Assembly: GCA_963281255.1 (NCBI GenBank)
Contig: OY725491.1
Coordinates: 5,754,857 to 5,818,856, forward strand
DNA: 64,000 nucleotides
Source: Aphrocallistes beatrix
Lineage: Eukaryota; Porifera; Hexactinellida; Sceptrulophora; Aphrocallistidae
Reading direction: 5' to 3'
Shown here: positions 1 through 64,000 of the stretch, one piece after another
How the letters are laid out: each line of letters begins with the position of its first letter
How positions within the stretch are numbered: the first letter of the stretch is position 1
The notes under the pieces: model-generated
Told to the model about the DNA's origin: nothing
Seen by the model: only the letters and a program-made list of their open reading frames with translations
The model's database searches: none
Translations under genes and position numbers: made by a program

Positions 1-47
1 AGTCTTTCTAATATTATTTAATTTACAAATGTAAAACAATTGAATAC

Positions 48-362
48 CTTCTTCGCATGTTACAATACTCTCATCGTAGCAGTATGAATATTCACTGTAG
101 GAGCAATCCAACAAACTCGTTTCATTACCCAAACAATGAACAGAATTAATAATATTTAGATCAGTTAGGTAGTAGTAGTAGTAGTAGTAGTAGTAGTATA
201 AGTATAAATAAGAAAATGACTCAGCTCTTCTAAATCCAGCACTTCTGCAAATAACATCTGCTTCAAGCGAATTAATTGAATAATCACACACAAGTTTCCA
301 GTCTCCGTCGTACACTTCTACATATCCATAATAACCGCGGCTGAGGCGTATGCTCCCATTCT
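48..362 (-). CDS. Gene A SRCR module 5 (six-cysteine, poly-Tyr loop)
   Basis: 105 codons containing WKLVCDYSIN, ADVICRSAGFR, then a loop of about ten tyrosines written by a (TAC)n tract at about 168-198, then GNETSLLDCSY. Counterpart of gene B 24224-24529. The donor is at 46-47, and the next exon lies beyond base 1. Confidence 0.82.
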
Positions 363-3300
363 CTACATAATAGTATAAATCAAAATTTCGATCTACAAAA
401 TAAAATCGTTGGGAATGGTTGTTGTGACTTATAAGTATTGAAGTATTGGTAACTGTCTCTGAAAATATTAAAGTTTGAGATTTCTACACATATTATTTGA
501 AAAAAAACTACATTTTTGATACATTGAAAGGCTATTTCGTAATCTTGAAAAAAATTTGATCTCCCTTGAAGGTCGAGATAACGAGTGTATCATGTAATTA
601 ATAAAACACATAATTACTCTGCTTCTCTACGAGGGTCAGTACGGAGGTTTACATTCTAATAATCTGTAATTCCGGCCACACATTATAAATAAATAGTAAG
701 GATGTGACCCCATGCGCCAAGAGGGCGCCTCCGACGGACACAGTGTCCGCTGGAGGCTTCCTTCGGTCGCCTGGGGTCACACTGGTTGATTATAAGGGAG
801 ATAACATCTCTAAATATGCATGTCCCACTGTTCTAATCGATATCGCACGAAAAATCACCAAAAATATCAAATTTTAAAATTTTGATGAGTAATGATGATG
901 TTATAAAAGAGTGATGTATCATCATTTTTTGATGATAGTTGTATCATATGTGAAGCATGTTAGTATACATATTTTATTAAAATTTCAGCCTACTATCTCC
1001 TATAATGGCGACATTTTTCTCTGAGCTCAGAACTTACTGGAGCCATAGCCAAAACACTCCCACATGCCAAAAATCAGCTTTCTATGACCGGCAGTTTCTT
1101 CAATCAATTCGTTACAGATATATACAGGGTGTCTCAAAAGTTCTGCAACAAATATTGCTGATGCATTATACATAGATAAATAGATCGAATATCCGGTACC
1201 TCTTTTTAATAAAAAATAAGGAGGATTATCTTAATTATTTTGCATTCCCAATGGCCTGCTTTTCTCAATTTATTTGCAATGCTGGATCATATATATCGTT
1301 ATCTAGTAAATAATATTTTTTATCTCAATAAAAAACCTCATATCCATGGTACATTTGACGTCTGTACTTAAAATACTCGCGTTCTTATAGAAGATTTCCG
1401 TTAGATAAATCAAAAGTAATAATATTATTTTAGTATTATGAATCAATTACAGAATATAGAAGTGATTAATGTAATATTTCATCAGAAAAATAGTGATCTT
1501 CAAACTTGACACTTTTGAGCTCCAAATTTTGGAGTAATTGGTATGTAATTATTTAAGATTTTATAAGAAATGTTTTTTGTGTAATGAGTTGAGCTCATTT
1601 CTATGCTAGAAGGGTGCTAGATTTCATTTATGGAGGCTAATTTGGAATACAATCAAGTGATCTTAGTCAAATTAACAAAGTAAAATTGGTTGTTGCAGAA
1701 CTTTTGAGACACCCTATATATATATAAATATACATTAATCGAGTTTTAATAGTAAGGATGAATACCTTTTGAGTATGCTACTCAATCAAGGATTTTTTGA
1801 GTTAGGAATTTATACAGATCATAAAATCATATAATGAACATAAATAACTCACTAGGTTCCTGGCATAATACGTTGACTGCAGTGCTTGAACTGCATGTTG
1901 AAGCATCTGATGGACAGGAGCATAGAGAAGATTCATTTCCAGTACAAGTATAACTATTTGGTGATATGGGATATGAAAGATTTTCAATGGTAACATGCCC
2001 GTACGAAATTGAACCAGGGAGTTCTGAGTCTCTACAAATCACATCTGCATCAGATTTAGTGAAGCTATCAGGGCAAATGTAAAACCAGGAATTGTCTACA
2101 TAGAGCTGCGCAAGTTGGTATGAATTTGATGTTGAGTTGAATTGTAAGGAAGTAGCACAAGTCTCTAGAAGAATACAATAGTGTTAAATGATCATCGTTG
2201 AATAATTCACGACAAATATAGACTGAATATGCACAAAATATTATGATAATACTATTAAAATAGTTATTATTTTGCAAATATTTGTATTATTAGGGAGACA
2301 ATGCACGTTTTCTTCCTCTACACCACCTACTGTGGCGACGCACGTGAATGTAAGGGATAATTTCAACGGTTTTAATATTACTGGAGGATATCGAAACGTA
2401 TGATCGTCATAAATCATCATGACTGCTTTTAGATAAGTTTAGGGAAAAACCATGAGAAAATACGCTCATTTGCATCGTAAGTCTTGGAAATATTCATCTT
2501 AAAATTAGCTGGCAATCTTCTGTTGTAATATTCTACAGGTGTGTTTATTGTTTAGAGAAGTGGTAAATAGTAGAAAAACGAACTTGATGCTTAGGGTATA
2601 TGTGTACTCATATAATTATATTACTATATCGTATATATAAATGACTTACCAGCTTCACATCTCAAAGAAATATTTGAATAGCAATAATAATTATAGTTAT
2701 TATCGCAGTCAGAGAGTTTAGTCACATTTCTTGGACAAAATCCTAAGTACAGAGAGTTTTGTCCACTATAATAATTATAATAGTTCAGTTGGAAATATTT
2801 CACTTTGCTATATCCAAGCTCTCTGCAAGCAATGTCCATTGCGTGAGAAATAAAATAATTCAAATCTGAATCTTCTGAGTAAGAGTAGTCGTAATAATTT
2901 GCACATACATATATCCATTCAGAATTAATGTAAGCTTGGAGAAATCTTCCATTATCACTTGTCAAACGAATTGTTCCTTCGCTAACAACTAAAAAGGATT
3001 CACAAAAATAAAAGTGTATAATATATTACGTGTATTAATCTAAATAAAATTATTCTAACAATAATGTTAATATTAGAATACAAATACTCATGGTAGGTTA
3101 GCTAACGTCGAAACCTTCTCTAATTCAGTATACTACAAGCACTATACATAATATAAAATTAATCAATCAGGTGGAGGAGAACTGATTGTTATTTCCTACT
3201 CAGTTTGCATTTTTCGATATTTTTCTTCTTACAAATTTCATTTTTTTGAATACCTGCTATTTGGAGCCCAAATTAAGAAACTCAAATCCAAATGGTTAGA

Positions 3301-5802
3301 TATTGTGCAAATTCAAAATGACTGTGCAATCAAAAAGACACTACATACAAATAATCTGGCGTTTAAAATTCTTGATCTTTCAGAAAAAAAATTATATCCA
3401 CCTATGTATCTATGAACTGGGCCGCAATTTTCTCAAATTCTCTCAATCAAATCCAGAGTGGACCATAGGTTAGCTGGTCATGGGCCACGACCTCTTAACT
3501 CATTGACCCATGATAGCATGATAACATGAAACTGTGATATATATATTAGCCATAAACTGAAATACAATTCGAAATCTTTAAACAGCATTGTTCTTTATAG
3601 TATAATTAAAACGTGTTTATAGCTAACGACAAAAAATTAATGTGATTGAGTATTTAGTAGAGTTGGCCTATATCTGTTCTTCACATGATGGATCACTGGA
3701 TCACTGGGTCACGTGATGGTCGAATTGGTCATGTGACGAGTCATAGATAGGTTACGCATGGGATAGGTCAGAATGGGTCGTAGGTTACAATGAGTGACCC
3801 AGGTCCACTCTGATTAAATCCGAAGTAGAATACCGTAGATAATGTTATTATCTACGGTATTCTACTTCGGATTTAATCAGATACAAGCGCGCTTCGCTTG
3901 CTTGTTCTTCTAATAATATAGATTTATTCAGGAAATAATATATTTTATGTACCTTCCTTCTTGCAGAGTATTGCCACAAATTCTAAAGACTCACAGGCCT
4001 GATTCACAGTAGGACAGTTACAGAGACTGGCTTCTTCACTACTACAGTTGAATTGATAGGGATAGAACGAATAACCTGCTGTGAGATTGCTGTTAGTGAA
4101 AAAAGTATAGTTGAGTGCTTCAGTTCCATAGTTCTCATAACAGATGACATGGGCGTTCTTTTCAGAAAAGTTATCTTTACAAATATAGAACCAATCTTCT
4201 CCATTGAAGTAGCGAACTAATTGAGCTGAATATCCGGCATTGTGAAGGTAAGATTGGCAATGATCTAGAAAGAGTTTCATAGTTAATATATGTCTAAAAA
4301 TATTATTAACAAATATTATTAACTATCTAAATACATTATTAACTCCACAAAACTAAAATATGCGGACCTGTTTTTATATAATATTTTCAATGACTAAATT
4401 AATTTGCATTATTAGCCATTCCACCTAATTCCACGTAAATTTTCTCCTTAATTCTCAAAATATTCGCTCTACAATTACCATCAATCGATTGATCGAATAA
4501 TTTGGAACTTTTTGTTTTTGTTACATTTAGTTTAAGAAAAATTCTCGCTTTATTTTCATGATATAAGATGTTTGTCTCTCAATCAAGTGAAAAAGTTTGT
4601 ACCAAATCGACTTATTTTCCTTCTTCCATTGTCCTGTTAATTATTGTAATCCGGCTATCCGTATAAGTGACAAATTAATGTATTACAAAAAATAATCATT
4701 CTAGTCATTTAATAGATGTATAAACATTTTAACTGCAAATTAGTATTAAATATAAATGAACGTTAAACAGTAAATAGCTATCACTGGAACAGATTATACT
4801 CATTGTGGATTCCCAATGGCATGTTCTGCAAAACTAGATTCCATTAAGCAGAGCCCAGGTACATACATAATTGTGATATATATGCTATATTTAATTATGT
4901 GCAGTATATTCGTAGTCGTATTTTCAACTTTATTCTCTATGGCCCTCCAGTAGCTCATGATTTTCTCTAAATCCCGCGCAGACCGCAGCCTAGTGGATAC
5001 CATATATTTGAATGACTCTCTTTGCCGCTCAGAATGATTGATTTTTTATGTACTTGTAGTAATATTCCTACTGTAGAATAATTCTGGTACAATTTAAATT
5101 AAGCTATTAAGTGAAACCAAAGATAATGTACTATATTAACTGATAATAGCTTAGTGCAGTTTACCTGTACTACAATCCAGATAAATATGGTTATAGTAAT
5201 AACAATAAGTGACTGTAAATGAATAATCGCAGCTTAATAGGTTACTTTCATTTCCCGCACAGTTAACATCATTGATCTTAAATTCTTCATTTGTTAGATT
5301 AGGATGATAATAATATCTTTGAAAATTCTTCACATTTCCAAATCCCAAATTTCTGCAAGCCACGCTTGAATCTTTGTCATCCCAACCGTCATCACAAACA
5401 TATCCCCAAGTTCCACTGTAGTATATCTCTAATATACCTTCATACCCCAGACTTAATCTGAGATCTCCATTACCTAATTTAAAATGGAAACAAATAATTC
5501 ACAGTTCTAATAACATAAATCTCAAAATAAACATTTTGATGTGCCACAACAGTCAGAAAATGTACTGTAATAAATGAAAATAGAGCCCAAACTCGATTCC
5601 AGCTCTGTGGTAGACTAACAAAGATTATCTAGATTACATAATTATCAATCATTGTTCCCTATTTAAATATGTAATAATACTAATTATATGATTAAAAATT
5701 GAATTACAGTACAATTGCCTTACTTTGTCCATTTACAAAAGCAGAGTGTAGCCAATAGCATAGATAAAATATCCATAGAAAATGGATATATTTTTGCTCC
5801 AT
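48..5802 (-). CDS. Gene A: SRCR-type adhesion GPCR, 5' part only (3' part beyond the window)
   Basis: Six exons, 5' to 3': 5802-5724 (signal peptide), 5473-5165, 4264-3953, 2988-2650, 2164-1853, 362-48. All join in phase 1 and none contains a stop. The five SRCR modules match positions 1 to 5 of gene B in order and sequence, so the missing 3' part probably carries more SRCR modules and a GPCR domain; that is inference. Modules alternate six-cysteine, eight-cysteine, six, eight, six. Introns are longer than in gene E and hold transposon remnants. The gene is one copy of a segmental duplication whose other copy is the 5' half of gene B. Against gene B, module 4 lacks two residues and the poly-tyrosine loop of module 5 is three residues longer. 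Confidence 0.82.
701..1122 (-). repeat. Interspersed repeat family R1, copy 1 (reverse orientation)
   Basis: In reverse complement it runs from GTAACGAATTGATTGAAGAA through the block around TTCTGAGCTCAGA to a GC-rich terminal palindrome at 703-781. Related copies lie at 24741-25233, 26292-26770 and 33046-33500, with partial ones at 9316-9502 and 10640-10797. No open reading frame of note, so non-autonomous. Confidence 0.75.
703..781. repeat. Nested GC-rich palindrome at the end of R1 copy 1
   Basis: The outer arms TGTGACCCCA (703-712) and TGGGGTCACA (772-781) are perfectly complementary. Inner arms around GGCGCCTCCGACGGACAC and GTGTCCGCTGGAGGC also pair, so about 79 bases can fold into one hairpin. 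Confidence 0.85.
1125..1714. mobile_element. Mariner-like MITE (about 590 bp)
   Basis: Terminal inverted repeats: left CAGGGTGTCTCAAAAGTTCT continuing GCAACAA, right TTGTTGCAGAACTTTTGAGA continuing CACCC, flanked by TA dinucleotides. It abuts the TATATA end of R1 copy 1. No transposase frame is visible. Confidence 0.75.
1853..2164 (-). CDS. Gene A SRCR module 4 (eight-cysteine)
   Basis: 104 codons with WFYICPDSFT, ADVICRDSE, CTGNESSLCSC and VNVLCQEP. Matches gene B 26979-27296 except for an in-frame two-codon deletion near 1978 and scattered substitutions. Confidence 0.82.
2165..2649. other. Gene A intron between modules 4 and 3
   Basis: About 485 bases, AT-rich, aligning partly with the gene B intron at 27297-27789. 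I see no gene, repeat or structured element in it. Confidence 0.5.
2650..2988 (-). CDS. Gene A SRCR module 3 (six-cysteine, Tyr-rich)
   Basis: 113 codons including MDIACRELGYSKVK and a tyrosine/asparagine-rich loop, ending SLRCEAG. The acceptor at 2989-2990 is chosen because the nearer AG would break the frame. Nine codons shorter than gene B 27790-28155, mostly in the Tyr-rich loop. Confidence 0.8.
3454..3812. mobile_element. hAT-like MITE (about 359 bp)
   Basis: Ends CAGAGTGGACC (3454-3464) and GGTCCACTCTG (3802-3812) are inverted repeats. The flanking 8-mers ATCAAATC and ATTAAATC look like a target-site duplication with one change. The interior has many GGGTCA/GTCACGTGA motifs. The matching site in the duplicate, near 29092, has no insertion. 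Confidence 0.75.
3810..3880. repeat. Perfect 32-bp-arm hairpin
   Basis: Arm 3810-3841 is the exact reverse complement of arm 3849-3880 across a 7-base loop. The duplicate copy near 29100-29130 holds only one diverged arm (AAAGTAGAATACTGTAG), so the hairpin looks like a local inverted duplication in this copy. It touches the right end of the MITE ending at 3812. Confidence 0.9.
3953..4264 (-). CDS. Gene A SRCR module 2 (eight-cysteine)
   Basis: The divergent module type: a leading DHCQSY cysteine, WFYICKDNFS, AHVICYEN and SLCNCPT. 104 codons in phase 1-1. Counterpart of gene B 29402-29713. Confidence 0.83.
4265..5164. other. Gene A intron between modules 2 and 1
   Basis: About 900 bases matching the gene B intron 29714-30639 along most of its length. 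I see no gene or transposon end. Confidence 0.55.
5165..5473 (-). CDS. Gene A SRCR module 1 (six-cysteine)
   Basis: Single-exon SRCR domain of 103 codons with LRLSLGYEG, WGYVC and SSVACRNLGFG, a DVNCAGNES core and a final LDC. Nearly identical to the gene B module at 30640-30948. Confidence 0.85.
5724..5802 (-). CDS. Gene A exon 1: signal peptide
   Basis: Start codon at 5802-5800. The 26 codons read MEQKYIHFLWIFYLCYWLHS then AFVNGQ, a hydrophobic secretory leader, ending in phase 1 before a GTAAG donor. It differs from the gene B leader by one residue (I for L at position 6), which supports the start choice. Confidence 0.85.
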
Positions 5803-6870
5803 AATGATTTTCTTGAATTAGAATTCTTTAGAAAATCAGAAAATCAGAAAATCCTGCAGGAAATCAATTATATACTGCAAGTATGACCATAAGAAGGATC
5901 AATTTCAACAATTGTAATCCTATAAGAGAAGCAATCAATATTATATTTCATAGTAATGTAAATTAAACCTCATAACTATTTTAAATTCTCCACTCTCCGA
6001 CTAAAAAATTCTCCACTCTCCGACTAAAAAATAGTTTCAAGTGTAATCACAAAGAGAGGTTTTAAATTTTAATTCAATATCATAAATGTATACAAATATA
6101 TTTTTAGGTCTATAAACTATCAGATAAAGGTACTTTAGTATTTATTTAGATGAACTCATCACAATTCTAAAATATGTGGTGTATAGAATAAAAAACATTT
6201 TTTTACTCCTCTGTAAGCAAAATTTAGATCCTCAATCCGATATACGTGAATTTAATATTTTAACGTACAATTATGCGTTCATATATACTTTTAAAAAGAA
6301 TAATATTCGAAAACCGAGTTTAAGACAATTCCAAGTGGATTTTCCAACAACTCGTTATTTTGATTGGTTAATATAAATTGCGCAAATAATGCAGATAACA
6401 TTGCACCTGTGATTCCACATCAAATATCTATAGAAAAAAAAATAAGGCGTGGTTCCAATCCTTTGCATAAGACGAAGTGAAAGCTTTGAGCTAATATCAT
6501 AACAAGTTCTCACATTTCAAATAAAATATTGGAAGTAATAGCGATGTACTAAAGCTATCCATTTCATCCTTATGAACTTATCATCGTATCAATGGATTCA
6601 AAAACTTACACGTATCTAGTCTAGTTTACGCCCACTTTTATGTGCTATTAAATCATGTTTCCATCATAATTAGCCTATCGAGCCCATGTTACGCCCAATA
6701 ATATGGTACACAACGGTTATAAAGATTGTAACTGCATCTTCGAATTTCAGCGACAAAAAATGATTAATTTGTGTATGAGCAGACTCTCATGAGTAGAAAG
6801 TTCTATTGTAAACATTATATAGCTTTAATCATTATTGAAGTATGTCTCTTTCGCTGCTCTGATTAGTTTT
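5803..6870. promoter_or_regulatory. Upstream flank of gene A, shared with gene B
   Basis: This stretch matches the gene B flank at about 31395-32755 nearly base for base, apart from a hAT-like insertion there. Part of it (about 6595-6835) recurs at 12080-12420. Presumed to hold promoter elements from its position and retention. No specific promoter motif can be asserted. Confidence 0.4.
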
Positions 6871-6875
6871 GTCTA

Positions 6876-7455
6876 CAGGGTGATCCAAAAGTTCTGCAAC
6901 TATAAATTCTACTTCATTGATTTGACTAAGATAATTTAGTCTAACTTTAAATCGGTTTGCATCTATGGAATCTACCACCCTTCTAGTTTAGAAATGAACA
7001 CTATTCATTGCGCAAAATATTTTATACAAATTTTTGAAATATTATATACCCGGGACTCCAATAATCTGATCTCAAAAATGTCAAGTTCGAAAAAAACTTT
7101 TTTCTCCTGTTTAAATATATTTATATCTTCCTATAGCCAGTTATTAATTCAAAATACTAATATATGACTATTTATTTTGGTTTATTGACCGGGAATCACC
7201 AATAAGAACAACAATTGTTAAAGTATAATCATATAATGTACCAAGCATTCGAGATTTTTTTCTTTTGATTTTTCTAAACACACAAACATTTATGATCCAC
7301 CTTTGCAAATATATTAGGAAAGAGAGGCAATTGGATTGCAAAATAATTAAAATAATCCTTATAATTTTCAAGTAAAACGAAATATCGGATGTTATATCCT
7401 CATGTGTAAGTATAGTACTTCAGCAAAATTTGTTGCAGAACTTTGGATCACCTTG
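6876..7455. mobile_element. Mariner-like MITE (580 bp) with a visible empty site
   Basis: Inverted ends CAGGGTGATCCAAAAGTTCT and AGAACTTTGGATCACCTTG, with TA on each side (6874-6875, 7456-7457). The duplicate copy at about 32755-32770 reads straight through GTCTATATAGACGC, exactly what removing the element and one TA would leave. Confidence 0.88.
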
Positions 7456-7839
7456 TATATAGACGCACTATCGCTCTGTCGTCAGATTTGTATTATCATA
7501 GCAAAAACACGATATTTAATGAGTTGATTAAACTAAAGTTTACTCATCTTCATATGGCATATGATTATGAGTGTGTTAAATCTAGGATGAATATTTTTTC
7601 TTGTGGGACTCGAACTATCTTTAAAATTGCCAGTTCTTATTTAATAGTGAACGTTACTGACACTCACCATTGTCCTGGTGTACACTTCATATACTACAAG
7701 AGCTCAATGAACATTAATAATGATTGAATTAAGGATATCAGCGCTTGTATAAGCTGAACTACGATCGTGATGCTTTCTTTGCCCTGATTAAAACTCTTAC
7801 TGGACTTTGGTTATCATGATCATTTTATAAGTTAGTCTA

Positions 7840-8200
7840 CTGTAGTAGTTGGCAACCTGAGACATGTGATACACTACTCAACACACAAATGAGTATCCAT
7901 AACTCGCAGAAAGATAACAAAATGGTAAAAGTATACAGTCAGTTAACAGAATGAAAAATGTTATTATTCAACCTAGGTTTTAGAGGCCTAAAATACAAGT
8001 GTCATCGATCAATTTTTCTTAGTTATGGTAGACTGGAGGTTCCTCTAGTATATCGCTGCTTAAATTGAATAATCATATCCTGTAATACATTCAAGTATTT
8101 CAGATGTGACAACTTCCAAAGTCTTTTTCTCTTAAGGAACAACCTTGTGGATGTCTCCAGATGTATATACTCCACAGGTTTCTAGAAATGAATTTTCCTC
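7840..8200 (-). pseudogene. Decayed tail-exon remnant of a gene C/D-like aGPCR
   Basis: Bases 7840-8010 match the 3' flank of gene D (45470-45640). Bases 8025-8195 align with the tail exons at 33960-34146 and 45850-46038, including the acceptor context TTTCTAGAAATGAATTT, but with deletions and stops. Intron-like DNA downstream to about 8400 also resembles 34380-34490. It is the far end of the segmental duplication, and the rest of the receptor is gone. Confidence 0.75.
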
Positions 8201-8529
8201 CAGTTTTGTCATATTCTCAAGTTTTTTGCAATAAATAATACAGGTATAGGAGAATAATTAAAATGATGCTAATATTGATTAATAATATGGAAAATGTCAG
8301 ATATTTGCGTGCTAGCTTGATTAGCAAAAACAAGTAGTCTCCATTTGATTATGATTTTGAATGATTTTAACTTGAATAGTGGACTAGTTGATAATAGCTT
8401 GATCCCATGCAAATATTTTATTGCGAAAATATATTTTTCAGTAGGAAATTATGTATTGATATTTCATCTTCCCCACATTTTGTGGAAAATAGAAATTAAT
8501 ATTCCAGCTAGCACGGGGTAAGTTCTAAT

Positions 8530-9315
8530 TATTGTAAATACTCCGAATTTTATGACTTCAAACGACTAAAAATGAACGACGCACCATATTCATAGACAAT
8601 GCGCATCCTCCCAATGGACAATGATTCACTTGGAGCTGTCGCATTTTAAGTTAGAGAATGCAATTATGTGCTATCTTAAAGCATCTATAGTAATAAGTTA
8701 TCATGCAAGTAGATTCAGAGCATTAGGCGATTCTCCAATTTCGAAGCGCGCACTCGCGCTTCTAAATAAACGAATTTACCCTCTTTAGCATTCCTTTAAC
8801 AATATTTCTTGCATCCTCAAATTATGAAATAGTGTGCAAATTTTAATTCAAAATTTCCCAGAGCTCTAATAAGAGTTAATATTAAACTAAGAGAAAAGGG
8901 ACTTTTATGCTATTATCTACTTAACTTCTAATTCGGTTTGACCTATAATATAATTTCATTGAAATAGCAATGAGGAAAAGGCTAGCATATCAAAGAGAAA
9001 TAATGACTTTGAAAAGCATTAAAGGAGCTTGCATCTGTACGACCAATGTTTGAAGCGAGTTCTTCTGATGCCCTAGATAGATCCTAGCTCTGCTTGGCAT
9101 AATGTAAATTGAATAGTTACATAGAGTAGGCGTGCTTTAAAAGACGTATCAAATTCGTGATTGCACGAACATGTTGATGAAGGAGATGAAACGAAGTCAT
9201 ATAACACACCTTAATCGGAACTTTCTAATGATAGACACGATTACCACTAACATTGCAATTCAAATATATACAAGTATTACATCATTTGAAATGTGAGAAC
9301 TTATTTAAAATTTAT
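8530..9315. other. Intergenic stretch with no recognised gene
   Basis: AT-rich. About 8610-8690 resembles 12520-12570 (around CACTTGGAGCTGTC and TTAAGTTAGAGAATGCAA), a dispersed repeat of unknown type. I see nothing else. Confidence 0.45.
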
Positions 9316-9502
9316 ATAACAAATTGATTGAATAAACTGCCAGGCACAGAAAGCTAATCTTTTATATTTAGGGGTCTTTTGGCTATGGATCCACTAAGCT
9401 CTGAGCTCAGACGAAAATGCTGACTCATCATGGAATTATGACATCATTGTAACCTTTTGTATAATTAAAAATTTCAGTTTTTAGGTTAAAACTCAGCCAT
9501 TT
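9316..9502 (+). repeat. R1 repeat, partial copy
   Basis: Begins near AACAAATTGATTGAATAAAC and runs through CTGAGCTCAGACGAAAATGC to AAACTCAGCCATTTTAAGG, then switches abruptly to GAIN-exon sequence. The GC-rich palindromic end is missing. Confidence 0.7.
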
Positions 9503-9811
9503 TAAGGGAACAATCTACAGTTGCAACTGTTCCTTCAGCATTGGCGATAACACTAAACACATTAGAAAGGTTTTCACAACGATTGAGTGAAGAGTTAGCA
9601 AATAGTGAACTTAATTCTGTGAAAACTGTCGAGTCTCGATTGATCACAATTGTGGTACAAAACTTTGTAATAGAAAATAGTGGCGATAATAACGAACCTA
9701 AAGCTGATATTGTTCTTCCAAAGAAAAGTTCTAATAATATACAATATTCAGTCATGATAACATTTTCAACGAATCTTACCCTCGCTCTATCAACAGAAGA
9801 GAAATTTAGCG
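9503..9811 (+). pseudogene. Orphan GAIN-domain exon in inverted orientation
   Basis: On the plus strand it encodes TLNTLERFSQRLSEELANSE, ITIVVQN and SVMITFSTNL, closely matching the minus-strand GAIN exons at 37478-37792 and 16834-17142. A GT donor follows at 9812-9813 (AGCG|GTAAAT). The frame is open, but no partner exon follows on this strand and the 5' border is replaced by R1. The following 9930-10140 is the reverse complement of the gene C intron at about 36960-37180, so exon and intron were inverted together. Confidence 0.85.
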
Positions 9812-10229
9812 GTAAATACTACCTATTATGAGTCAATTTACAACAGCGTCTACATTCCCGCTCCGATCGGCCGATTTCATTCTCAAAATGCCAGCCTCTA
9901 CCTCCCCGCACCGACAATTACATTTACACAAATACAAATGACTTAAGGAAAGCTTAGTCCTAAATATTGGATCTTAGATATTAAATGCTGGGAAATTAAT
10001 TTTTGCTGTTTGTTTGTTTATTTGTCTGAATTAATCAAAGAACTGGAAAGCGGTAGGGCTATGAAAATTGACATGTAATAGGTGTCAAATTATGAGACTA
10101 TGATTAAGTTTAAATAGCTAGGTGAAAGTCTCAAACCTTTTCTACAAATTATATATGACTTCACTCTAAAAATAGCAACCATTGCACGTTACCAGAATAA
10201 GCTATTGTTGTTAATAATACTTTAAAGCA

Positions 10230-10620
10230 ACAACTTATATGTTTACTTTATCAGAACTTACAAATGCTACAAATGGAGAGTACCGGCAATCTATATACAG
10301 TAGAACTTCAGTTATCCGAATCTCTTGGTTAAACAAATTAGTACGCATATACAATTTGGAAATGATCTTACTTAAGTGAAGGGAATTGAAAACATAAAAC
10401 CCCCAAATTTCTAACTAATCCCCATAGTATGGTGTAAATTGAATCAAAAAAGTATGTAATCTATCGGAATACGTAGCACATCACATTTCTGGTTCGTTTC
10501 CCCACTTTTAAAATAGTGTAACTCAACTACATTATATAAAATATTCTCAGTTCAACATGCGAACTGAGAATAATTTATATAATGTGGTTGAACAAAACTA
10601 TTTTAAAAGTGGGGATACGA
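10230..10620. mobile_element. Tigger/pogo-like MITE fragment with a long palindrome
   Basis: Bases 10230-10560 match the gene C intron at 37860-38190, including the end TACAGTAGAACTTCAGTTAT near 10304. The copy then folds back on itself in an inverted repeat (10501-10615) instead of reaching the second end seen at 38296-38315. Confidence 0.7.
10501..10615. repeat. Long inverted repeat (arms of about 52 bp)
   Basis: CCCACTTTTAAAATAGTGT...AACTACATTATATAAA...TTCTCAGTTC pairs with GAACTGAGAATAATTTATAT...AACTATTTTAAAAGTGGG with few mismatches and a very short centre near 10558. Confidence 0.85.
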
Positions 10621-10639
10621 ACCAGAAATGTGAAAATAA

Positions 10640-10797
10640 TACAAAAAGGTGACAATGACGTCATAATTCCATGATGAGTCGATATTTTCGTCTAAGCTCA
10701 GAACTTAGTTGAGCCATAGCCACATGCCAGCACATGCCAAAAATAAGCTTTCTATGCCTTGCAGTTTATTCAATCAATTCGTTACAGATATATAGAA
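10640..10797 (-). repeat. R1 repeat, partial reverse copy
   Basis: Reverse-complement match to the GTAACGAATTGATTGAATAA end and the TGACGTCATTGTCACCTTTT block of R1. Truncated next to the palindrome on the left. Confidence 0.65.
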
Positions 10798-10799
10798 CA

Positions 10800-11640
10800 G
10801 ATAAGAACATATATTTTATCCCCTACTGAGGAAATATGTACATGTAAATCACTCTGGTTAATGCGAATTCCGGATAATACAAACATTTTTGGATCTTCCA
10901 CTTGTGTTGATACTGAGGTTCTACTGTAGTTATTGATAATGTTATCCCTAGAAATAAACAAGTTTTATTCTTTTTGTGGTTATCCGTTCCGTAGATTAGT
11001 GTACATATCCAATCCATTCCATATTTTAGTGAAGCCTGTAATATCGCAATATTTCACAATAATGTGAAAATATATGTATCGGTTTTATCAATTGCTTTCA
11101 ACATGCACACGTGTCTAGGCTCACAACCTATGTATTGTTAGAATGTTATTGATTAAAAAATGCAATTGATAGATTGTGGCCTTACATGTAGTATCATAAG
11201 TTACGTCTACTTAATAATATGCTATGACTTGACTCGACTCAAACCATACGTTTTGACATTGTACTGCTAATTGTAGAATTCGTAAATTCTTTCAACATTC
11301 TTTCAATACATACATGTACATATCTAAATCAGATTGAGTTTTTAACATGATATGTCCCCACTATTTATCTAATGTAATATCCTAATAATTGACTATTCTA
11401 GCTTAATTAGGATCTACATACGTATATATATCATACATACATGATGTAACTGTTTATACAGCATTGTTGCAAAATGGAAAGAATAATGTAAAACTAACAA
11501 TGCTGCTCACATTTAACTATGAGTGAAATACTGGCCTAAAGAATAAATACAAGAATAAATATTAAGTTTCAAAAGAGCCTTGGTTAAATTATTGAGCTGT
11601 GTCATACAGCTTATCGTGCCCATCAGATTGGGCGGAAGTT
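10800..11640 (-). pseudogene. Duplicated 3' flank and last codons of a gene E-like tail
   Basis: Aligns with 49000-50120 without the MITE at 49246-49548. At the right edge, 11578-11640 matches 50067-50130, which in gene E encodes AQSDGHDKLYDTAQ and the stop codon. Similarity ends at about 11640, so only the final codons and 3' flank of this receptor copy remain. Confidence 0.75.
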
Positions 11641-12079
11641 TAAAACTAAAAATCCACAGTAGCAGAATATGAACCTGAAATTCAACTTCTAAGACGACGA
11701 ACTAGTCATTCTTTTGATCAAAAGTATATCTTGAAATATTTAGATTTGAAAAGTTACAAACAAATGAACAATAAAGGAGGAACGAATCAAGATTATTAAT
11801 TTGAACCTTCATTACTACAAACGCTGAAGAATTAGATTGGATACTATAAGAGTGAACTCAATTAAAAATATGATTAAACTAGACTGTATACTCTCTCTGC
11901 AATGTAGAATCCCTCTTTCTTTCCTCAGTTTCATTTATCAAGTAGTTTTCTAATGAAATACTATCGGTCTTTGTTTTCCAACATTTTCTGAATGTCATTA
12001 AGTTCCTTCGCATTGACGCAAATGAGTTTCTCAGTGGAGAGAGCTGTGATGGGTTGGAAGTAGGTAATCACATATCAGT
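11641..12079. other. Intergenic stretch with no recognised gene
   Basis: AT-rich. I see no coding exon, repeat end or structured RNA in it. Confidence 0.4.
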
Positions 12080-12420
12080 GTAATCAAAGACTTACATTTA
12101 TTCAAGTTTACGCACGCCTTTATGTGTTCTTAAATCATTTACTATTATAGCCTATCGATCCCTTGCTCTGTTGAACTTCAATTCTTGGTGGTGCTCTATC
12201 ATATGCAGCATTAAGATGGAAAGAATTGAATAAAATTGAATCGGGTTTGCTATATACGTAATGAATAATCCTATGGTACACAACGGTTAAAAAGAATGTT
12301 AAGCATCTTTGAATTTTAGCAACTACAAATGATTAATTTGTATGATTTGTTTCTCATGGGTAGAAAGTTCGCTTGTAAATACTATTATATAGTTTTAAGT
12401 AAATCAATATGCGTATAAAA
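12080..12420. repeat. Third copy of the gene A/B upstream flank
   Basis: Matches about 6595-6835 and about 32480-32715 in blocks such as TATGGTACACAACGGTTA and AAATGATTAATTTGT. No signal-peptide exon follows it here, so it is a displaced promoter-region duplicate. Confidence 0.7.
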
Positions 12421-12847
12421 TTTCAGAAAAAAGTGACATGTAACCCTATTCTTATTTACAAGGTATATTTCTTTCCTAACCCCAGTTTTAATTTTCAGCT
12501 CTAAAGCCAGCGCTTCCTCTCAATGGACGATCACTCACTTGGAGCTGTCACATTTTAAGTTAGAGAATGCAATAATGTGAAATGCCCCCCCTGGATTCGA
12601 AGATGGCCCATAGACGCAATACAAAATTTAGGGCTGAGCCCCTCTGAAACCCTGAAATTGTCCTTAGATTTAGAAAAGTTCGGCGCCTATGATCCGGGCC
12701 ATTTTCCCGAGTTTGTTTCTCCGCTTGCCCAGGTTTAGAAAATTCTTGTGACCGCCCCTGATTCTATTCCTGGATATTTAAGCAGTTTTCGTGATTAATC
12801 GATGTCACAATACCTTGAATCGACTCGACTGTATAATTAGGTATTTT

Positions 12848-13075
12848 TCTGTCCCGTCCGGCAAATTAAGTACTGACAAAGTTTCCGGAATGATCCTGTC
12901 CCGTCGCGTAAATTAGGCACCTTTTCTGTCCCGTCCCGTAAATTAGGCATCTTGACTCGTCCCGTCCCGTAAATTAGGTACCTAGATTTTCCGGGATGGT
13001 CCCGTCCCGCCCCGTAAATTAGGCATCTAGATTTTACGGGACTGTCCCGTCCCGTCCCGTAAATTAGGGATGCCC
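12848..13075. repeat. Minisatellite with unit near CTGTCCCGTCCCGTAAATTA
   Basis: About six imperfect tandem copies of a unit ending GTAAATTAGGCA with variable spacers (ATCTAGATTTTCCGGGA type). The open frame across it on the minus strand is a by-product of the repeat. Confidence 0.75.
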
Positions 13076-13439
13076 ATTCATTTTCAATGCATCGGATACA
13101 GTCTTGCTTGAATTGTAAATTAATGGGGGAAGTTTCTGGGTGACGAGATATCCAAGCGAAGAAGTGTCTGTCGTCCAATCACGATGCCTAGTGACTTTAA
13201 TTGTTCTCAGAAGTCATTTTGGAAGATTAGAAAAATGGGAATTGAAAAAAGCAAATACATTATAACTCACAAAGGGGTCACAATATAAAGTAATGCAAAA
13301 TCAGGGGTAAATCACTAAGAAAAAAAAAATAGTTCAGGGCAACCTAGGCTGCTAAAAGCCGATATACTACAAATTAAGATTAGTCAAAGAAATGTTTTGT
13401 GCAAATTTACAAGATAAGGCTCTTCAATGAACTTTTTAT

Positions 13440-13768
13440 TTAGGTTTCAGCCTCATCTGGGTTAAAACACGCTTGCTGGGTATCTGATTCAGTCACATCT
13501 ACCGTAGAGTAGAGCTCATTCGTGCAGCCTGCACTCGGAGTTTGCGTGTACATTGGATTAGATATCACTTCAGTCACCATTTCCATTTCAGATACGCAAT
13601 GGTAGATTGGAGGATCATCTAGCGCACCACTAGTATAAAAAGGGTTATTGAATCCTGTCATAATTTCATCAGCTTTCCCAGGTGTTGCAGCTTCCAACTT
13701 GTCAACTTCGTAAATATTGTTCTGATAATCCATGGTTTCAGAAGGGGATTTACGTATCTCAGATTGTT
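13440..13768 (-). CDS. Gene B last exon: tyrosine-rich cytoplasmic tail
   Basis: 109 codons and a TAA stop at 13442-13440. Candidate phosphotyrosine or sorting motifs are NIYEV, NPFYTS, PIYHCV, NPMYTQ and ELYSTV. NIYEV and the NP-x-Y motif recur in the gene C tail. Acidic and Ser/Thr-rich, with no domain. Confidence 0.85.
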
Positions 13769-16700
13769 CTAAAGGGAGAATATTTATTATGAGTAGTGAG
13801 AGTGGTGAGTCTTAGAATTACAAACCACTATTCTGTGAATCAACTAGTATGGCTAGGCCAGAGTATCACCCTAATTATGGAATCCAGACTTATGCATTAG
13901 TAACGGATATTATTGCTACTAGTAGAGGTACATAATATATCAATAACTAGGAAGCGAAGATAACATACATATTTCCATTTTAGATGGGTGTACTGAATTT
14001 AAACATTATTAGAAAACGAACTCTTTATTGGGATACTTAGATAAAAATAGCTTTTTGTTGAAGACTGAGAAATTGATTGAAAACATATCTCAAGTTTGAA
14101 AGAATTCACCTTTATTTTTTCCAATATGCGGCCAGGGGAAGCAGTCATGCCAATCACGCCATGGCCTACCACTTTCGTTGGTACACTATCATCGATTATG
14201 AGGCTATGCATTGACCACATTAAACTTGCCTCCGCAGCCTTTGCAAGAAATACAAATAACGTCCTCAGAAGATAAATATATTTGATGCTACAAAAAGTTA
14301 ATGTTTTTCATACAATGTAATAAAACTCACCAATAGAAGCACCCTGTATTTCAGATTCTTTTATTAAATTCCTTTCAAGAGTATTTGTCTTCCTGAATCG
14401 GTTGCTCGTGAAACTACTTGGAGTGGAGGAACTGGGTGCAGTCTGTTGACTAGATTGATGTGTGTTTGAAAAAGCAGTTTGTTTGCCTCTCCTAAACCGC
14501 GTCAATACTTCTTTATTCCTAAGGACGACTACTAGGAAGAAAACAAATCCCATCGCACCATTGATAATGATGAAAAGCCATTCAAGAATTGAATGCTGAA
14601 TGGTAACATTAAATATTAGAATTAACCAAGGTAGTCCAAGCACTGGCGTCAGCACCAAACCTGTGATGAGCGCATTCTTGGCGATATTTCTTGTTTCATT
14701 GTTTTGAGCAGAGGCCTGAGCTCGTATGATTTGAATTAACGCGATTATCAGGAATACAGCATTGATCAGGATCATAATAAAAATGGGTCCAATGAAAGCC
14801 CAAATGACACCTCCTGTAACGTTAAGGAAACAATGGCTGCTGGCATCCACGTATCGATCTTGTGCTACTGCTATGGTGATGAGTGGAATAAGAAGAGGAA
14901 ATCCCCAACCAAAAATGATCAAATATTTATAAATCTTCTTCGTAGACAAAACATCTAGAAAAGGGATGAATTTTAATTTTGGCCTAGAATTTCACAGATA
15001 AATATAAAATTTAGGAAAATATGCAATATCTGTTTTATAATCATTTATTTTTAAATATGCAAACTTAAGAGTATCCCAAACTCACTTATGACGATCCTGT
15101 ACATGATGAGTATTCCGATACACAGGGTCCAGGTGAACACTGATAGCCAAGTGTAGTGCAGTAAGAATGCAATGATCTTACATAACACTATGTTGTATGT
15201 ACCAACTTGAATACCAAATATGAACAGTCCAGTTGCTAACAGCATAGACAGACAATAGTTGAAGTAGATGATGTTAGCTTCTACCTTGAAGAATGCCTTA
15301 CCAGCAATGATGAAGAGAATGAGAGATATGAATAGAAATATAAATGAGATACTAACAAAGAAATAGCTAAGAGCTGAGAGTACTATTGATTCTATGTAAC
15401 TCTTGCTATTTTTATAAGGAGTAACAAACACTGCAAAGCTTGTGAGATGTGACGATTCACAGTTTGTGAGATTGGATGTCTTTTGCTCTGTGGATAAACC
15501 GTCACTAACCCAGCTTGTATGATTCAAGAACACACAAGTACTTTCTGAAGGTTGGTTAGAATACACATCGAATGAGAATTTTACCTAGACATAACAAAGA
15601 TTAGCAATGAATATACATATATTACGGACCCTATAAGTTTGGCAGTTTTGCGTTGTAAACTCATTTACAAAATCGCATTATTCAAATCGTATCGTTTTTG
15701 CTCTTTTGCTTTTACACCGTATCTGTGCACACATTTCTTATACTTCTATCAATGCATTCTCAATTAGTATCAGTCTAGTTAGCATAGAACCCCCAAATAA
15801 AATCGAAAATAGAGCATATCGTCAGAGAAATGCCACAGGTGAAATCTCATAGTTACTGTATTATTTCCTAAACTGGTAGTAGTCATAATACGTAGTATTG
15901 GTATATTTTGTTTTTTATGGTATTTGCAGCACCATTACCCAAATAGACTTATTAGACGTGTACGTATTATGCGAGTTGTGGTTATAGGAAATGTTTTCCT
16001 ATACTATTAGTATATAGGATCTACTTGTATGATCCTATATAATCAGCCAAGAAACCTGCTGATTTAAAACAAAGAATAATATAGTACAGACTGAGATGTA
16101 CACTAAAAGCTGATTTTTAGTGAAAAATAGCTTTTAGTAAGTAGAACCTTTGTGATTTTGTAAGAAAAACATCTTAAAAATCGAAATAACATAACTATAT
16201 ATATGTAAACAATTGAAAGGGAAAACTGTCTTACATGCGTGGAAATAGTGACATTTTTCTGTCCATAACAACACGTTGATTATTTCATTTGCTTGAAATT
16301 CATAGTAATATAAACTCACATTTTCTGTCAATTCAACTATCCCAGACTTTCCAGCTAGAGCAACAGTCAGAATGTCACTGCCTTGAGTAGGTTGTCCTGA
16401 ATCTGACTCTTTGACCTCAATTCTTTTAACAATGGAGGTTGCAATCTTAGAAGGTAAATTTTTAATGATTACAAAATATAAACACTGTGCAGTGTATATC
16501 GAAGTACATTGTCAAAACTAGTTATGTAACTTATTTGGAATAGATTATATAGTATAGTATGTCACAGTCAGATTGTTTTAAAGCAGGCTAGGATAATTAT
16601 AAACGTTCCTTTGCAAGTAATTATCGTAACTCCAGAAAAGGTGGAAACTCTCACATTCCTTTCTAAAAATGTCACTGGAACCGTACAAAAGTGTGTATTA

Positions 16701-19700
16701 AAATTATTATACATTTCAGATTATATGATTACAAACAAGGGCGCAAAATTTGACGGTTCCCTGTTGCACAGATGAAAAATGCTCAATGTAATATTATCAA
16801 TGAAATATTTCCCTGGTGGAGGGCATGACTTACCGCCAGACTTTTCCCATCAGTTGATAGGATAGCAGCAAGAGTTGTTGAAAGTGTTATCATCACAGAA
16901 TATTCCACATCATCAGAATTCTTCACTGGAAGTTCGATTTCAGTTTTTGTTCCTCCATCTTCACTGCTTTCTAGCTCAACGTTTTGTACAACAATCGTGA
17001 TTAATTGAGACGCAACAGTTTTCACTGAATTCACTTCACTATTTGCTAACTCTTCGCTCAGTCGTTTTGAAAACCTTTCTAGTGTGTTTAGTGTTATCGC
17101 CAATGCTGAAGGAATAGTTGCAACTGTGGATTCTTCTCCTTGCTGAAAAATATTATAATAAACAGCATTAGGAGAACACTAACATCACCTATGGCTTGAT
17201 TATTTTATAAAAACACCATTGCCAACAAATAGATGAAGAATACAATTCATGCAAGGGATTTTAGCTTGATTATCAGTAAATAATATTGCCTATACTACCC
17301 TCTAGCTACAAAATACCTGTGACTCAGTTGATGCTTGTATGTCTGAACTTCCGTTAACAATACTACTCAGTAAGTCCGTTATCTTCTCAGTTGTCTCGTC
17401 ACTGAATGTTCCATTAGTTTTATTAACAATTGTTTGCGCAGTCGTGGCTGCATTCTCAAGTATTTTGTTTTTTTCTTCACCTTCAATATCAACATTATCA
17501 TTTGATGCATCAATAACAACTTTAGCCATATCTGCGGTTTGCCCAGATTTGTCATCAGAAATAGTTTCAGCTTCATCTAACTCATTCATAATATCGTCTA
17601 ATTGTTCTATAATATCTTCTGCTCCTAATGTTGGGGTAGTGGAAGTAGTGGGAATTGTTGTTGTTGTTGAGGTAGTGGGAGTTGTTGTTGTTGTTGTTGT
17701 TGTTGAGGTAGTGGGAGCTGTTGTTGTTGTTGTTGTAGTTGAGGTAGTGGGAGTTGATGTTGTTGGGGTAGTGGGAGTTGATGTTGTTGGGGTAGTGGGA
17801 GTTGATGTTGTCGGGGTAGTGGGAGTTGTCATTGTTTCAACAGAACCACAAGTTATACTGACGTGCTCTCCACTAGCACAGTTGTGTTTTAATGTGTGTG
17901 TGCATTCAAAAATCGTTGATTCATTACCATTACATTCTACATCATCAATTAGAAATGGGTACAAAAGATTGTTTACTTCAACTCCAGTTTCAAAACTAAT
18001 CAAACGGTCCTGTCCCAGTTGTTTGCATACCACTTCACTCGCAATTCTGTCCCATCCATCATCACACACATATCCCCATTGATTCAAATATATTTCTAGG
18101 ACTCCTGAATCCTTGTTAGCCAATCGAATATGCCCATAAGCTATAAGAGAGTCACAATAATACTGATGCAATGGGAGTATACTTATATTTCAAGATTTGT
18201 ACAAAAAGGTAGATCTTAAAATTGGATAAGGTAATATTAGTAACATGAACAAACCTGGAGTGTTGCATTGGAGTTCAACAACATTGTTAGATGGACACGA
18301 TTCAATTGAAGAGGAACAATCACAAAGTGATGTCTCCCTTCCCGTGCACGTGAATCTCCTCTCTAGTATCTGGAGGCCTGAAGTAAGGTCAGAGTTAGAG
18401 ACATTTGAATAAGATAATGCTGTGGATCCTTCATTTTCTCGACACACGACATCTGCATTCTCTTGAGTAAATCCATCTCCACACAAATAATACCATCCAC
18501 CGGAATAATAGCGTACAATCTGAGGATAAGAAGCAGCATTGGGGGCATAGGACTCACATCCATCTAAGTGACGAATAAGAAAACTGAATCACTTATAATA
18601 TATTAGGCGGGGCAAAATAATATCCGTTAATGAAGAAAATTAAGTATTAAAACCTTTACTAACTGAGTTCTACTGTATTTCTTTCCGTAAACATTAAATG
18701 CAATTGAATTAATTGGAAATGGAACTGATTATCATGAAATGCTTTCTTACCAGGTTGACAGTTTAAAGATATTGTATTGATACTGTCGCAATAACTTGCT
18801 AAATGATATCTGCACTCTGATAGTTGAGTTTCATTACCAAAACAAGTAACATCGGAAACAAAACTATTAAGGCTGTAGTAATAGTAGTAGTAGTAGTAGT
18901 CAAAAATTAATGTTGAGGAAACTGAATTTCTGTAACCGAGTTGTCTGCATGCTACGTCACTATCTCCAGTGTCCCATCTCTGAGAACAAATGCCTCTCCA
19001 TTGGTTGTAATAGAGCTGGAGTCTGTTTTGTGATGTTAACCGTATTTGCCCTTGCTCTACAAAAATAAATTAATACCGACTTGTTCATTTTATAAAATGT
19101 ATAACGGCATACTTGAAGATTACGAATAGTTTTAATGGTAGATTTAGTTCACTATGCTCTTAATATTCTACTTTCAAGAATATACTTGTATAATTGATAT
19201 ATTGACACAGAACTTATGAACAATATAATTATATTATACCTGTATTTTTACACTGAATTTCTGCTATGATTCCATCTTCACACGTTTGAATAGAATATGA
19301 ACAGTTGCATAGAGAATGTTCTTTGCCGTTGCAAGTGTATGCTCTATTTGAGATTGCATAATGAACTCCAGTGTTGTTAGATTGAGTTTCTCCTATCGAG
19401 AAGACGCCACCGTATCCTCCCTCACGACATACAACATCAGCAGTCTCCATTGTGAATCCTTGCTTGCAGAGATAGTAGTTGGAATGTCCATCGTAGTATC
19501 TCACTGGTGCAAGATTCTCATCTCCATTTATCAAAATAGATTCACAGTTTTCTAAATATTAGAAAATAAAATCAATATTCGATTATTATTTGTAGAATAT
19601 TAACATAAGACAACTTACCAGTTTCACAATAGAGTTTCACTCTGTAATTGCAGTTACTAGATGTAGTAGTGTAAGGACAGTCTAGTAGATTAGTTTCATT

Positions 19701-22700
19701 TCCAATGCAATCAATATTTGTTTCCCAGTATGTATTATAATTAATAGATACACGATTCCAATTCCTCACGTTGCTGAAACCCTGTTGTCTGCAAGCAACA
19801 ATTGCCTCTTCATTATTGAAATATCCCCCACAAACATATTTCCATTCATCCAAATATATCTCCAAATATTTTCCAATTGATGTAATCCTAATACTTCCAT
19901 TCACTATAAAAAAAAAACATTATTTACATTGCTTATTACTAAAAAAATTAGGTACAATTTTCAGATTTTTATGCAGCCTTAAGAACGTAGAAACACACTT
20001 TCATCCCATCTGTAAGGAGTCGCCACTAACTAATTGAATGAAATACTTTCACGATAAAAGTGGATTTAGTTTTTCGTGTATCATCATGACATCATCATGA
20101 TTGTTAGTATAATATTATAGAGTTAATCATTTTGAATAGTCTATCAATAATATTTTTTATCCCATCCTTCCTTTTTCATGAAATATTAATCTTACCTACA
20201 TTACATGATACACATGATGATGTATTTAAAATTTTAAACAAATAAATAAGTGGGCCAATGTTCAATGAATTGTGCCTAAATAGGTTTTAGATTAGATACT
20301 AACTTTAATATAAATATAAACTTGCTATGTTGACTTTTCTTCCGCAATTAGTTAAAAGCAGAAGAATAAAATCACAAGATACTGCGTAATCATGATGATT
20401 TAACAGATCTCGTAAAGTCTAAAGATGTCATAAATTTTAAATATATTTGTTTGTTCCACCTTCACAAAAATTCCAAAACATTCTATCCTAAACTCTTGCT
20501 ACTTGTAGTTAAGGAGGAATTACATCCGCCTGGAAACTACCACTCATTTAGAACTGTGCACCTATCATACAATAGTAATAGCATATGGATGTATCTTTTA
20601 TTGCTCTAAGTAGTTTCGGGCTTAATGAAAGATTCTACGTACATAATTATACAAAAAGTTGTCCCTTTTATAGTACTTGTGCTACAAAGATTTGTTGCAA
20701 AGAGTTAACGATATTCAGTGGGCATGTGTTTTGTCCAAGTTATCAATGTGTCGTCTTCTATACAACTAATGAAATTGCTAGGTAAAATACCACGGTTGCA
20801 AACAAAAATGATGATCGAGGCGGTAACCTAGGGCCAGTGTGAGTTTCTAACTAAATAAAAATAGTTAAATGATATCACATTAAACATATCATGCAAAACT
20901 ACATCGTCGTCAAACAACAATTGTAAAAATAGCAAGTTTAAGAGCATGAAAAATTCCGAGAGGCGTTCTAAAATGATTATGGGTAAGTTTTCCTTAAAAT
21001 TTCCTTAAAATGCTTTGCTAAATAGTGTACTAGTGGGGATAAGAGTGCACAATGCTTAAATTGTAGTGGCTGCTGGTATGTGTTTGAATGCACAAGGAAT
21101 TTCTTTTCAATTTAATTAATGAGCGTTCAACATTAAGATATTAAACTACCTGGTGTTCCACATTGCACTTCCACAACTGATCCATTCTGACATGACTGCT
21201 GAGAAGTAGTACAGTTGCAAATAGAAGACTCATTTCCAAAACAAAAATGTTGTAGAGGGTAGATCTGCGTGTTCGGTGATAAATCAGACAAACTAACACT
21301 TCTAACTGCAATAGATAGAGTGTTAGAAGTTTCTCTACAAACTACATCTGCATTCTCTTGAGTAAATCCATCTGCACATAGATAGTAACGTTGTTGATTG
21401 ACAAAATACTCTACTATTTGAAAACGTTCTGTAGCAAATGGAGCATGCACTTCGCAATCACCTACAAGATGTTAGGGAGTAATAATTGCAACTAATGATC
21501 GCCATATAATTTTAATAACGCTTGAAACTATGGATTTCAGAGAAGATGTTAGATGAATTAAATGGAATTCAAATCTTCTGAATAAATTGCTTAATTTCTT
21601 TAGTGAGTGCACTCTATCACATGCTTTACTCAATTGGATTCTTACCTCCAGTGCAGTACAATCCGAGATAGTATGTATAAGAGTAACTAGAACTGGAATA
21701 AGAGTTGCATGTGTCGTTAGTGTGACTACAATCAATAATGCTAGATTCGTTCCCATTACAGCTGACTTGAAAGTTGTTTAGAAATAATGTAGCAATCGAA
21801 GTTGTATAATAGTAGTAATTGTAATTAAGAGAACTTGTGAAACCTAGCTGTCTACAAGCTACAGTTGAATCTATAGCACTCCAACTATATGGACAAATAT
21901 AACTCCAACTTCCATTATAGTATATCTCAAGTACATTGCTATAGAGATCGCTGTAGCGAAGAGTCCCTTGATCTAAAATAAGGAGAAGACAACAGATAGT
22001 GATTTTTTTTTCAATATAAATTCAATCAATGCAGCACGTTTAGCTTTATTGTCAACTATAACATATGCTATCTAAACAATTTATAAGATAATAAAATCAA
22101 TATTTATAAAACTAAGTTTAGTACCTGGTTGTGAACATCTAATTTCAGCAATATTACCCTCTGTACATTGCATCTGCATCATTGAACAATCACACAAACT
22201 TGATTCATTACCATTACACGTGATGTTATATGGATAGATCTCATAACTAGTCACTAGCTGAGAGTGGTGTATAGATGATATTGATTCTGCTCCATTCAAA
22301 AATCCGTTTTCACGACAAATTACGTCAGCTTCTTCAGTTGATATTGAGTTAGAGCAAATAAAATACCAATTTTCATTCATGTACATCCTGACAGGCTGTT
22401 CTGATGTATTTTCACCCGAAATATATGATTGGCAACCCTCTATTTGGAATGGATTAACATTATATTACATTATTTGGTGAGTAAAATAAGTTAAATGAAT
22501 AACCTCGTAAACTGTACCTGTTCTGCATGATAAGTAACTTTCATAGTAACAGTAAGATGAGTCATATAAGCACTCTAAAATGTTAGTTTCATTCCCGAAA
22601 CATTGAGGATTTGAAAAAATATTCATTGTAGTATAGCTAATATAAATAGAATTTAAAGTAGATGCATCTCGGTATCCCAAGTACCTACATGCGACATTAG

Positions 22701-25700
22701 ACACTGTCTGAGGTATACCTTCATAGCTTCTACTACAAACCCTCTTCCAACCGTCTAGATAGACCTCCAAAATTCCAGATGTTCCATTGCTCAGTCGTAA
22801 ATATCCATTACCTACATGTGTGTATAATATTATGTTTATGTTCAAGTAGGAATTTAAGTTACTGGGCCTACTCTAGAGAAAATATGTTCACTACCCTAAA
22901 ATCACGAAAGAGCCTAAAGGTGAGGACACCGGTTCCTGAGACCCGGGTCGGCCTCACTCTAGTTTCGCTCCTACCCCAAAAATATTATATAATGCAGATA
23001 TAATACACATCTACTAAGAAATTGTTTCAAATGGCCATTAAAACGCCCAGCTGATTCTGAATTTAAGTTTGAACGTATGCTAAACAACTTAAACAACTTC
23101 TAAAAGAAATTCAGATTCTACATTAAAATGAAAATGATAGTGAAATAGTACCCTAGAATCGGGTATTTTTCGTTCACCTTTTCCAGGTATTTCTACCACT
23201 TTTTATAAGCCTAAGTTTTATTGCCACTTCTTCTATTATTCTTAATATTCTCTAAATTTAACATACTTGGTTTTCTGCATTCAATATGAACAATACGATT
23301 TGAAGAGCATTGTTGTGAAATCATTTCACATGCACAAACTGAATTCTCATTTCCATCACATTGGAAATAGAATGGATAGATAGGATAGTTAGATGGTTGG
23401 ATTGGTAGAAATGTATAACTGCTAGCATTACTGTCATGATTCTCTCTGCAGATTATGTCAGCTGTTTGTTGTGTAAAGTTATCTTCACACAAGGAATACC
23501 ATTGATCAATGAATATCTGGACAGCTTCAAGAGATTCAGGATTTCTCAAGAATGATTCACAGCCATCTACAATGAGCTTAGATTAATGAAAACATGGATT
23601 AGATATCCTATTATTGACTAAGAAAAAAATTAGAAGTCAGGGGCCTTATTAACTAAGAAAACTTAAGATTTGCTTAACTTTATATAACTTTATATTGTGG
23701 AAATTTTGAAGAGTCGCATTACGATTTGAGTAAATAGATGTTCAATGATACCAATAGAAATATAAACTACCTAAATACTGGAAATATTCCAAATCACTCT
23801 CGAAATATTCGTGATGTCATACTTAAGTATTATGACGTCATACTTAACTTAAAATATTATGTAACTTTCTGAAAAGTTTAACAAATGAGTCAAAATTTGT
23901 CAAGCATTTCAATTGTACCACTTAAAATTAATAGAGTATGTAATCTATTCGAGTTCTTTAAAAATCTCTTCTAATTTTGAAGATTCAAAAGTTAAGCAAA
24001 TCTTAAGTTTTCTTAGTGAATAAGGCCCCTGCAGGTCATTTTACTAAAGAATTCTACACAAACGAACCACATTGAAAACAAGTATACACAAAGTATTACT
24101 TATAGTGTAGTAGTGATGTAATTTTGGATTTTAAGATTTAGCACTGTACAAGTACGTACATAGAACATTTTTCAAATCTTCCGAATTTATTAGTCAGTTT
24201 ACAAATATAGATAAATTGTATACCTTCTTCGCATGTTACAATATTCTCATCGTAGCAGTATGAATATTCAGTGTAAGAGCAACCCAACAAACTCGTTTCA
24301 TTACCAAAACAATTAACATTGTTAATAGTATTTAGATCAGGTAGGTAGTAGTAGTAGTAGTAGTATAAGTATATGTAAGAAAAGGACTCAGCTCTTCTAA
24401 ATCCGGCACTTCTGCAAATAACATCTGCTTCAAGAGAATTAATTGAATAATCACACACAAGTTTCCAGTCTCCATCGTACACTTCTACATATCCATAATA
24501 ACCATGGCTGAGGCGTATGCTCCCAGTCTCTACATAATCGTATAAATGATGAAAGTTATTTGTCAATAAAACACCATTTAAAATTTCGGTTAACAAAATA
24601 AAATCGTTGGGAATGACTGCTGTGACTTATATATTGAAGTTTTGGTAAATGTCTCTGAAAATATCAAAGTTTGAGTTTTTCACATATTATCCTTACTATT
24701 AAAACTCGATTAATGTTTGTTTGTGTGTATATATATATATATGTAACGAATTGATTGAAGAAACTGCCTGGTGTAGAAAGCTGATTTTTGGCATGTGGAA
24801 GTCTTTTGGCTATGGCTCCAGTAAGTTCTGAGTTCAGACCAAAATGCCGGCTCTTTATGGAATTATGACCTCATTGTCACCTTTTTATAATTAGAAATTT
24901 CAGTTTTTCGATTATAACTCAACCATTTTAGATGATAATAGGCTGAAATTTTAATAGAATGTGTATATTAATATACCACACATGTGATACAACTATCATC
25001 AAAAAATGATGACTCATCACTCTGCTATGACGTCATCATTACGCATCAAATTTTTAAAAATTGACAAATTTTGTGATTTTTCGTGTGATATCGATTATAC
25101 CAGTAGGACAGATGTATTTAGAGAAGTTATCTCTCATATAATTAATCAATGGTAACCACTGGCGTGTCTCCAGCGGACACAAAGTGTCCACCAGCCGCGC
25201 AGCTCAAGCAAACGAAGCGCGCTTGTTTGATCAAAAACTAAATTTTGGATATATTAAAAGGGGATTTTGTTATCTTGAAAATTTTTTAATTTCCCTTGAA
25301 GGTGGAGATAACTAGTGTAAGCTGTAATAAAAACACTAATTACTCTTCTCATCTCACAAGGGTCACTACGAAAGTTTCTGAACTAGCACAGTTATCGAAA
25401 ATATAACATTCCAATAATCGGTAATTATTTAGAACCACACATTATATAACTGAAATAATTTCAAATCTCTATTTATACGTATATGCCAGAGGCTCACTTC
25501 TAGGCGAACCACGGCCTGGACTGCCTTCACCGACAGTCAACGAGAGTCGGTTGAGGCAGTCAGGAAATCAGTGAGTGTAGATCAGAGTATCTTTTAAGGA
25601 ATAAAAAAATATTTTACGTTTTTGGGGGAATAAAAAAATATTTTCACGAATTCTGAATTTATAAAAAATATATTTCCGAACAAAAAAATTCTAGATTAAT

Positions 25701-28700
25701 AAAAAGATGTGCTTAAAAGATACCCTGGTGTAGATCCACGATTAATCTACACTCAGATAGAGGATGATCTTGGCATTTCATTGACTATATTGAGTAAGAT
25801 TTAACACGAGTATTTAAGCTTGAGAAATTTGAGTGACGAAAGACATTCAAAACGTGTTTATGAGGTCTGTACTGATCATGAATAATTGATTTATTACCGA
25901 ACAAAATACATATAACTTGTTTTGATTTTCGAAAAAAATGGATATCCAAATTACCCATTTTTTAAGCTTTCAACACAAATACTAGTTCCAATGTAGAAAA
26001 TTATCAATGTGTGCCACTTTGTGTCACTAATCACCATCATATTTAATGGCCCTGACTAGGGACAAGTAGCATCAGGCATCGGGGGTAGATTTTTTTAAAA
26101 CTTGGTGTTAGCAATTGAGTTGAAGCTCTCAATTATGAGTAATTAGAATGTGTAGATTATGAATTTGAGACCAAAAGTAGAGTATTTCTTGCAGTTGAGT
26201 ACATATTTCAATGTCAATAAACCCACTTTAATACTATTTGTATGGCGGTTTTCGTGGTGGTCGAATACTTTTGTCCGGCTAGTGTATATATATATCTGTA
26301 CGAATTGATTGAAGAAACTGTCAGGCCCAGAAAGCTGATTTTTGGCATGTGGGAGTCTTTCGGCTTATGGCTCCAGTAAGTTCTGAGCTCAGACGAAAAT
26401 GTTGACTCATCATGGAATTATGACGTCATTGTCACCTTTTTTATAAGTATAAATTTCAGTTTTTCGATCATAACTGAAATTTTAATAGAATGTGTATATT
26501 AGTATACCTCACATATGATGCAACTATTATCAGAAAATGATGACTCATCACTCTGTTATGACGTTATTATTACGTATCAAAATTTTAAAAATTGACAAAT
26601 TTGGTGATTTTTCGTGCGATATCGAATATAACAGTAAGACAGATATTTAGAGATGTTATATCCCTTATAATTAATCAATGTGATCCCAGGCGCCCGCAGG
26701 GCGCCTCCGGCGGACACTTTGTGTCCGCCAGCCGCACAGCGCAAGCTAGCGAAGCGCGCTTGTAGCAATAATTTTGGGATAACTTTTGATTTTGAAGTGT
26801 CATAACTACCTTAAAAGTTTTTCAAAATTCGAGACTAGTCATTTTGTAGAGGCGACAATTCTGCGTCTTTTAAACATTTTTGATATAATGAATACCTTTT
26901 GAGTATGCTACCACCAAGGATTTGAAGTTGGGAATGTATACAAGTCTTAAAATCATATTATGAACATTAATAACTCACTAGGTTCCTGGCATAATACGTT
27001 TACTGCAGTGCTTGAATTGCATGTTGAAGTATCTGATGGACAGAAGCATAGAGAAGATTCATTTCCAGTACAAGCATAACTATTTGGTGATATAGGATAT
27101 ACTTGTGTAAGACTTTCCAGTGAAACATGCCCGAACGAGATTGAACCAGGGATTTCTGAGTTTCTACAAATCACATCTGCATCAGATTTAGTGAAGCTAT
27201 CAGGACAAATGTAAAACCAGGATTTGTCTACGTAGGTCTGCGCAAGTTGGTATGAGTTTGATGTTGAGTTGAATTGTAAAGAAGTAGCACAAGTCTCTAG
27301 AAGAATATAATAATGGTAATCATCATTGTTGAATAGTTCACCTATATATAGACTGAATATGAACAAAATGTCATATATGGAGTATTTAATATGAGTTAAG
27401 GCGCTAACTATTCAATTTTGAGTGTGTATTTTTAATTTATCTCCCATTTTGTAAAAATCATCCGAATGGCTGCTTGACTCCAAAAATCTACATACAGTTT
27501 ATAACTACATAATTTTAACTGGAAGATACCGAAACGCATGGTCATTACAAATCACCATTGACCACTTTTTAGGTCAGTTTATGGAAGTAACTCTCAGAAA
27601 ATACACTTATTTATACCATAAATCTCAAAAATATTCATCTTAAGAATAGCTCACAGTCTTCTTTTTTAAATATCGTACAAGTATGGATATTGCTCAGAGA
27701 AGTAAAAAAGTGATCCAAGCGAATTTGATGTATTGGATATATACGTGCTCTAATAATACTAATACATCGTATTCATGTAAATGACTTACCAGCTTCACAT
27801 CTCAAAGAAATTCTTGAATCACAATAATAATAGTAATAATAATAATCATCATAATTGTAATTAGAGCAGTCAGAGAGTTTTGTAACATTTCTTGGACAAA
27901 ATCCTAAGTGGCGATAGTATTGTTGATTATAATAATAGTAATAATCATAGTTCAGTTGGAAAGATTTCACTTTGCTATATCCAAGCTCTCTGCAAGCGAT
28001 GTTCATTGCGTGAGATAGAAAATAATTCAAATCTGAATCGTCTGAGTAATAGTAATAATACCCGGATGTACATACAAATTTCCATTCAGAATTAATGTAA
28101 GCTTGGAGAAATCTTTCATCATCATTTGTCAAACGAATTGTGCCTTCGCTAATAACTAAAAAAGTCACAAACAGTAAAAGTGCGTAATAAATACTATTAA
28201 TCTACGTTAGTCGCGGATTTAGAGATGGGATAGGGAGGGCGGCTACCCACCCTATCCCACTCTTAGATTTTCTTACTGGTGTTTGATATAAATAGTAGAA
28301 ACTTTGACGAGTTTTCATTTGCCTACCCAGTTAGATTCAATGCCTTGCTGATGCCCACCCTGTCATAGCCCGTTAGCGCCGCTCCTGATCCACGTATGAG
28401 TATTCTTTTAGCGATAATGCTAATTTTAGAATATAAATGCTTATGATAGACTGGCTAACGTAGGAACCTTCTCTGATTCAATATATCACTGGTAGAGAAG
28501 ATGTTCAATGTTATTTCTTACTGAATTTTTCGTTATTTTATTCTTCTAAAATGTTTTCCAAATTTCAGTAATTTTTAACAACTGCTATTTGGAGTTTAAA
28601 TTAAGAGACTCAAAACCAAATGGTTAGACAATCTGACATACCGTATTGCTTCGAATAAGCGCCCGGGCGCTTATTTATTTCGTTCATCCTTTAGACCCGG

Positions 28701-31394
28701 CGCTTATTTTTTCATTCTCTATTTTGACCCGGCGCTCTTTTTTTTGTTAACTACATTGACTGGCACTTTTATTTTTGCCACAACTGAGAATGTTAGTTCT
28801 ATTAAAAAAGGTTTATGTAATGTTTCAAAAAGCACTTGTATCTATGCCACTACTGAGAATACTAGTTTGATATGATGTTCAGAGAACTAAAATGCCCCGG
28901 CGCTTATTCGAGCCCCGGCGCTTATTCAAGCCCCGGCGCTTATTCAGGGAAATACGGTATGTAAATTCAAATATGACTGTACATTCAAAATGACACTACA
29001 TACGTATAATCCGGGGCTTAGAATTCTTGATATTTCAGAAAGAAACAATTTATATCTACCTACTCATCGGCTGGGCCGCAGTTTTCTCAAATTCTCTCAA
29101 TCAAAACCAAAGTAGAATACTGTAGTTTATGTTACTACTAATGTGCGTGTGCATCCAATTTAGCAATTATTGCATTTATATATCTCAGTAATAAGTATAT
29201 AGCCAATTAATTTGATTATTGATACATGATGACGTAATAATTTCAACCTTCTGTTAGCTTTAATTGGGGAAATTATGCTCGAGAAAGTGAAATCTCAAAT
29301 TATAAAAAATGGTCATATTAATGTCATAATTATTTGACTACTACTTGTAATGATATAGATATTGTTATTATTTCAAGATATATTATATTTGATATTTGCA
29401 CCTTCTTTCTTGCAGAGTATTGCCACAAATTGAGAAGACTCACAGGTCTGATTCACAGTAGGACAGTTGCAGAGACTGGCTTCTTCACCATTACAGTTGA
29501 ATTGATAGGGATAGAACGAATAACCTGCTGTGAGATTGCTGTTAGTGAAAAAAGTATAGTTGAGAGCTTCAGTTCCATAGTTCTCGTAGCAGATGACATG
29601 GGCGATCTTTTCAGAAAAGTTATCTTTACAAATATAGAACCAATCCTCTCCATTGAAGTAGCGAACTAATTGAGCTGAATATTCGGCATTGTGAAGGTAA
29701 GATTGGCAATGATCTAGAAAGAGTTTCATAGTTAATCCATGGTGACTCTCAAAATATTATTAACTCCACAAAACTAAAATATGTGGACCTGTTTTTATAT
29801 AACATTTTTGATGACTTGCATTATTATCCATTTCCACCTAATTCCACGTAATTTTCTCCTTAAATTCTCAAAATATTCGCTCTACAATTACCATCAATTT
29901 CGATTGATCAAATACTTTGGAACTTTCTGTTTTTATTACATTTAGTTTAAGAAAAATTATCGCGTTAATTTCATGATATAAAGATGTTCATCCCTCAATG
30001 AAGTGAAAATGTTTGTACCAAATCGACTTATTTTCCTTCTTCCATTGTCCTGTTGATTACTGAAATCCGCATATCCGTATAAGTAACAAATTAATATAAG
30101 CTCAGTAATAAACATAGTATAATAATTTATATTTTTTATGAAAAACATTACTGTTAAGAAATATTAGTGAAAATGATCATTTTAGTCATTTTAATATACA
30201 ATAAACCTTTTAACTGCAAATTAGTGTTTAATATAAATGAACGTATAAACAGTAAATAGCTATTACTGGAACAGATTATGATCATTGTGGATTTCCAATG
30301 GCATGGCCTGCAAAACTGTATTCCATTAAGCAGAGCCCACGTACATACGTAATTGTGATAGCATGTTCAAATTATCTGGAGCATATTCGTAGTCATTTTT
30401 CTAACGTTATTCTGTATGGCCCTCCATCAGATCATGGTTTTTCTCTAAATCCCGCGCAGAACTCAACCTGTGGATACCATATATTTGAATGACTTTCTTT
30501 CCCGCTCGGAATGATTGATTCTTTATGTAGCAATATTCTTAGAATAATTCAGCTAGCAATTTAACTTAAGCTATTAAGTGGACCCAAAGATAATATGTAT
30601 TGACTGTTAATAATTAATTAATAGCTTAATACAGCTTACCTGTACTACAATCCAGATAAATATGGCTATAGTAATAACAATAAGTGACTGTAAATGAATA
30701 ATCGCAGCTTAATAGGCTATTTTCATTTCCTGTACAGTTAACATCATTGATCTTAAATTCTTCATTTGTTAGATTTGGATGATAGTAATATCTCTGAAAA
30801 TTCTTCACTTCTCCAAATCCCAAATTCCTGCAGGCCACACTTGAATCTTTGTCATCCCAACCGTCATGACAAACATATCCCCAAGTTCCATTGTAGTGTA
30901 TCTCTAATATACCTTCATACCCCAGACTCAACCTGAGATCTCCGTTACCTAATTTCAAATGGAAACAAATAATTCACAGTTTTAACCCCGCCTATACCAG
31001 GAATGTGTTACGTCATTTCCTGTCAAACCATTTTGGGTGGGGAAGCCATATAAATTTGGGGTCCAGACTATAAATAGAAAAGATCCCTGGTAAAAGTGAC
31101 ATTAATATCACATATCTCTAATAAACATTTTAATATGTCACAACAGTCAGAAAGTATACTATAATAAATGAAAATATAACCCAAACTCCATTTCAGCTCT
31201 GTGGCAGATTAACAAAGATTATCTGGATTACATAATTATCAATCATTGTTCTATATTTAAATATATAATAATACCCATTATATGATTAAAAATTGAATAA
31301 CAGTAGTTGTCTTACTTTGTCCATTTACAAAAGCAGAGTGTAGCCAATAGCATAGATAAAATATCCATAGAAAATGGAGATATTTTTGCTCCAT
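13440..31394 (-). CDS. Gene B: complete 15-SRCR adhesion GPCR
   Basis: Twenty-one exons, 5' to 3': 31394-31316, 30948-30640, 29713-29402, 28155-27790, 27296-26979, 24529-24224, 23566-23267, 22811-22518, 22439-22125, 21972-21646, 21461-21150, 19903-19619, 19551-19240, 19056-18751, 18563-18255, 18140-17317, 17142-16834, 16445-16320, 15584-15086, 14954-14331, 13768-13440. They total 7161 bases, giving about 2386 residues. Order of parts: signal peptide, 15 SRCR modules alternating six- and eight-cysteine, Thr/Pro stalk, GAIN, GPS, seven helices, cytoplasmic tail. Every junction keeps frame, and no exon contains a stop. The SRCR exons are all phase 1-1, the usual mark of a shuffled module. Predicted to be a plasma-membrane receptor, type N-out. 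The ligand is unknown. Unlike genes C and E it has no Ig domain before GAIN. Alternative splicing cannot be judged here. Confidence 0.87.
14331..14954 (-). CDS. Gene B exon: TM4-TM7 of the aGPCR domain
   Basis: Encodes TM4 (YKYLIIFGWGFPLLIPLIT), extracellular loop 2 with the family-typical SSHCFLNVTGGVIWAFIGP, TM5, TM6 (LITGLVLTPVLGLPWLILI) and TM7 (FIIINGAMGFVFFLVVVL), then a basic segment RFRKTNTLER. The HC-FLN and WAFIGP signature places it in the adhesion (B2) class. Confidence 0.9.
15086..15584 (-). CDS. Gene B exon: GPS motif and TM1-TM3
   Basis: GPS region CVFLNHTSWVSDGL ... NCESSHLTSFAVF. The HLT cleavage tripeptide is at 15449-15441. The second cysteine pair of the usual four-cysteine GPS is replaced (GL for GC, CxS for CxC). 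TM1, TM2 (YFNYCLSMLLATGLFIFGI) and TM3 (LLHYTWLSVFTWTLCIGIL) follow. Confidence 0.9.
15585..16319. other. Gene B intron before the GPS exon
   Basis: About 735 bases with small imperfect inverted repeats near 15998-16040 (CTATACTATTAGTATATAG) and 16098-16140 (CTAAAAGCTG ... AGCTTTTAG). No exon or transposon end is seen. Confidence 0.45.
16320..16445 (-). CDS. Gene B exon: short GAIN exon
   Basis: 42 codons in phase 0-0, translating to IATSIVKRIEVKESDSG, then GSDILTVALAG and ELTENV. This is the beta-strand segment just before the GPS. Same length as the gene C and D counterparts (36709-36834, 48136-48261); the gene E exon is one codon shorter. Confidence 0.82.
16834..17142 (-). CDS. Gene B exon: GAIN domain, central
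   Basis: 103 codons in phase 0-0 with ALAITLNTLERFSKRLSEEL, ITIVVQNVELESSEDG and SVMITLSTTLAAIL. Counterparts are at 37478-37792 and 52293-52595 and, inverted, at 9503-9811. Confidence 0.87.
17317..18140 (-). CDS. Gene B exon: SRCR module 15, Thr/Pro stalk and GAIN start in one exon
   Basis: Starts with a six-cysteine SRCR (LEIYLNQWGYVCDDGWD, SEVVCKQLGQ, DDVECNGNEST). A stalk of about 70 residues of TTSTPTTP and TTTTTTT runs follows, then GAIN helices (QLDDIMNELDEAETISDDKS, VVIDASNDN). Gene E splits the same content over two exons with an Ig domain between, so gene B has a simpler arrangement here. Confidence 0.87.
18255..18563 (-). CDS. Gene B SRCR module 14 (eight-cysteine)
   Basis: DGCESYAPNA start, GWYYLCGDGFTQENADVVCR, CTGRETSLCDCSS, VVELQCNTP. 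Phase 1-1. Same position as 53808-54116 and 62035-62346 in gene E. Confidence 0.86.
18751..19056 (-). CDS. Gene B SRCR module 13 (six-cysteine, poly-Tyr loop)
   Basis: QGQIRLTSQNRLQLYYNQW, GDSDVACRQLGYR, a run of about eight tyrosines at 18876-18899, then DVTCFGNETQLSEC. Counterparts 54184-54480 and 62418-62714 lack the long Tyr run. Confidence 0.84.
19240..19551 (-). CDS. Gene B SRCR module 12 (eight-cysteine)
   Basis: Starts NCESILINGDENLAPVRYYD, then NYYLCKQGFTMETADVVCR, CNGKEHSLCNCS and AEIQCKNTG. Counterparts 54599-54907 and 62790-63101. Confidence 0.86.
19619..19903 (-). CDS. Gene B SRCR module 11 (six-cysteine)
   Basis: NGSIRITSIGKYLEIYLDEW, VCGGYFNNEEAIVACRQQGF, DCIGNETNLLDCPY, VKLYCET. 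Counterparts 54981-55259 and 63167-63445. Confidence 0.86.
19904..21149. other. Gene B long intron between modules 11 and 10
   Basis: 1246 bases, against 73 in the equivalent gene E intron. AT-rich, with no SRCR remnant, transposon end or other gene that I can recognise. Confidence 0.5.
21150..21461 (-). CDS. Gene B SRCR module 10 (eight-cysteine)
   Basis: DCEVHAPFATERFQIVEYF, YYLCADGFTQENADVVCRET, CFGNESSICNCTT, VVEVQCGTPG. Counterparts 55333-55644 and 63522-63833. Confidence 0.86.
21646..21972 (-). CDS. Gene B SRCR module 9 (six-cysteine)
   Basis: 109 codons with YSNVLEIYYNGSWSYICPYS, STVACRQLGFTSS, a Tyr-rich loop and CNGNESSIIDC. Counterparts 55834-56172 and the partial exon at 63910. 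Confidence 0.82.
22125..22439 (-). CDS. Gene B SRCR module 8 (eight-cysteine)
   Basis: NENWYFICSNSISTEEADVI, CRENGFLNGAES, CNGNESSLCDCS, AEIRCSQPG. Counterpart 56266-56580. Confidence 0.86.
22518..22811 (-). CDS. Gene B SRCR module 7 (six-cysteine)
   Basis: NGYLRLSNGTSGILEVYLDG, ACRYLGYRDAST, CFGNETNILECLY, LSCRTG. Counterpart 56660-56953. Confidence 0.86.
22812..23266. other. Gene B intron between modules 7 and 6
   Basis: 455 bases with a GC-rich island at about 22920-22980 (CCGGTTCCTGAGACCCGGGT) that may be a transposon fragment. No exon is seen. Confidence 0.4.
23267..23566 (-). CDS. Gene B SRCR module 6 (eight-cysteine)
   Basis: DQWYSLCEDNFTQQTADIIC, FQCDGNENSVCACEM, VHIECRKPS. Counterpart 57040-57339. 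Confidence 0.86.
23638..24031. mobile_element. MITE with 44-bp terminal inverted repeats
   Basis: Left end CAGGGGCCTTATTAACTAAG continuing through AAAACTTAAGATTTGCTTAA. The right end at 23988-24031 is its reverse complement with one mismatch over 44 bases. The interior is AT-rich and non-coding. Lies in the intron between modules 6 and 5. Target-site duplication not resolved. Confidence 0.85.
24224..24529 (-). CDS. Gene B SRCR module 5 (six-cysteine, poly-Tyr loop)
   Basis: GSIRLSHGYYGYVEVYDGDW, ADVICRSAGFRRAES, a seven-tyrosine run from (TAC)n at about 24345-24365, NVNCFGNETSLLGCSY, IVTCEEG. Gene A's copy at 48-362 has three more tyrosine codons. Confidence 0.86.
24741..25233 (+). repeat. 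R1 repeat copy
   Basis: Full-length-looking copy from GTAACGAATTGATTGAAGAA to the terminal ACACAAAGTGTCCACCAGCC ... GAAGCGCGCTTG. Inside the gene B intron between modules 5 and 4; gene A carries a reverse-oriented R1 in the matching intron. Confidence 0.75.
25575..25735. mobile_element. Small MITE-like inverted repeat
   Basis: GATCAGAGTATCTTTTAAG near 25579 is mirrored by CTTAAAAGATACCCTGGTG near 25712. About 160 bp in total, with three internal AAAAATATTTT-type repeats. Absent from the duplicate intron in gene A. Confidence 0.6.
26020..26283. mobile_element. Tc1/mariner-like remnant (one end visible)
   Basis: Ends in GAATACTTTTGTCCGGCTAGTG next to TATATA. The same terminus, inverted, starts the element at about 46071 (CACTACCCGGACAAAAGTAT), and internal motifs around ATTATCAAT and GCCAC-TTGTG are shared. 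The second end is not found here. Confidence 0.55.
26292..26770 (+). repeat. R1 repeat copy
   Basis: Runs from ACGAATTGATTGAAGAAACT to GGGCGCCTCCGGCGGACACT and GCGAAGCGCGCTTGT. Second copy in the same intron and same orientation as 24741-25233. Confidence 0.75.
26979..27296 (-). CDS. Gene B SRCR module 4 (eight-cysteine)
   Basis: WFYICPDSFTKSDADVICRN, ACTGNESSLCFCPSD, VNVLCQEP. Counterparts 57853-58164 and gene A 1853-2164. Confidence 0.86.
27297..27789. other. Gene B intron between modules 4 and 3
   Basis: 493 bases, partly alignable with gene A 2165-2649. Nothing recognisable inside. Confidence 0.45.
27790..28155 (-). CDS. Gene B SRCR module 3 (six-cysteine, Tyr-rich)
   Basis: 122 codons starting VISEGTIRLTNDDERFLQAY. 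MNIACRELGYSKVKS precedes a Tyr/Asn loop, and a second run of seven tyrosines sits before CDSRISLRCEAG. The acceptor at 28156-28157 keeps phase 1. Confidence 0.83.
28209..28396. mobile_element. hAT-like MITE, tentative
   Basis: Left part AGTCGCGGATTTAGAG and right part GCGCCGCTCCTGATCCACG resemble imperfect inverted hAT ends. A GGGATAGG ... CCTATCCC stem lies just inside the left end. Absent from the matching gene A intron (about 3040). Borders are uncertain. Confidence 0.5.
28641..28957. mobile_element. MITE built on GCCCCGGCGCTTATTC repeats
   Basis: Short inverted ends CCGTATT and AATACGG, each next to TA. The interior carries about six copies of CCCGGCGCTTATT, some inverted at the left end (AATAAGCGCC). 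Gene A has no such insert at its matching position near 3310. Confidence 0.72.
29402..29713 (-). CDS. Gene B SRCR module 2 (eight-cysteine)
   Basis: DHCQSYLHNAEYSAQLVRYF, WFYICKDNFSEKIAHVICYE, CNGEEASLCNCP, AILCKKEG. Counterparts 58624-58935 and gene A 3953-4264. Confidence 0.86.
29714..30639. other. Gene B intron between modules 2 and 1
   Basis: 926 bases, matching gene A 4265-5164 with small indels. No recognised element. Confidence 0.5.
30640..30948 (-). CDS. Gene B SRCR module 1 (six-cysteine)
   Basis: NGDLRLSLGYEGILEIHYNG, WGYVCHDGWDDKDSSVACRN, DVNCTGNENSLLSC, YLDCSTG. First module after the signal peptide. Counterparts 59046-59348 and gene A 5165-5473. Confidence 0.88.
31316..31394 (-). 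CDS. Gene B exon 1: signal peptide
   Basis: Start codon 31394-31392. MEQKYLHFLWIFYLCYWLHS then AFVNGQ, a charged start followed by a long hydrophobic core, with a GTAAG donor in phase 1. Preserved in gene A with one residue changed, which supports the start choice. Confidence 0.87.
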
Positions 31395-31724
31395 AATGAC
31401 TTTTCTGATTTAGAATTATTTAGAAAATCAGAAAATCAGAAAGTCCTGCAAAAAATCAATTATATACTGCAAGTATGACCATAAGAAGGATCAATTTCAT
31501 CGATTGTAATCCTATAAGAGAAGTAATCGATATTATATTTCATAGTAATGCAAATTAAACCTCATGGCTATTTTAAATTCTCCTCTCTCTCTGACTTAGA
31601 AATTCAAGTTTCAGGTGCAATCACAAAGAGAGGTTTTAAATTTTGATTCAATATCAAAAATGTATAAAAATATATTTTGAGGTCTATATAACTATCAGAC
31701 AAAAGTAGTTGTGTTGATTTAGAT

Positions 31725-31991
31725 CAGAAGTTCTTAAACTTTTTGATCCCATGCCCCCCTTTGCCAATCTGTGAATTATCACGCCCCCTACGCGGCTACA
31801 CCTACACTTTTTCAGATTACCAAACTCTGAGAACACACCTATTTTCTAATATAATCAAGAATATCTATTTATACCAAACAACTCTATCATTTGTTAAGGA
31901 TGTAACTGTTTATTGTCAACAAGTTCTTTCACATTTTCATCCGGTATTACGCCCACCTAGGGGTGCGCGCCCCCTTGTTTAAGAACCCCTA
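31725..31991. mobile_element. hAT-like MITE (267 bp) with 8-bp target duplication
   Basis: Ends CAGAAGTTCTTAAAC and GTTTAAGAACCCCTA. The 8-mer ATTTAGAT stands on both sides (31717-31724, 31992-31999). Gene A's flank near 6147 reads a single TATTTAGAT, the empty site. Internal GCCCCCT and GCGCGCCCCC stretches resemble those of common hAT MITEs. Confidence 0.88.
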
Positions 31992-31999
31992 ATTTAGAT

Positions 32000-33045
32000 G
32001 AATAGAATTGTGCAAGGGACAGCCCTTGTACAATTCTAAAAGTGAGGTGTACGTATAAGAATAGAGCATTTATTATCTACTACTATGTAAACAAAATTTA
32101 GATCCTCAACCCGATATACTAGTATGTAAATTTAATATTATAACATACAATTATGCATTCATATACTTTTTAAAAATTAATATTAAAAAATGGAGTTTAA
32201 GGCATTCCCAAGAGGATTTTCCAACAACTCGTTATTTTGATTGGTTTATATAAATTTGCGCAAATAATGCAGATAACATTGCACCTGTGATTCCACATCA
32301 AATATTTATAGAAAAATAAGATAGGAGGCGTGGTTCCAATCCTTTGCTAAGACGAAGTAAAAGCTTTGAACTAATATCATAAACAAGTTCTCACATTTCA
32401 AATAAAATATTGGAATGTAATAGCGATGTACTAAAGCTATCCATTTCATCCTTATGAACTTATCATCGTATCAATGTATTCAAAGCTTATACGTATCTAG
32501 TAGTATTATAGCTTACACCCACCTTTATGTGTAATTAAATCAAGTTTCCATCATAATTAGCCTATCGAGTCCATGTTCTGTTCAATAATATGGTACACAC
32601 AGGTTATAAAGATTGTAACAACATCTTCGAATTTCAGTAACAAAAATGAATATTTTGTGTATGAGCAGATTCTCATGAGTATAAAGTTCTATTGTAAACA
32701 TTATATAGCTTTAATCTTTATTGAAGTATGTCTCTTTCGCTGCTCTGATTAGTTTTGTCTATATAGACGCACTATCGATCTGTCGTCAGATTTTTACTAT
32801 TATAGCAAGAAGACAATATTTAATGAGTTGATCAAACTAAACTAGAAGTTTACTCATCTTCATATGGCATATGATTATGAATGTGTTAAATCTAAGATAA
32901 ATATTTTTAATTCCAGTGAGACTCGAACTATCTTTAAATTGTCAATTCTTATTTAATAGTGACCGTTACTGACACTCACCATTGTCTTGGCGCACACTTC
33001 ATATACTACAAGAGCTTAATGAACATCCCTACTATTATATATATA
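32000..33045. promoter_or_regulatory. Upstream flank of gene B, shared with gene A
   Basis: Retained duplicate of 6150-7740 without the mariner-like insert. Likely promoter-proximal from its position. No individual motif is asserted. Confidence 0.35.
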
Positions 33046-33500
33046 TGTAACGAATTGATTGAAGAAACTGCCAGGCACAGAAAACTAATCTTTTGCATTT
33101 AGGGGTCTTTGGCTATGGATCAACTAAGTTCTGAGCTCAGATAAAAATGTTGACTCATTATGGAATTATGACGTCATTGTAACCTTTCGTATATAGTGAA
33201 ATTTCAGTTTTTCGGTTAAAACTCAGTCATTTTAGGTGATAGAAGGATGAAATTTTAATAAAATATGTATATTAATATACTTCACATATAATGCAACTCT
33301 CATAAAAAGATAATGACTCATCACTCTGTTATAACGTCATTATTACGCAGCAAAAATTTGAAAATTGACAAATTTGGCGATTTTTCAAATGATATCGATG
33401 TTCAATTTTTTAGCAGTAAAACAGACATATTTAGAGATGTCATCTCCCTTATAATTAAAGGGCGCCTCCGGCGGACACTTTGTGTCCGCCAGTCGTCACC
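33046..33500 (+). repeat. R1 repeat copy
   Basis: GTAACGAATTGATTGAAGAA through CTGAGCTCAGATAAAAATGT to GGGCGCCTCCGGCGGACACT. Inserted in the duplicate of 7690-7760, where gene A's flank lacks it. Confidence 0.75.
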
Positions 33501-33790
33501 TACTGTCACTTGTCACTTACGGAACGATCGTGATGCTTTCCTTGTCCTGACTCACTCTTACTGGAACCCTATGACTTTGGTATTCATGATCATTTAGAAG
33601 TTAGTCTATTATAACATAACAATCTGGGACATGTGATACACTTCTCGACACAAATGAATATCCATAACTCGCATGAAGATAACATAATAGCAAAAAGTAT
33701 ACAATCAGTTAACACAACGAAAAAGGTTATAGTAGAGTCATTGATCAAAGTTCAGAGCGAGTTTATGGAATAAAACACTCAAGAAGCTTC

Positions 33791-34146
33791 CTATTTAGCT
33801 GATTCATACACAACTTCATCAGGGTCGATTGCCTTTTCGCTCTCTAAATTAGTCACATCTGCTAGATCAGAGTAGACTTCATCAACATCGTTTTGAGAAA
33901 CAACAGCTGATGGTGAATATACTGGATTCATGTGTATCTCAGTCAACATTCCTTTCTCAGCTAAGTTCTGGTAGACTGGAAGTTCATCCAATGTATCAGC
34001 GCTGCTAGAAATTGGATGGTCACATTCTGTGACACTTTGCTCAGCTATTTCAGATGTGCCAGCTTCAAAATCCTTTTTCTCTTCAGAAACAACCTCGTAG
34101 ATATTATCCTCAGCTTCATAGCAAGATGTATTTACTCCAGAGGCTT
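33791..34146 (-). CDS. Gene C last exon: tyrosine-rich tail
   Basis: 118 codons, TAG stop at 33793-33791. Motifs NIYEVV, LPVYQNL, NPVYSP, EVYSDL and VVYESAK. Acidic. Near-identical to gene D 45683-46038. Confidence 0.87.
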
Positions 34147-37100
34147 CTAGAAATGAATTTAGTTTGTAACAATAAATAATAAATGTATTGTGGAATTCGC
34201 TTATCGAGCAATCTAGTTTTGCTAATAAAATGGTTGCTAATAAGTTACTAATAAGTGAACAGAATTAACACAAAATCTTCACCTGGGACCTGAAGATTAA
34301 TTGCAAATAGGGCAATATATATATTGCTAATAAGAGTTGCAAATAAGCAAATTCCAATATATAATAGAATGATTAAAATATCTAAAGATGATTATATTAA
34401 TTCTTAGAAAATAATATTCATGTGCAAGCTTGATTAACAAAAAAAGTAATCTCTATTTGATTGATTCTGATTGATTTTAATTCGAAAAATTATATTTTAA
34501 GGATTTTAGTGATAGCAGTCACAAACATGTCGCGTGATTCACAGTGCTTGCTTCACAATCCTGTTGAAAATTAAATTATAATTTAGATGGTAGACCATAT
34601 AATGAATACATTTATATATCTGCATGTAGATAAATCATTTCCATATGGGGTGGGCATGAACCATATTCAAATGCTGATAAATATTTAATACTTCGGGAAA
34701 CACTGATTCTTTTATTTAAAATTTCATCATCAATGCCCTTACCATATGAAATAGTGGCAATATTTGTGAATGTGCATATTTTGCTGCAATTTTAAGATAA
34801 TTTATATTAGCACTCACCAATCGATGCACCCTGCAACTCAGATCTCTCACTGGTTAAATAACTTGCACTAGCGGTGCTGGGCATATTTTGTCCTGTAAAT
34901 TGCAAGATATTTGAATTAGCGATATTTTTCTTTTTCTTAAAAAGTGCCTGTACTTCTTTATTCCTTAGAACAACGACCAAGAAGAAAATTAATCCCATTA
35001 AACCGTTGATAAAGATAAAAACCCATTCAAGAACTGAATGCTGAATGGCAGCGTTGAGGATAAGGATTAACCAAGGCAATCCAAGCACTGGCGTCAGTAC
35101 CAATCCTGTAATGAGTGCATCTCTAATGACTTTCCTGGTATCCTTGTTTTGATCGGTGGATTTCGTCTGTATTATTCGAATTAAGGAGATGATGAGAAAC
35201 AAAGTATTGGTCACTATTATGCTCAAAATGGGTCCAATGAAAGCCCAAATGACACCTTTTGAAACGTTTAGAAAACAATGGCTGTTAATATTTACATAAT
35301 AATCTCTTGCTACAGCTATGGTAATGATTGGAATAAGAAGAGGAAATATCCAACCGAAAATAGCAAGATAGAGATAGATTTTCCTCGTAGATAAAACACC
35401 TAAATGAAAGATAGAAGAGAGTAATATTATTTTATCAGATTATTACAAGTAAATCTTGAAAATCATAAATTAATTAAGTCCAGTAGGTAACCAAGGTAAC
35501 CAAAATATTTCTGTTAGAATGTATCAATGTTATAGTAATTATCAAACTAACTTATGACGATCTTGTACATGATGAATATTCCAATACACAGAGTCCAGGT
35601 GAACACTGATAGCCAAGTGTAGTGCAGTAAGAATGCAATGGTCTGACATAACACTATGTTATATGTACCAACTTGAATACCAAATACGAACAGTCCAGTG
35701 GCTAACAGCATAGACAGACAATAGTTGAAGTAGATAATGTTAGCTTCTACCTTGAAGAATGCTTTACCAGCAATGAGGAAGAGAATGAGAGAAATTAGTA
35801 AGAAGATGAACGAGATACCGACAAATGCATAGCTAATAACTGAAAGTGCTATAGATTCCTCGAAGCCTTTGTCATTATTGTAAGGAGTAACAAAAACTGT
35901 TAAGCTTGTGAATTGTATTGAAATACAATTTGTGAGATTGGCTGTTTTTTGCACTGTGGATAGACCCTCGCTGATCCATCTTGTACCATTCAAGAACACA
36001 CATGTACTTTCTGAAGGTTGGTTAGAATACAAGTCAAATGAGAATGTTACCTAAAGTTTAGACATCAGTATTTTAGGTAAAATACTGTTTTAATCCTACT
36101 AAATAAACTAAAGATCAGATCTCAAACGATCTTAGTTATTATGGTCTTTAGATATTGTAATTCGAATACTTCAATGGTTTTACAAGATCTTTCGATTCTA
36201 ATATTTAGAAATGTATTTAATATGGTGAGTTTTGAGAAGAAAAAATTGTCCTGGCACGCAGCGAATATCGCAAATCAGGGTCCGCTGCTTCTGTATAATA
36301 TGTCTTCATAATCGATGTTCCATGACGATTTAGCACCCGATACCTTTCATTCCTCATGGATATATTTCACAAATCTATTGAATTCATTAACAGACATGAA
36401 AAAAAAGTTTCATTCGCAGTTCAAATTAGGTATATTTTGCAAAATTCCCCAAAATTGCACATTTTTTCACATCACAAAGAAATCTGATCCAATTGGTCCT
36501 CAAAATACACTGATCTGAACATCGTATATTTCTACAAATTTAGAGTGTTCGAGGCAAGTGTGTGTGCTAATTTTTCCTAGAATTTGAAGACTCTGGAAAG
36601 ATAATTCGAAAAGCAGTGGGCTCTGATTCGCGATTTTCGCTGCGAGTCAGGACACATTTTTTCTTCCCAAAAGTCGCCATATTAAACACATTGTAGTATA
36701 AAACTTACCTCTTCAGCTAATTCAACAGTTCCTGACTTTTCTCCTAAGGAAATAGTCAAGATATCACTACCTTGAGTAGATTCCCCAGCAGCTGGTACTT
36801 TGTTCCCAATTCTTCTAACAATTGATGTTGCAATCTTGAAAATGATATAAAAGTTATTAATTTGAAGAATTATTAACAACAACAGTTATTTTTTATTTCA
36901 AGCAATGATTGCTATTTTTAGATTGAAACCATATATAATGTATAGAAAAGGTTTGAAAATTTTACTTAGATATTCAAACTTAATCGTAGACTCATAATTT
37001 GACACCTACAACATGTCAATTTTCATAGCCCTACCACTTGCCAGTTCTTCGTTCAATTCAAACAAACAGACAAACAACAGCAAATTAAATTCCCAGCATT

Positions 37101-40100
37101 TAGTATCTAAGATTCAATATTTAGGACCAAGCTTTCCTTAAGTTATTTGTATTTGTGCAAATGTCAAAATAGAAACTCAATATTCTGACCATTTAAGATG
37201 CAATATGTCATGGCGTGATATACATTTACGAATTATGTGCTAAGTGTATCATTTGAATATATGCTATAGAATATTTTAAAGGAAAATTATTGATATTCAT
37301 TATCCTTTTATTTAGTGGACCTGGGATACCAAAAGAATCACTCATTAAACTATATTTAAAGGTATTTTAGAATATTATAATTTGAACACATTGAATGTTT
37401 TCCTTCATTATTTCCACACTCCCTGAACAGAACTAGTTTATCTGTGTAGTTTGTTCTATAGGTGGTATTTAACTTACCGATAAACTTCTATTATCTGTTG
37501 ATAGAGCGAGGGCAAGATTCGTTGAAAATGTTATCATAGCTGAATATTGCACATTATCAGAACTTTCTTTTGGAAAAACAAAATCAGCTTTTGTTTCGTT
37601 ATTATCTCCACTATTTTCTATTGAAACGTTTTGTGCCATAATTGTGATTAATCTAGACTCGACAGTTTTCACATAATTAAGTTCACTATCTGCTAACTCT
37701 TCACTCAATCGTTGTGAAAACCTTTCTAATGTGTTTAGTGTCATCGCCAATGCTGAAGGAATAGTTGCAACTGTGGATTGTTCCCTTTGTTCCTGAATAA
37801 GAGTTATAAGAAATATTACCCTCAAGTGAATAGAGCAAAATTATTTTCGTGTTTCAATCAATGTTTACTTATCAGAACTTATAAATGCTGCAAACGGAGA
37901 GTACTGGCAATCTATATACAGTAGAACTTCAGTTATCCAAACCCCTTGGCTAAACAAGCTAATACGTGTATACAAGCTGGAAATGATCTTATTTAAGCCA
38001 AGGAAATTGAAAACATAAAACCCACAAATTCCTAACTAATCCCAATAAGACACATCATACTATGCTGTAAATTGAACCAAAAAATTACGTAATCCATTGA
38101 AATACGTAGCACATCACATTTCTGGTTCGTTTCCCCACTTTTAAAATAGTGTAACTCAGCTACATTATATAAATTATTCTCAGTTCAACATAAATGATAC
38201 TTGCTATAGTAGAAAGTCATTTATTTGAACTCTAGTTTCCAAATTTCAGTTACCCGAATATTTCACTTATCCAAACCGCTTTAGGTCCCATCACGTTCGG
38301 ATAACTGTTCTATTGTACATATATGCAACACACTCAAATTAACAAATATAAGGAAGCAGAATGATCGTCACAAATTACAATTATCTAATTTTTAGACCAA
38401 ATTTTGGCTAAATTGTGTGAAACTTCTATAAAACATATTTTTCAAATGTACTTATATTTTTATGATTCCTTAGAGTCATAAAAATATAAGTACATTTGAA
38501 AAATGTTTTGATTATTTATTACAAACTCAAATTACCTGTGTCACAGCTACTTGTTCTGATTCTTGTATGGCTGAACTCCCATTAACGATACTGCTCAGTA
38601 ATTCCGTAATCCTCTCGGTTGTTTCATTAGTGAATGTTCCGTTTGTTTTTTCGATAATCATTTGTGTCAGCATGACAGCACTTTCCAATATTCTGCTTCT
38701 ATTTTCACTGTTGATATCAGAATTATTGTTTGCTGCATCAATTATAACTATTACCAGAGCTGCAGTTAATCCAGACTCTTCATCAGAAATAGATTCAGCA
38801 CTATCTATGTCATTGTTAATCTCATCTAATTCATTCTCTATAACCGCTGTTGTTAATGAAATTTCGTAATTTACAGATACAACATCTCTTCCAGCTGAAT
38901 TCTCTGCTACACAATAGAAAACTCGGTTGGTTGATAGGTCTGTAATGCTGATGCTGAGTATTGGTGAGTCAATGAATCTTGTCATAAAATCTCTCGTCCA
39001 GTATATAACTGGTGTTGGGATACCAGTTGCAAGACATTCAATGTTTTCAATTGCAGTGTCTGTATCGCTTAAAGTTTTGGTTATATTCATGCTGGGTGAA
39101 GTTATCTCAGGGATTTCTGTAAATATATAGAAAGTTATGAAACAAAATCTTGTATATATATGTACAATGTAGTTGCATTTTTTGTAAAATTTGGGCATGA
39201 AATCGATGGATTGGTGACGAATTTAAATATGATATTTCATTATCGCAAAATTTTAAGTCATTATCTTTTAAACTGCTTTCAGAAGGGACATTACTGCGTC
39301 CGACACCAACTAGAACTGTGCACCTATACTATGTTATATAATATAATAGTATAGGAAGTATAATAAAACATTCTAAGTTTGAAAAGATATTTGAAGGGGT
39401 CTCTCTCAAATTTATGCAAATATTTATGAACTACCCTCTCAGTACTATTCAAATTTTAGGTTAAAACGGTTGATTAGATGTAATGAACTGAGTAGCTAAC
39501 AAATTTTTCAGAAGAAAGATTTTGAATTATGTGATGAAAATAGTGCTACTTTTTAAAATCATTAGAATTAAGATGAGAAGGATCTAACCTGGTTCAGGAG
39601 GTGTGATTTCTGTGCATGTAGGAAAAATTGGGAACCATTCTCCATCGTCACCACATATTAATTCAGTTGAACCGTTTATCTGATAACCTGTATTGCATAC
39701 GATTCTGATTCTATTTCCTGCAAAAAATACTGTTTCATTTATTGACCCGTTTTCAACTGAATAAGGACGCCCGCAACTAACAATATTTCTAGAGTTATTC
39801 AATATGTCTTCAAATATTGCATTAAATTGTATTGTTTCATTAGCAAAGGAGAGCAATCCTTTAGTCATAGCATCATAGAGACAGGAGAATGAATTGCCAC
39901 ATAGCTCCTCAACTTCAAAAGTAATGTTTTGAAGATCTGGAATCACAAACGATGGAATAAAATTTGGTTTGGAATAAAAATCAAAGCTAAATGGTGGTTG
40001 ATATGTGAATAAGGATTCATCCTCATTTATCATCCAATGTAGACCAAATTTGTAATGAATATCCTGAAGAGAGGAATTATGGGAAATTATAGTACCATTT

Positions 40101-42985
40101 GGTAGCATAAAATCATCGATTGGGTCTCCATTAAAGTTTCCCAGAAGCCCATTAACGTTGTTTGCATAGTGTTCATCTAATTGAAGCAAAAACGCCATTG
40201 ATGTCGAGTAGATGTATACTCTTAAAGCAATGCCACGACTAAAGCTAATAATAACTTGCGAATAATTCTCTGCAATTTGAATTTTTGTTTCTCTAGCAAT
40301 GAAGTTCAATAATATTCCATCTTTCAATTCGAATACTTGATCATCAATGGATAGTTGAACCTGGTTTAGAAAGTTTCTCTCAATTTGTATTTTGCTCGAG
40401 TATTCTGTTCTTATGACAAATGCAGTGTATACAGAAGCAGATGAATTCTGAAATATTTCCATTCTCACTTGGAAAGTGAAGTTATTGATTGAAGATGAAA
40501 TTAACTCAAATTCTCCTGCCCCATTGAAAGTGTACTCAACACCGTCTAAACTTTTGAAATGAGGATCTCCATTTGTTCTAGAAGGTATCGGATGAACATA
40601 ATTTTTACAATCATCAGAAGGTCTGTACTCAAGATATACATCACAGTTATTGGAGATTTTGCAGCATGAATACCATGGTAACAAATCGTATAGGAAATGT
40701 TTGATTGGGCTTTTATCTGGACTGAATGTGTTAGCTGTACCCGTCCCCATTATATCAGTGTTAATAATACCATTTCTATAGCAACATTCCTGACTAGACC
40801 CACTCGGAGTTTGAGATGACCTGTAGCAAATGTCTGATCCGGGATGAAAGAATTCGATAAATGTATTTTCTTCAAAGAAATTACTATCACTTCTTGCTTG
40901 TAAAGTTGTACATGGACAATGAGGTGTTTCTGTAGGTTGAGTGGTTAGAAGTGTATTTGGAGGACAGTTTTGGAATGTTTCTTTGCTATTCGTTATTATC
41001 TTAAGTTTGCCTGTGATAAATTTATCACTTTTTCCTTTCATCGTATTAATCACAAAGTTTCCAACTGAATTAGTTGATCTTTCCAAAGACTGTCGTTTCG
41101 AAGAAGATAATGTGGAAATGTTAAAGTTCACTTCTCCTGAGTTCTCAATTTCATCGATGAGGATTACATTTTCCCAATTGATTGGATCGGATAATGGATC
41201 ACTGATGAACTGTATTCCCAAAGTTAACTTAGTCGAGTCGTTGAAAAGATTTGGATTCCAATTTAAAACTTCAATTGTGTTTGATGCAAAATCTAACACA
41301 ACATCTTCCAGATCTTGTGAAATGTGAGGAGTTAAGCTATCTTCATCTGCCACGTAGACTGATCCTGTAAAAGGAAACGAACTTCCGTTATTGGCGGATA
41401 TAAATACTGTCATGAATCCAACTTCAAAAAGTGGAGGAGTAATGCAAGATAATTCTTTATCTTTGATGTACTCAGCTTCTGATGTTGAATTTCCGAACTG
41501 ACACACAAAAGTGCTCACATTACTAAATAGACAAGGTAGTCGTAAACTCAGTTCATCTCCTCCTGCTAATCTTGTGAAAGATGGAAGGATAGTGGTTACC
41601 CTTTGATCGCTATTCAGAGAGAGCCCAGCAACATAACCATACGATATGTCAACTGTATAACCATATACAATTGCTGATATAGGAGAAGAGTTGTTCAATT
41701 CTTGTGTGATGTAGTATACAGCTTCTTCGTTTGGTAATTGAATTACAAGTAGATCATAATCTGAACCCATTATTTTACTTCCATTAACTAAAACTGGTAA
41801 ATGAGAGGCATTTCCTTCGTTAATTAAACCCTCATTCAATCTTAATGAAGATTTTTCGTCAGATTTCACAAGTATATTTACGAAGTTACTAAAATCCGTG
41901 CTAAAAAATTTTGATTGAGTCGGCGTAACGAATACTAGTGCTGATACAAACTGTTCTTCGGTAGGCACATAAATAACTGATGGTTCTATTGTAACACCAT
42001 TTATTTCGACTAAAATCTGAATCATAGAAGCTGGTTTTGAAGTGACAATGAGTCCATTACCAGATAAATCGAACTCACTGAAATTTCCCGAATTTAGTGT
42101 AATATTTTGACCATTGACATTGAATGAAGTATCATTAAAGAAGGCAATCATACGGTATATCGAAGTTCCATCCTGTCTCCCAGTTGTGGAGTAGAAATGT
42201 TTTGTACCCCAATCACTGACTGGTATGTTCTGCTCTAATAAGATATCGCAATATGAATACAGAGTACTAGTGCATGAATGACCGCTCATAACTCCTATTG
42301 GTTTATCACTGCTAATTATGCTTCCAGTTAAATCATATAATGATAAGATTTGGATTACTTCATACTTTGAAAGATATAGATTTAATGTATCACTGGAATT
42401 ATATTGTTTGTTATCGTAATAAACTTGAGACGTCAATTGAACTGAAACAATTGTATCATTTTGAGATCCAATAACCGCAAAGTATCTTCCACCATAATAA
42501 TTATGGGGTCCTACATAACTTGTAACAACATATTGAGTTCCGAAATTTGCTGTAGGAATTGCCAAGAAACTATCTGAAGTGTATCGTTCCAAACTGATTG
42601 AATCAACAGTTACTTCAAAATCTGCTGTAATTTCAACTGTCTTGAAACTTTTCTCTGTTCCAAGTACCTCTAATTCTCCTGGTATGTTTACCCGTTCAAA
42701 ACCTCCAGGTTGAATAATTACAGTTTTCATGAAGTAAGTGTTGTTTGATAATTTGTATGAGCTGTTTATCTTAACTTTTGTAATCCCATCGTGAAAGCTG
42801 GCAATTAATATATGTAGATCTACGTATATCAAAGATTGCCGAACTCCGTCGTTTTGTGTAAAGGCAATAATGAAATGTTTACCTCTCGTACTTGATTTGC
42901 AATTATTTTGCGGACATCCCATTGTCAGTAACATTTTTAAGAGAATTAACAATAGAACTGTATTTCTACTAAATGGCGGTTTCAT
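33791..42985 (-). CDS. Gene C: IgGFc-binding/AMOP/VWD/Sushi/Ig adhesion GPCR
   Basis: Seven exons, 5' to 3': 42985-39589, 39116-38536, 37792-37478, 36834-36709, 36050-35552, 35399-34818, 34146-33791. They total 5856 bases, about 1951 residues, with all phases consistent. The ectodomain has no SRCR: a signal peptide, an IgGFc-binding-like region, a TIG-like domain, a stretch like the region before AMOP in Mesh/SUSD2, then AMOP, VWD, Sushi and Ig. GAIN, GPS, seven helices and a tyrosine-rich tail follow, related in sequence to genes B, D and E. Predicted cell-surface adhesion receptor. The GPS has QFT where HLT or HFT stands in the paralogs, so self-cleavage is doubtful. The TM7-proximal tail lacks 14 residues present in gene D. 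The GPCR half and ectodomain meet at a phase-1 intron, a plausible domain-swap point. Confidence 0.85.
34187..34358. mobile_element. Small MITE-like element in a gene C intron
   Basis: Imperfect inverted ends ATTGTGGAATTCGCTTAT and ATAAGCAAATTCCAAT with CTAATAA/TTGCTAAT repeats inside. The matching gene D intron has no such insert. Confidence 0.55.
34818..35399 (-). CDS. Gene C exon: TM4-TM7
   Basis: STRKIYLYLAIFGWIFPLL, SHCFLNVSKGVIWAFIGP, LITGLVLTPVLGLPWLILIL, FINGLMGLIFFLVVVLRNKE. Compared with gene D (624 bases) it is 42 bases shorter: the FKKTNTLERQLKKE segment is missing, in frame. Confidence 0.9.
35552..36050 (-). CDS. Gene C exon: GPS motif and TM1-TM3
   Basis: CVFLNGTRWISEGL ... 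NCISIQFTSLTVF. The residue two before the expected cut is Gln (codon at 35915-35913) instead of the catalytic His. Like its paralogs it also lacks the second GPS cysteine pair. TM1-TM3 are otherwise intact. Confidence 0.9.
36211..36690. mobile_element. Foldback-type element in a gene C intron
   Basis: Inverted arms of about 75 bases: GTATTTAATATGGTGAG ... GAAGAAAAAATTGTCCTGG ... CGCAGCGAATATCGC against the mirrored GCGATTTTCGCTGCG ... AGGACACATTTTTTCTTC ... CCATATTAAACAC. The matching gene D intron (47812-48135) lacks it. Confidence 0.8.
36709..36834 (-). CDS. Gene C exon: short GAIN exon
   Basis: 42 codons, IATSIVRRIGNKVPAAGEST then GSDILTISLGEKSGTVELAE. Phase 0-0. The gene D counterpart differs by a few residues. 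Confidence 0.85.
36835..37477. other. Gene C intron inside the GAIN domain
   Basis: 643 bases. Its left part recurs after the gene D GAIN exon (48262-48600), and its central part recurs inverted at 9930-10140. No transposon end is seen. Confidence 0.5.
37478..37792 (-). CDS. Gene C exon: GAIN domain, central
   Basis: 105 codons with ALAMTLNTLERFSQRLSEEL, NVSIENSGDNNETKAD and SAMITFSTNLALAL. Closest relative is the inverted orphan exon at 9503-9811. Confidence 0.87.
37919..38315. mobile_element. Tigger/pogo-like MITE (about 397 bp)
   Basis: Ends CAGTAGAACTTCAGTTATCC and GGATAACTGTTCTATTG are inverted, with TA on each side (37917-37918, 38316-38317). A partial relative sits at 10304-10560. 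Confidence 0.8.
38431..38506. repeat. Hairpin with arms of about 33 bp
   Basis: CATATTTTTCAAATGTACTT ... ATATTTTTATGA faces TCATAAAAATATAAGTACAT ... TTGAAAAATG with one mismatch, across a loop of about 9 bases. Lies just 3' of the Ig/GAIN exon on the minus strand. Confidence 0.85.
38536..39116 (-). CDS. Gene C exon: Ig domain and GAIN start
   Basis: An Ig C2-like fold (ECLATGIPTPVIYWTRD, RVFYCVAENSAGRD) followed by GAIN helices (NELDEINNDIDSAESISDEE, ERITELLSSIVNGSSA). Same layout as gene E 52708-53294. Confidence 0.88.
39117..39588. other. Gene C intron between the ectodomain exon and the Ig exon
   Basis: 472 bases, AT-rich. I see no element in it. Confidence 0.45.
39589..42985 (-). CDS. 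Gene C exon 1: signal peptide to Sushi domain in one 3.4-kb exon
   Basis: 1132 codons, start at 42985. Residues 1-24: leader (VLLLILLKMLLTMG). About 60-460: IgGFc-binding-like (IPTANFGTQYVVTSYVG, KPIGVMSGHSCT, QNIPVSDWGTKHF). About 461-550: TIG-like (CQFGNST, LSCITPPL). About 560-670: Mesh/SUSD2-like NWNPNLFN region. About 690-800: AMOP (CYRSSQTPSGSSQECCY, CCKISNNCD). About 800-965: VWD (NGDPHFKSLDGVEYTFNGAG, GLLGNFNGDPIDDF). About 1065-1127: Sushi (VSCGRPYSVENGS, ICGDDGEWFPIFPTC). Many N-x-S/T sites. The long single exon contrasts with the SRCR genes. Domain names come from motif reading, with no profile search. Confidence 0.85.
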
Positions 42986-43093
42986 TATTACACTAAACCT
43001 AGCAGTTAATGGAGCAAAAAAGCTGGAGAATGTAATTAATGTGAAATAATTAAGGAGGATACTCTATATAGGAATACTTAGATATGCCACTAT

Positions 43094-43356
43094 CAGGGTT
43101 GCTGTGGGAATGGGAATTTGTGGGCATTTGTCGGATTCATTATGAAGTCCTATTTATATAATTTCCATTGTATGCATAATCCTGTGGTCTATTATTTGAT
43201 TCTGCTATTTGTATATTTTCCCCAACTCTGATTATCTTAATTGAATTATCAATCAAAGATCTGCAAATTCTATGGGATTCTGTGGAAATTCCCGCAGAAA
43301 TCCTGTGGGAATAGAATGGGAGTGGGAATTGAAAATCCATTCACACCGCAACCCTG
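43094..43356. mobile_element. hAT-like MITE (263 bp)
   Basis: Ends CAGGGTTGCTGTGGGAATGG and CCATTCACACCGCAACCCTG, imperfectly inverted. Flanks GCCACTAT and ATCACTAT suggest an aged 8-bp target duplication. The interior is rich in GTGGGAAT motifs. About 110 bases upstream of the gene C start. Confidence 0.72.
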
Positions 43357-43379
43357 ATCACTATACAATAATAGACACT

Positions 43380-43979
43380 CTGTAGCAATATTTTTTAAAG
43401 GCGCTAAAGTTCAAATGTTCTGGGTAAATGATTAATTGTAGTATCAACATCAATAGGCACATTCACAACCAAACCATGCAATCCTAATTGTCTTCCTTTT
43501 CCCAGAGAGCGGATTGCCATGAATACATGTCTTGGAGACATAGCTCGCTGTTCCAATTGTGTCAATTATGATAATATATCAGGTAATTGAGCAAAACCCA
43601 GTCCACGGCAAACTGCCAATTTAAGTACTTTCCTTGCTTGATAGGTATAACAAGTTTTACAAATGTATTGCAATCAATCGTTTTTCTTAGGATGACATAC
43701 CTAAGTAGTTAATAATAAAAAGATAATTTGTTAAATATGCGCGCGCTATTTCCAATAGCTCTATTAGACGCAGTTTCGAAATTATATACAAAAATAGATT
43801 CCCAAAAATACTTAGCGCACAAAAGTAATTCGAATTTCAGAGAAAATTGGAATGTCAATTTAATGGATTAAAATACGGAGTGATAGATGGATGTCTATAA
43901 TCCTAATCCCGACCTGTTCACAAGTGTAAAAAAATGGAATAAATAAATAAACAAACTAACCATATTAATAAATTCTTGA
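43380..43979. other. Intergenic stretch between gene C and the Helitron-like fragment
   Basis: About 600 bases, AT-rich. No coding exon or repeat end recognised. Confidence 0.4.
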
Positions 43980-44013
43980 TTGCATCTCTTTAAACTTGTC
44001 AATTTATCCCTAT

Positions 44014-44563
44014 TCAGCTGGATGACAGAATTCCTGAAAAATAGACATCACAACTGGAATAGGGAAATGTTGGTCCAAACTTTATATCTCTTTGATATTC
44101 TTCAATCATCTGATTCAAATCATGACACTTGGATTCCCGAGCTAACTTGCTCCTCTTTGCCTTTTGAAGCTTTACATCATCTCTTCCATCTCGATTCTAA
44201 AAATATCCAAATACAAGGAGCGAACATGCAAAATTTTATAGCAAAAAAATATCTACCTGCATACGAAGTTTTTCATTTTCAATGTAGAGAGGATAAAGAC
44301 GTTTCCTTTTCATTCCACGAGCTATCCTTTGGATATCTGTCTTAGAGATTTTCAAATCTTTGCGCTTTAATCGCATTTGAGTCAAACGTCTGAGATTATC
44401 CTGTTTACGAAATTCCGGGTCTGTACGTCTTAGTGCCATAGCTTCTCTTAATTGAATGGTTTCTCTTTCACGAAATTCCGCCCTCACGATATGAAGGATC
44501 TTGACTTAATTTCCTTATACGATGTAAGGAAGACTTTTTCTTACTACGGTTCGACTTACCCAT
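44014..44563 (-). pseudogene. Helitron-like protein, N-terminal fragment
   Basis: Read as two parts: 44563-44257, starting MGKSNRSKKKSS, and 44196-44014, joined at GT/AG borders (CAG|GTAGAT, TTTTTAG|AAT). The first is a basic region with repeated DP-x-[FY]-R motifs (QDPSYRE, DPEFRKQ) but needs a frameshift near 44490. The second ends NQMIEEYQRDIKFGPTFPYS with SCDVYFSG and a stop. The GP-x-x-x-C-x-x-C-like stretch recalls the N-terminus of animal Helitron replicase-helicases, whose Rep and helicase parts are absent. Family assignment is from memory of motif shape. Confidence 0.5.
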
Positions 44564-44599
44564 TGTTATTCTCTAATAATAATTGTAAAAATAATAAAT

Positions 44600-45460
44600 T
44601 ATTATTTAAAATGTAATAGTTTTTGAAGAATGCAGTGAATAATGTAAAAAGGAAGATACTTAGTAATGATAAGATTGGTGACTAATTAGGATATTAATGC
44701 TAGCATATGCGTATAGTAGAGTCTTCTACAAAACAGAAGGATCTCATTCTAGATTATTCGAGCGCCAGCTACTGTTCAAACATATATGGTATATATACAT
44801 ATGATGGAAACTCATAAAATACTTAGATTATCACTTCCAAATTGTGAAAATCGGATTCTACATATTAAGATTACCTAGATAATTGACAGCTCGCTCTTAG
44901 CTTAAAACAAGTTTTTTTCAATAGATGCGAAAATAGGTATATATCAATATTTAATAGCTCATAAAATATTCATATTATTATTTTCAAAAAAGAAAAACGG
45001 AATCTATATATTAAAATATTCTATATTAGCCGTTGAGGACTCGCTTTAAGCTCAAAATTCGAGTTTTCAAAATGTGTGAAAATATGTATATGTATAAGAT
45101 GTATCTTTCGCTGCCCTGGTTAATGTTCGCTTATAAAGAAGCATCATCGATCTGTCGCCATATTTTCCTCATTGTAACATGACATTTAATTAGTTGACTT
45201 AACTAGAAGGGATATCAAATATCTTGTGCGTATTATTGCGAGTGTGTTTAATCTTTTTAATTCCAGTGGTGCTCCAACTATCCTTACAAATGATTTATTC
45301 TTATTTTACAGTGAGCACTACTAATTCGCACCACATACTACAGAAGTTCATTGAATATAAATAATGATTAGTGTATGGGGAACATATATACACTGAGCTA
45401 GGGAATGATCGTGATGTTTACTTGTTTTGATTCACTCTTAGAATCATTTGACTTAAGTTA
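44600..45460. other. Intergenic stretch, AT-rich, no gene recognised
   Basis: Contains two loosely related blocks (about 44850-44940 and 44990-45080, around GACTCGCTTTAAGCTC / AGCTCGCTCTTAGCTT). Bases 45100-45420 resemble the gene A/B flank around 7480-7780. No exon is seen. Confidence 0.4.
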
Positions 45461-45682
45461 ATCTACCATAGTATAGTCGGCAACCTGAGACATGTGATAC
45501 ACTTCTCAACACACAAATGAGCATCCATAACTCGCAGAAAAATAACAAAATAGTAAAGTATACAGTCAGTTAACAGAATGAAAAAGGTTATAGTTCAACC
45601 TAGGTTTTTAGAGGCCTAAAATACAAGAGTCATTGATTAATGCTCAAAGCGAGTTTATGGAATAAAACACTCAAGAAGCTTC

Positions 45683-46038
45683 CTATTTAGCTGATTCATA
45701 CACAGCTTCATCAGGGGCGATTGCTTTTTCGCTCTCTAAATTAGTTACATCTGCAAGATCAGAGTAGAGTTCATCAACATCGTTTTGAGAAACAACAGCT
45801 GATGGTGAATATACTGGATTAATGTGTATCTCAGTCAACATTCCTTTCTCAGCTAAGTTCTGGTAGACTGGAAGTTCATCCAATGTATCGGCGCTGCTAT
45901 AAATTGCATAGTTACATCTTGTGATACTTTGCTCAGTTATTTCAGATGTGCCAGCTTCGAAATCCTTTTTTTCTTTAGAAACAATTTCGTAGATATTATC
46001 CTTAGCTTCATAGCAAGATGTGTATACTTCACAGGCTT
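45683..46038 (-). CDS. Gene D tail exon
   Basis: 118 codons and TAG stop at 45685-45683. NIYEIV, LPVYQNL, NPVYSP, ELYSDL and AVYESAK. Same length as the gene C tail exon. Confidence 0.8.
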
Positions 46039-48261
46039 CTAGAAATGAATTTTGTTTGTAACAACCTTATACACTACCCGGACAAAAGTATTTGCACACT
46101 TCATTCATTATCTTACGTGCATTCAATACTAAAATGGGTCTATTCATGAAGATTAAAACTCCGAAACGGTAAGTGATGCAACTAATCGGGTTCATTTGAA
46201 TTAGTTACTGTTGGATATTTCTAATCAATTACTAATTCCCAATTATTTCAAATTATCAATTACTGCCACCTTGTGCCACATATGTCCCTTTTTATCACTA
46301 TACATTATGGTGATGTACTACTCCTTGTGCCACAGGTTGATAATTTTACTCATTGGGTTAAACCAATTGTTAGAAATCTTCAACAATTACTAATTCGAAT
46401 GTGAAGATTTCGAATCTTAAATCAGACTCTTAATAGCTCTTAGAGTTTGAATACTTTTCCCTTCATGAAAAGATGAATTTAGAACTATTTGTATTTTAGC
46501 TGCATTTTTAAGATCATTAATATTAGCACTCACCAATCGATGCACCCTGCAACTCAGATTCTTTTTTCAATTGTCTTTCCAAGGTATTTGTTTTCTTGAA
46601 TCTCTCACTGGTTAAATAACTTGCATTAGTGGTGCTGGACACATTCTGTCCAGTAAATTGCAAGATATTTGAATTTGCGATATATTTTTTCTTCTTAAAA
46701 AGTGCCTGTACTTCTTTATTCCTTAGAACAACGACCAAGAAGAAAATTAAGCCCATTAAACCGTTGATAAAGATAAAAACCCATTCAAGAACTGAATGCT
46801 GAATTGCAACGTTGAGGATAAGGATTAACCAAGGCAATCCAAGCACTGGCGTCAGTACCAATCCTGTAATGAGTGCACCTCTAATGACTTTCCTGGTTTC
46901 ATTGTTTTGATCGGTGGATTTCGTCTGTATTATTCGAATTAAGGAAATGATGAGAAACAAAGTATTGATAACTATTATGCTCAAAATGGGTCCAATGAAC
47001 GCCCAAATGACACTTCCAACAACATTTAGAAAACAATGGCTGCTAACATTTACATAATAATCTCTTGCTACAGCTATGGTAATGATTGGAATAAGAAGAG
47101 GAAATATCCAACCGAAAATGATAAGATAGCGATAGATTTTCCTCGTAGATAAAACACCTAAATGAAAGATAGAAGAGAGTAATATTATTTAATATGAGAT
47201 TATTGCAAGCAAAATCTTTAAAATCATAATTTAATTAAGTCTAGTAGGTATCCAAGGTAACCAAAATATTTCTGTCAGAATGTATCAGTGTTATAGTAAT
47301 TGTCAAACTAACTTATGACGATCTTGTACATGATGAATATTCCAATACACAGAGTCCAGGTGAACACTGATAGCCAGGAGTAGTGCAATAAGAATGCAAT
47401 GATCTTACATAACACTATGTTATATGTACCAACTTGAATACCAAATACGAACAGTCCAGTGGCTAACAGCATAGACAGACAATAGTTGAAGTAGATAATG
47501 TTAGCTTCTACCTTGAAGAATGCCTTACCAGCAATGAGGAAGAGAATGAGAGAAATTAGTAAGAAGATGAACGAGATACCGACAAGTGCATAGCTAATAA
47601 CTGAGAGTGCTATAGATTCCTCGATAGGTTTGTCATTATTGTAAGGAGTAACAAAGACTGCAAAGCTTGTGAAATGTATTGAAATACAATTTGTGAGATT
47701 GGAGGTTTTTTGCTCTGTAGATAGACCCTCGCTGATCCATCTTGTACCATCCAAGAACACACATGTACTTTCTGAAGGTTGGTTAGAATACACATCAAAT
47801 GAGAATGTTACCTAAAGTTTGGACTGATCAGTATTTTAGGTTAAAATACTGTTTTAATTCTCCTAGATAAAAATAATGTTTTTAAAGTTTCTAATCTTCA
47901 TTTGCAATTTATTATTCCCAAAAATGTTGGTTTCATCTCAGGTTATCACTCACGACAGACAACTCTAAAACTATTGACGAACTTGCATTTATACAATTGA
48001 AGATTTGCAATAATAAATAACATGCGTATGGGCTACAAATATGATTTTACATAGGAATTCCGTCTGGTTTCCTTTCTATAAATAGAAAAAGCAGAATTAA
48101 TTAATTGCCATTTCCAAATAAAGTATAAAACTTACCTCTTCAGCTAATTCAACAATTCCTGACTTTCCTCCTAAGGAAATAGTCAAGATATCACTACCTT
48201 GAGTAGATTCCCCAGCAGCTGGTACTTTGCTCTCAATTCTTCTAACAATTGATGTTGCAAT
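45683..48261 (-). CDS. Gene D: headless aGPCR copy (GPS, seven helices, tail)
   Basis: Four exons, 5' to 3': 48261-48136, 47811-47313, 47157-46534, 46038-45683. They total 1605 bases, all in frame with intact splice borders. They correspond one to one to the last four exons of gene C and are very similar. The GPS keeps His (IHFTSFAVF) and the tail keeps all tyrosine motifs. Intron similarity to gene C continues upstream to about 48600 and then stops: no central GAIN exon, Ig or ectodomain is found before gene E's tail at 50077. Either a 5'-truncated pseudogene that has not yet decayed, or an alternative 3' cassette spliced to the upstream gene E (both junctions are phase 0). Not expected to make a complete receptor alone. 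Confidence 0.75.
46071..46465. mobile_element. Tc1/mariner-like MITE in a gene D intron
   Basis: Left end CACTACCCGGACAAAAGTAT. The right side GAATACTTTTCCCTTCATG is only partly inverted to it. Interior motifs are shared with 26020-26283. Gene C's matching intron lacks it. The right border is approximate. Confidence 0.6.
46534..47157 (-). CDS. Gene D exon: TM4-TM7
   Basis: 208 codons. WAFIGP loop motif, VLTPVLGLPWLILILNV and NGLMGLIFFLVVVL. Retains the RFKKTNTLERQLKKE segment that gene C lost. Confidence 0.85.
47313..47811 (-). CDS. Gene D exon: GPS motif and TM1-TM3
   Basis: CVFLDGTRWISEGL ... NCISIHFTSFAVF. His codon at 47676-47674, so a cleavage-competent motif by its key residues. TM1-TM3 nearly identical to gene C. 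Confidence 0.87.
48136..48261 (-). CDS. Gene D exon: short GAIN exon (first retained exon)
   Basis: 42 codons in phase 0-0, with IATSIVRRIESKVPAAGEST. An intact AG acceptor follows at 48262-48263 on the plus strand (CT), so it could receive a splice from an upstream phase-0 donor. Confidence 0.8.
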
Positions 48262-48983
48262 CTTGAAAAAGATATATAAGTTATTGCTTTGAAGTATTAT
48301 TTACAACAACAGCTTATTCTGGTTTATTGCAATGATTGCTATTTTAGAGTGAAACCATATATAATGTATAGAAAAGTTTTGAAAATTTCACTTAGATATT
48401 CAAACTTAATCGTAGACTCATAGTTTGACATCTACAACATGTCAATTTTCATAGCTCTACCACTTGCAATTTCTCCGATTAATTAAGATAAACAAACAAA
48501 CAAACAGCAAAATATTTATTTTCTAGCATGCTAGTATCTAAGATCCAATATTTAGGACCAAGCTTTTCTTAAGTTATTTGGATCTGAGATTTTATAAATT
48601 CTGGTGCCTATAAGTGAATATTTACTACAAAGCTGTGTCAGAAGACATTAATATTGGCCACCGAGTAGGAATTTGCAGAAAATAGGAATATTCCTCTTAC
48701 CTTACGCAAATTCATACTTGATTTGGAATATATGTATATATCAATATACAGGCGAATAAGTGTATGTTGTGTATGAATAAAAAGTTGACAATTTCGTGAT
48801 GAGTTGATATTCTCGTCCGAGACTGTTCGAGCCAGTATCAAAATACTCCGGTGTGCCAAAAATCAACTTTCTACAACAGGCAGTTTCCTTAATCAGCAAA
48901 GTATTTTGTCACTGACTCGAGCAAGTTCGAGTCTCAGGAGAGAATATTGACTCATTTTCACTTTCTCACTTTTTAAATAAATA
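48262..48983. other. Flank upstream of gene D
   Basis: 48262-48600 continues the gene C intron homology. About 48640-48900 is a degraded reverse R1 copy (GTGCCAAAAATCAACTTTCT, GGCAGTTTCCTTAATC). No exon is seen. Confidence 0.5.
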
Positions 48984-49121
48984 CAATAGAACCTCGTTAA
49001 TAAGAACAGACATTTTATCCCCTACTGAAGAGATACATGTAAATCACTCTGGTTAATACGAATTCCGGATAATACAAACAAATTTTGATCGTCCCCTGGT
49101 GTTGATACTGAGGTTCTACTG
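48984..49121. mobile_element. Tigger/pogo-like MITE (138 bp)
   Basis: Ends CAATAGAACCTCGTTAATA and GATACTGAGGTTCTACTG are inverted, with TA on each side. The relative at about 10800-10930 lost its left end. Confidence 0.7.
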
Positions 49122-49245
49122 TAGTCATTGATAATGTTATACCTAGAAATAAGTAAGTTTTATTCCTTTTGTGGTTCTCCGTTCCGTAGATTAGTGTACA
49201 TGTCCGGTCCATTCCATATTTTAGTGAAGCCCGTAATATCGCAAT

Positions 49246-49548
49246 CATAGGCGTCGTAACCCACCCGGGTACCCGGCAATAACCGGGCGGCCCAGAGGGA
49301 ATACCGGGTAGTACCCGGTCTCCCGGATACTACCCGGTATAGTGACCGGATAGCACCCGGTATATGGCTGGGTACTACCCGGTATAATGCCGGGTGTTAC
49401 CCGGTAAAAAGACCGGGTACTACCCGGTAAAAAGCTGAGTGCTATTTCTGGATCAGCTGAAGATACGGCCCGATTAACTGACTGAACGGCCCTGGATTAT
49501 TGTGGCCGGGCAGTCCAAGGGTAGGCAATAAAGTTTACGACGCCTATG
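49246..49548. mobile_element. hAT-like MITE (303 bp) with exact 8-bp target duplication
   Basis: Perfect 14-bp inverted ends CATAGGCGTCGTAA / TTACGACGCCTATG. ATCGCAAT on both sides (49238-49245, 49549-49556). The duplicate at about 11040-11055 reads a single ATCGCAAT, the empty site. The interior is a set of ACCCGGTA/TACCGGGT short repeats. Confidence 0.92.
49265..49440. repeat. ACCCGG-T-A tandem and inverted repeats inside the hAT-like MITE
   Basis: About twelve copies of TACCCGGTA or CCGGGT in both directions at spacings of about 15-20 bases, able to form many alternative hairpins. Confidence 0.8.
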
Positions 49549-49556
49549 ATCGCAAT

Positions 49557-50076
49557 ATTTCACAATAATGTGTAAATATATTAATTGGTCTGAGCAATTA
49601 CTTTCAACATGCAGACGTGTCCATTACTTTATATATTGATTAGAAGATGTAATTGATATTGAAATTAATTTGCTTACAATAAGCATATTGTAGTATGTAA
49701 CATTATAAGTTGCCCTTGTAGCTATGACTTCACTCAACTCAAGCTATACGTTTTTAGCATTGGTTAAAACATCGTTAAATTGCTCAAATTCTTTCAACCC
49801 GATTCGTTCAATAAATATATAACCAGAGGATGTTTTTGACATGAAATAGCCCTAGCTAATTATGTAATCTAAGATATTAATAATTGAGTTTTCTAGTTTA
49901 ATTAGGGTCTATATATATCATATACATACATGTGTAACACTTGTACAGTATTGTTACAAAATGGAATAAATAATGTCAAATCTAACAAGGCTACTCACAT
50001 TTAACTATGAGTGAAATACTGGCCTAAAGAATAAATACAAGAATAAATATTAAGTTTCAAAAGAGCCTTGGTTAAA
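49557..50076. other. 3' flank of gene E
   Basis: About 520 bases shared with 11050-11577. No exon or repeat end is visible. Confidence 0.5.
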
Positions 50077-50492
50077 TTATTGAGCTGTGTCATACAGCTT
50101 ATCGTGTCCATCAGATTGGGCGAAGTTTTGTGCTCCCGTTTCAGCCACCGTTCGTGGGTTAGAGTACAGTTCATCAGGTTGGATGTTCTTCCGTGTTAAC
50201 CTTAAAATCGGTCTTGCGGGTGGTTGCACGCTTTGTTCTATGTTCACCATTTGCATTCGAACATCTTTTGTAGAACTTTTAAAAGATTGGTTTTCATAAG
50301 AACAGCCAATATCTTCTAAACCTGGACCCGATTGAGTTGGAACTGATCTCTTTTTCTGCTTTTCCTTGCGTTGTTTCTTGGGCGACTTTTTCGATTGCTT
50401 TATGGTTATATTGGTGAGTGCTTCCTGAGATCCATGTCTCTGAAACCTGCTCTCTTCTATGTCATGAGGAGAGTGAAAGTTTTCGTATAGTT
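50077..50492 (-). CDS. Gene E last exon: basic and tyrosine-containing tail
   Basis: 138 codons and TAA at 50079-50077. Begins ELYENFHSPHD, has a Lys-rich patch (KQSKKSPKKQRKEKQKKR), then CSYENQSF, DELYSNP and DKLYDTAQ. Different from the B and C tails except for the habit of Tyr motifs. The last codons recur at 11578-11640. Confidence 0.85.
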
Positions 50493-53400
50493 CTATATAA
50501 GGAAATAGTATATAGAAATGAAAATAATACGTAGAGTCTAATGCATCATCTCAATCATCAGTGATTCTTTTTCTACAAATAAAATCTGTAATTATAGGTA
50601 CTTACCAATGGGACTGTTTCTGAACTCAATCTGTTTCATCGCGATGCTCTCAGTAGAATTCCTGAATTTACTATGAGCCAAGGAATTTTGATTGGATAAT
50701 TTCGATGGATTCATCGTTTGACTCTGATGATAATTCGAAATGTCATGACGCTTCTTTTTCCTGAAAATGGCTAGCACCTCTCTATTTCTGATCACCACAA
50801 CAAGGAAGAAGACAATCCCCATCAGACTATTGACGATGATGAATACCCATTCGAGGATGGAATAATGGAGAGTCATCTTGAAAAGAAGACACAACCAAGG
50901 GAGTCCAAGGACTATTGTCATGAATATTCCGGTGACCAGTGCACCTTTACCCATTTCTCTGTTGTCGTTGTTCTTCTTAGAAGATCCTGTCAGTATGAGT
51001 CGGAAGATGGCGATTATTATCAAGATGAAATTGATCGACAGTATCACTAAAATCGGAACAACAAACGCCCACATTACACCTCCGATGATGCTGAGGAAGC
51101 AATGGCTGCTCATGTCTACGTAGTAATCTCTCATGATAGCGAATGTGACGATTGGAATGAAGATTGGGAATCCCCAGCCCAAAGGAATCAGATATGGGTA
51201 GACTTTCCTCGTGGATGTATCTTCTATAAAAAATAAAAGTAAATCATATAGTGTCAAAAAAGAGATAGAATTAGTACTTGTATATATATATGCAGGACGC
51301 AGCGTTGAATTTCGCGGGACAAGGTAGGACGCAATAGAAAAGTAATATAAATACTTGAAAGATAAAAAAAGCATGGCATAATGGAGAAACTAAATGTAAA
51401 CGGGTCACAAGTGAAAATTAGCTCAATAGAAGAGTGAAAAAACGGGATAATTGGAATATATGAATTAGATTAATTATAGTAGCATATTAGAAACTTACTT
51501 AGGAAGAGTTTGTGTAGGGTGGCTATTCCGATGCACAGAGTCCAAGTAACCACTGCGAGCCATGAATAGTGCAGCAGGAATGCAATGACTTTGCACGCGA
51601 TAATGTTGTATGCACCAACTTGAATGCCAAATCCAAAAGTACCAGTGGCAAACAGCATAGATAGGCAGTAGTTGAAGTATATGATGTTAGTATCCTTCTT
51701 GAAAAATGCTTTTCCTCCCACAATGAAGAGAATGAGCGAAATTACCAAGGCGAGGAATGAGATACCGATAGCTATATAGCTGACTATGGATAGTGCGAAA
51801 TCTAAGATGGAGCTTGGCGTGCTTTGAGGATTGACAAATACTGCGAAACTCGTCAGATGTTTGGATTTACAATTAGTCGTGTTAGATCCAGCTTCAGTAG
51901 TGAGCCCATCGCTAACCCAATCCGTACCGTTCAAAAATACACAAGAGTGTTCCGCTGTTGTATCCGAGTACATGTCGAAGGAGAGTGTTACCTAGAAAAT
52001 AGCATTGTATAAGTTATATTCGATATGTTTCAATATAAATATTTATTCGCGTAGGATAGATTTCTAATGTACACATCTATTTGAAGGCATTTAAACTCAC
52101 CTCTCCATCGAAGTTCACTGTTCCAGTTCTTCCTGCAAGAGCTGTAGTGAGGATGTCAGTACCTTGAATAAACTCTAAGCCTCGTTCACTGATATCTCCT
52201 CTTTTGACTATTGATGAGGCAAACTACAGGATATACATGTTTAAAGATAATCCAAAAGAATCCAATGAATTCTATTAATTACAAGTACTTACGGCCAGAT
52301 TCCTCCCATTTCTTGACAAAGATCGGGCAATTCTTTGTGAGAGTCGGATAGACACTGAATAGTCCTCAGTCAGTGTGTTCTGTAAGAGTGCGATTTCAGA
52401 GTCTAAGTTGACATTCTGATCCAACATAATGTTTTGAACGACAATTCTGATCAAGTCAGAGTTTATTATCCTAATAGCATTGACGTCACTGCTCTCTAAT
52501 TCCTCGCTGAGACGTCTTGAAAAGTTTTCTAACGTGCCAAGTGAAATTGCTAGTGCATTAGGTACTGTTCCAATACTCAAATCATCTCTCGGAGCCTAAT
52601 TACACAGTACATATATAAAATAGATTTCTAAGTGACTCTTTTCTACTCCTAACACGGACTCATTCAATATCTTAAAGGAAATTTATAGTTGTAAATTGTG
52701 TACTCACATTTGGTGGATGTGATTCAGGGTCTAGGGCAGAACATCCTTCTACAACACTGCTTAGTAGTCCAGCAATACTGTTCGCTGTCTCATCACTAAA
52801 AGCTCCATCCATCTTCTCAACGATCATATCAATAATCCTAGCTGAATCTTCTAAAATTTGGCTCTTGTCTTCACCCTTGAAGTCCTGATTGTCATTTGAA
52901 GCATCGATTACTAATTTCGCTTGATCTGCACGTTGACCAGATAGCGCATCAGATACGGAATCAGCATCATTGACATCATCCATGATATCTTCTATCCTAT
53001 CTTGAGCTTGGTGTATGGTTATCACAAGATTAAATGTCACTTTCACAACATCTCTTCCAAGGCTATTCTCAGCTATGCAGAAGAAAACTCTTCCACCGTA
53101 GCTTGTTAGAACGGTGATGTTTACTTCAAGGACATCTGAGTCAGTGAAAAAGTCCATGGAGGGTCCTCGTGCCCAATACACATTTGGTTCTGGGTACCCA
53201 ATCGCTTCGCATGTGATTGGTTGGATATCAGGATCCGTAGCATTAACCCTGACTACTATGTCTCTATCTGGAAATATGATCTCAGCTGGCGATTCTATGA
53301 TAAAGCAGAGCATAATTTTGGATATCTCAAAGATCTAAGGTTTTAAAAGTGAATTTTACCTCTTGGAGGTGTTGTTGTCGTTGGGGTTGTTGTTGTGGTT

Positions 53401-56400
53401 GGTGTTGTCGTTGTGGTCATAGTGGTAGTAGTTGTAGGTGGAGGAGGCTCACATGAAATAAAGATATGTTCTCCTCTAACACAGTTATGCCTTGTTGAAT
53501 GGTCGCATTCTAATAGCCTAGATTCATCGCCATCACATTCTACATCATCAAGCAAGTACTGAATGTTTCTATTATTCACGATGACACCTGTTCTGTTTTT
53601 TATCAAAGATCCTAGTCCGAGTTGTTGACAGACAATTTCACTCTCAACTGTTCCCCAGCCATCATCGCATACATAGCCCCACTCATTCAGATACACTTCA
53701 AGTACGCCGCTATTACCGTTACTGAGTCGGATGTCTCCATGATCTGAATGGAATAAATAATAAATTTCATTCATAATTGGAACTTAATTGTCATTGCAAA
53801 TACTTACTTGGTGGGTTGCACTGCAGTTTGATAACAGAGTTGGATGTACATTTGGATGAGGAAGAACTGCAATCACAGAGTGATCTCTCCTCTCCAGTAC
53901 ATCTAAATTTCCTCTGTAGTATCTGGAGGTTGGCAGTGAGATCGGAATAAGGTACAACTGAAAAAGATTTTGCTGATGTTCCCTCATTCTCTCTGCAAAC
54001 AACATCTGCATTTTCATAGGTGAATTCGTCTCCACAGAGGTAGTACCATCCATTGTCGTAATAGCGTACAATTTGAGGGTATGAAACGGCGTTAGGTGCA
54101 TATGATTGACATCCATCTTGATGAGGAAAGAAAATATAAAAGCAAAATATTCTCAATTATTTTGTAAAGTAAACAATACTTACCAGCACTACACGTTAAC
54201 AGGACTATATAATTGCTTGAACAGTATGACCCCAGATGGTAGTTGCATTCAGATAAGGCTGTTTCATTTCCGTTGCATAGAACATCACTGATGATGGATT
54301 TGGAGTAATATTGATATCCATAGTAATATCCTCTTTCAGATGAGATTGCAAATCTATAACCAAGCTGTCTGCATGCAACGTCACTATCTGCAGTGTCCCA
54401 TCTCTGATAGCAGATATCATTCCATTGGTAGTAGTAGAGCTGGAGTTTGTTTCCAGATATCAATCGTACTTGTCCTTGTTCTAAAATAATAGAGAATAAT
54501 TTTACTATGTATTATTAAGGTAAATTAAATGTTATTCAATCTTCTATGAACTCTCCCATGTCTCATATTATTACGCAAAGACAGATGTGTAAATTTACCT
54601 GTTGGTTTGCATTGGACTAGTGCGATGTCCTCATTTTCACAGATCTGTGTTGAGTAGGAACAAGCACATAACGATCTCTCATTCCCATTGCACTGGAACA
54701 ACCTATTCGAAATCGCATAATTGACTCCAGTACTATTTCGTTCTGCTTGTCCGATAGCTTCAACATCTCCATAGCCTCCCTCACGGCAAATAACACGAGC
54801 AGTTTGTTTTGTGAATCCTTTCTTGCAGATGTAATAGTTTGAGTGTCCGTCGTAATATCTCACTGGTGTAGGAATATCTTCATTGACAAGGACTGAGTCA
54901 CAATCTCCTAAAAAATTGAACAATAATTTACCATTAGTAATGAAAAGTTCTGATTATATATTGTTTCTGCAATAACTTACTAGTTTCGCAAACTAATTTG
55001 ATCTTGTAGTTACAGCTACTAGTTTCTCTATAAGGACAGTCTGTGAGTTTCGTCTCATTGCCCTCACACTTTAAATGTCTATTCCAGTACGTGTTTTCTT
55101 CTCGGTAAATTTTCCAATATCTATACGTCCTGTATCCTTGTTGTCTACATGCAACTAATGCATCTCTACGGTCAAAATAGCTCCCACAGACATGTTTCCA
55201 TCCATCTGAGTATATCTCAAGATACTTTCCAATGCTGTTGCTTCGAAGGATTCCATAAGCTATTCATAGAGAAGATAATAACAAACAGTTCATTTACATA
55301 TATGCATTCGTATTTTAAAATGAGAAACATACCTGGTTTACCGCATTGTACTTTGATAACTGAACCGCTAGGACAGGTTTGCTGGGATACCGAGCAGTTA
55401 CAGAGAGAAGATTCGTTTCCGTAGCACGAATGTTGTAGAGGATAGATCTGCGTATTTGGTGGTATCTCTGATTCGCTGAGAGGTCTGTAAGTAAGAGCCA
55501 TTGTGTTGGAGGTTTCTCTACAGACAACATCTGCATTTTCAGCTGTAAACCCATCAGCGCATATATAAAAACGTTGTTGATCAACGTAGTACTCCACGAT
55601 CTGGTAGCGTTCTGTAGCATAGACAGCGTGAACCTCACAATCACCTAAAGTAGATTAATGAAATAAATGGAAATATACATTAATATTTCACATAAAAAGT
55701 ACTCGTATTTTCGGGTTATTTAGATTTTGAAAGCTATTTTTTATTACAGAGACTAAATCTAAATCAAATTCATGTATTATTATGCTAATGGTTTTATAAT
55801 CCATCCCTAGTAGAAAAAAAAAGTACCACTCACCTCTACTACAGTAAAGAACGGTCTTTCCATAGTCTCTATAGTAGTAGTTATTATTGTCCTTCTCTTT
55901 GTAGGTACATTCTGTAGTGCTGTAGCTACAATCTAGAAGACTGGTTTCGTGGCCTCGACACTTGATGTTTCCAAAGTTGGTTGGGAATGAGGTGGCAATC
56001 CGTGTTGTCGTGGTGTATGAGTAATATCTAACACTTGTGTAGCCTAATTGTCTGCAGGCGACATTTGAATCCACAAGATCGAATCTATTGCGGCAGATGT
56101 AGCTCCAACCACCATTGAAGTAGATTTCGACTAGGTTTCTGTATTGATTGCTGTAGCGAAGACTTCCAACATCTAATTAAAATATACGTAAAATATACGT
56201 CAATATTATGTTATCGTAAAAGATGATTTTTTCGTTAAAATGTATAGATTTTAAAAGTAAATTACCATGTGCTAAACACTTGATTGCAGCTACATAGTCG
56301 CTACCGCACTGATTCTCTGTTCGAGAGCAATCACAGAGACTGGCCTCATCTCCCTGGCAGTACACATCGTATGGGTAGATCTGATAGCCTGAAGCCAATT

Positions 56401-59400
56401 GAGATCTGGAAACACGGACTATTGAATCAGCTCCGTTCTTATAACCATTTTCTCGGCAAATAATGTTGGCATTCTCAATTGTTGTAGAATTGTAGCACAA
56501 ATAATACCAATTTTCATTGGTGTAATATCTAGCTGGTTGATGAGTGATATGTCCATCAGGAATATATGATTGGCATCCCTCTAAATAAAACGGATTATAG
56601 TAGGTAAATTTAAATAATCTAAGTGATTATCGAATTTCTGCATTGAAAATTTGGCTTACCTAGTCTGCATGCGATATAAATGTTGTAGTAGCATTGTTGA
56701 GTTGACTTATACTCGCAGTCTAAAATGTTTGACTCGTCCCCTTGACACTGAATGTTAGTGAAATAACCATCAGTTGATTGCTTATATCCAGAATATTCGA
56801 TATTGTAGGTCAAAGCATCTCGATACCCTAAGTATCTGCATACGACGTTAGAGGCTGCCTCATTCCAGTAGTAATCACAAACTTCTCTCCAGCCATTTTT
56901 ATAGATCTCTAATGTGCCAGAAGTCTCATTGCTAAGACGCACATGTCCATTATCTAAGTGATGATACGAAAATATGAAATGATGTGAAGGGATATTAAAA
57001 TATTTACATTTTAAAACTGCTTAGAATGGAAATACTTACTTGGGCTTCTGCATTGTATATGCACAATATTGTTTGAAGAACATGTTTGGGCGACTTTTTC
57101 GCAGGCACACACTGAACTTTCACTTCCTTCGCATTTAAAGTAGTATGGATATATCGGATAATTGCTGGATTGGTATGGCTTATAGGTGTAATAGCTAGCA
57201 TCACTATCATGATTTTCTTTGCAAATTATGTCAGCTGCCTCCTGAGTGAATTCATCTGCGCACAGGGAATACCATCCATCAGAATAGTAACGCACTGGTT
57301 GAAGGTCTTCAGGATGCACCAACCTGGCTTCACATCCACCTAGAATATAGTACGAGCATAATTTATTGATTCTACATATTTGAAAAGTATGTGAAATTTG
57401 CACACTAAATTACCTCTTTCACATCTGACATAGCTTGAAGAGTAGCATCTTGAAGTGTTTACGTGAGCACATTCTAATATGTTTGTTTCATTTCCCATAC
57501 AGTCTACATTTCCGATACCCTTAGAATTGAAGTTCACGTAGTGATAGTAGTAATAGTAGTATTGGAAATATTTGTAGTAGTAGGCGTAGAGATAGTGGTA
57601 TCTTGTCCAAAAGGAACTAGCTCCTCTAAATCCAGCACTGATGCAGGCGATGTCTGCCTCGTAACTATTCCATGCGTAATCGCAGACGTATCGCCATTTT
57701 CCGTTGTAAACTTGTATTCTTCCATAATCACCGTTGCTAAGTCGTACACTACCATATTCTATTGGAAAAAAGTAAAATTAATCACACTTTTTTAAAAATC
57801 AGTCATCAAAAAATTCGCATTCACGTTGTAAATGATTTTTAAAAATACTTACCAGGATTATCACACTTGACAGATACAACTGTGTTGGAATCGCAAGTTA
57901 ATCTTTCTGACTCGCAGGAGCAAATGGAAGATTCATTTCCGTTACACGCATAGTTATACGGAGAAATCGGACGTTGTTGTGACAAGCTATCGAGTGTAAC
58001 AGATTCAAATGAGATCGCACTAGCTAATGCCGTCTCTCTGCAAATCACATCGGCATCATATGGAGTGAATCCATCATAGCAAATGTAGAACCAAGATTTA
58101 TCGGTGTAGATCTGTGCAATTTGAGTTGAAGACTGAGTGTCATTGGAGTACACGTCACACCCTTCTAAAAAATAAACATTAGTAAACACTATTGCGAACT
58201 AAAATTTTTTTAAAATAGTTTTTTTCATACCAGTTTGACAGACGAGGTATATTCTGTATATACAATATCTCCTCACAAATGTATGTGGGCAATCAGATAT
58301 TTTTGTATCATTATTATCACAGGTCCCCAGTGTTAGGTAATGATCTGAGTTGTAATATGAAGATCCTAGAACTCTTCTGAAGGACTTTGCTTTGGCATAT
58401 CCAAGTTCTCGACAAGCAAGATCCATTGTATCAGCAAAATGGATGCCATAGTAGTAATAGAAGTAGTTAGTACAGACATATGTCCATCCGGAATTGATAT
58501 AAGCTTCAAGAATTCCTTCGGCCCTATTTGTCAGTCGAATAGCCCCATATTCTGTGAAAATAAAATTAAAACATTAAAAAGTGATTATGGACTTATCAAT
58601 TAAGGAAGAATAACTCAATTTACCTGGTCGTTTACACCGCACTGAAACAGCTTTATATGAGTCACAGGACTGGTAGATCAAAGGACAGTTGCAGAGACTC
58701 GCTTCATTACCTCGACACTGGTGTTGGTACGGATAGAAAGAATAGCCAAGTGTGAGGAGGTCGTATTTAACGAAATTGTAACCGATTGCTCGTGTACCGA
58801 AGTTCTCGTAACATATCACATGGGCATTCTCTTCTGAAAAGTTATCTTTGCAAAGATAGAACCAATCTTGTCCGCTGAAATATTGAACTATTTCTGATGA
58901 ATAGTCGGCGTTCCGAGCATGAGACTCGCATTGATCTAAAAATATACGTGTATAATATATACGTATGTACAAGCAGAGCGTTTGCAAAAACTGGTAAATC
59001 GGATATAAAATTACAGCGACTTAGTGAATTATGAGATTAACTGACCTACGCTACAGTCTAGATAGATATGATCATAAGCCTGGCAATTCTCAATGCGTCT
59101 GGAGAATCTACACTCCAAAATATCGGTCTCATTTCCATCACAATAAACATCGTTGATTTTAAACAGTGAAGTCCTGTTGGGATGAAGTTGATGCACGTGG
59201 TAAGAATTTACCCTCGCAAATCCCAGAGTCCTGCAAGCAACATTTGAATCTCTGATGTCCCAATGATCATCGCATACAAATCCCCATCCGTCATAGTATA
59301 TTTCCAAGAGGCCTTCATGCCCAAGAGTAAGTCTGAGACGTCCGTTAACTAATTAAGATATATTCATTAAATCTGCATCTGATTAGTAGCGAATATCTCT

Positions 59401-62400
59401 AATTGTATTCACAAAAAAGAAAAATGAATACCTGGATCTCCGGTTGGTTTAGGAGTTCTAGTCGGCTTAGTAGACCTGGTAGGCTTAGTCGTTGTTGTGG
59501 TTGTTCTTGTGGGTGTCGTCGTAGTAGTGGTAGGAGTAGTGGTTGTGGTGGTAGGAGTAGTTGTAGTAGTGGTAGGAGTAGTGGTTGTGGTGGTAGGAGT
59601 AGTTGTAGTAGTGGTAGGAGTAGTGGTTGTGGTGGTAGGAGTAGTGGTTGTGGTGGTAGGAGTAGTGGTTGTGGTGGTAGGGGTAGTGGTTGTGGTGGTA
59701 GGGGTAGTGGTCGTTGTTGTTGGAGTGGTTGTCGTTGTTGTTGGCGTCGTTGTAGTGGTAGTTGGGGTAGTGGTTGTGGTGGTAGGTGTTGTAGTCGTGG
59801 TAGTAGGAGTAGTGGTTGTTGTTGTAGGGGTTGTTGTCGTGGTAGTGGGTGTAGTGGTTGTGGTGGTAGGAGTTGTTGTCGTGGTAGTGGGTGTAGTGGT
59901 TGTGGTGGTAGGAGTAGTGGTTGTTGTCGTTGGAGTAGTGGTTGTTGTTGTCGGGGTTGTCGTGGTCGTAGTGGGAGTTGTAGTAGTGGTAGGAGTTGTG
60001 GTTGTTGTTGTTGGAGTAGTGGTTGTTGTTGTCGGTGTCGTGGTTGTGGTGGTAGGGGTGGTGGTTGTAGTGGTAGGAGTTGTTGTCGTAGTAGTGGGCG
60101 TAGTAGTTGTTGTCGTTGGAGTAGTGGTTGTTGTTGTCGGGGTTGTCGTGGTCGTAGTGGGTGTAGTAGTTGTGGTGGTAGGAGTTGTTGTCGTGGTAGT
60201 GGGCGTAGTGGTTGTTGTTGTCGGTGTTGTGGTTGTTGTGGTTGGAGTAGTGGTTGTTGTTGTCGGGGTTGTCGTGGTTGTAGTGGGAGTCGAGGTAGTA
60301 GTAGTGGGTGTAGTAGTTGTGGTGGTAGGAGTTGTAGTCGTTGTGGTTGGGGTGGTTGTAGGAGTGGTTGTTGTGGTTGTTGGTGTCGTAGTAGTGGTAG
60401 TTGGAGTGGTTGTTGTTGTCGTAGGAGTTGTGGTTGTTGTTGTAGGTGTCGTTGTTGTGGTAGTAGGAGTAGTTGTGGTCGTTGTTGGTGTTGTGGTAGT
60501 GGTTGTAGTTGTTGTCGTAGGGGTTGTTGTGGTCGTGGTGGGAGTTGTGGTTGTCGTAGTAGGTGTAGTAGTTGGGGTTGTAGTAGTAGTAGTTGGGGTT
60601 GTTGTTGTTGTTGTAGGTGTTGTGGTTGTGGTGGTAGGAGTTGTTGTGGTGGTGGTGGGAGTTGTTGTTGTGGTGGTAGGAGTTGTTGTGGTGGTGGTAG
60701 GAGTTGTTGTGGTGGTGGTGGGAGTTGTTGTTGTGGTGGTAGGAGTTGTTGTGGTGGTGGTGGGAGTTGTTGTTGTGGTGGTAGGAGTTGTTGTTGTGGT
60801 GGTAGGAGTTGTTGTGGTGGTGGTGGGAGTTGTTGTGGTGGTGGTGGGAGTTGTTGTTGTGGTGGTAGGAGTTGTGGTGGTGGTGGTAGGAGTTGTTGTG
60901 GTGGTGGTGGGAGTTGTTGTTGTGGTGGTGGGAGTTGTTGTTGTGGTGGTAGGAGTTGTTGTGGTGGTGGTAGGAGTTGTTGTGGTGGTGGTAGGAGTTG
61001 TTGTGGTGGTGGTGGGAGTTGTTGTTGTGGTGGTAGGAGTTGTTGTGGTGGTGGTAGGAGTTGTTGTGGTGGTGGTGGGAGTTGTTGTGGTGGTGGTGGT
61101 GGGAGTTGTTGTTGTGGTGGTAGGAGTTGTTGTGGTGGTGGTAGGAGTTGTTGTGGTGGTGGTGGGAGTTGTTGTGGTGGTGGTAGGAGTTGTTGTGGTG
61201 GTGGTAGGAGTTGTTGTGGTGGTGGTGGGAGTTGTTGTGGTGGTGGTGGGAGTTGTTGTGGTGGTGGTGGGAGTTGTTGTGGTGGTGGTGGGAGTTGTTG
61301 TGGTGGTGGTGGGAGTTGTTGTGGTGGTGGTAGGAGTTGTTGTGGTGGTGGTGGGAGTTGTTGTTGTGGTCGTAGGAGTTGTAGTTGTGGTCGTGGGAGT
61401 TGTAGTTGTGGTCGTGGGAGTTGTAGTTGTGGTCGTGGGAGTTGTAGTTGTGGTCGTGGGAGTTGTGGTTGTGGTGGTAGGAGTTGTGGTTGTGGTGGTA
61501 GGAGTTGTGGTTGTGGTGGTAGGAGTTGTGGTTGTGGTAGTGGGAGTTGTAGTTGTAGTGGTTGCGGTAGTTGTTCTAGTTGTTGTAACGGTTGTGGTTG
61601 TTGCGGTAGTTGTTGGTATTCTCGGTGAACATGCAATGTAGACGTGTTCTCCTCTACCACAATTTGGTCTCTTTGAATGATCACATTCCAATAGTCTTGA
61701 TTCATCTCCATTACAGTTTACATCATCAAGTAAGAACTGAATGAATCGTTGGTTCACTATGACACCTGTCCTGAATTCGATCAAGGATCCTAAGTCCAGT
61801 TGTCGACAGACAATCTCACTTTCTACTCTACCCCATCTATCATCACATACAAAGCCCCACTCATTCAGATACACTTCCAGTACTCCACTATCGCCGTTAC
61901 TCAACCGAATGTCTCCAAAATCTAAACAAAATGAGATATTTTAAATGAGATTATATTGAGAGCAAGTTTACTTATTCATAAATTCTAACTAATATATAAT
62001 TGATATTACAAAATGTAATTGAAGATCTACTAACCTGGGCGATTGCACTGGACTTGTACGACGGTATCCGATGAACATGTAGCTTGCTCAGAAGCACAAT
62101 CACACAGTGTGACTTCATCACCATTACAATCGAAATCTTTCTGTAGTATTGGGAGGAAGGAAGTAGTGATATTAGTTATAGGAACAGTTGTAACGCTTAA
62201 AGCTGTAGTCCCATCGTTTTCTCTACACACTACATCTGCATTTTCTTGAGTAAAGTCATCTCCGCAAAGATAATACCATCCATTTTCGAAATAGCGCACA
62301 ATTTGAGGATAGGAAACAGCATTAGGGGCATATGACTGGCATCCATCTGCAAAAGAGATAGGTTAAATTGTCTCGTCTAGCTTTCAGTTACAAAGTATAT

Positions 62401-64000
62401 ATATTATTTATACTTACCAGCACTACATGTTAACAGGACGATGTAGTTGCTAGAACAGAATGTCCCCACATGAAAATCACATTCCAACAGTTCAGTTTCG
62501 TTCCCGAGGCATATAACATCACTAATTACAGAATCTGAGTAGTAAGGGTATCTAAACCGGTATGCTCTTTCAGATGATACTGCAAATCTGTAACCAAGCT
62601 GTCTACAGGCTACGTCACTATCTGAGAAATCCCATCTCTCAAAACAGATGTCACTCCACTCAGTGTAATAAACTTGGAGCTTATCATCTGATAGCAACCT
62701 CAGTTGTCCAAGTTCTACAAAAGTTTTTATAAAAAGCTGAAAATCCTATCAAGAATAAATGTAAGATTTAAAGCTGTTTTTATAAGTACCTGTCGGCTTG
62801 CATTGTACAAGTACGATGTCCTCACTATTACATGTTTGAGGAGAAGATGAACAGATGCATAGAGACCTCTCATTGCCATTACAATCGAACACGCTATCGA
62901 ATATTGGATAATTCACTCCAGTGTTATTTCGAGACGTATCACTAATTGTTAGGACTTCTCCATATCCACTCTCACGACAGACAACTCTCGCTGTCTCCAT
63001 TGTAAATCCTTGCTTACAGATGTAGAAGTTGGCATGTCCATCGAAATATCTAACCGGCGTCAGTGCTTGGTCTCCATTGGCCAAAATTGACTCGCACTCT
63101 CCTATTAATGTTTCATAATCAATAAATATTAATAAAGGAATCGGAGTTTATTATTAAAAAACTTACTTATTTCACATATCAGTTTGACTTTGTAAAAACA
63201 GCTCGTAGTTGATACGAAGGGACAATCGAAGAGATTCAGCTCATTGCCTGTGCATTTCAAATACCGATTCCAATAAGTTTGATCATCTCTGAAGATGTCC
63301 CACGTTCGGAATGTTCTATATCCTTGTTGCTTGCATGCTACTAAGGCATCTTCGCGGGTGAAACTGCTTCCACAAACATATCTCCAACCATCAGAGTATA
63401 TTTCTAGATACTTTCCAATGCTAGTGCTGCGGAGTATGCCATTTGCTATAAAAAAAATATATTATGTATATCAATCTTTTTTCTCATTTTAAATTCACAA
63501 CTATCTGATGTGAGTAATTACCTGGTTGTCCGCATTGTACTTCTACGACTGATCCACTACTACAGGTTTGCTGGTATACTGAACAGTTGCAAAGAGATGG
63601 TTCATTTCCATAGCAAGAGTACTGGAGGGGATATATCTCTGTGTTAGGAGGTAATTCTAGATCGCTAACACTTCTATGAGCGATAGACATAGTATTGGAT
63701 GTCTCCCTACACACTACATCTGCATTCTCAGGAGTAAAACCATCGGCACAGAGGTAGAAACGCTTTTGGGCAATAAATAACTCAACAATGTCATAGTCTT
63801 CTGTTGCAGACTGAGCATGGACTTCACAGTCTCCTAAAAATTAAAAAATTTAAAACACGAAAATCAGAATGATTTAAGCTTCAATTAATATTTCATTGTA
63901 CAAACTAACCTCTGTTACAGAATAGTGTCACTTTTCCATAATCTCTGTAATAATGGAAATAGTTATGATTATACTTGTAATGGCATTTCGTAACGCTGTA
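50077..64000 (-). CDS. Gene E: giant SRCR adhesion GPCR, 5' end beyond the window
   Basis: Twenty-eight exons in view, 5' to 3': 64000-63910 (partial), 63833-63522, 63445-63167, 63101-62790, 62714-62418, 62346-62035, 61921-59432, 59348-59046, 58935-58624, 58551-58231, 58164-57853, 57758-57414, 57339-57040, 56953-56660, 56580-56266, 56172-55834, 55644-55333, 55259-54981, 54907-54599, 54480-54184, 54116-53808, 53743-53360, 53294-52708, 52595-52293, 52223-52101, 51991-51499, 51223-50606, 50492-50077. They hold 11364 coding bases, so at least 3787 residues, every junction in phase. The seven upstream SRCR modules repeat positions 9-15 of the 15-module unit and end in a Thr/Pro linker; a full 15-module unit follows, then a short Thr stalk, Ig, GAIN, GPS (HLT kept), seven helices and tail. 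No signal peptide or stop separates the units. Most introns are 60-100 bp. An unseen start inside the array is unlikely but cannot be excluded. Confidence 0.83.
50606..51223 (-). CDS. Gene E exon: TM4-TM7
   Basis: TRKVYPYLIPLGWGFPIFIP, SSHCFLSIIGGVMWAFVVP, ALVTGIFMTIVLGLPWLCLL, IVNSLMGIVFFLVVVIRNRE, then FRNSTESIAMKQ. More diverged than the C and D pair. Confidence 0.9.
51499..51991 (-). CDS. Gene E exon: GPS motif and TM1-TM3
   Basis: CVFLNGTDWVSDGL ... NCKSKHLTSFAVF: canonical HLT, but the second cysteine pair is missing as in B, C and D. TM1-TM3 follow, including YFNYCLSMLFATGTFGFGIQ. Confidence 0.9.
52101..52223 (-). CDS. Gene E exon: short GAIN exon
   Basis: 41 codons in phase 0-0, FASSIVKRGDISERGLE then GTDILTTALAGRTGTVNFDG. 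One codon shorter than in B, C and D. Confidence 0.85.
52293..52595 (-). CDS. Gene E exon: GAIN domain, central
   Basis: 101 codons with NALAISLGTLENFSRRLSEE, LIRIVVQNIMLDQN and SVSIRLSQRIARSL. Its donor is phase 0, matching both its own next exon and the first gene D exon. Confidence 0.87.
52708..53294 (-). CDS. Gene E exon: Ig domain and GAIN start
   Basis: Ig C2-like (ITCEAIGYPEPNVYWARG, GGRVFFCIAENSLGRD), then GAIN helices (DRIEDIMDDVNDADSVSDAL, SIAGLLSSVVEG). Confidence 0.88.
53360..53743 (-). CDS. Gene E SRCR module 15 (membrane-proximal unit) and short Thr stalk
   Basis: HGDIRLSNGNSGVLEVYLNE, WGYVCDDGWGTVESEIVCQQ, DDVECDGDESRLLEC, then about 25 residues of TTTTTP. Same ancestry as 59432-61921 but without its repeat expansion. 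Confidence 0.88.
53808..54116 (-). CDS. Gene E SRCR module 14 (eight-cysteine)
   Basis: DGCQSYAPNAVSYPQIVRYY, YYLCGDEFTYENADVVCREN, CTGEERSLCDCSS, KLQCNPP. Very close to 62035-62346. Confidence 0.88.
54184..54480 (-). CDS. Gene E SRCR module 13 (six-cysteine)
   Basis: ISGNKLQLYYYQWNDICYQR, SDVACRQLGYRFAISSERG, CNGNETALSECNY, VLLTCSAG. Close to 62418-62714. Confidence 0.88.
54599..54907 (-). CDS. Gene E SRCR module 12 (eight-cysteine)
   Basis: GDCDSVLVNEDIPTPVRYYD, YYICKKGFTKQTARVICREG, CNGNERSLCACSY, VQCKPTG. Close to 62790-63101. Confidence 0.88.
54981..55259 (-). CDS. Gene E SRCR module 11 (six-cysteine)
   Basis: GKYLEIYSDGWKHVCGSYF, DALVACRQQGYRTYRYW, CEGNETKLTDCPYRE, IKLVCET. Counterparts 19619-19903 and 63167-63445. 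Confidence 0.87.
55333..55644 (-). CDS. Gene E SRCR module 10 (eight-cysteine)
   Basis: EYYVDQQRFYICADGFTAEN, ADVVCRETSNTM, CYGNESSLCNCSV, IKVQCGKPG. Counterparts 21150-21461 and 63522-63833. Confidence 0.88.
55834..56172 (-). CDS. Gene E SRCR module 9 (six-cysteine)
   Basis: 113 codons with GGWSYICRNRFDLVDSNVAC, RQLGYTSVRYY, CRGHETSLLDCSY and a YYYRDYGKTVLYC end. The partial exon at 63910 carries the same YRDYGK end. Confidence 0.86.
56266..56580 (-). CDS. Gene E SRCR module 8 (eight-cysteine)
   Basis: EGCQSYIPDGHITHQPARYY, ENANIICRENGYKNGADS, YCQGDEASLCDCSR, AAIKCLAHG. Confidence 0.87.
56660..56953 (-). CDS. Gene E SRCR module 7 (six-cysteine)
   Basis: VRLSNETSGTLEIYKNGWRE, ASNVVCRYLGYRDALTYN, QCQGDESNILDCEY, IACRLG. 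Confidence 0.88.
57040..57339 (-). CDS. Gene E SRCR module 6 (eight-cysteine)
   Basis: DLQPVRYYSDGWYSLCADEF, AADIICKENHDSDAS, KCEGSESSVCACEK, VHIQCRSPS. Confidence 0.88.
57414..57758 (-). CDS. Gene E SRCR module 5 (six-cysteine, Tyr-rich loop)
   Basis: 115 codons. WRYVCDYAWNSYEADIACIS, then a loop of about 25 residues rich in Tyr (YYYKYFQYYYYYHY), then DCMGNETNILECAH. The same loop is poly-Tyr in genes A and B. Confidence 0.86.
57853..58164 (-). CDS. Gene E SRCR module 4 (eight-cysteine)
   Basis: EGCDVYSNDTQSSTQIAQIY, WFYICYDGFTPYDADVICRE, CNGNESSICSCES, VSVKCDNPG. Confidence 0.88.
58231..58551 (-). CDS. Gene E SRCR module 3 (six-cysteine)
   Basis: EYGAIRLTNRAEGILEAYIN, MDLACRELGYAKAKSFRR, TCDNNDTKISDCPH, YLVCQTG. 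Confidence 0.86.
58624..58935 (-). CDS. Gene E SRCR module 2 (eight-cysteine)
   Basis: DQCESHARNADYSSEIVQYF, WFYLCKDNFSEENAHVICYE, CRGNEASLCNCPL, VSVRCKRPG. Confidence 0.88.
59046..59348 (-). CDS. Gene E SRCR module 1 of the membrane-proximal unit (six-cysteine)
   Basis: NGRLRLTLGHEGLLEIYYDG, WGFVCDDHWDIRDSNVACRT, DVYCDGNETDILEC, YLDCSVG. Equivalent to the first module after the signal peptide in genes A and B, but here it follows the Thr/Pro linker exon across an 83-base intron in phase 1. Confidence 0.87.
59432..61921 (-). CDS. Gene E exon: SRCR module 15 of the distal unit plus giant Thr/Pro linker
   Basis: 830 codons. The first ~100 form a six-cysteine SRCR (NGDSGVLEVYLNEWGFVCDD, SEIVCRQLDLG, DDVNCNGDESRLLEC). 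About 730 low-complexity residues follow, mostly PTTTTTT heptads, ending in a basic coda (TKPTRSTKPTRTPKPTGDPG). Thr-rich segments of this kind are usually densely O-glycosylated and extended. Phase 1-1, so it can be spliced between SRCR units. Confidence 0.87.
59500..61621 (-). repeat. 21-bp tandem array encoding PTTTTTT
   Basis: On the order of 100 copies of a 21-base unit (plus strand GTAGTGGTTGTGGTGGTAGG type), with a few shortened or shifted units (PTTTTT, PTTT, one TTTTTTTTTTP). As 21 is divisible by 3, long open frames also appear in other frames on both strands; these are by-products. Two sub-blocks differ: mixed GTA/GTC/GTT variants up to about 60600, more uniform GTTGTTGTGGTGGTGGTGGG beyond. 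Confidence 0.93.
62035..62346 (-). CDS. Gene E distal-unit SRCR module 14 (eight-cysteine)
   Basis: GWYYLCGDDFTQENADVVCR, CNGDEVTLCDCASE, VVQVQCNRPG. Confidence 0.87.
62418..62714 (-). CDS. Gene E distal-unit SRCR module 13 (six-cysteine)
   Basis: LSDDKLQVYYTEWSDICFER, SDVACRQLGYRFAVSSERA, CLGNETELLECDF, LLTCSAG. Confidence 0.87.
62790..63101 (-). CDS. Gene E distal-unit SRCR module 12 (eight-cysteine)
   Basis: NGDQALTPVRYFDGHANFYI, TARVVCRESGYGEV, CNGNERSLCICSS, VQCKPTG. Confidence 0.87.
63167..63445 (-). CDS. Gene E distal-unit SRCR module 11 (six-cysteine)
   Basis: NGILRSTSIGKYLEIYSDGW, CGSSFTREDALVACKQQGYR, KCTGNELNLFDCPF, KLICEI. Confidence 0.86.
63522..63833 (-). CDS. Gene E distal-unit SRCR module 10 (eight-cysteine)
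   Basis: DCEVHAQSATEDYDIVELF, FYLCADGFTPENADVVCRET, CYGNEPSLCNCSV, VEVQCGQPG. Confidence 0.87.
63910..64000 (-). CDS. Gene E distal-unit SRCR module 9, 3' part only
   Basis: The last 30 codons before a GTTAGT donor: SVTKCHYKYNHNYFHYYRDY then GKVTLFCNR. Matches the end of 55834-56172. The window ends inside this exon. Confidence 0.8.

What the first reader, a model, noticed from the sequence alone, without database searches (positions are those of the whole stretch)
33791..42985. Gene C joins a Mesh/SUSD2-like ectodomain to an adhesion GPCR
IgGFc-binding-like, TIG-like, AMOP, VWD and Sushi parts in one 3.4-kb exon precede Ig, GAIN, GPS and seven helices. AMOP-VWD-Sushi combinations are known from junction or mucin-type proteins (Mesh, SUSD2, MUC4), not as aGPCR ectodomains to my knowledge. 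The GPCR half is clearly paralogous to the neighbouring SRCR receptors, so the locus has swapped ectodomains at a phase-1 intron next to a shared transducer.
Basis: partly seen in the sequence, partly recalled or inferred. Interest (0 to 1): 0.85.

Follow-up and report, generated by a model that had tools for sequence, protein, structure and literature searches.

The report
Chimeric adhesion receptor with mucin-type ectodomain
A cell-surface signalling receptor gene of an animal, perhaps a sponge, seems to have had its outer part replaced by a mucin-like sticky protein through exchange of one exon; it appears to have lost the usual self-cutting site of its family while keeping a different one.

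Summary
The finding holds, with corrections. The join is supported without RNA. Three other loci about 85-129 kb away carry the same IgGFc-N exon (70-75% identical) upstream of FN3-Ig-GAIN-7TM exons with a phase-1 donor. Gene C's own donor is shared with two SUSD2-like genes on contig 13. The two halves have different histories. The IgGFc part groups with the FN3 types (100/100, dS about 0.35); the 7TM part rejects them (p-AU 6.6e-10) and sits with SRCR receptors. The nearest Ig-GAIN relative follows SRCR exons across a matching phase-1 intron. So an SRCR receptor's ectodomain was probably replaced. New here: gene C alone of 30 paralogous exons lacks the GPS -2 histidine (Gln instead) and fails Pfam GPS where 5 of 5 relatives pass, yet its VWD keeps GDPH. 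No transcript, second species or usable fold was obtained. IgGFc-binding already appears in a Halichondria receptor figure legend.

The parts
39589..42985 (-). Gene C exon 1 (3397 nt): signal-peptide-like start (by eye) and the whole IgGFcN-TIG-AMOP-VWD-C8-3-Sushi ectodomain, residues 1-1133; ends with a phase-1 donor CCAG|GTTAGA
41660..42574 (-). IgGFc-binding N-domain (PF17517, residues 138-442)
   Evidence: E 3.4e-51
41378..41599 (-). TIG-like stretch (residues 463-536), below Pfam cut-off
   Evidence: 18.6 bits against 20.9
40634..40933 (-). AMOP domain (residues 685-784)
   Evidence: E 7.6e-10
40091..40576 (-). VWD domain (residues 804-965)
   Evidence: E 9.9e-20
40559..40570 (-). GDPH motif of the VWD domain (residues 806-809), possible Asp-Pro self-cleavage site; kept in the two contig-13 and two contig-15 rows aligned
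39806..39919 (-). MUC4-type C8-3 domain (residues 1023-1060)
   Evidence: E 4.4e-7
39614..39775 (-). Sushi domain (residues 1071-1124)
   Evidence: E 3.5e-7
39117..39588 (-). Intron 1 (472 nt), phase 1, where the ectodomain exon meets the transducer
38536..39116 (-). Exon 2: Ig domain (weak) and start of the GAIN-position region
37478..37792 (-). Exon 3: GAIN-position region
36709..36834 (-). Exon 4: GAIN-position region
35552..36050 (-). Exon 5: degenerate GPS and first transmembrane helices
35913..35915 (-). GPS -2 codon: Gln (residue 1519) where 29 of 30 aligned exons (all but gene C) have His
34818..35399 (-). Exon 6: remaining transmembrane helices
33791..34146 (-). Exon 7: cytoplasmic tail and stop

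Best explanation
Gene C is one spliced gene for an adhesion-type GPCR made by ectodomain replacement. An SRCR-array receptor (SRCR repeats, stalk, Ig, GAIN, 7TM) lost its SRCR part at the phase-1 intron before its Ig exon and gained, at that intron, one large exon carrying a signal peptide and the SUSD2/Mesh-like block IgGFcN-TIG-AMOP-VWD-C8-3-Sushi. This exon class exists elsewhere in the genome without a 7TM. Proposed working, inferred: the ectodomain binds matrix, mucus, neighbouring cells or microbes; the GAIN-position region is not cleaved at the GPS, because the catalytic histidine is gone; the receptor therefore signals without dissociating there, while any cleavage occurs at GDPH in the VWD. 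Shown by computation: architecture, shared donor, conflicting trees, loss of the histidine, retention of GDPH. Inferred: splicing in vivo, direction of the swap, cleavage behaviour, ligand and signalling.
For: Open GT-AG model of 1951 aa. Domains. Three loci with the IgGFc-N exon upstream of FN3-Ig-GAIN-7TM exons on the same strand; one of them, L021, has a frame break in its GPS-TM exon. Donor at the same place and phase as in contig-13 copies 1 and 2. Nearest exon-2 relative (66%, C4:5166477) is preceded by SRCR exons with donor TCAG|GTAAAC and acceptor TTAG|GA, its Ig exon starting GITPKITSPSM against gene C's EIPEITSPSM. Conflicting trees: IgGFc part with FN3 types 100/100; 7TM part rejects FN3 types, p-AU 6.6e-10. 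dS 0.35-0.36 for the IgGFc part against all three FN3-type loci, but 1.98 or more, mostly saturated, in Ig, GAIN and 7TM exons against the two compared there, L022 and L023. Gln at GPS -2, 29 of 30 His; GPS Pfam absent in gene C, present in 5 of 5 relatives. A review says that mutation of the -2 histidine abolishes cleavage (passage).
Against: No RNA read or EST was available. Donor GTTAGA is not the full consensus. Intron 1 lacks AATAAA and ATTAAA, but so does the stretch from the stop to 33500, so that test says little. Pfam finds no GAIN. The clades tested were named after the trees were seen. The IgGFc tree has 9 rows and one long branch; with a tenth, longer row the branches around gene C were unresolved. 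The grouping of gene C with SRCR gene B is 90/85, not starred, and the ectodomains of most of the 30 tree rows were not read. The folding job failed (pLDDT 40.5), so the domain folds rest on sequence profiles.
Confidence: 0.75

Rival explanations
1. Exon 1 is a separate gene for a secreted SUSD2-like protein that happens to lie in front of an SRCR-type 7TM gene whose own 5' exons are lost or unseen.
For: Close relatives on contig 13 exist with no 7TM match on that contig: copies 4 and 5 are single open frames ending in one hydrophobic helix. Without splicing, the frame of exon 1 reads one codon past the donor and stops (...EPG, TAG), so the product would be secreted. Intron 1 holds an in-frame ATG with a hydrophobic run before exon 2.
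Against: All four IgGFc-N matches of contig 4 stand before Ig-GAIN-7TM exons on the same strand. Donor and acceptor are each homologous to junctions in the same phase. No SRCR-like frame is among the open frames of at least 90 aa between gene C and gene D; the genome SRCR list was capped at 151 matches.
Confidence: 0.12
2. Gene C is a decaying gene: the 7TM half is drifting after the rearrangement, and the GPS change is a symptom.
For: GPS His, Phe and Ala are all changed in gene C; dN/dS of the gene C/gene D pair is 0.44-0.58 in exons 5-7; no upstream exons of gene D were found.
Against: Seven exons open with no frame break over 1951 codons; 7TM matched at 5.6e-29; ectodomain dN/dS about 0.2 against contig 13, though that comparison also covers time before the fusion. 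Gene C and gene D are about equally far from gene B in exon 5 (dN 0.106 and 0.097).
Confidence: 0.1
3. Assembly error or haplotype collapse joined two genes.
For: The cluster holds near-identical tandem copies (gene C/gene D, 91-92% amino-acid identity in exons 5 and 6), a setting prone to misassembly.
Against: Intron 1 shows no similarity to the rest of the window, to the 100 kb of contig 13 or to L021-L023, the only sequences compared, so the join is not at a repeat seen there; both splice sites fit, and independent FN3-type loci show the same kind of join.
Confidence: 0.03

Closest known systems
SRCR-repeat adhesion GPCRs of sponges (Amphimedon Aq712029, Aq715659)
   Same: Same receptor class; in this genome the Ig-GAIN-7TM half of gene C is closest to SRCR-array receptors among those whose ectodomain was seen.
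   Different: Gene C has no SRCR; its ectodomain is IgGFcN-TIG-AMOP-VWD-C8-3-Sushi. The Amphimedon figure legend, for a selection of receptors, lists EGF, fn3, HRM, Ig, SRCR and others but no AMOP, VWD, Sushi or IgGFc (passages).
SUSD2 / Mesh / MUC4
   Same: AMOP then VWD with GDPH, then Sushi (SUSD2, Mesh) or a C8-3 piece (MUC4). SUSD2 is cleaved at GDPH (abstract). The SUSD2 and Mesh domain orders are recalled, not from a call.
   Different: Gene C has IgGFc-N instead of NIDO or SMB (recalled) and is followed by Ig-GAIN-7TM rather than one helix. A single-helix form is read on contig 13.
FCGBP (IgG Fc-binding protein)
   Same: N-terminal IgGFc-binding domain (Pfam family name) and a VWD with GDPH; best PDB match of exon 1 is 8rde, best stretch over the VWD.
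   Different: Only one VWD, plus AMOP and Sushi; membrane receptor.
ADGRD1 (GPR133)
   Same: Best solved relative of gene C's exon 6 (9iv1, E 3.1e-22).
   Different: Gene C lacks a recognisable GPS. ADGRD1's own ectodomain was not compared here.
Halichondria panicea receptor set (Front Immunol 2021)
   Same: The legend of its figure of pattern-recognition receptors, GPCRs included, lists Sushi, NIDO, IgGFc-binding and GAIN (passages).
   Different: The legend passages seen name no AMOP or VWD and do not say which receptor bears IgGFc-binding; the figure is not held.

Membership tests
Adhesion GPCR (class B2) | Secretin/adhesion-type 7TM | tested here: met
   7tm_2 5.6e-29; best solved relative ADGRD1
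Adhesion GPCR (class B2) | GAIN domain | tested here: inconclusive
   No Pfam GAIN hit in gene C, nor in the single exons of gene B, gene C and L022 at that position; position and paralogy only
Adhesion GPCR (class B2) | GPS consensus with -2 His (usual, not universal: uncleaved members are recognised) | tested here: not met
   Gln at -2; no GPS hit at E up to 10, while 5 of 5 paralogues hit; noncleaved receptors described in the review (passages)
Adhesion GPCR (class B2) | Long multidomain extracellular region | tested here: met
   about 1540 residues before the 7TM match, with five domains over and two below Pfam cut-off
SUSD2/Mesh/MUC4-type proteins | AMOP-VWD(GDPH)-Sushi in this order (order for SUSD2 and Mesh recalled) | tested here: met
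SUSD2/Mesh/MUC4-type proteins | Single transmembrane helix after the block (recalled) | tested here: not met
   Gene C model continues to Ig-GAIN-7TM; single helix read in contig-13 copies 4 and 5
SUSD2/Mesh/MUC4-type proteins | NIDO domain (Mesh, MUC4; recalled) | tested here: not met
   no NIDO match
FCGBP | IgGFc-binding N-domain | tested here: met
FCGBP | Tandem VWD-C8-TIL assemblies (recalled) | tested here: not met
   one VWD, no TIL
SRCR-type receptors of this genome | Shared Ig-GAIN-7TM ancestry | tested here: met
   the clade with genes B and D has support 90/85, not starred
SRCR-type receptors of this genome | SRCR array | tested here: not met
   no SRCR in gene C

The most novel reading that the evidence does not exclude
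Gene C moved its self-cleavage site. The GPS lost the catalytic histidine, while the incoming VWD brought a GDPH Asp-Pro self-cleavage site about 710 residues upstream, so the receptor may be a two-part molecule cut in its mucin-type ectodomain and held by a disulfide or by folding, with the GAIN-position region left intact. It would be a natural test of whether an adhesion GPCR can trade GPS dissociation for another cleavage, and of exon-swapping as a source of recognition diversity in a large receptor cluster.
Probability: 0.25. Interest if true: 0.75.

Novelty: new variant of a known kind. Interest (0 to 1): 0.55.

Why it matters
The ectodomains of adhesion GPCRs are thought to diversify by domain shuffling (my general knowledge; a passage of the Amphimedon paper, also raises it), but the events are usually old. 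Here relatives of the donor, the acceptor and the product lie in one genome, and synonymous distances let the two halves be dated separately. Gene C also offers a natural receptor with no recognisable GPS beside close paralogues that keep it, which makes the question of cleavage-dependent signalling testable by comparison. If expressed, it would be an adhesion GPCR with a mucin/junction-type AMOP-VWD-Sushi ectodomain, for which I found no report in the papers searched (IgGFc).

Tried and rejected
Structure prediction of exon 1 with eight aligned rows gave pLDDT 40.5 and was not used; no fold search was run. Relatives in other species: one scan each of prokaryote genome contigs and viral contigs found pattern matches (20 and 34 stretches) but no confirmed relative. 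These collections are not built for animals, so this says nothing about sponges. Rfam at its gathering scores found nothing in the window. NCBIfam gave nothing for exon 1 and one sub-threshold match for exon 6. Organism: innexin and Wnt models had no match, but no control genome rang either; a Wnt-less compact genome would fit a glass sponge (Oopsacas paper, passages), but identity stays open. Absence of a poly(A) signal in intron 1 was dropped as an argument because the gene's own 3' end lacks one too. A retroposed origin of exon 1 was considered but not tested; similarity between gene C and the FN3-type genes stops at about the exon's ends, which flank turnover could also explain. The 428-aa frame downstream of contig-13 copy 1 has only a sub-threshold VWA match and that of copy 2 none, so I do not name those genes' C-terminal partner; the collagen-like exon is read by eye.
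Full report
What was checked. The window is part of contig C4 of a 100.5-Mb, 28-contig genome. The finding's gene was rebuilt from its sequence: seven exons on the minus strand, all with GT-AG introns, intron phases 1, 0, 0, 0, 1, 1, and a 1951-residue product. Pfam confirms IgGFc_binding, AMOP, VWD, Sushi and 7tm_2 and adds a MUC4-type C8-3 domain; TIG and Ig are below cut-off and GAIN is not recognised. The PDB relatives of exon 1 include FCGBP, von Willebrand factor, mucins and complement-type Sushi proteins; the best for exon 6 is ADGRD1.

Relatives of the ectodomain. A search of the own genome with the 1159-aa frame gave 27 matches. Five are on contig 13 (four along nearly the whole length, 61-62% identical, and one fragment at 56%); ten lie in a 7538-aa open frame on contig 15 with repeated TIG-AMOP-VWD-Sushi units; and, besides gene C, three on contig 4 cover only about the first 482 residues (72-75%). 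IgGFc_binding has ten matches in the genome: four on contig 4, four on contig 13, one each on contigs 15 and 11. AMOP has 12 matches, VWD 19 and Sushi 17; in each case exactly one is on contig 4, in gene C. No 7tm_2 match is on contig 13 (134 matches listed). Comparing these positions by eye, gene C is the only AMOP, VWD or Sushi match within 60 kb of a 7tm_2 match. The tool calls its counts lower bounds.

Is it one gene? The three contig-4 partial matches (L021-L023) are open frames with a hydrophobic start and the IgGFc-N domain, ending in a phase-1 donor (L022 and L023: GCAG|GTTATA, L021: GCAG|GTTACA). They are followed on the same strand by FN3 exons (L022: fn3 6e-10; three frames of L021 over cut-off; L023's is seen by similarity to L022), an Ig-GAIN exon, GAIN, GPS-TM and TM exons. 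L021 has a frame break in its GPS-TM exon and may be a pseudogene or an assembly error. Gene C's donor stands at the same place and phase as in contig-13 copies 1 and 2 (CCAG|GTAACT), which seem to continue to other exons; in copies 4 and 5 the donor is altered and the frame reads on into one hydrophobic helix. On the other side, the nearest relative of gene C's exon 2 is C4:5166477 (66%). The next exon upstream there is SRCR plus stalk with a phase-1 donor, and its Ig exon begins GITPKITSPSM against EIPEITSPSM in gene C. The three nearest exon-2 relatives all have an SRCR match about 0.26-0.5 kb upstream on the same strand. Gene C is thus best read as an SRCR-type transducer with a SUSD2-like first exon, joined at that class of intron.

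Two halves, two histories. On the IgGFc-N region (9 rows), gene C and the three FN3-type loci form one side of a branch with support 100/100; holding gene C with contig 13 is 27.5 log units worse, p-AU 0.012. A first tree with a tenth, very long row (contig 11) left these branches open. On the GPS-TM exon (the best 30 of 94 matches), gene C pairs with gene D (98/93) beside gene B and its kin (90/85, not starred), and a union with the FN3 type is rejected, p-AU 6.6e-10. The groups were chosen after seeing the trees, and most of the 30 rows' ectodomains were not read. Synonymous distance agrees: 0.35-0.36 between gene C and the three FN3-type loci in the IgGFc part, but 1.98 or more, mostly saturated, against L022 and L023 in the Ig, GAIN, GPS-TM and TM4-7 exons (the GAIN part of exon 2 was compared with L022 only, and L021 was not compared there). 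The IgGFc part therefore moved between receptor lineages after they had long diverged. Since only gene C and the contig-13/15 genes carry the full block, the short FN3-type exon is most simply a truncated derivative; that direction is inferred.

Cleavage sites. Of the 30 aligned GPS-TM exons, 29 have His at -2 and gene C has Gln; the first five residues after the site are TSFAV in 25 of 30 and TSLTV in gene C. Pfam GPS passes in genes D, B, A, L022 and L023 and not in gene C. The 2026 aGPCR review (passages only; the first 300,000 of 412,533 characters are held) says that mutation of the -2 histidine abolishes cleavage. GDPH is at residue 806 and is kept in the two contig-13 and two contig-15 rows aligned. 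SUSD2 is cut at GDPH (abstract). A study of FCGBP finds the cut autocatalytic and stabilising, and doubts that the SUSD2 deletion data show a function of cleavage (passages and the discussion section).

Prior art. In the library, no paper holds both AMOP and 'adhesion GPCR', and one holds IgGFc and AMOP, a mucus review by its listing. AMOP with GPCR gave five papers, by the listing unrelated; passages of one, a coral skeleton study, were seen. IgGFc with GPCR gave eight, of which only the Halichondria paper was opened. SRCR-aGPCRs are known from amphioxus and Amphimedon, both seen as passages. In the choanoflagellate survey and in the held part of the aGPCR review the words Sushi, AMOP, IgGFc, von Willebrand and SRCR do not occur in the main text. 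The Halichondria 2021 legend lists IgGFc-binding, Sushi and GAIN among receptor domains, so an IgGFc-bearing receptor may already have been drawn. Most subscription-journal papers and bioRxiv preprints are not held.

Limits. There are no transcripts, no named species and no second genome. The fold prediction failed. Verdict: very probably a real, chimeric adhesion-type receptor gene, a new variant of a known kind.

Noticed in passing
G000 C15:518184-540548 (partly L024): A 7538-aa open frame (about 22.6 kb without a stop) with one IgGFc-binding, ten VWD, nine Sushi and five AMOP matches: a giant mucin-like single exon.
   Followed up: partly
G000 C13:3158875-3196374 (L011-L015): Copies 1 and 2 have a phase-1 donor and seem to splice toward collagen-like exons; in copies 4 and 5 the donor is altered and the aligned sequence is read as a hydrophobic helix: a possible intron/exon switch between tailed and anchored forms.
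   Followed up: partly
window 45399-48586 (-): Gene D, 82-91% identical in DNA to gene C from intron 3 to past the stop, shows no match to GAIN exon 3, Ig or the ectodomain; the duplication ends near 37155/48586, beside a dispersed repeat.
   Followed up: partly
window 9490-10633: A GAIN exon 3 copy (81% identical to gene C) on the plus strand, next to rearranged pieces of gene C-like introns.
   Followed up: no
L021 7780-7840 (C4:5670.8 kb): Frame break inside the GPS-TM exon of one FN3-type receptor: pseudogene or assembly error.
   Followed up: no
window 59409-61940 (-): SRCR exon followed by a very long Thr/Pro stalk, mostly TTTTTTP repeats, in an 843-aa frame.
   Followed up: no
window 33791-34146 (-): The cytoplasmic tail holds three YxxV/L motifs, with similar ones readable in gene D; possible sorting or SH2-type sites.
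   Followed up: no
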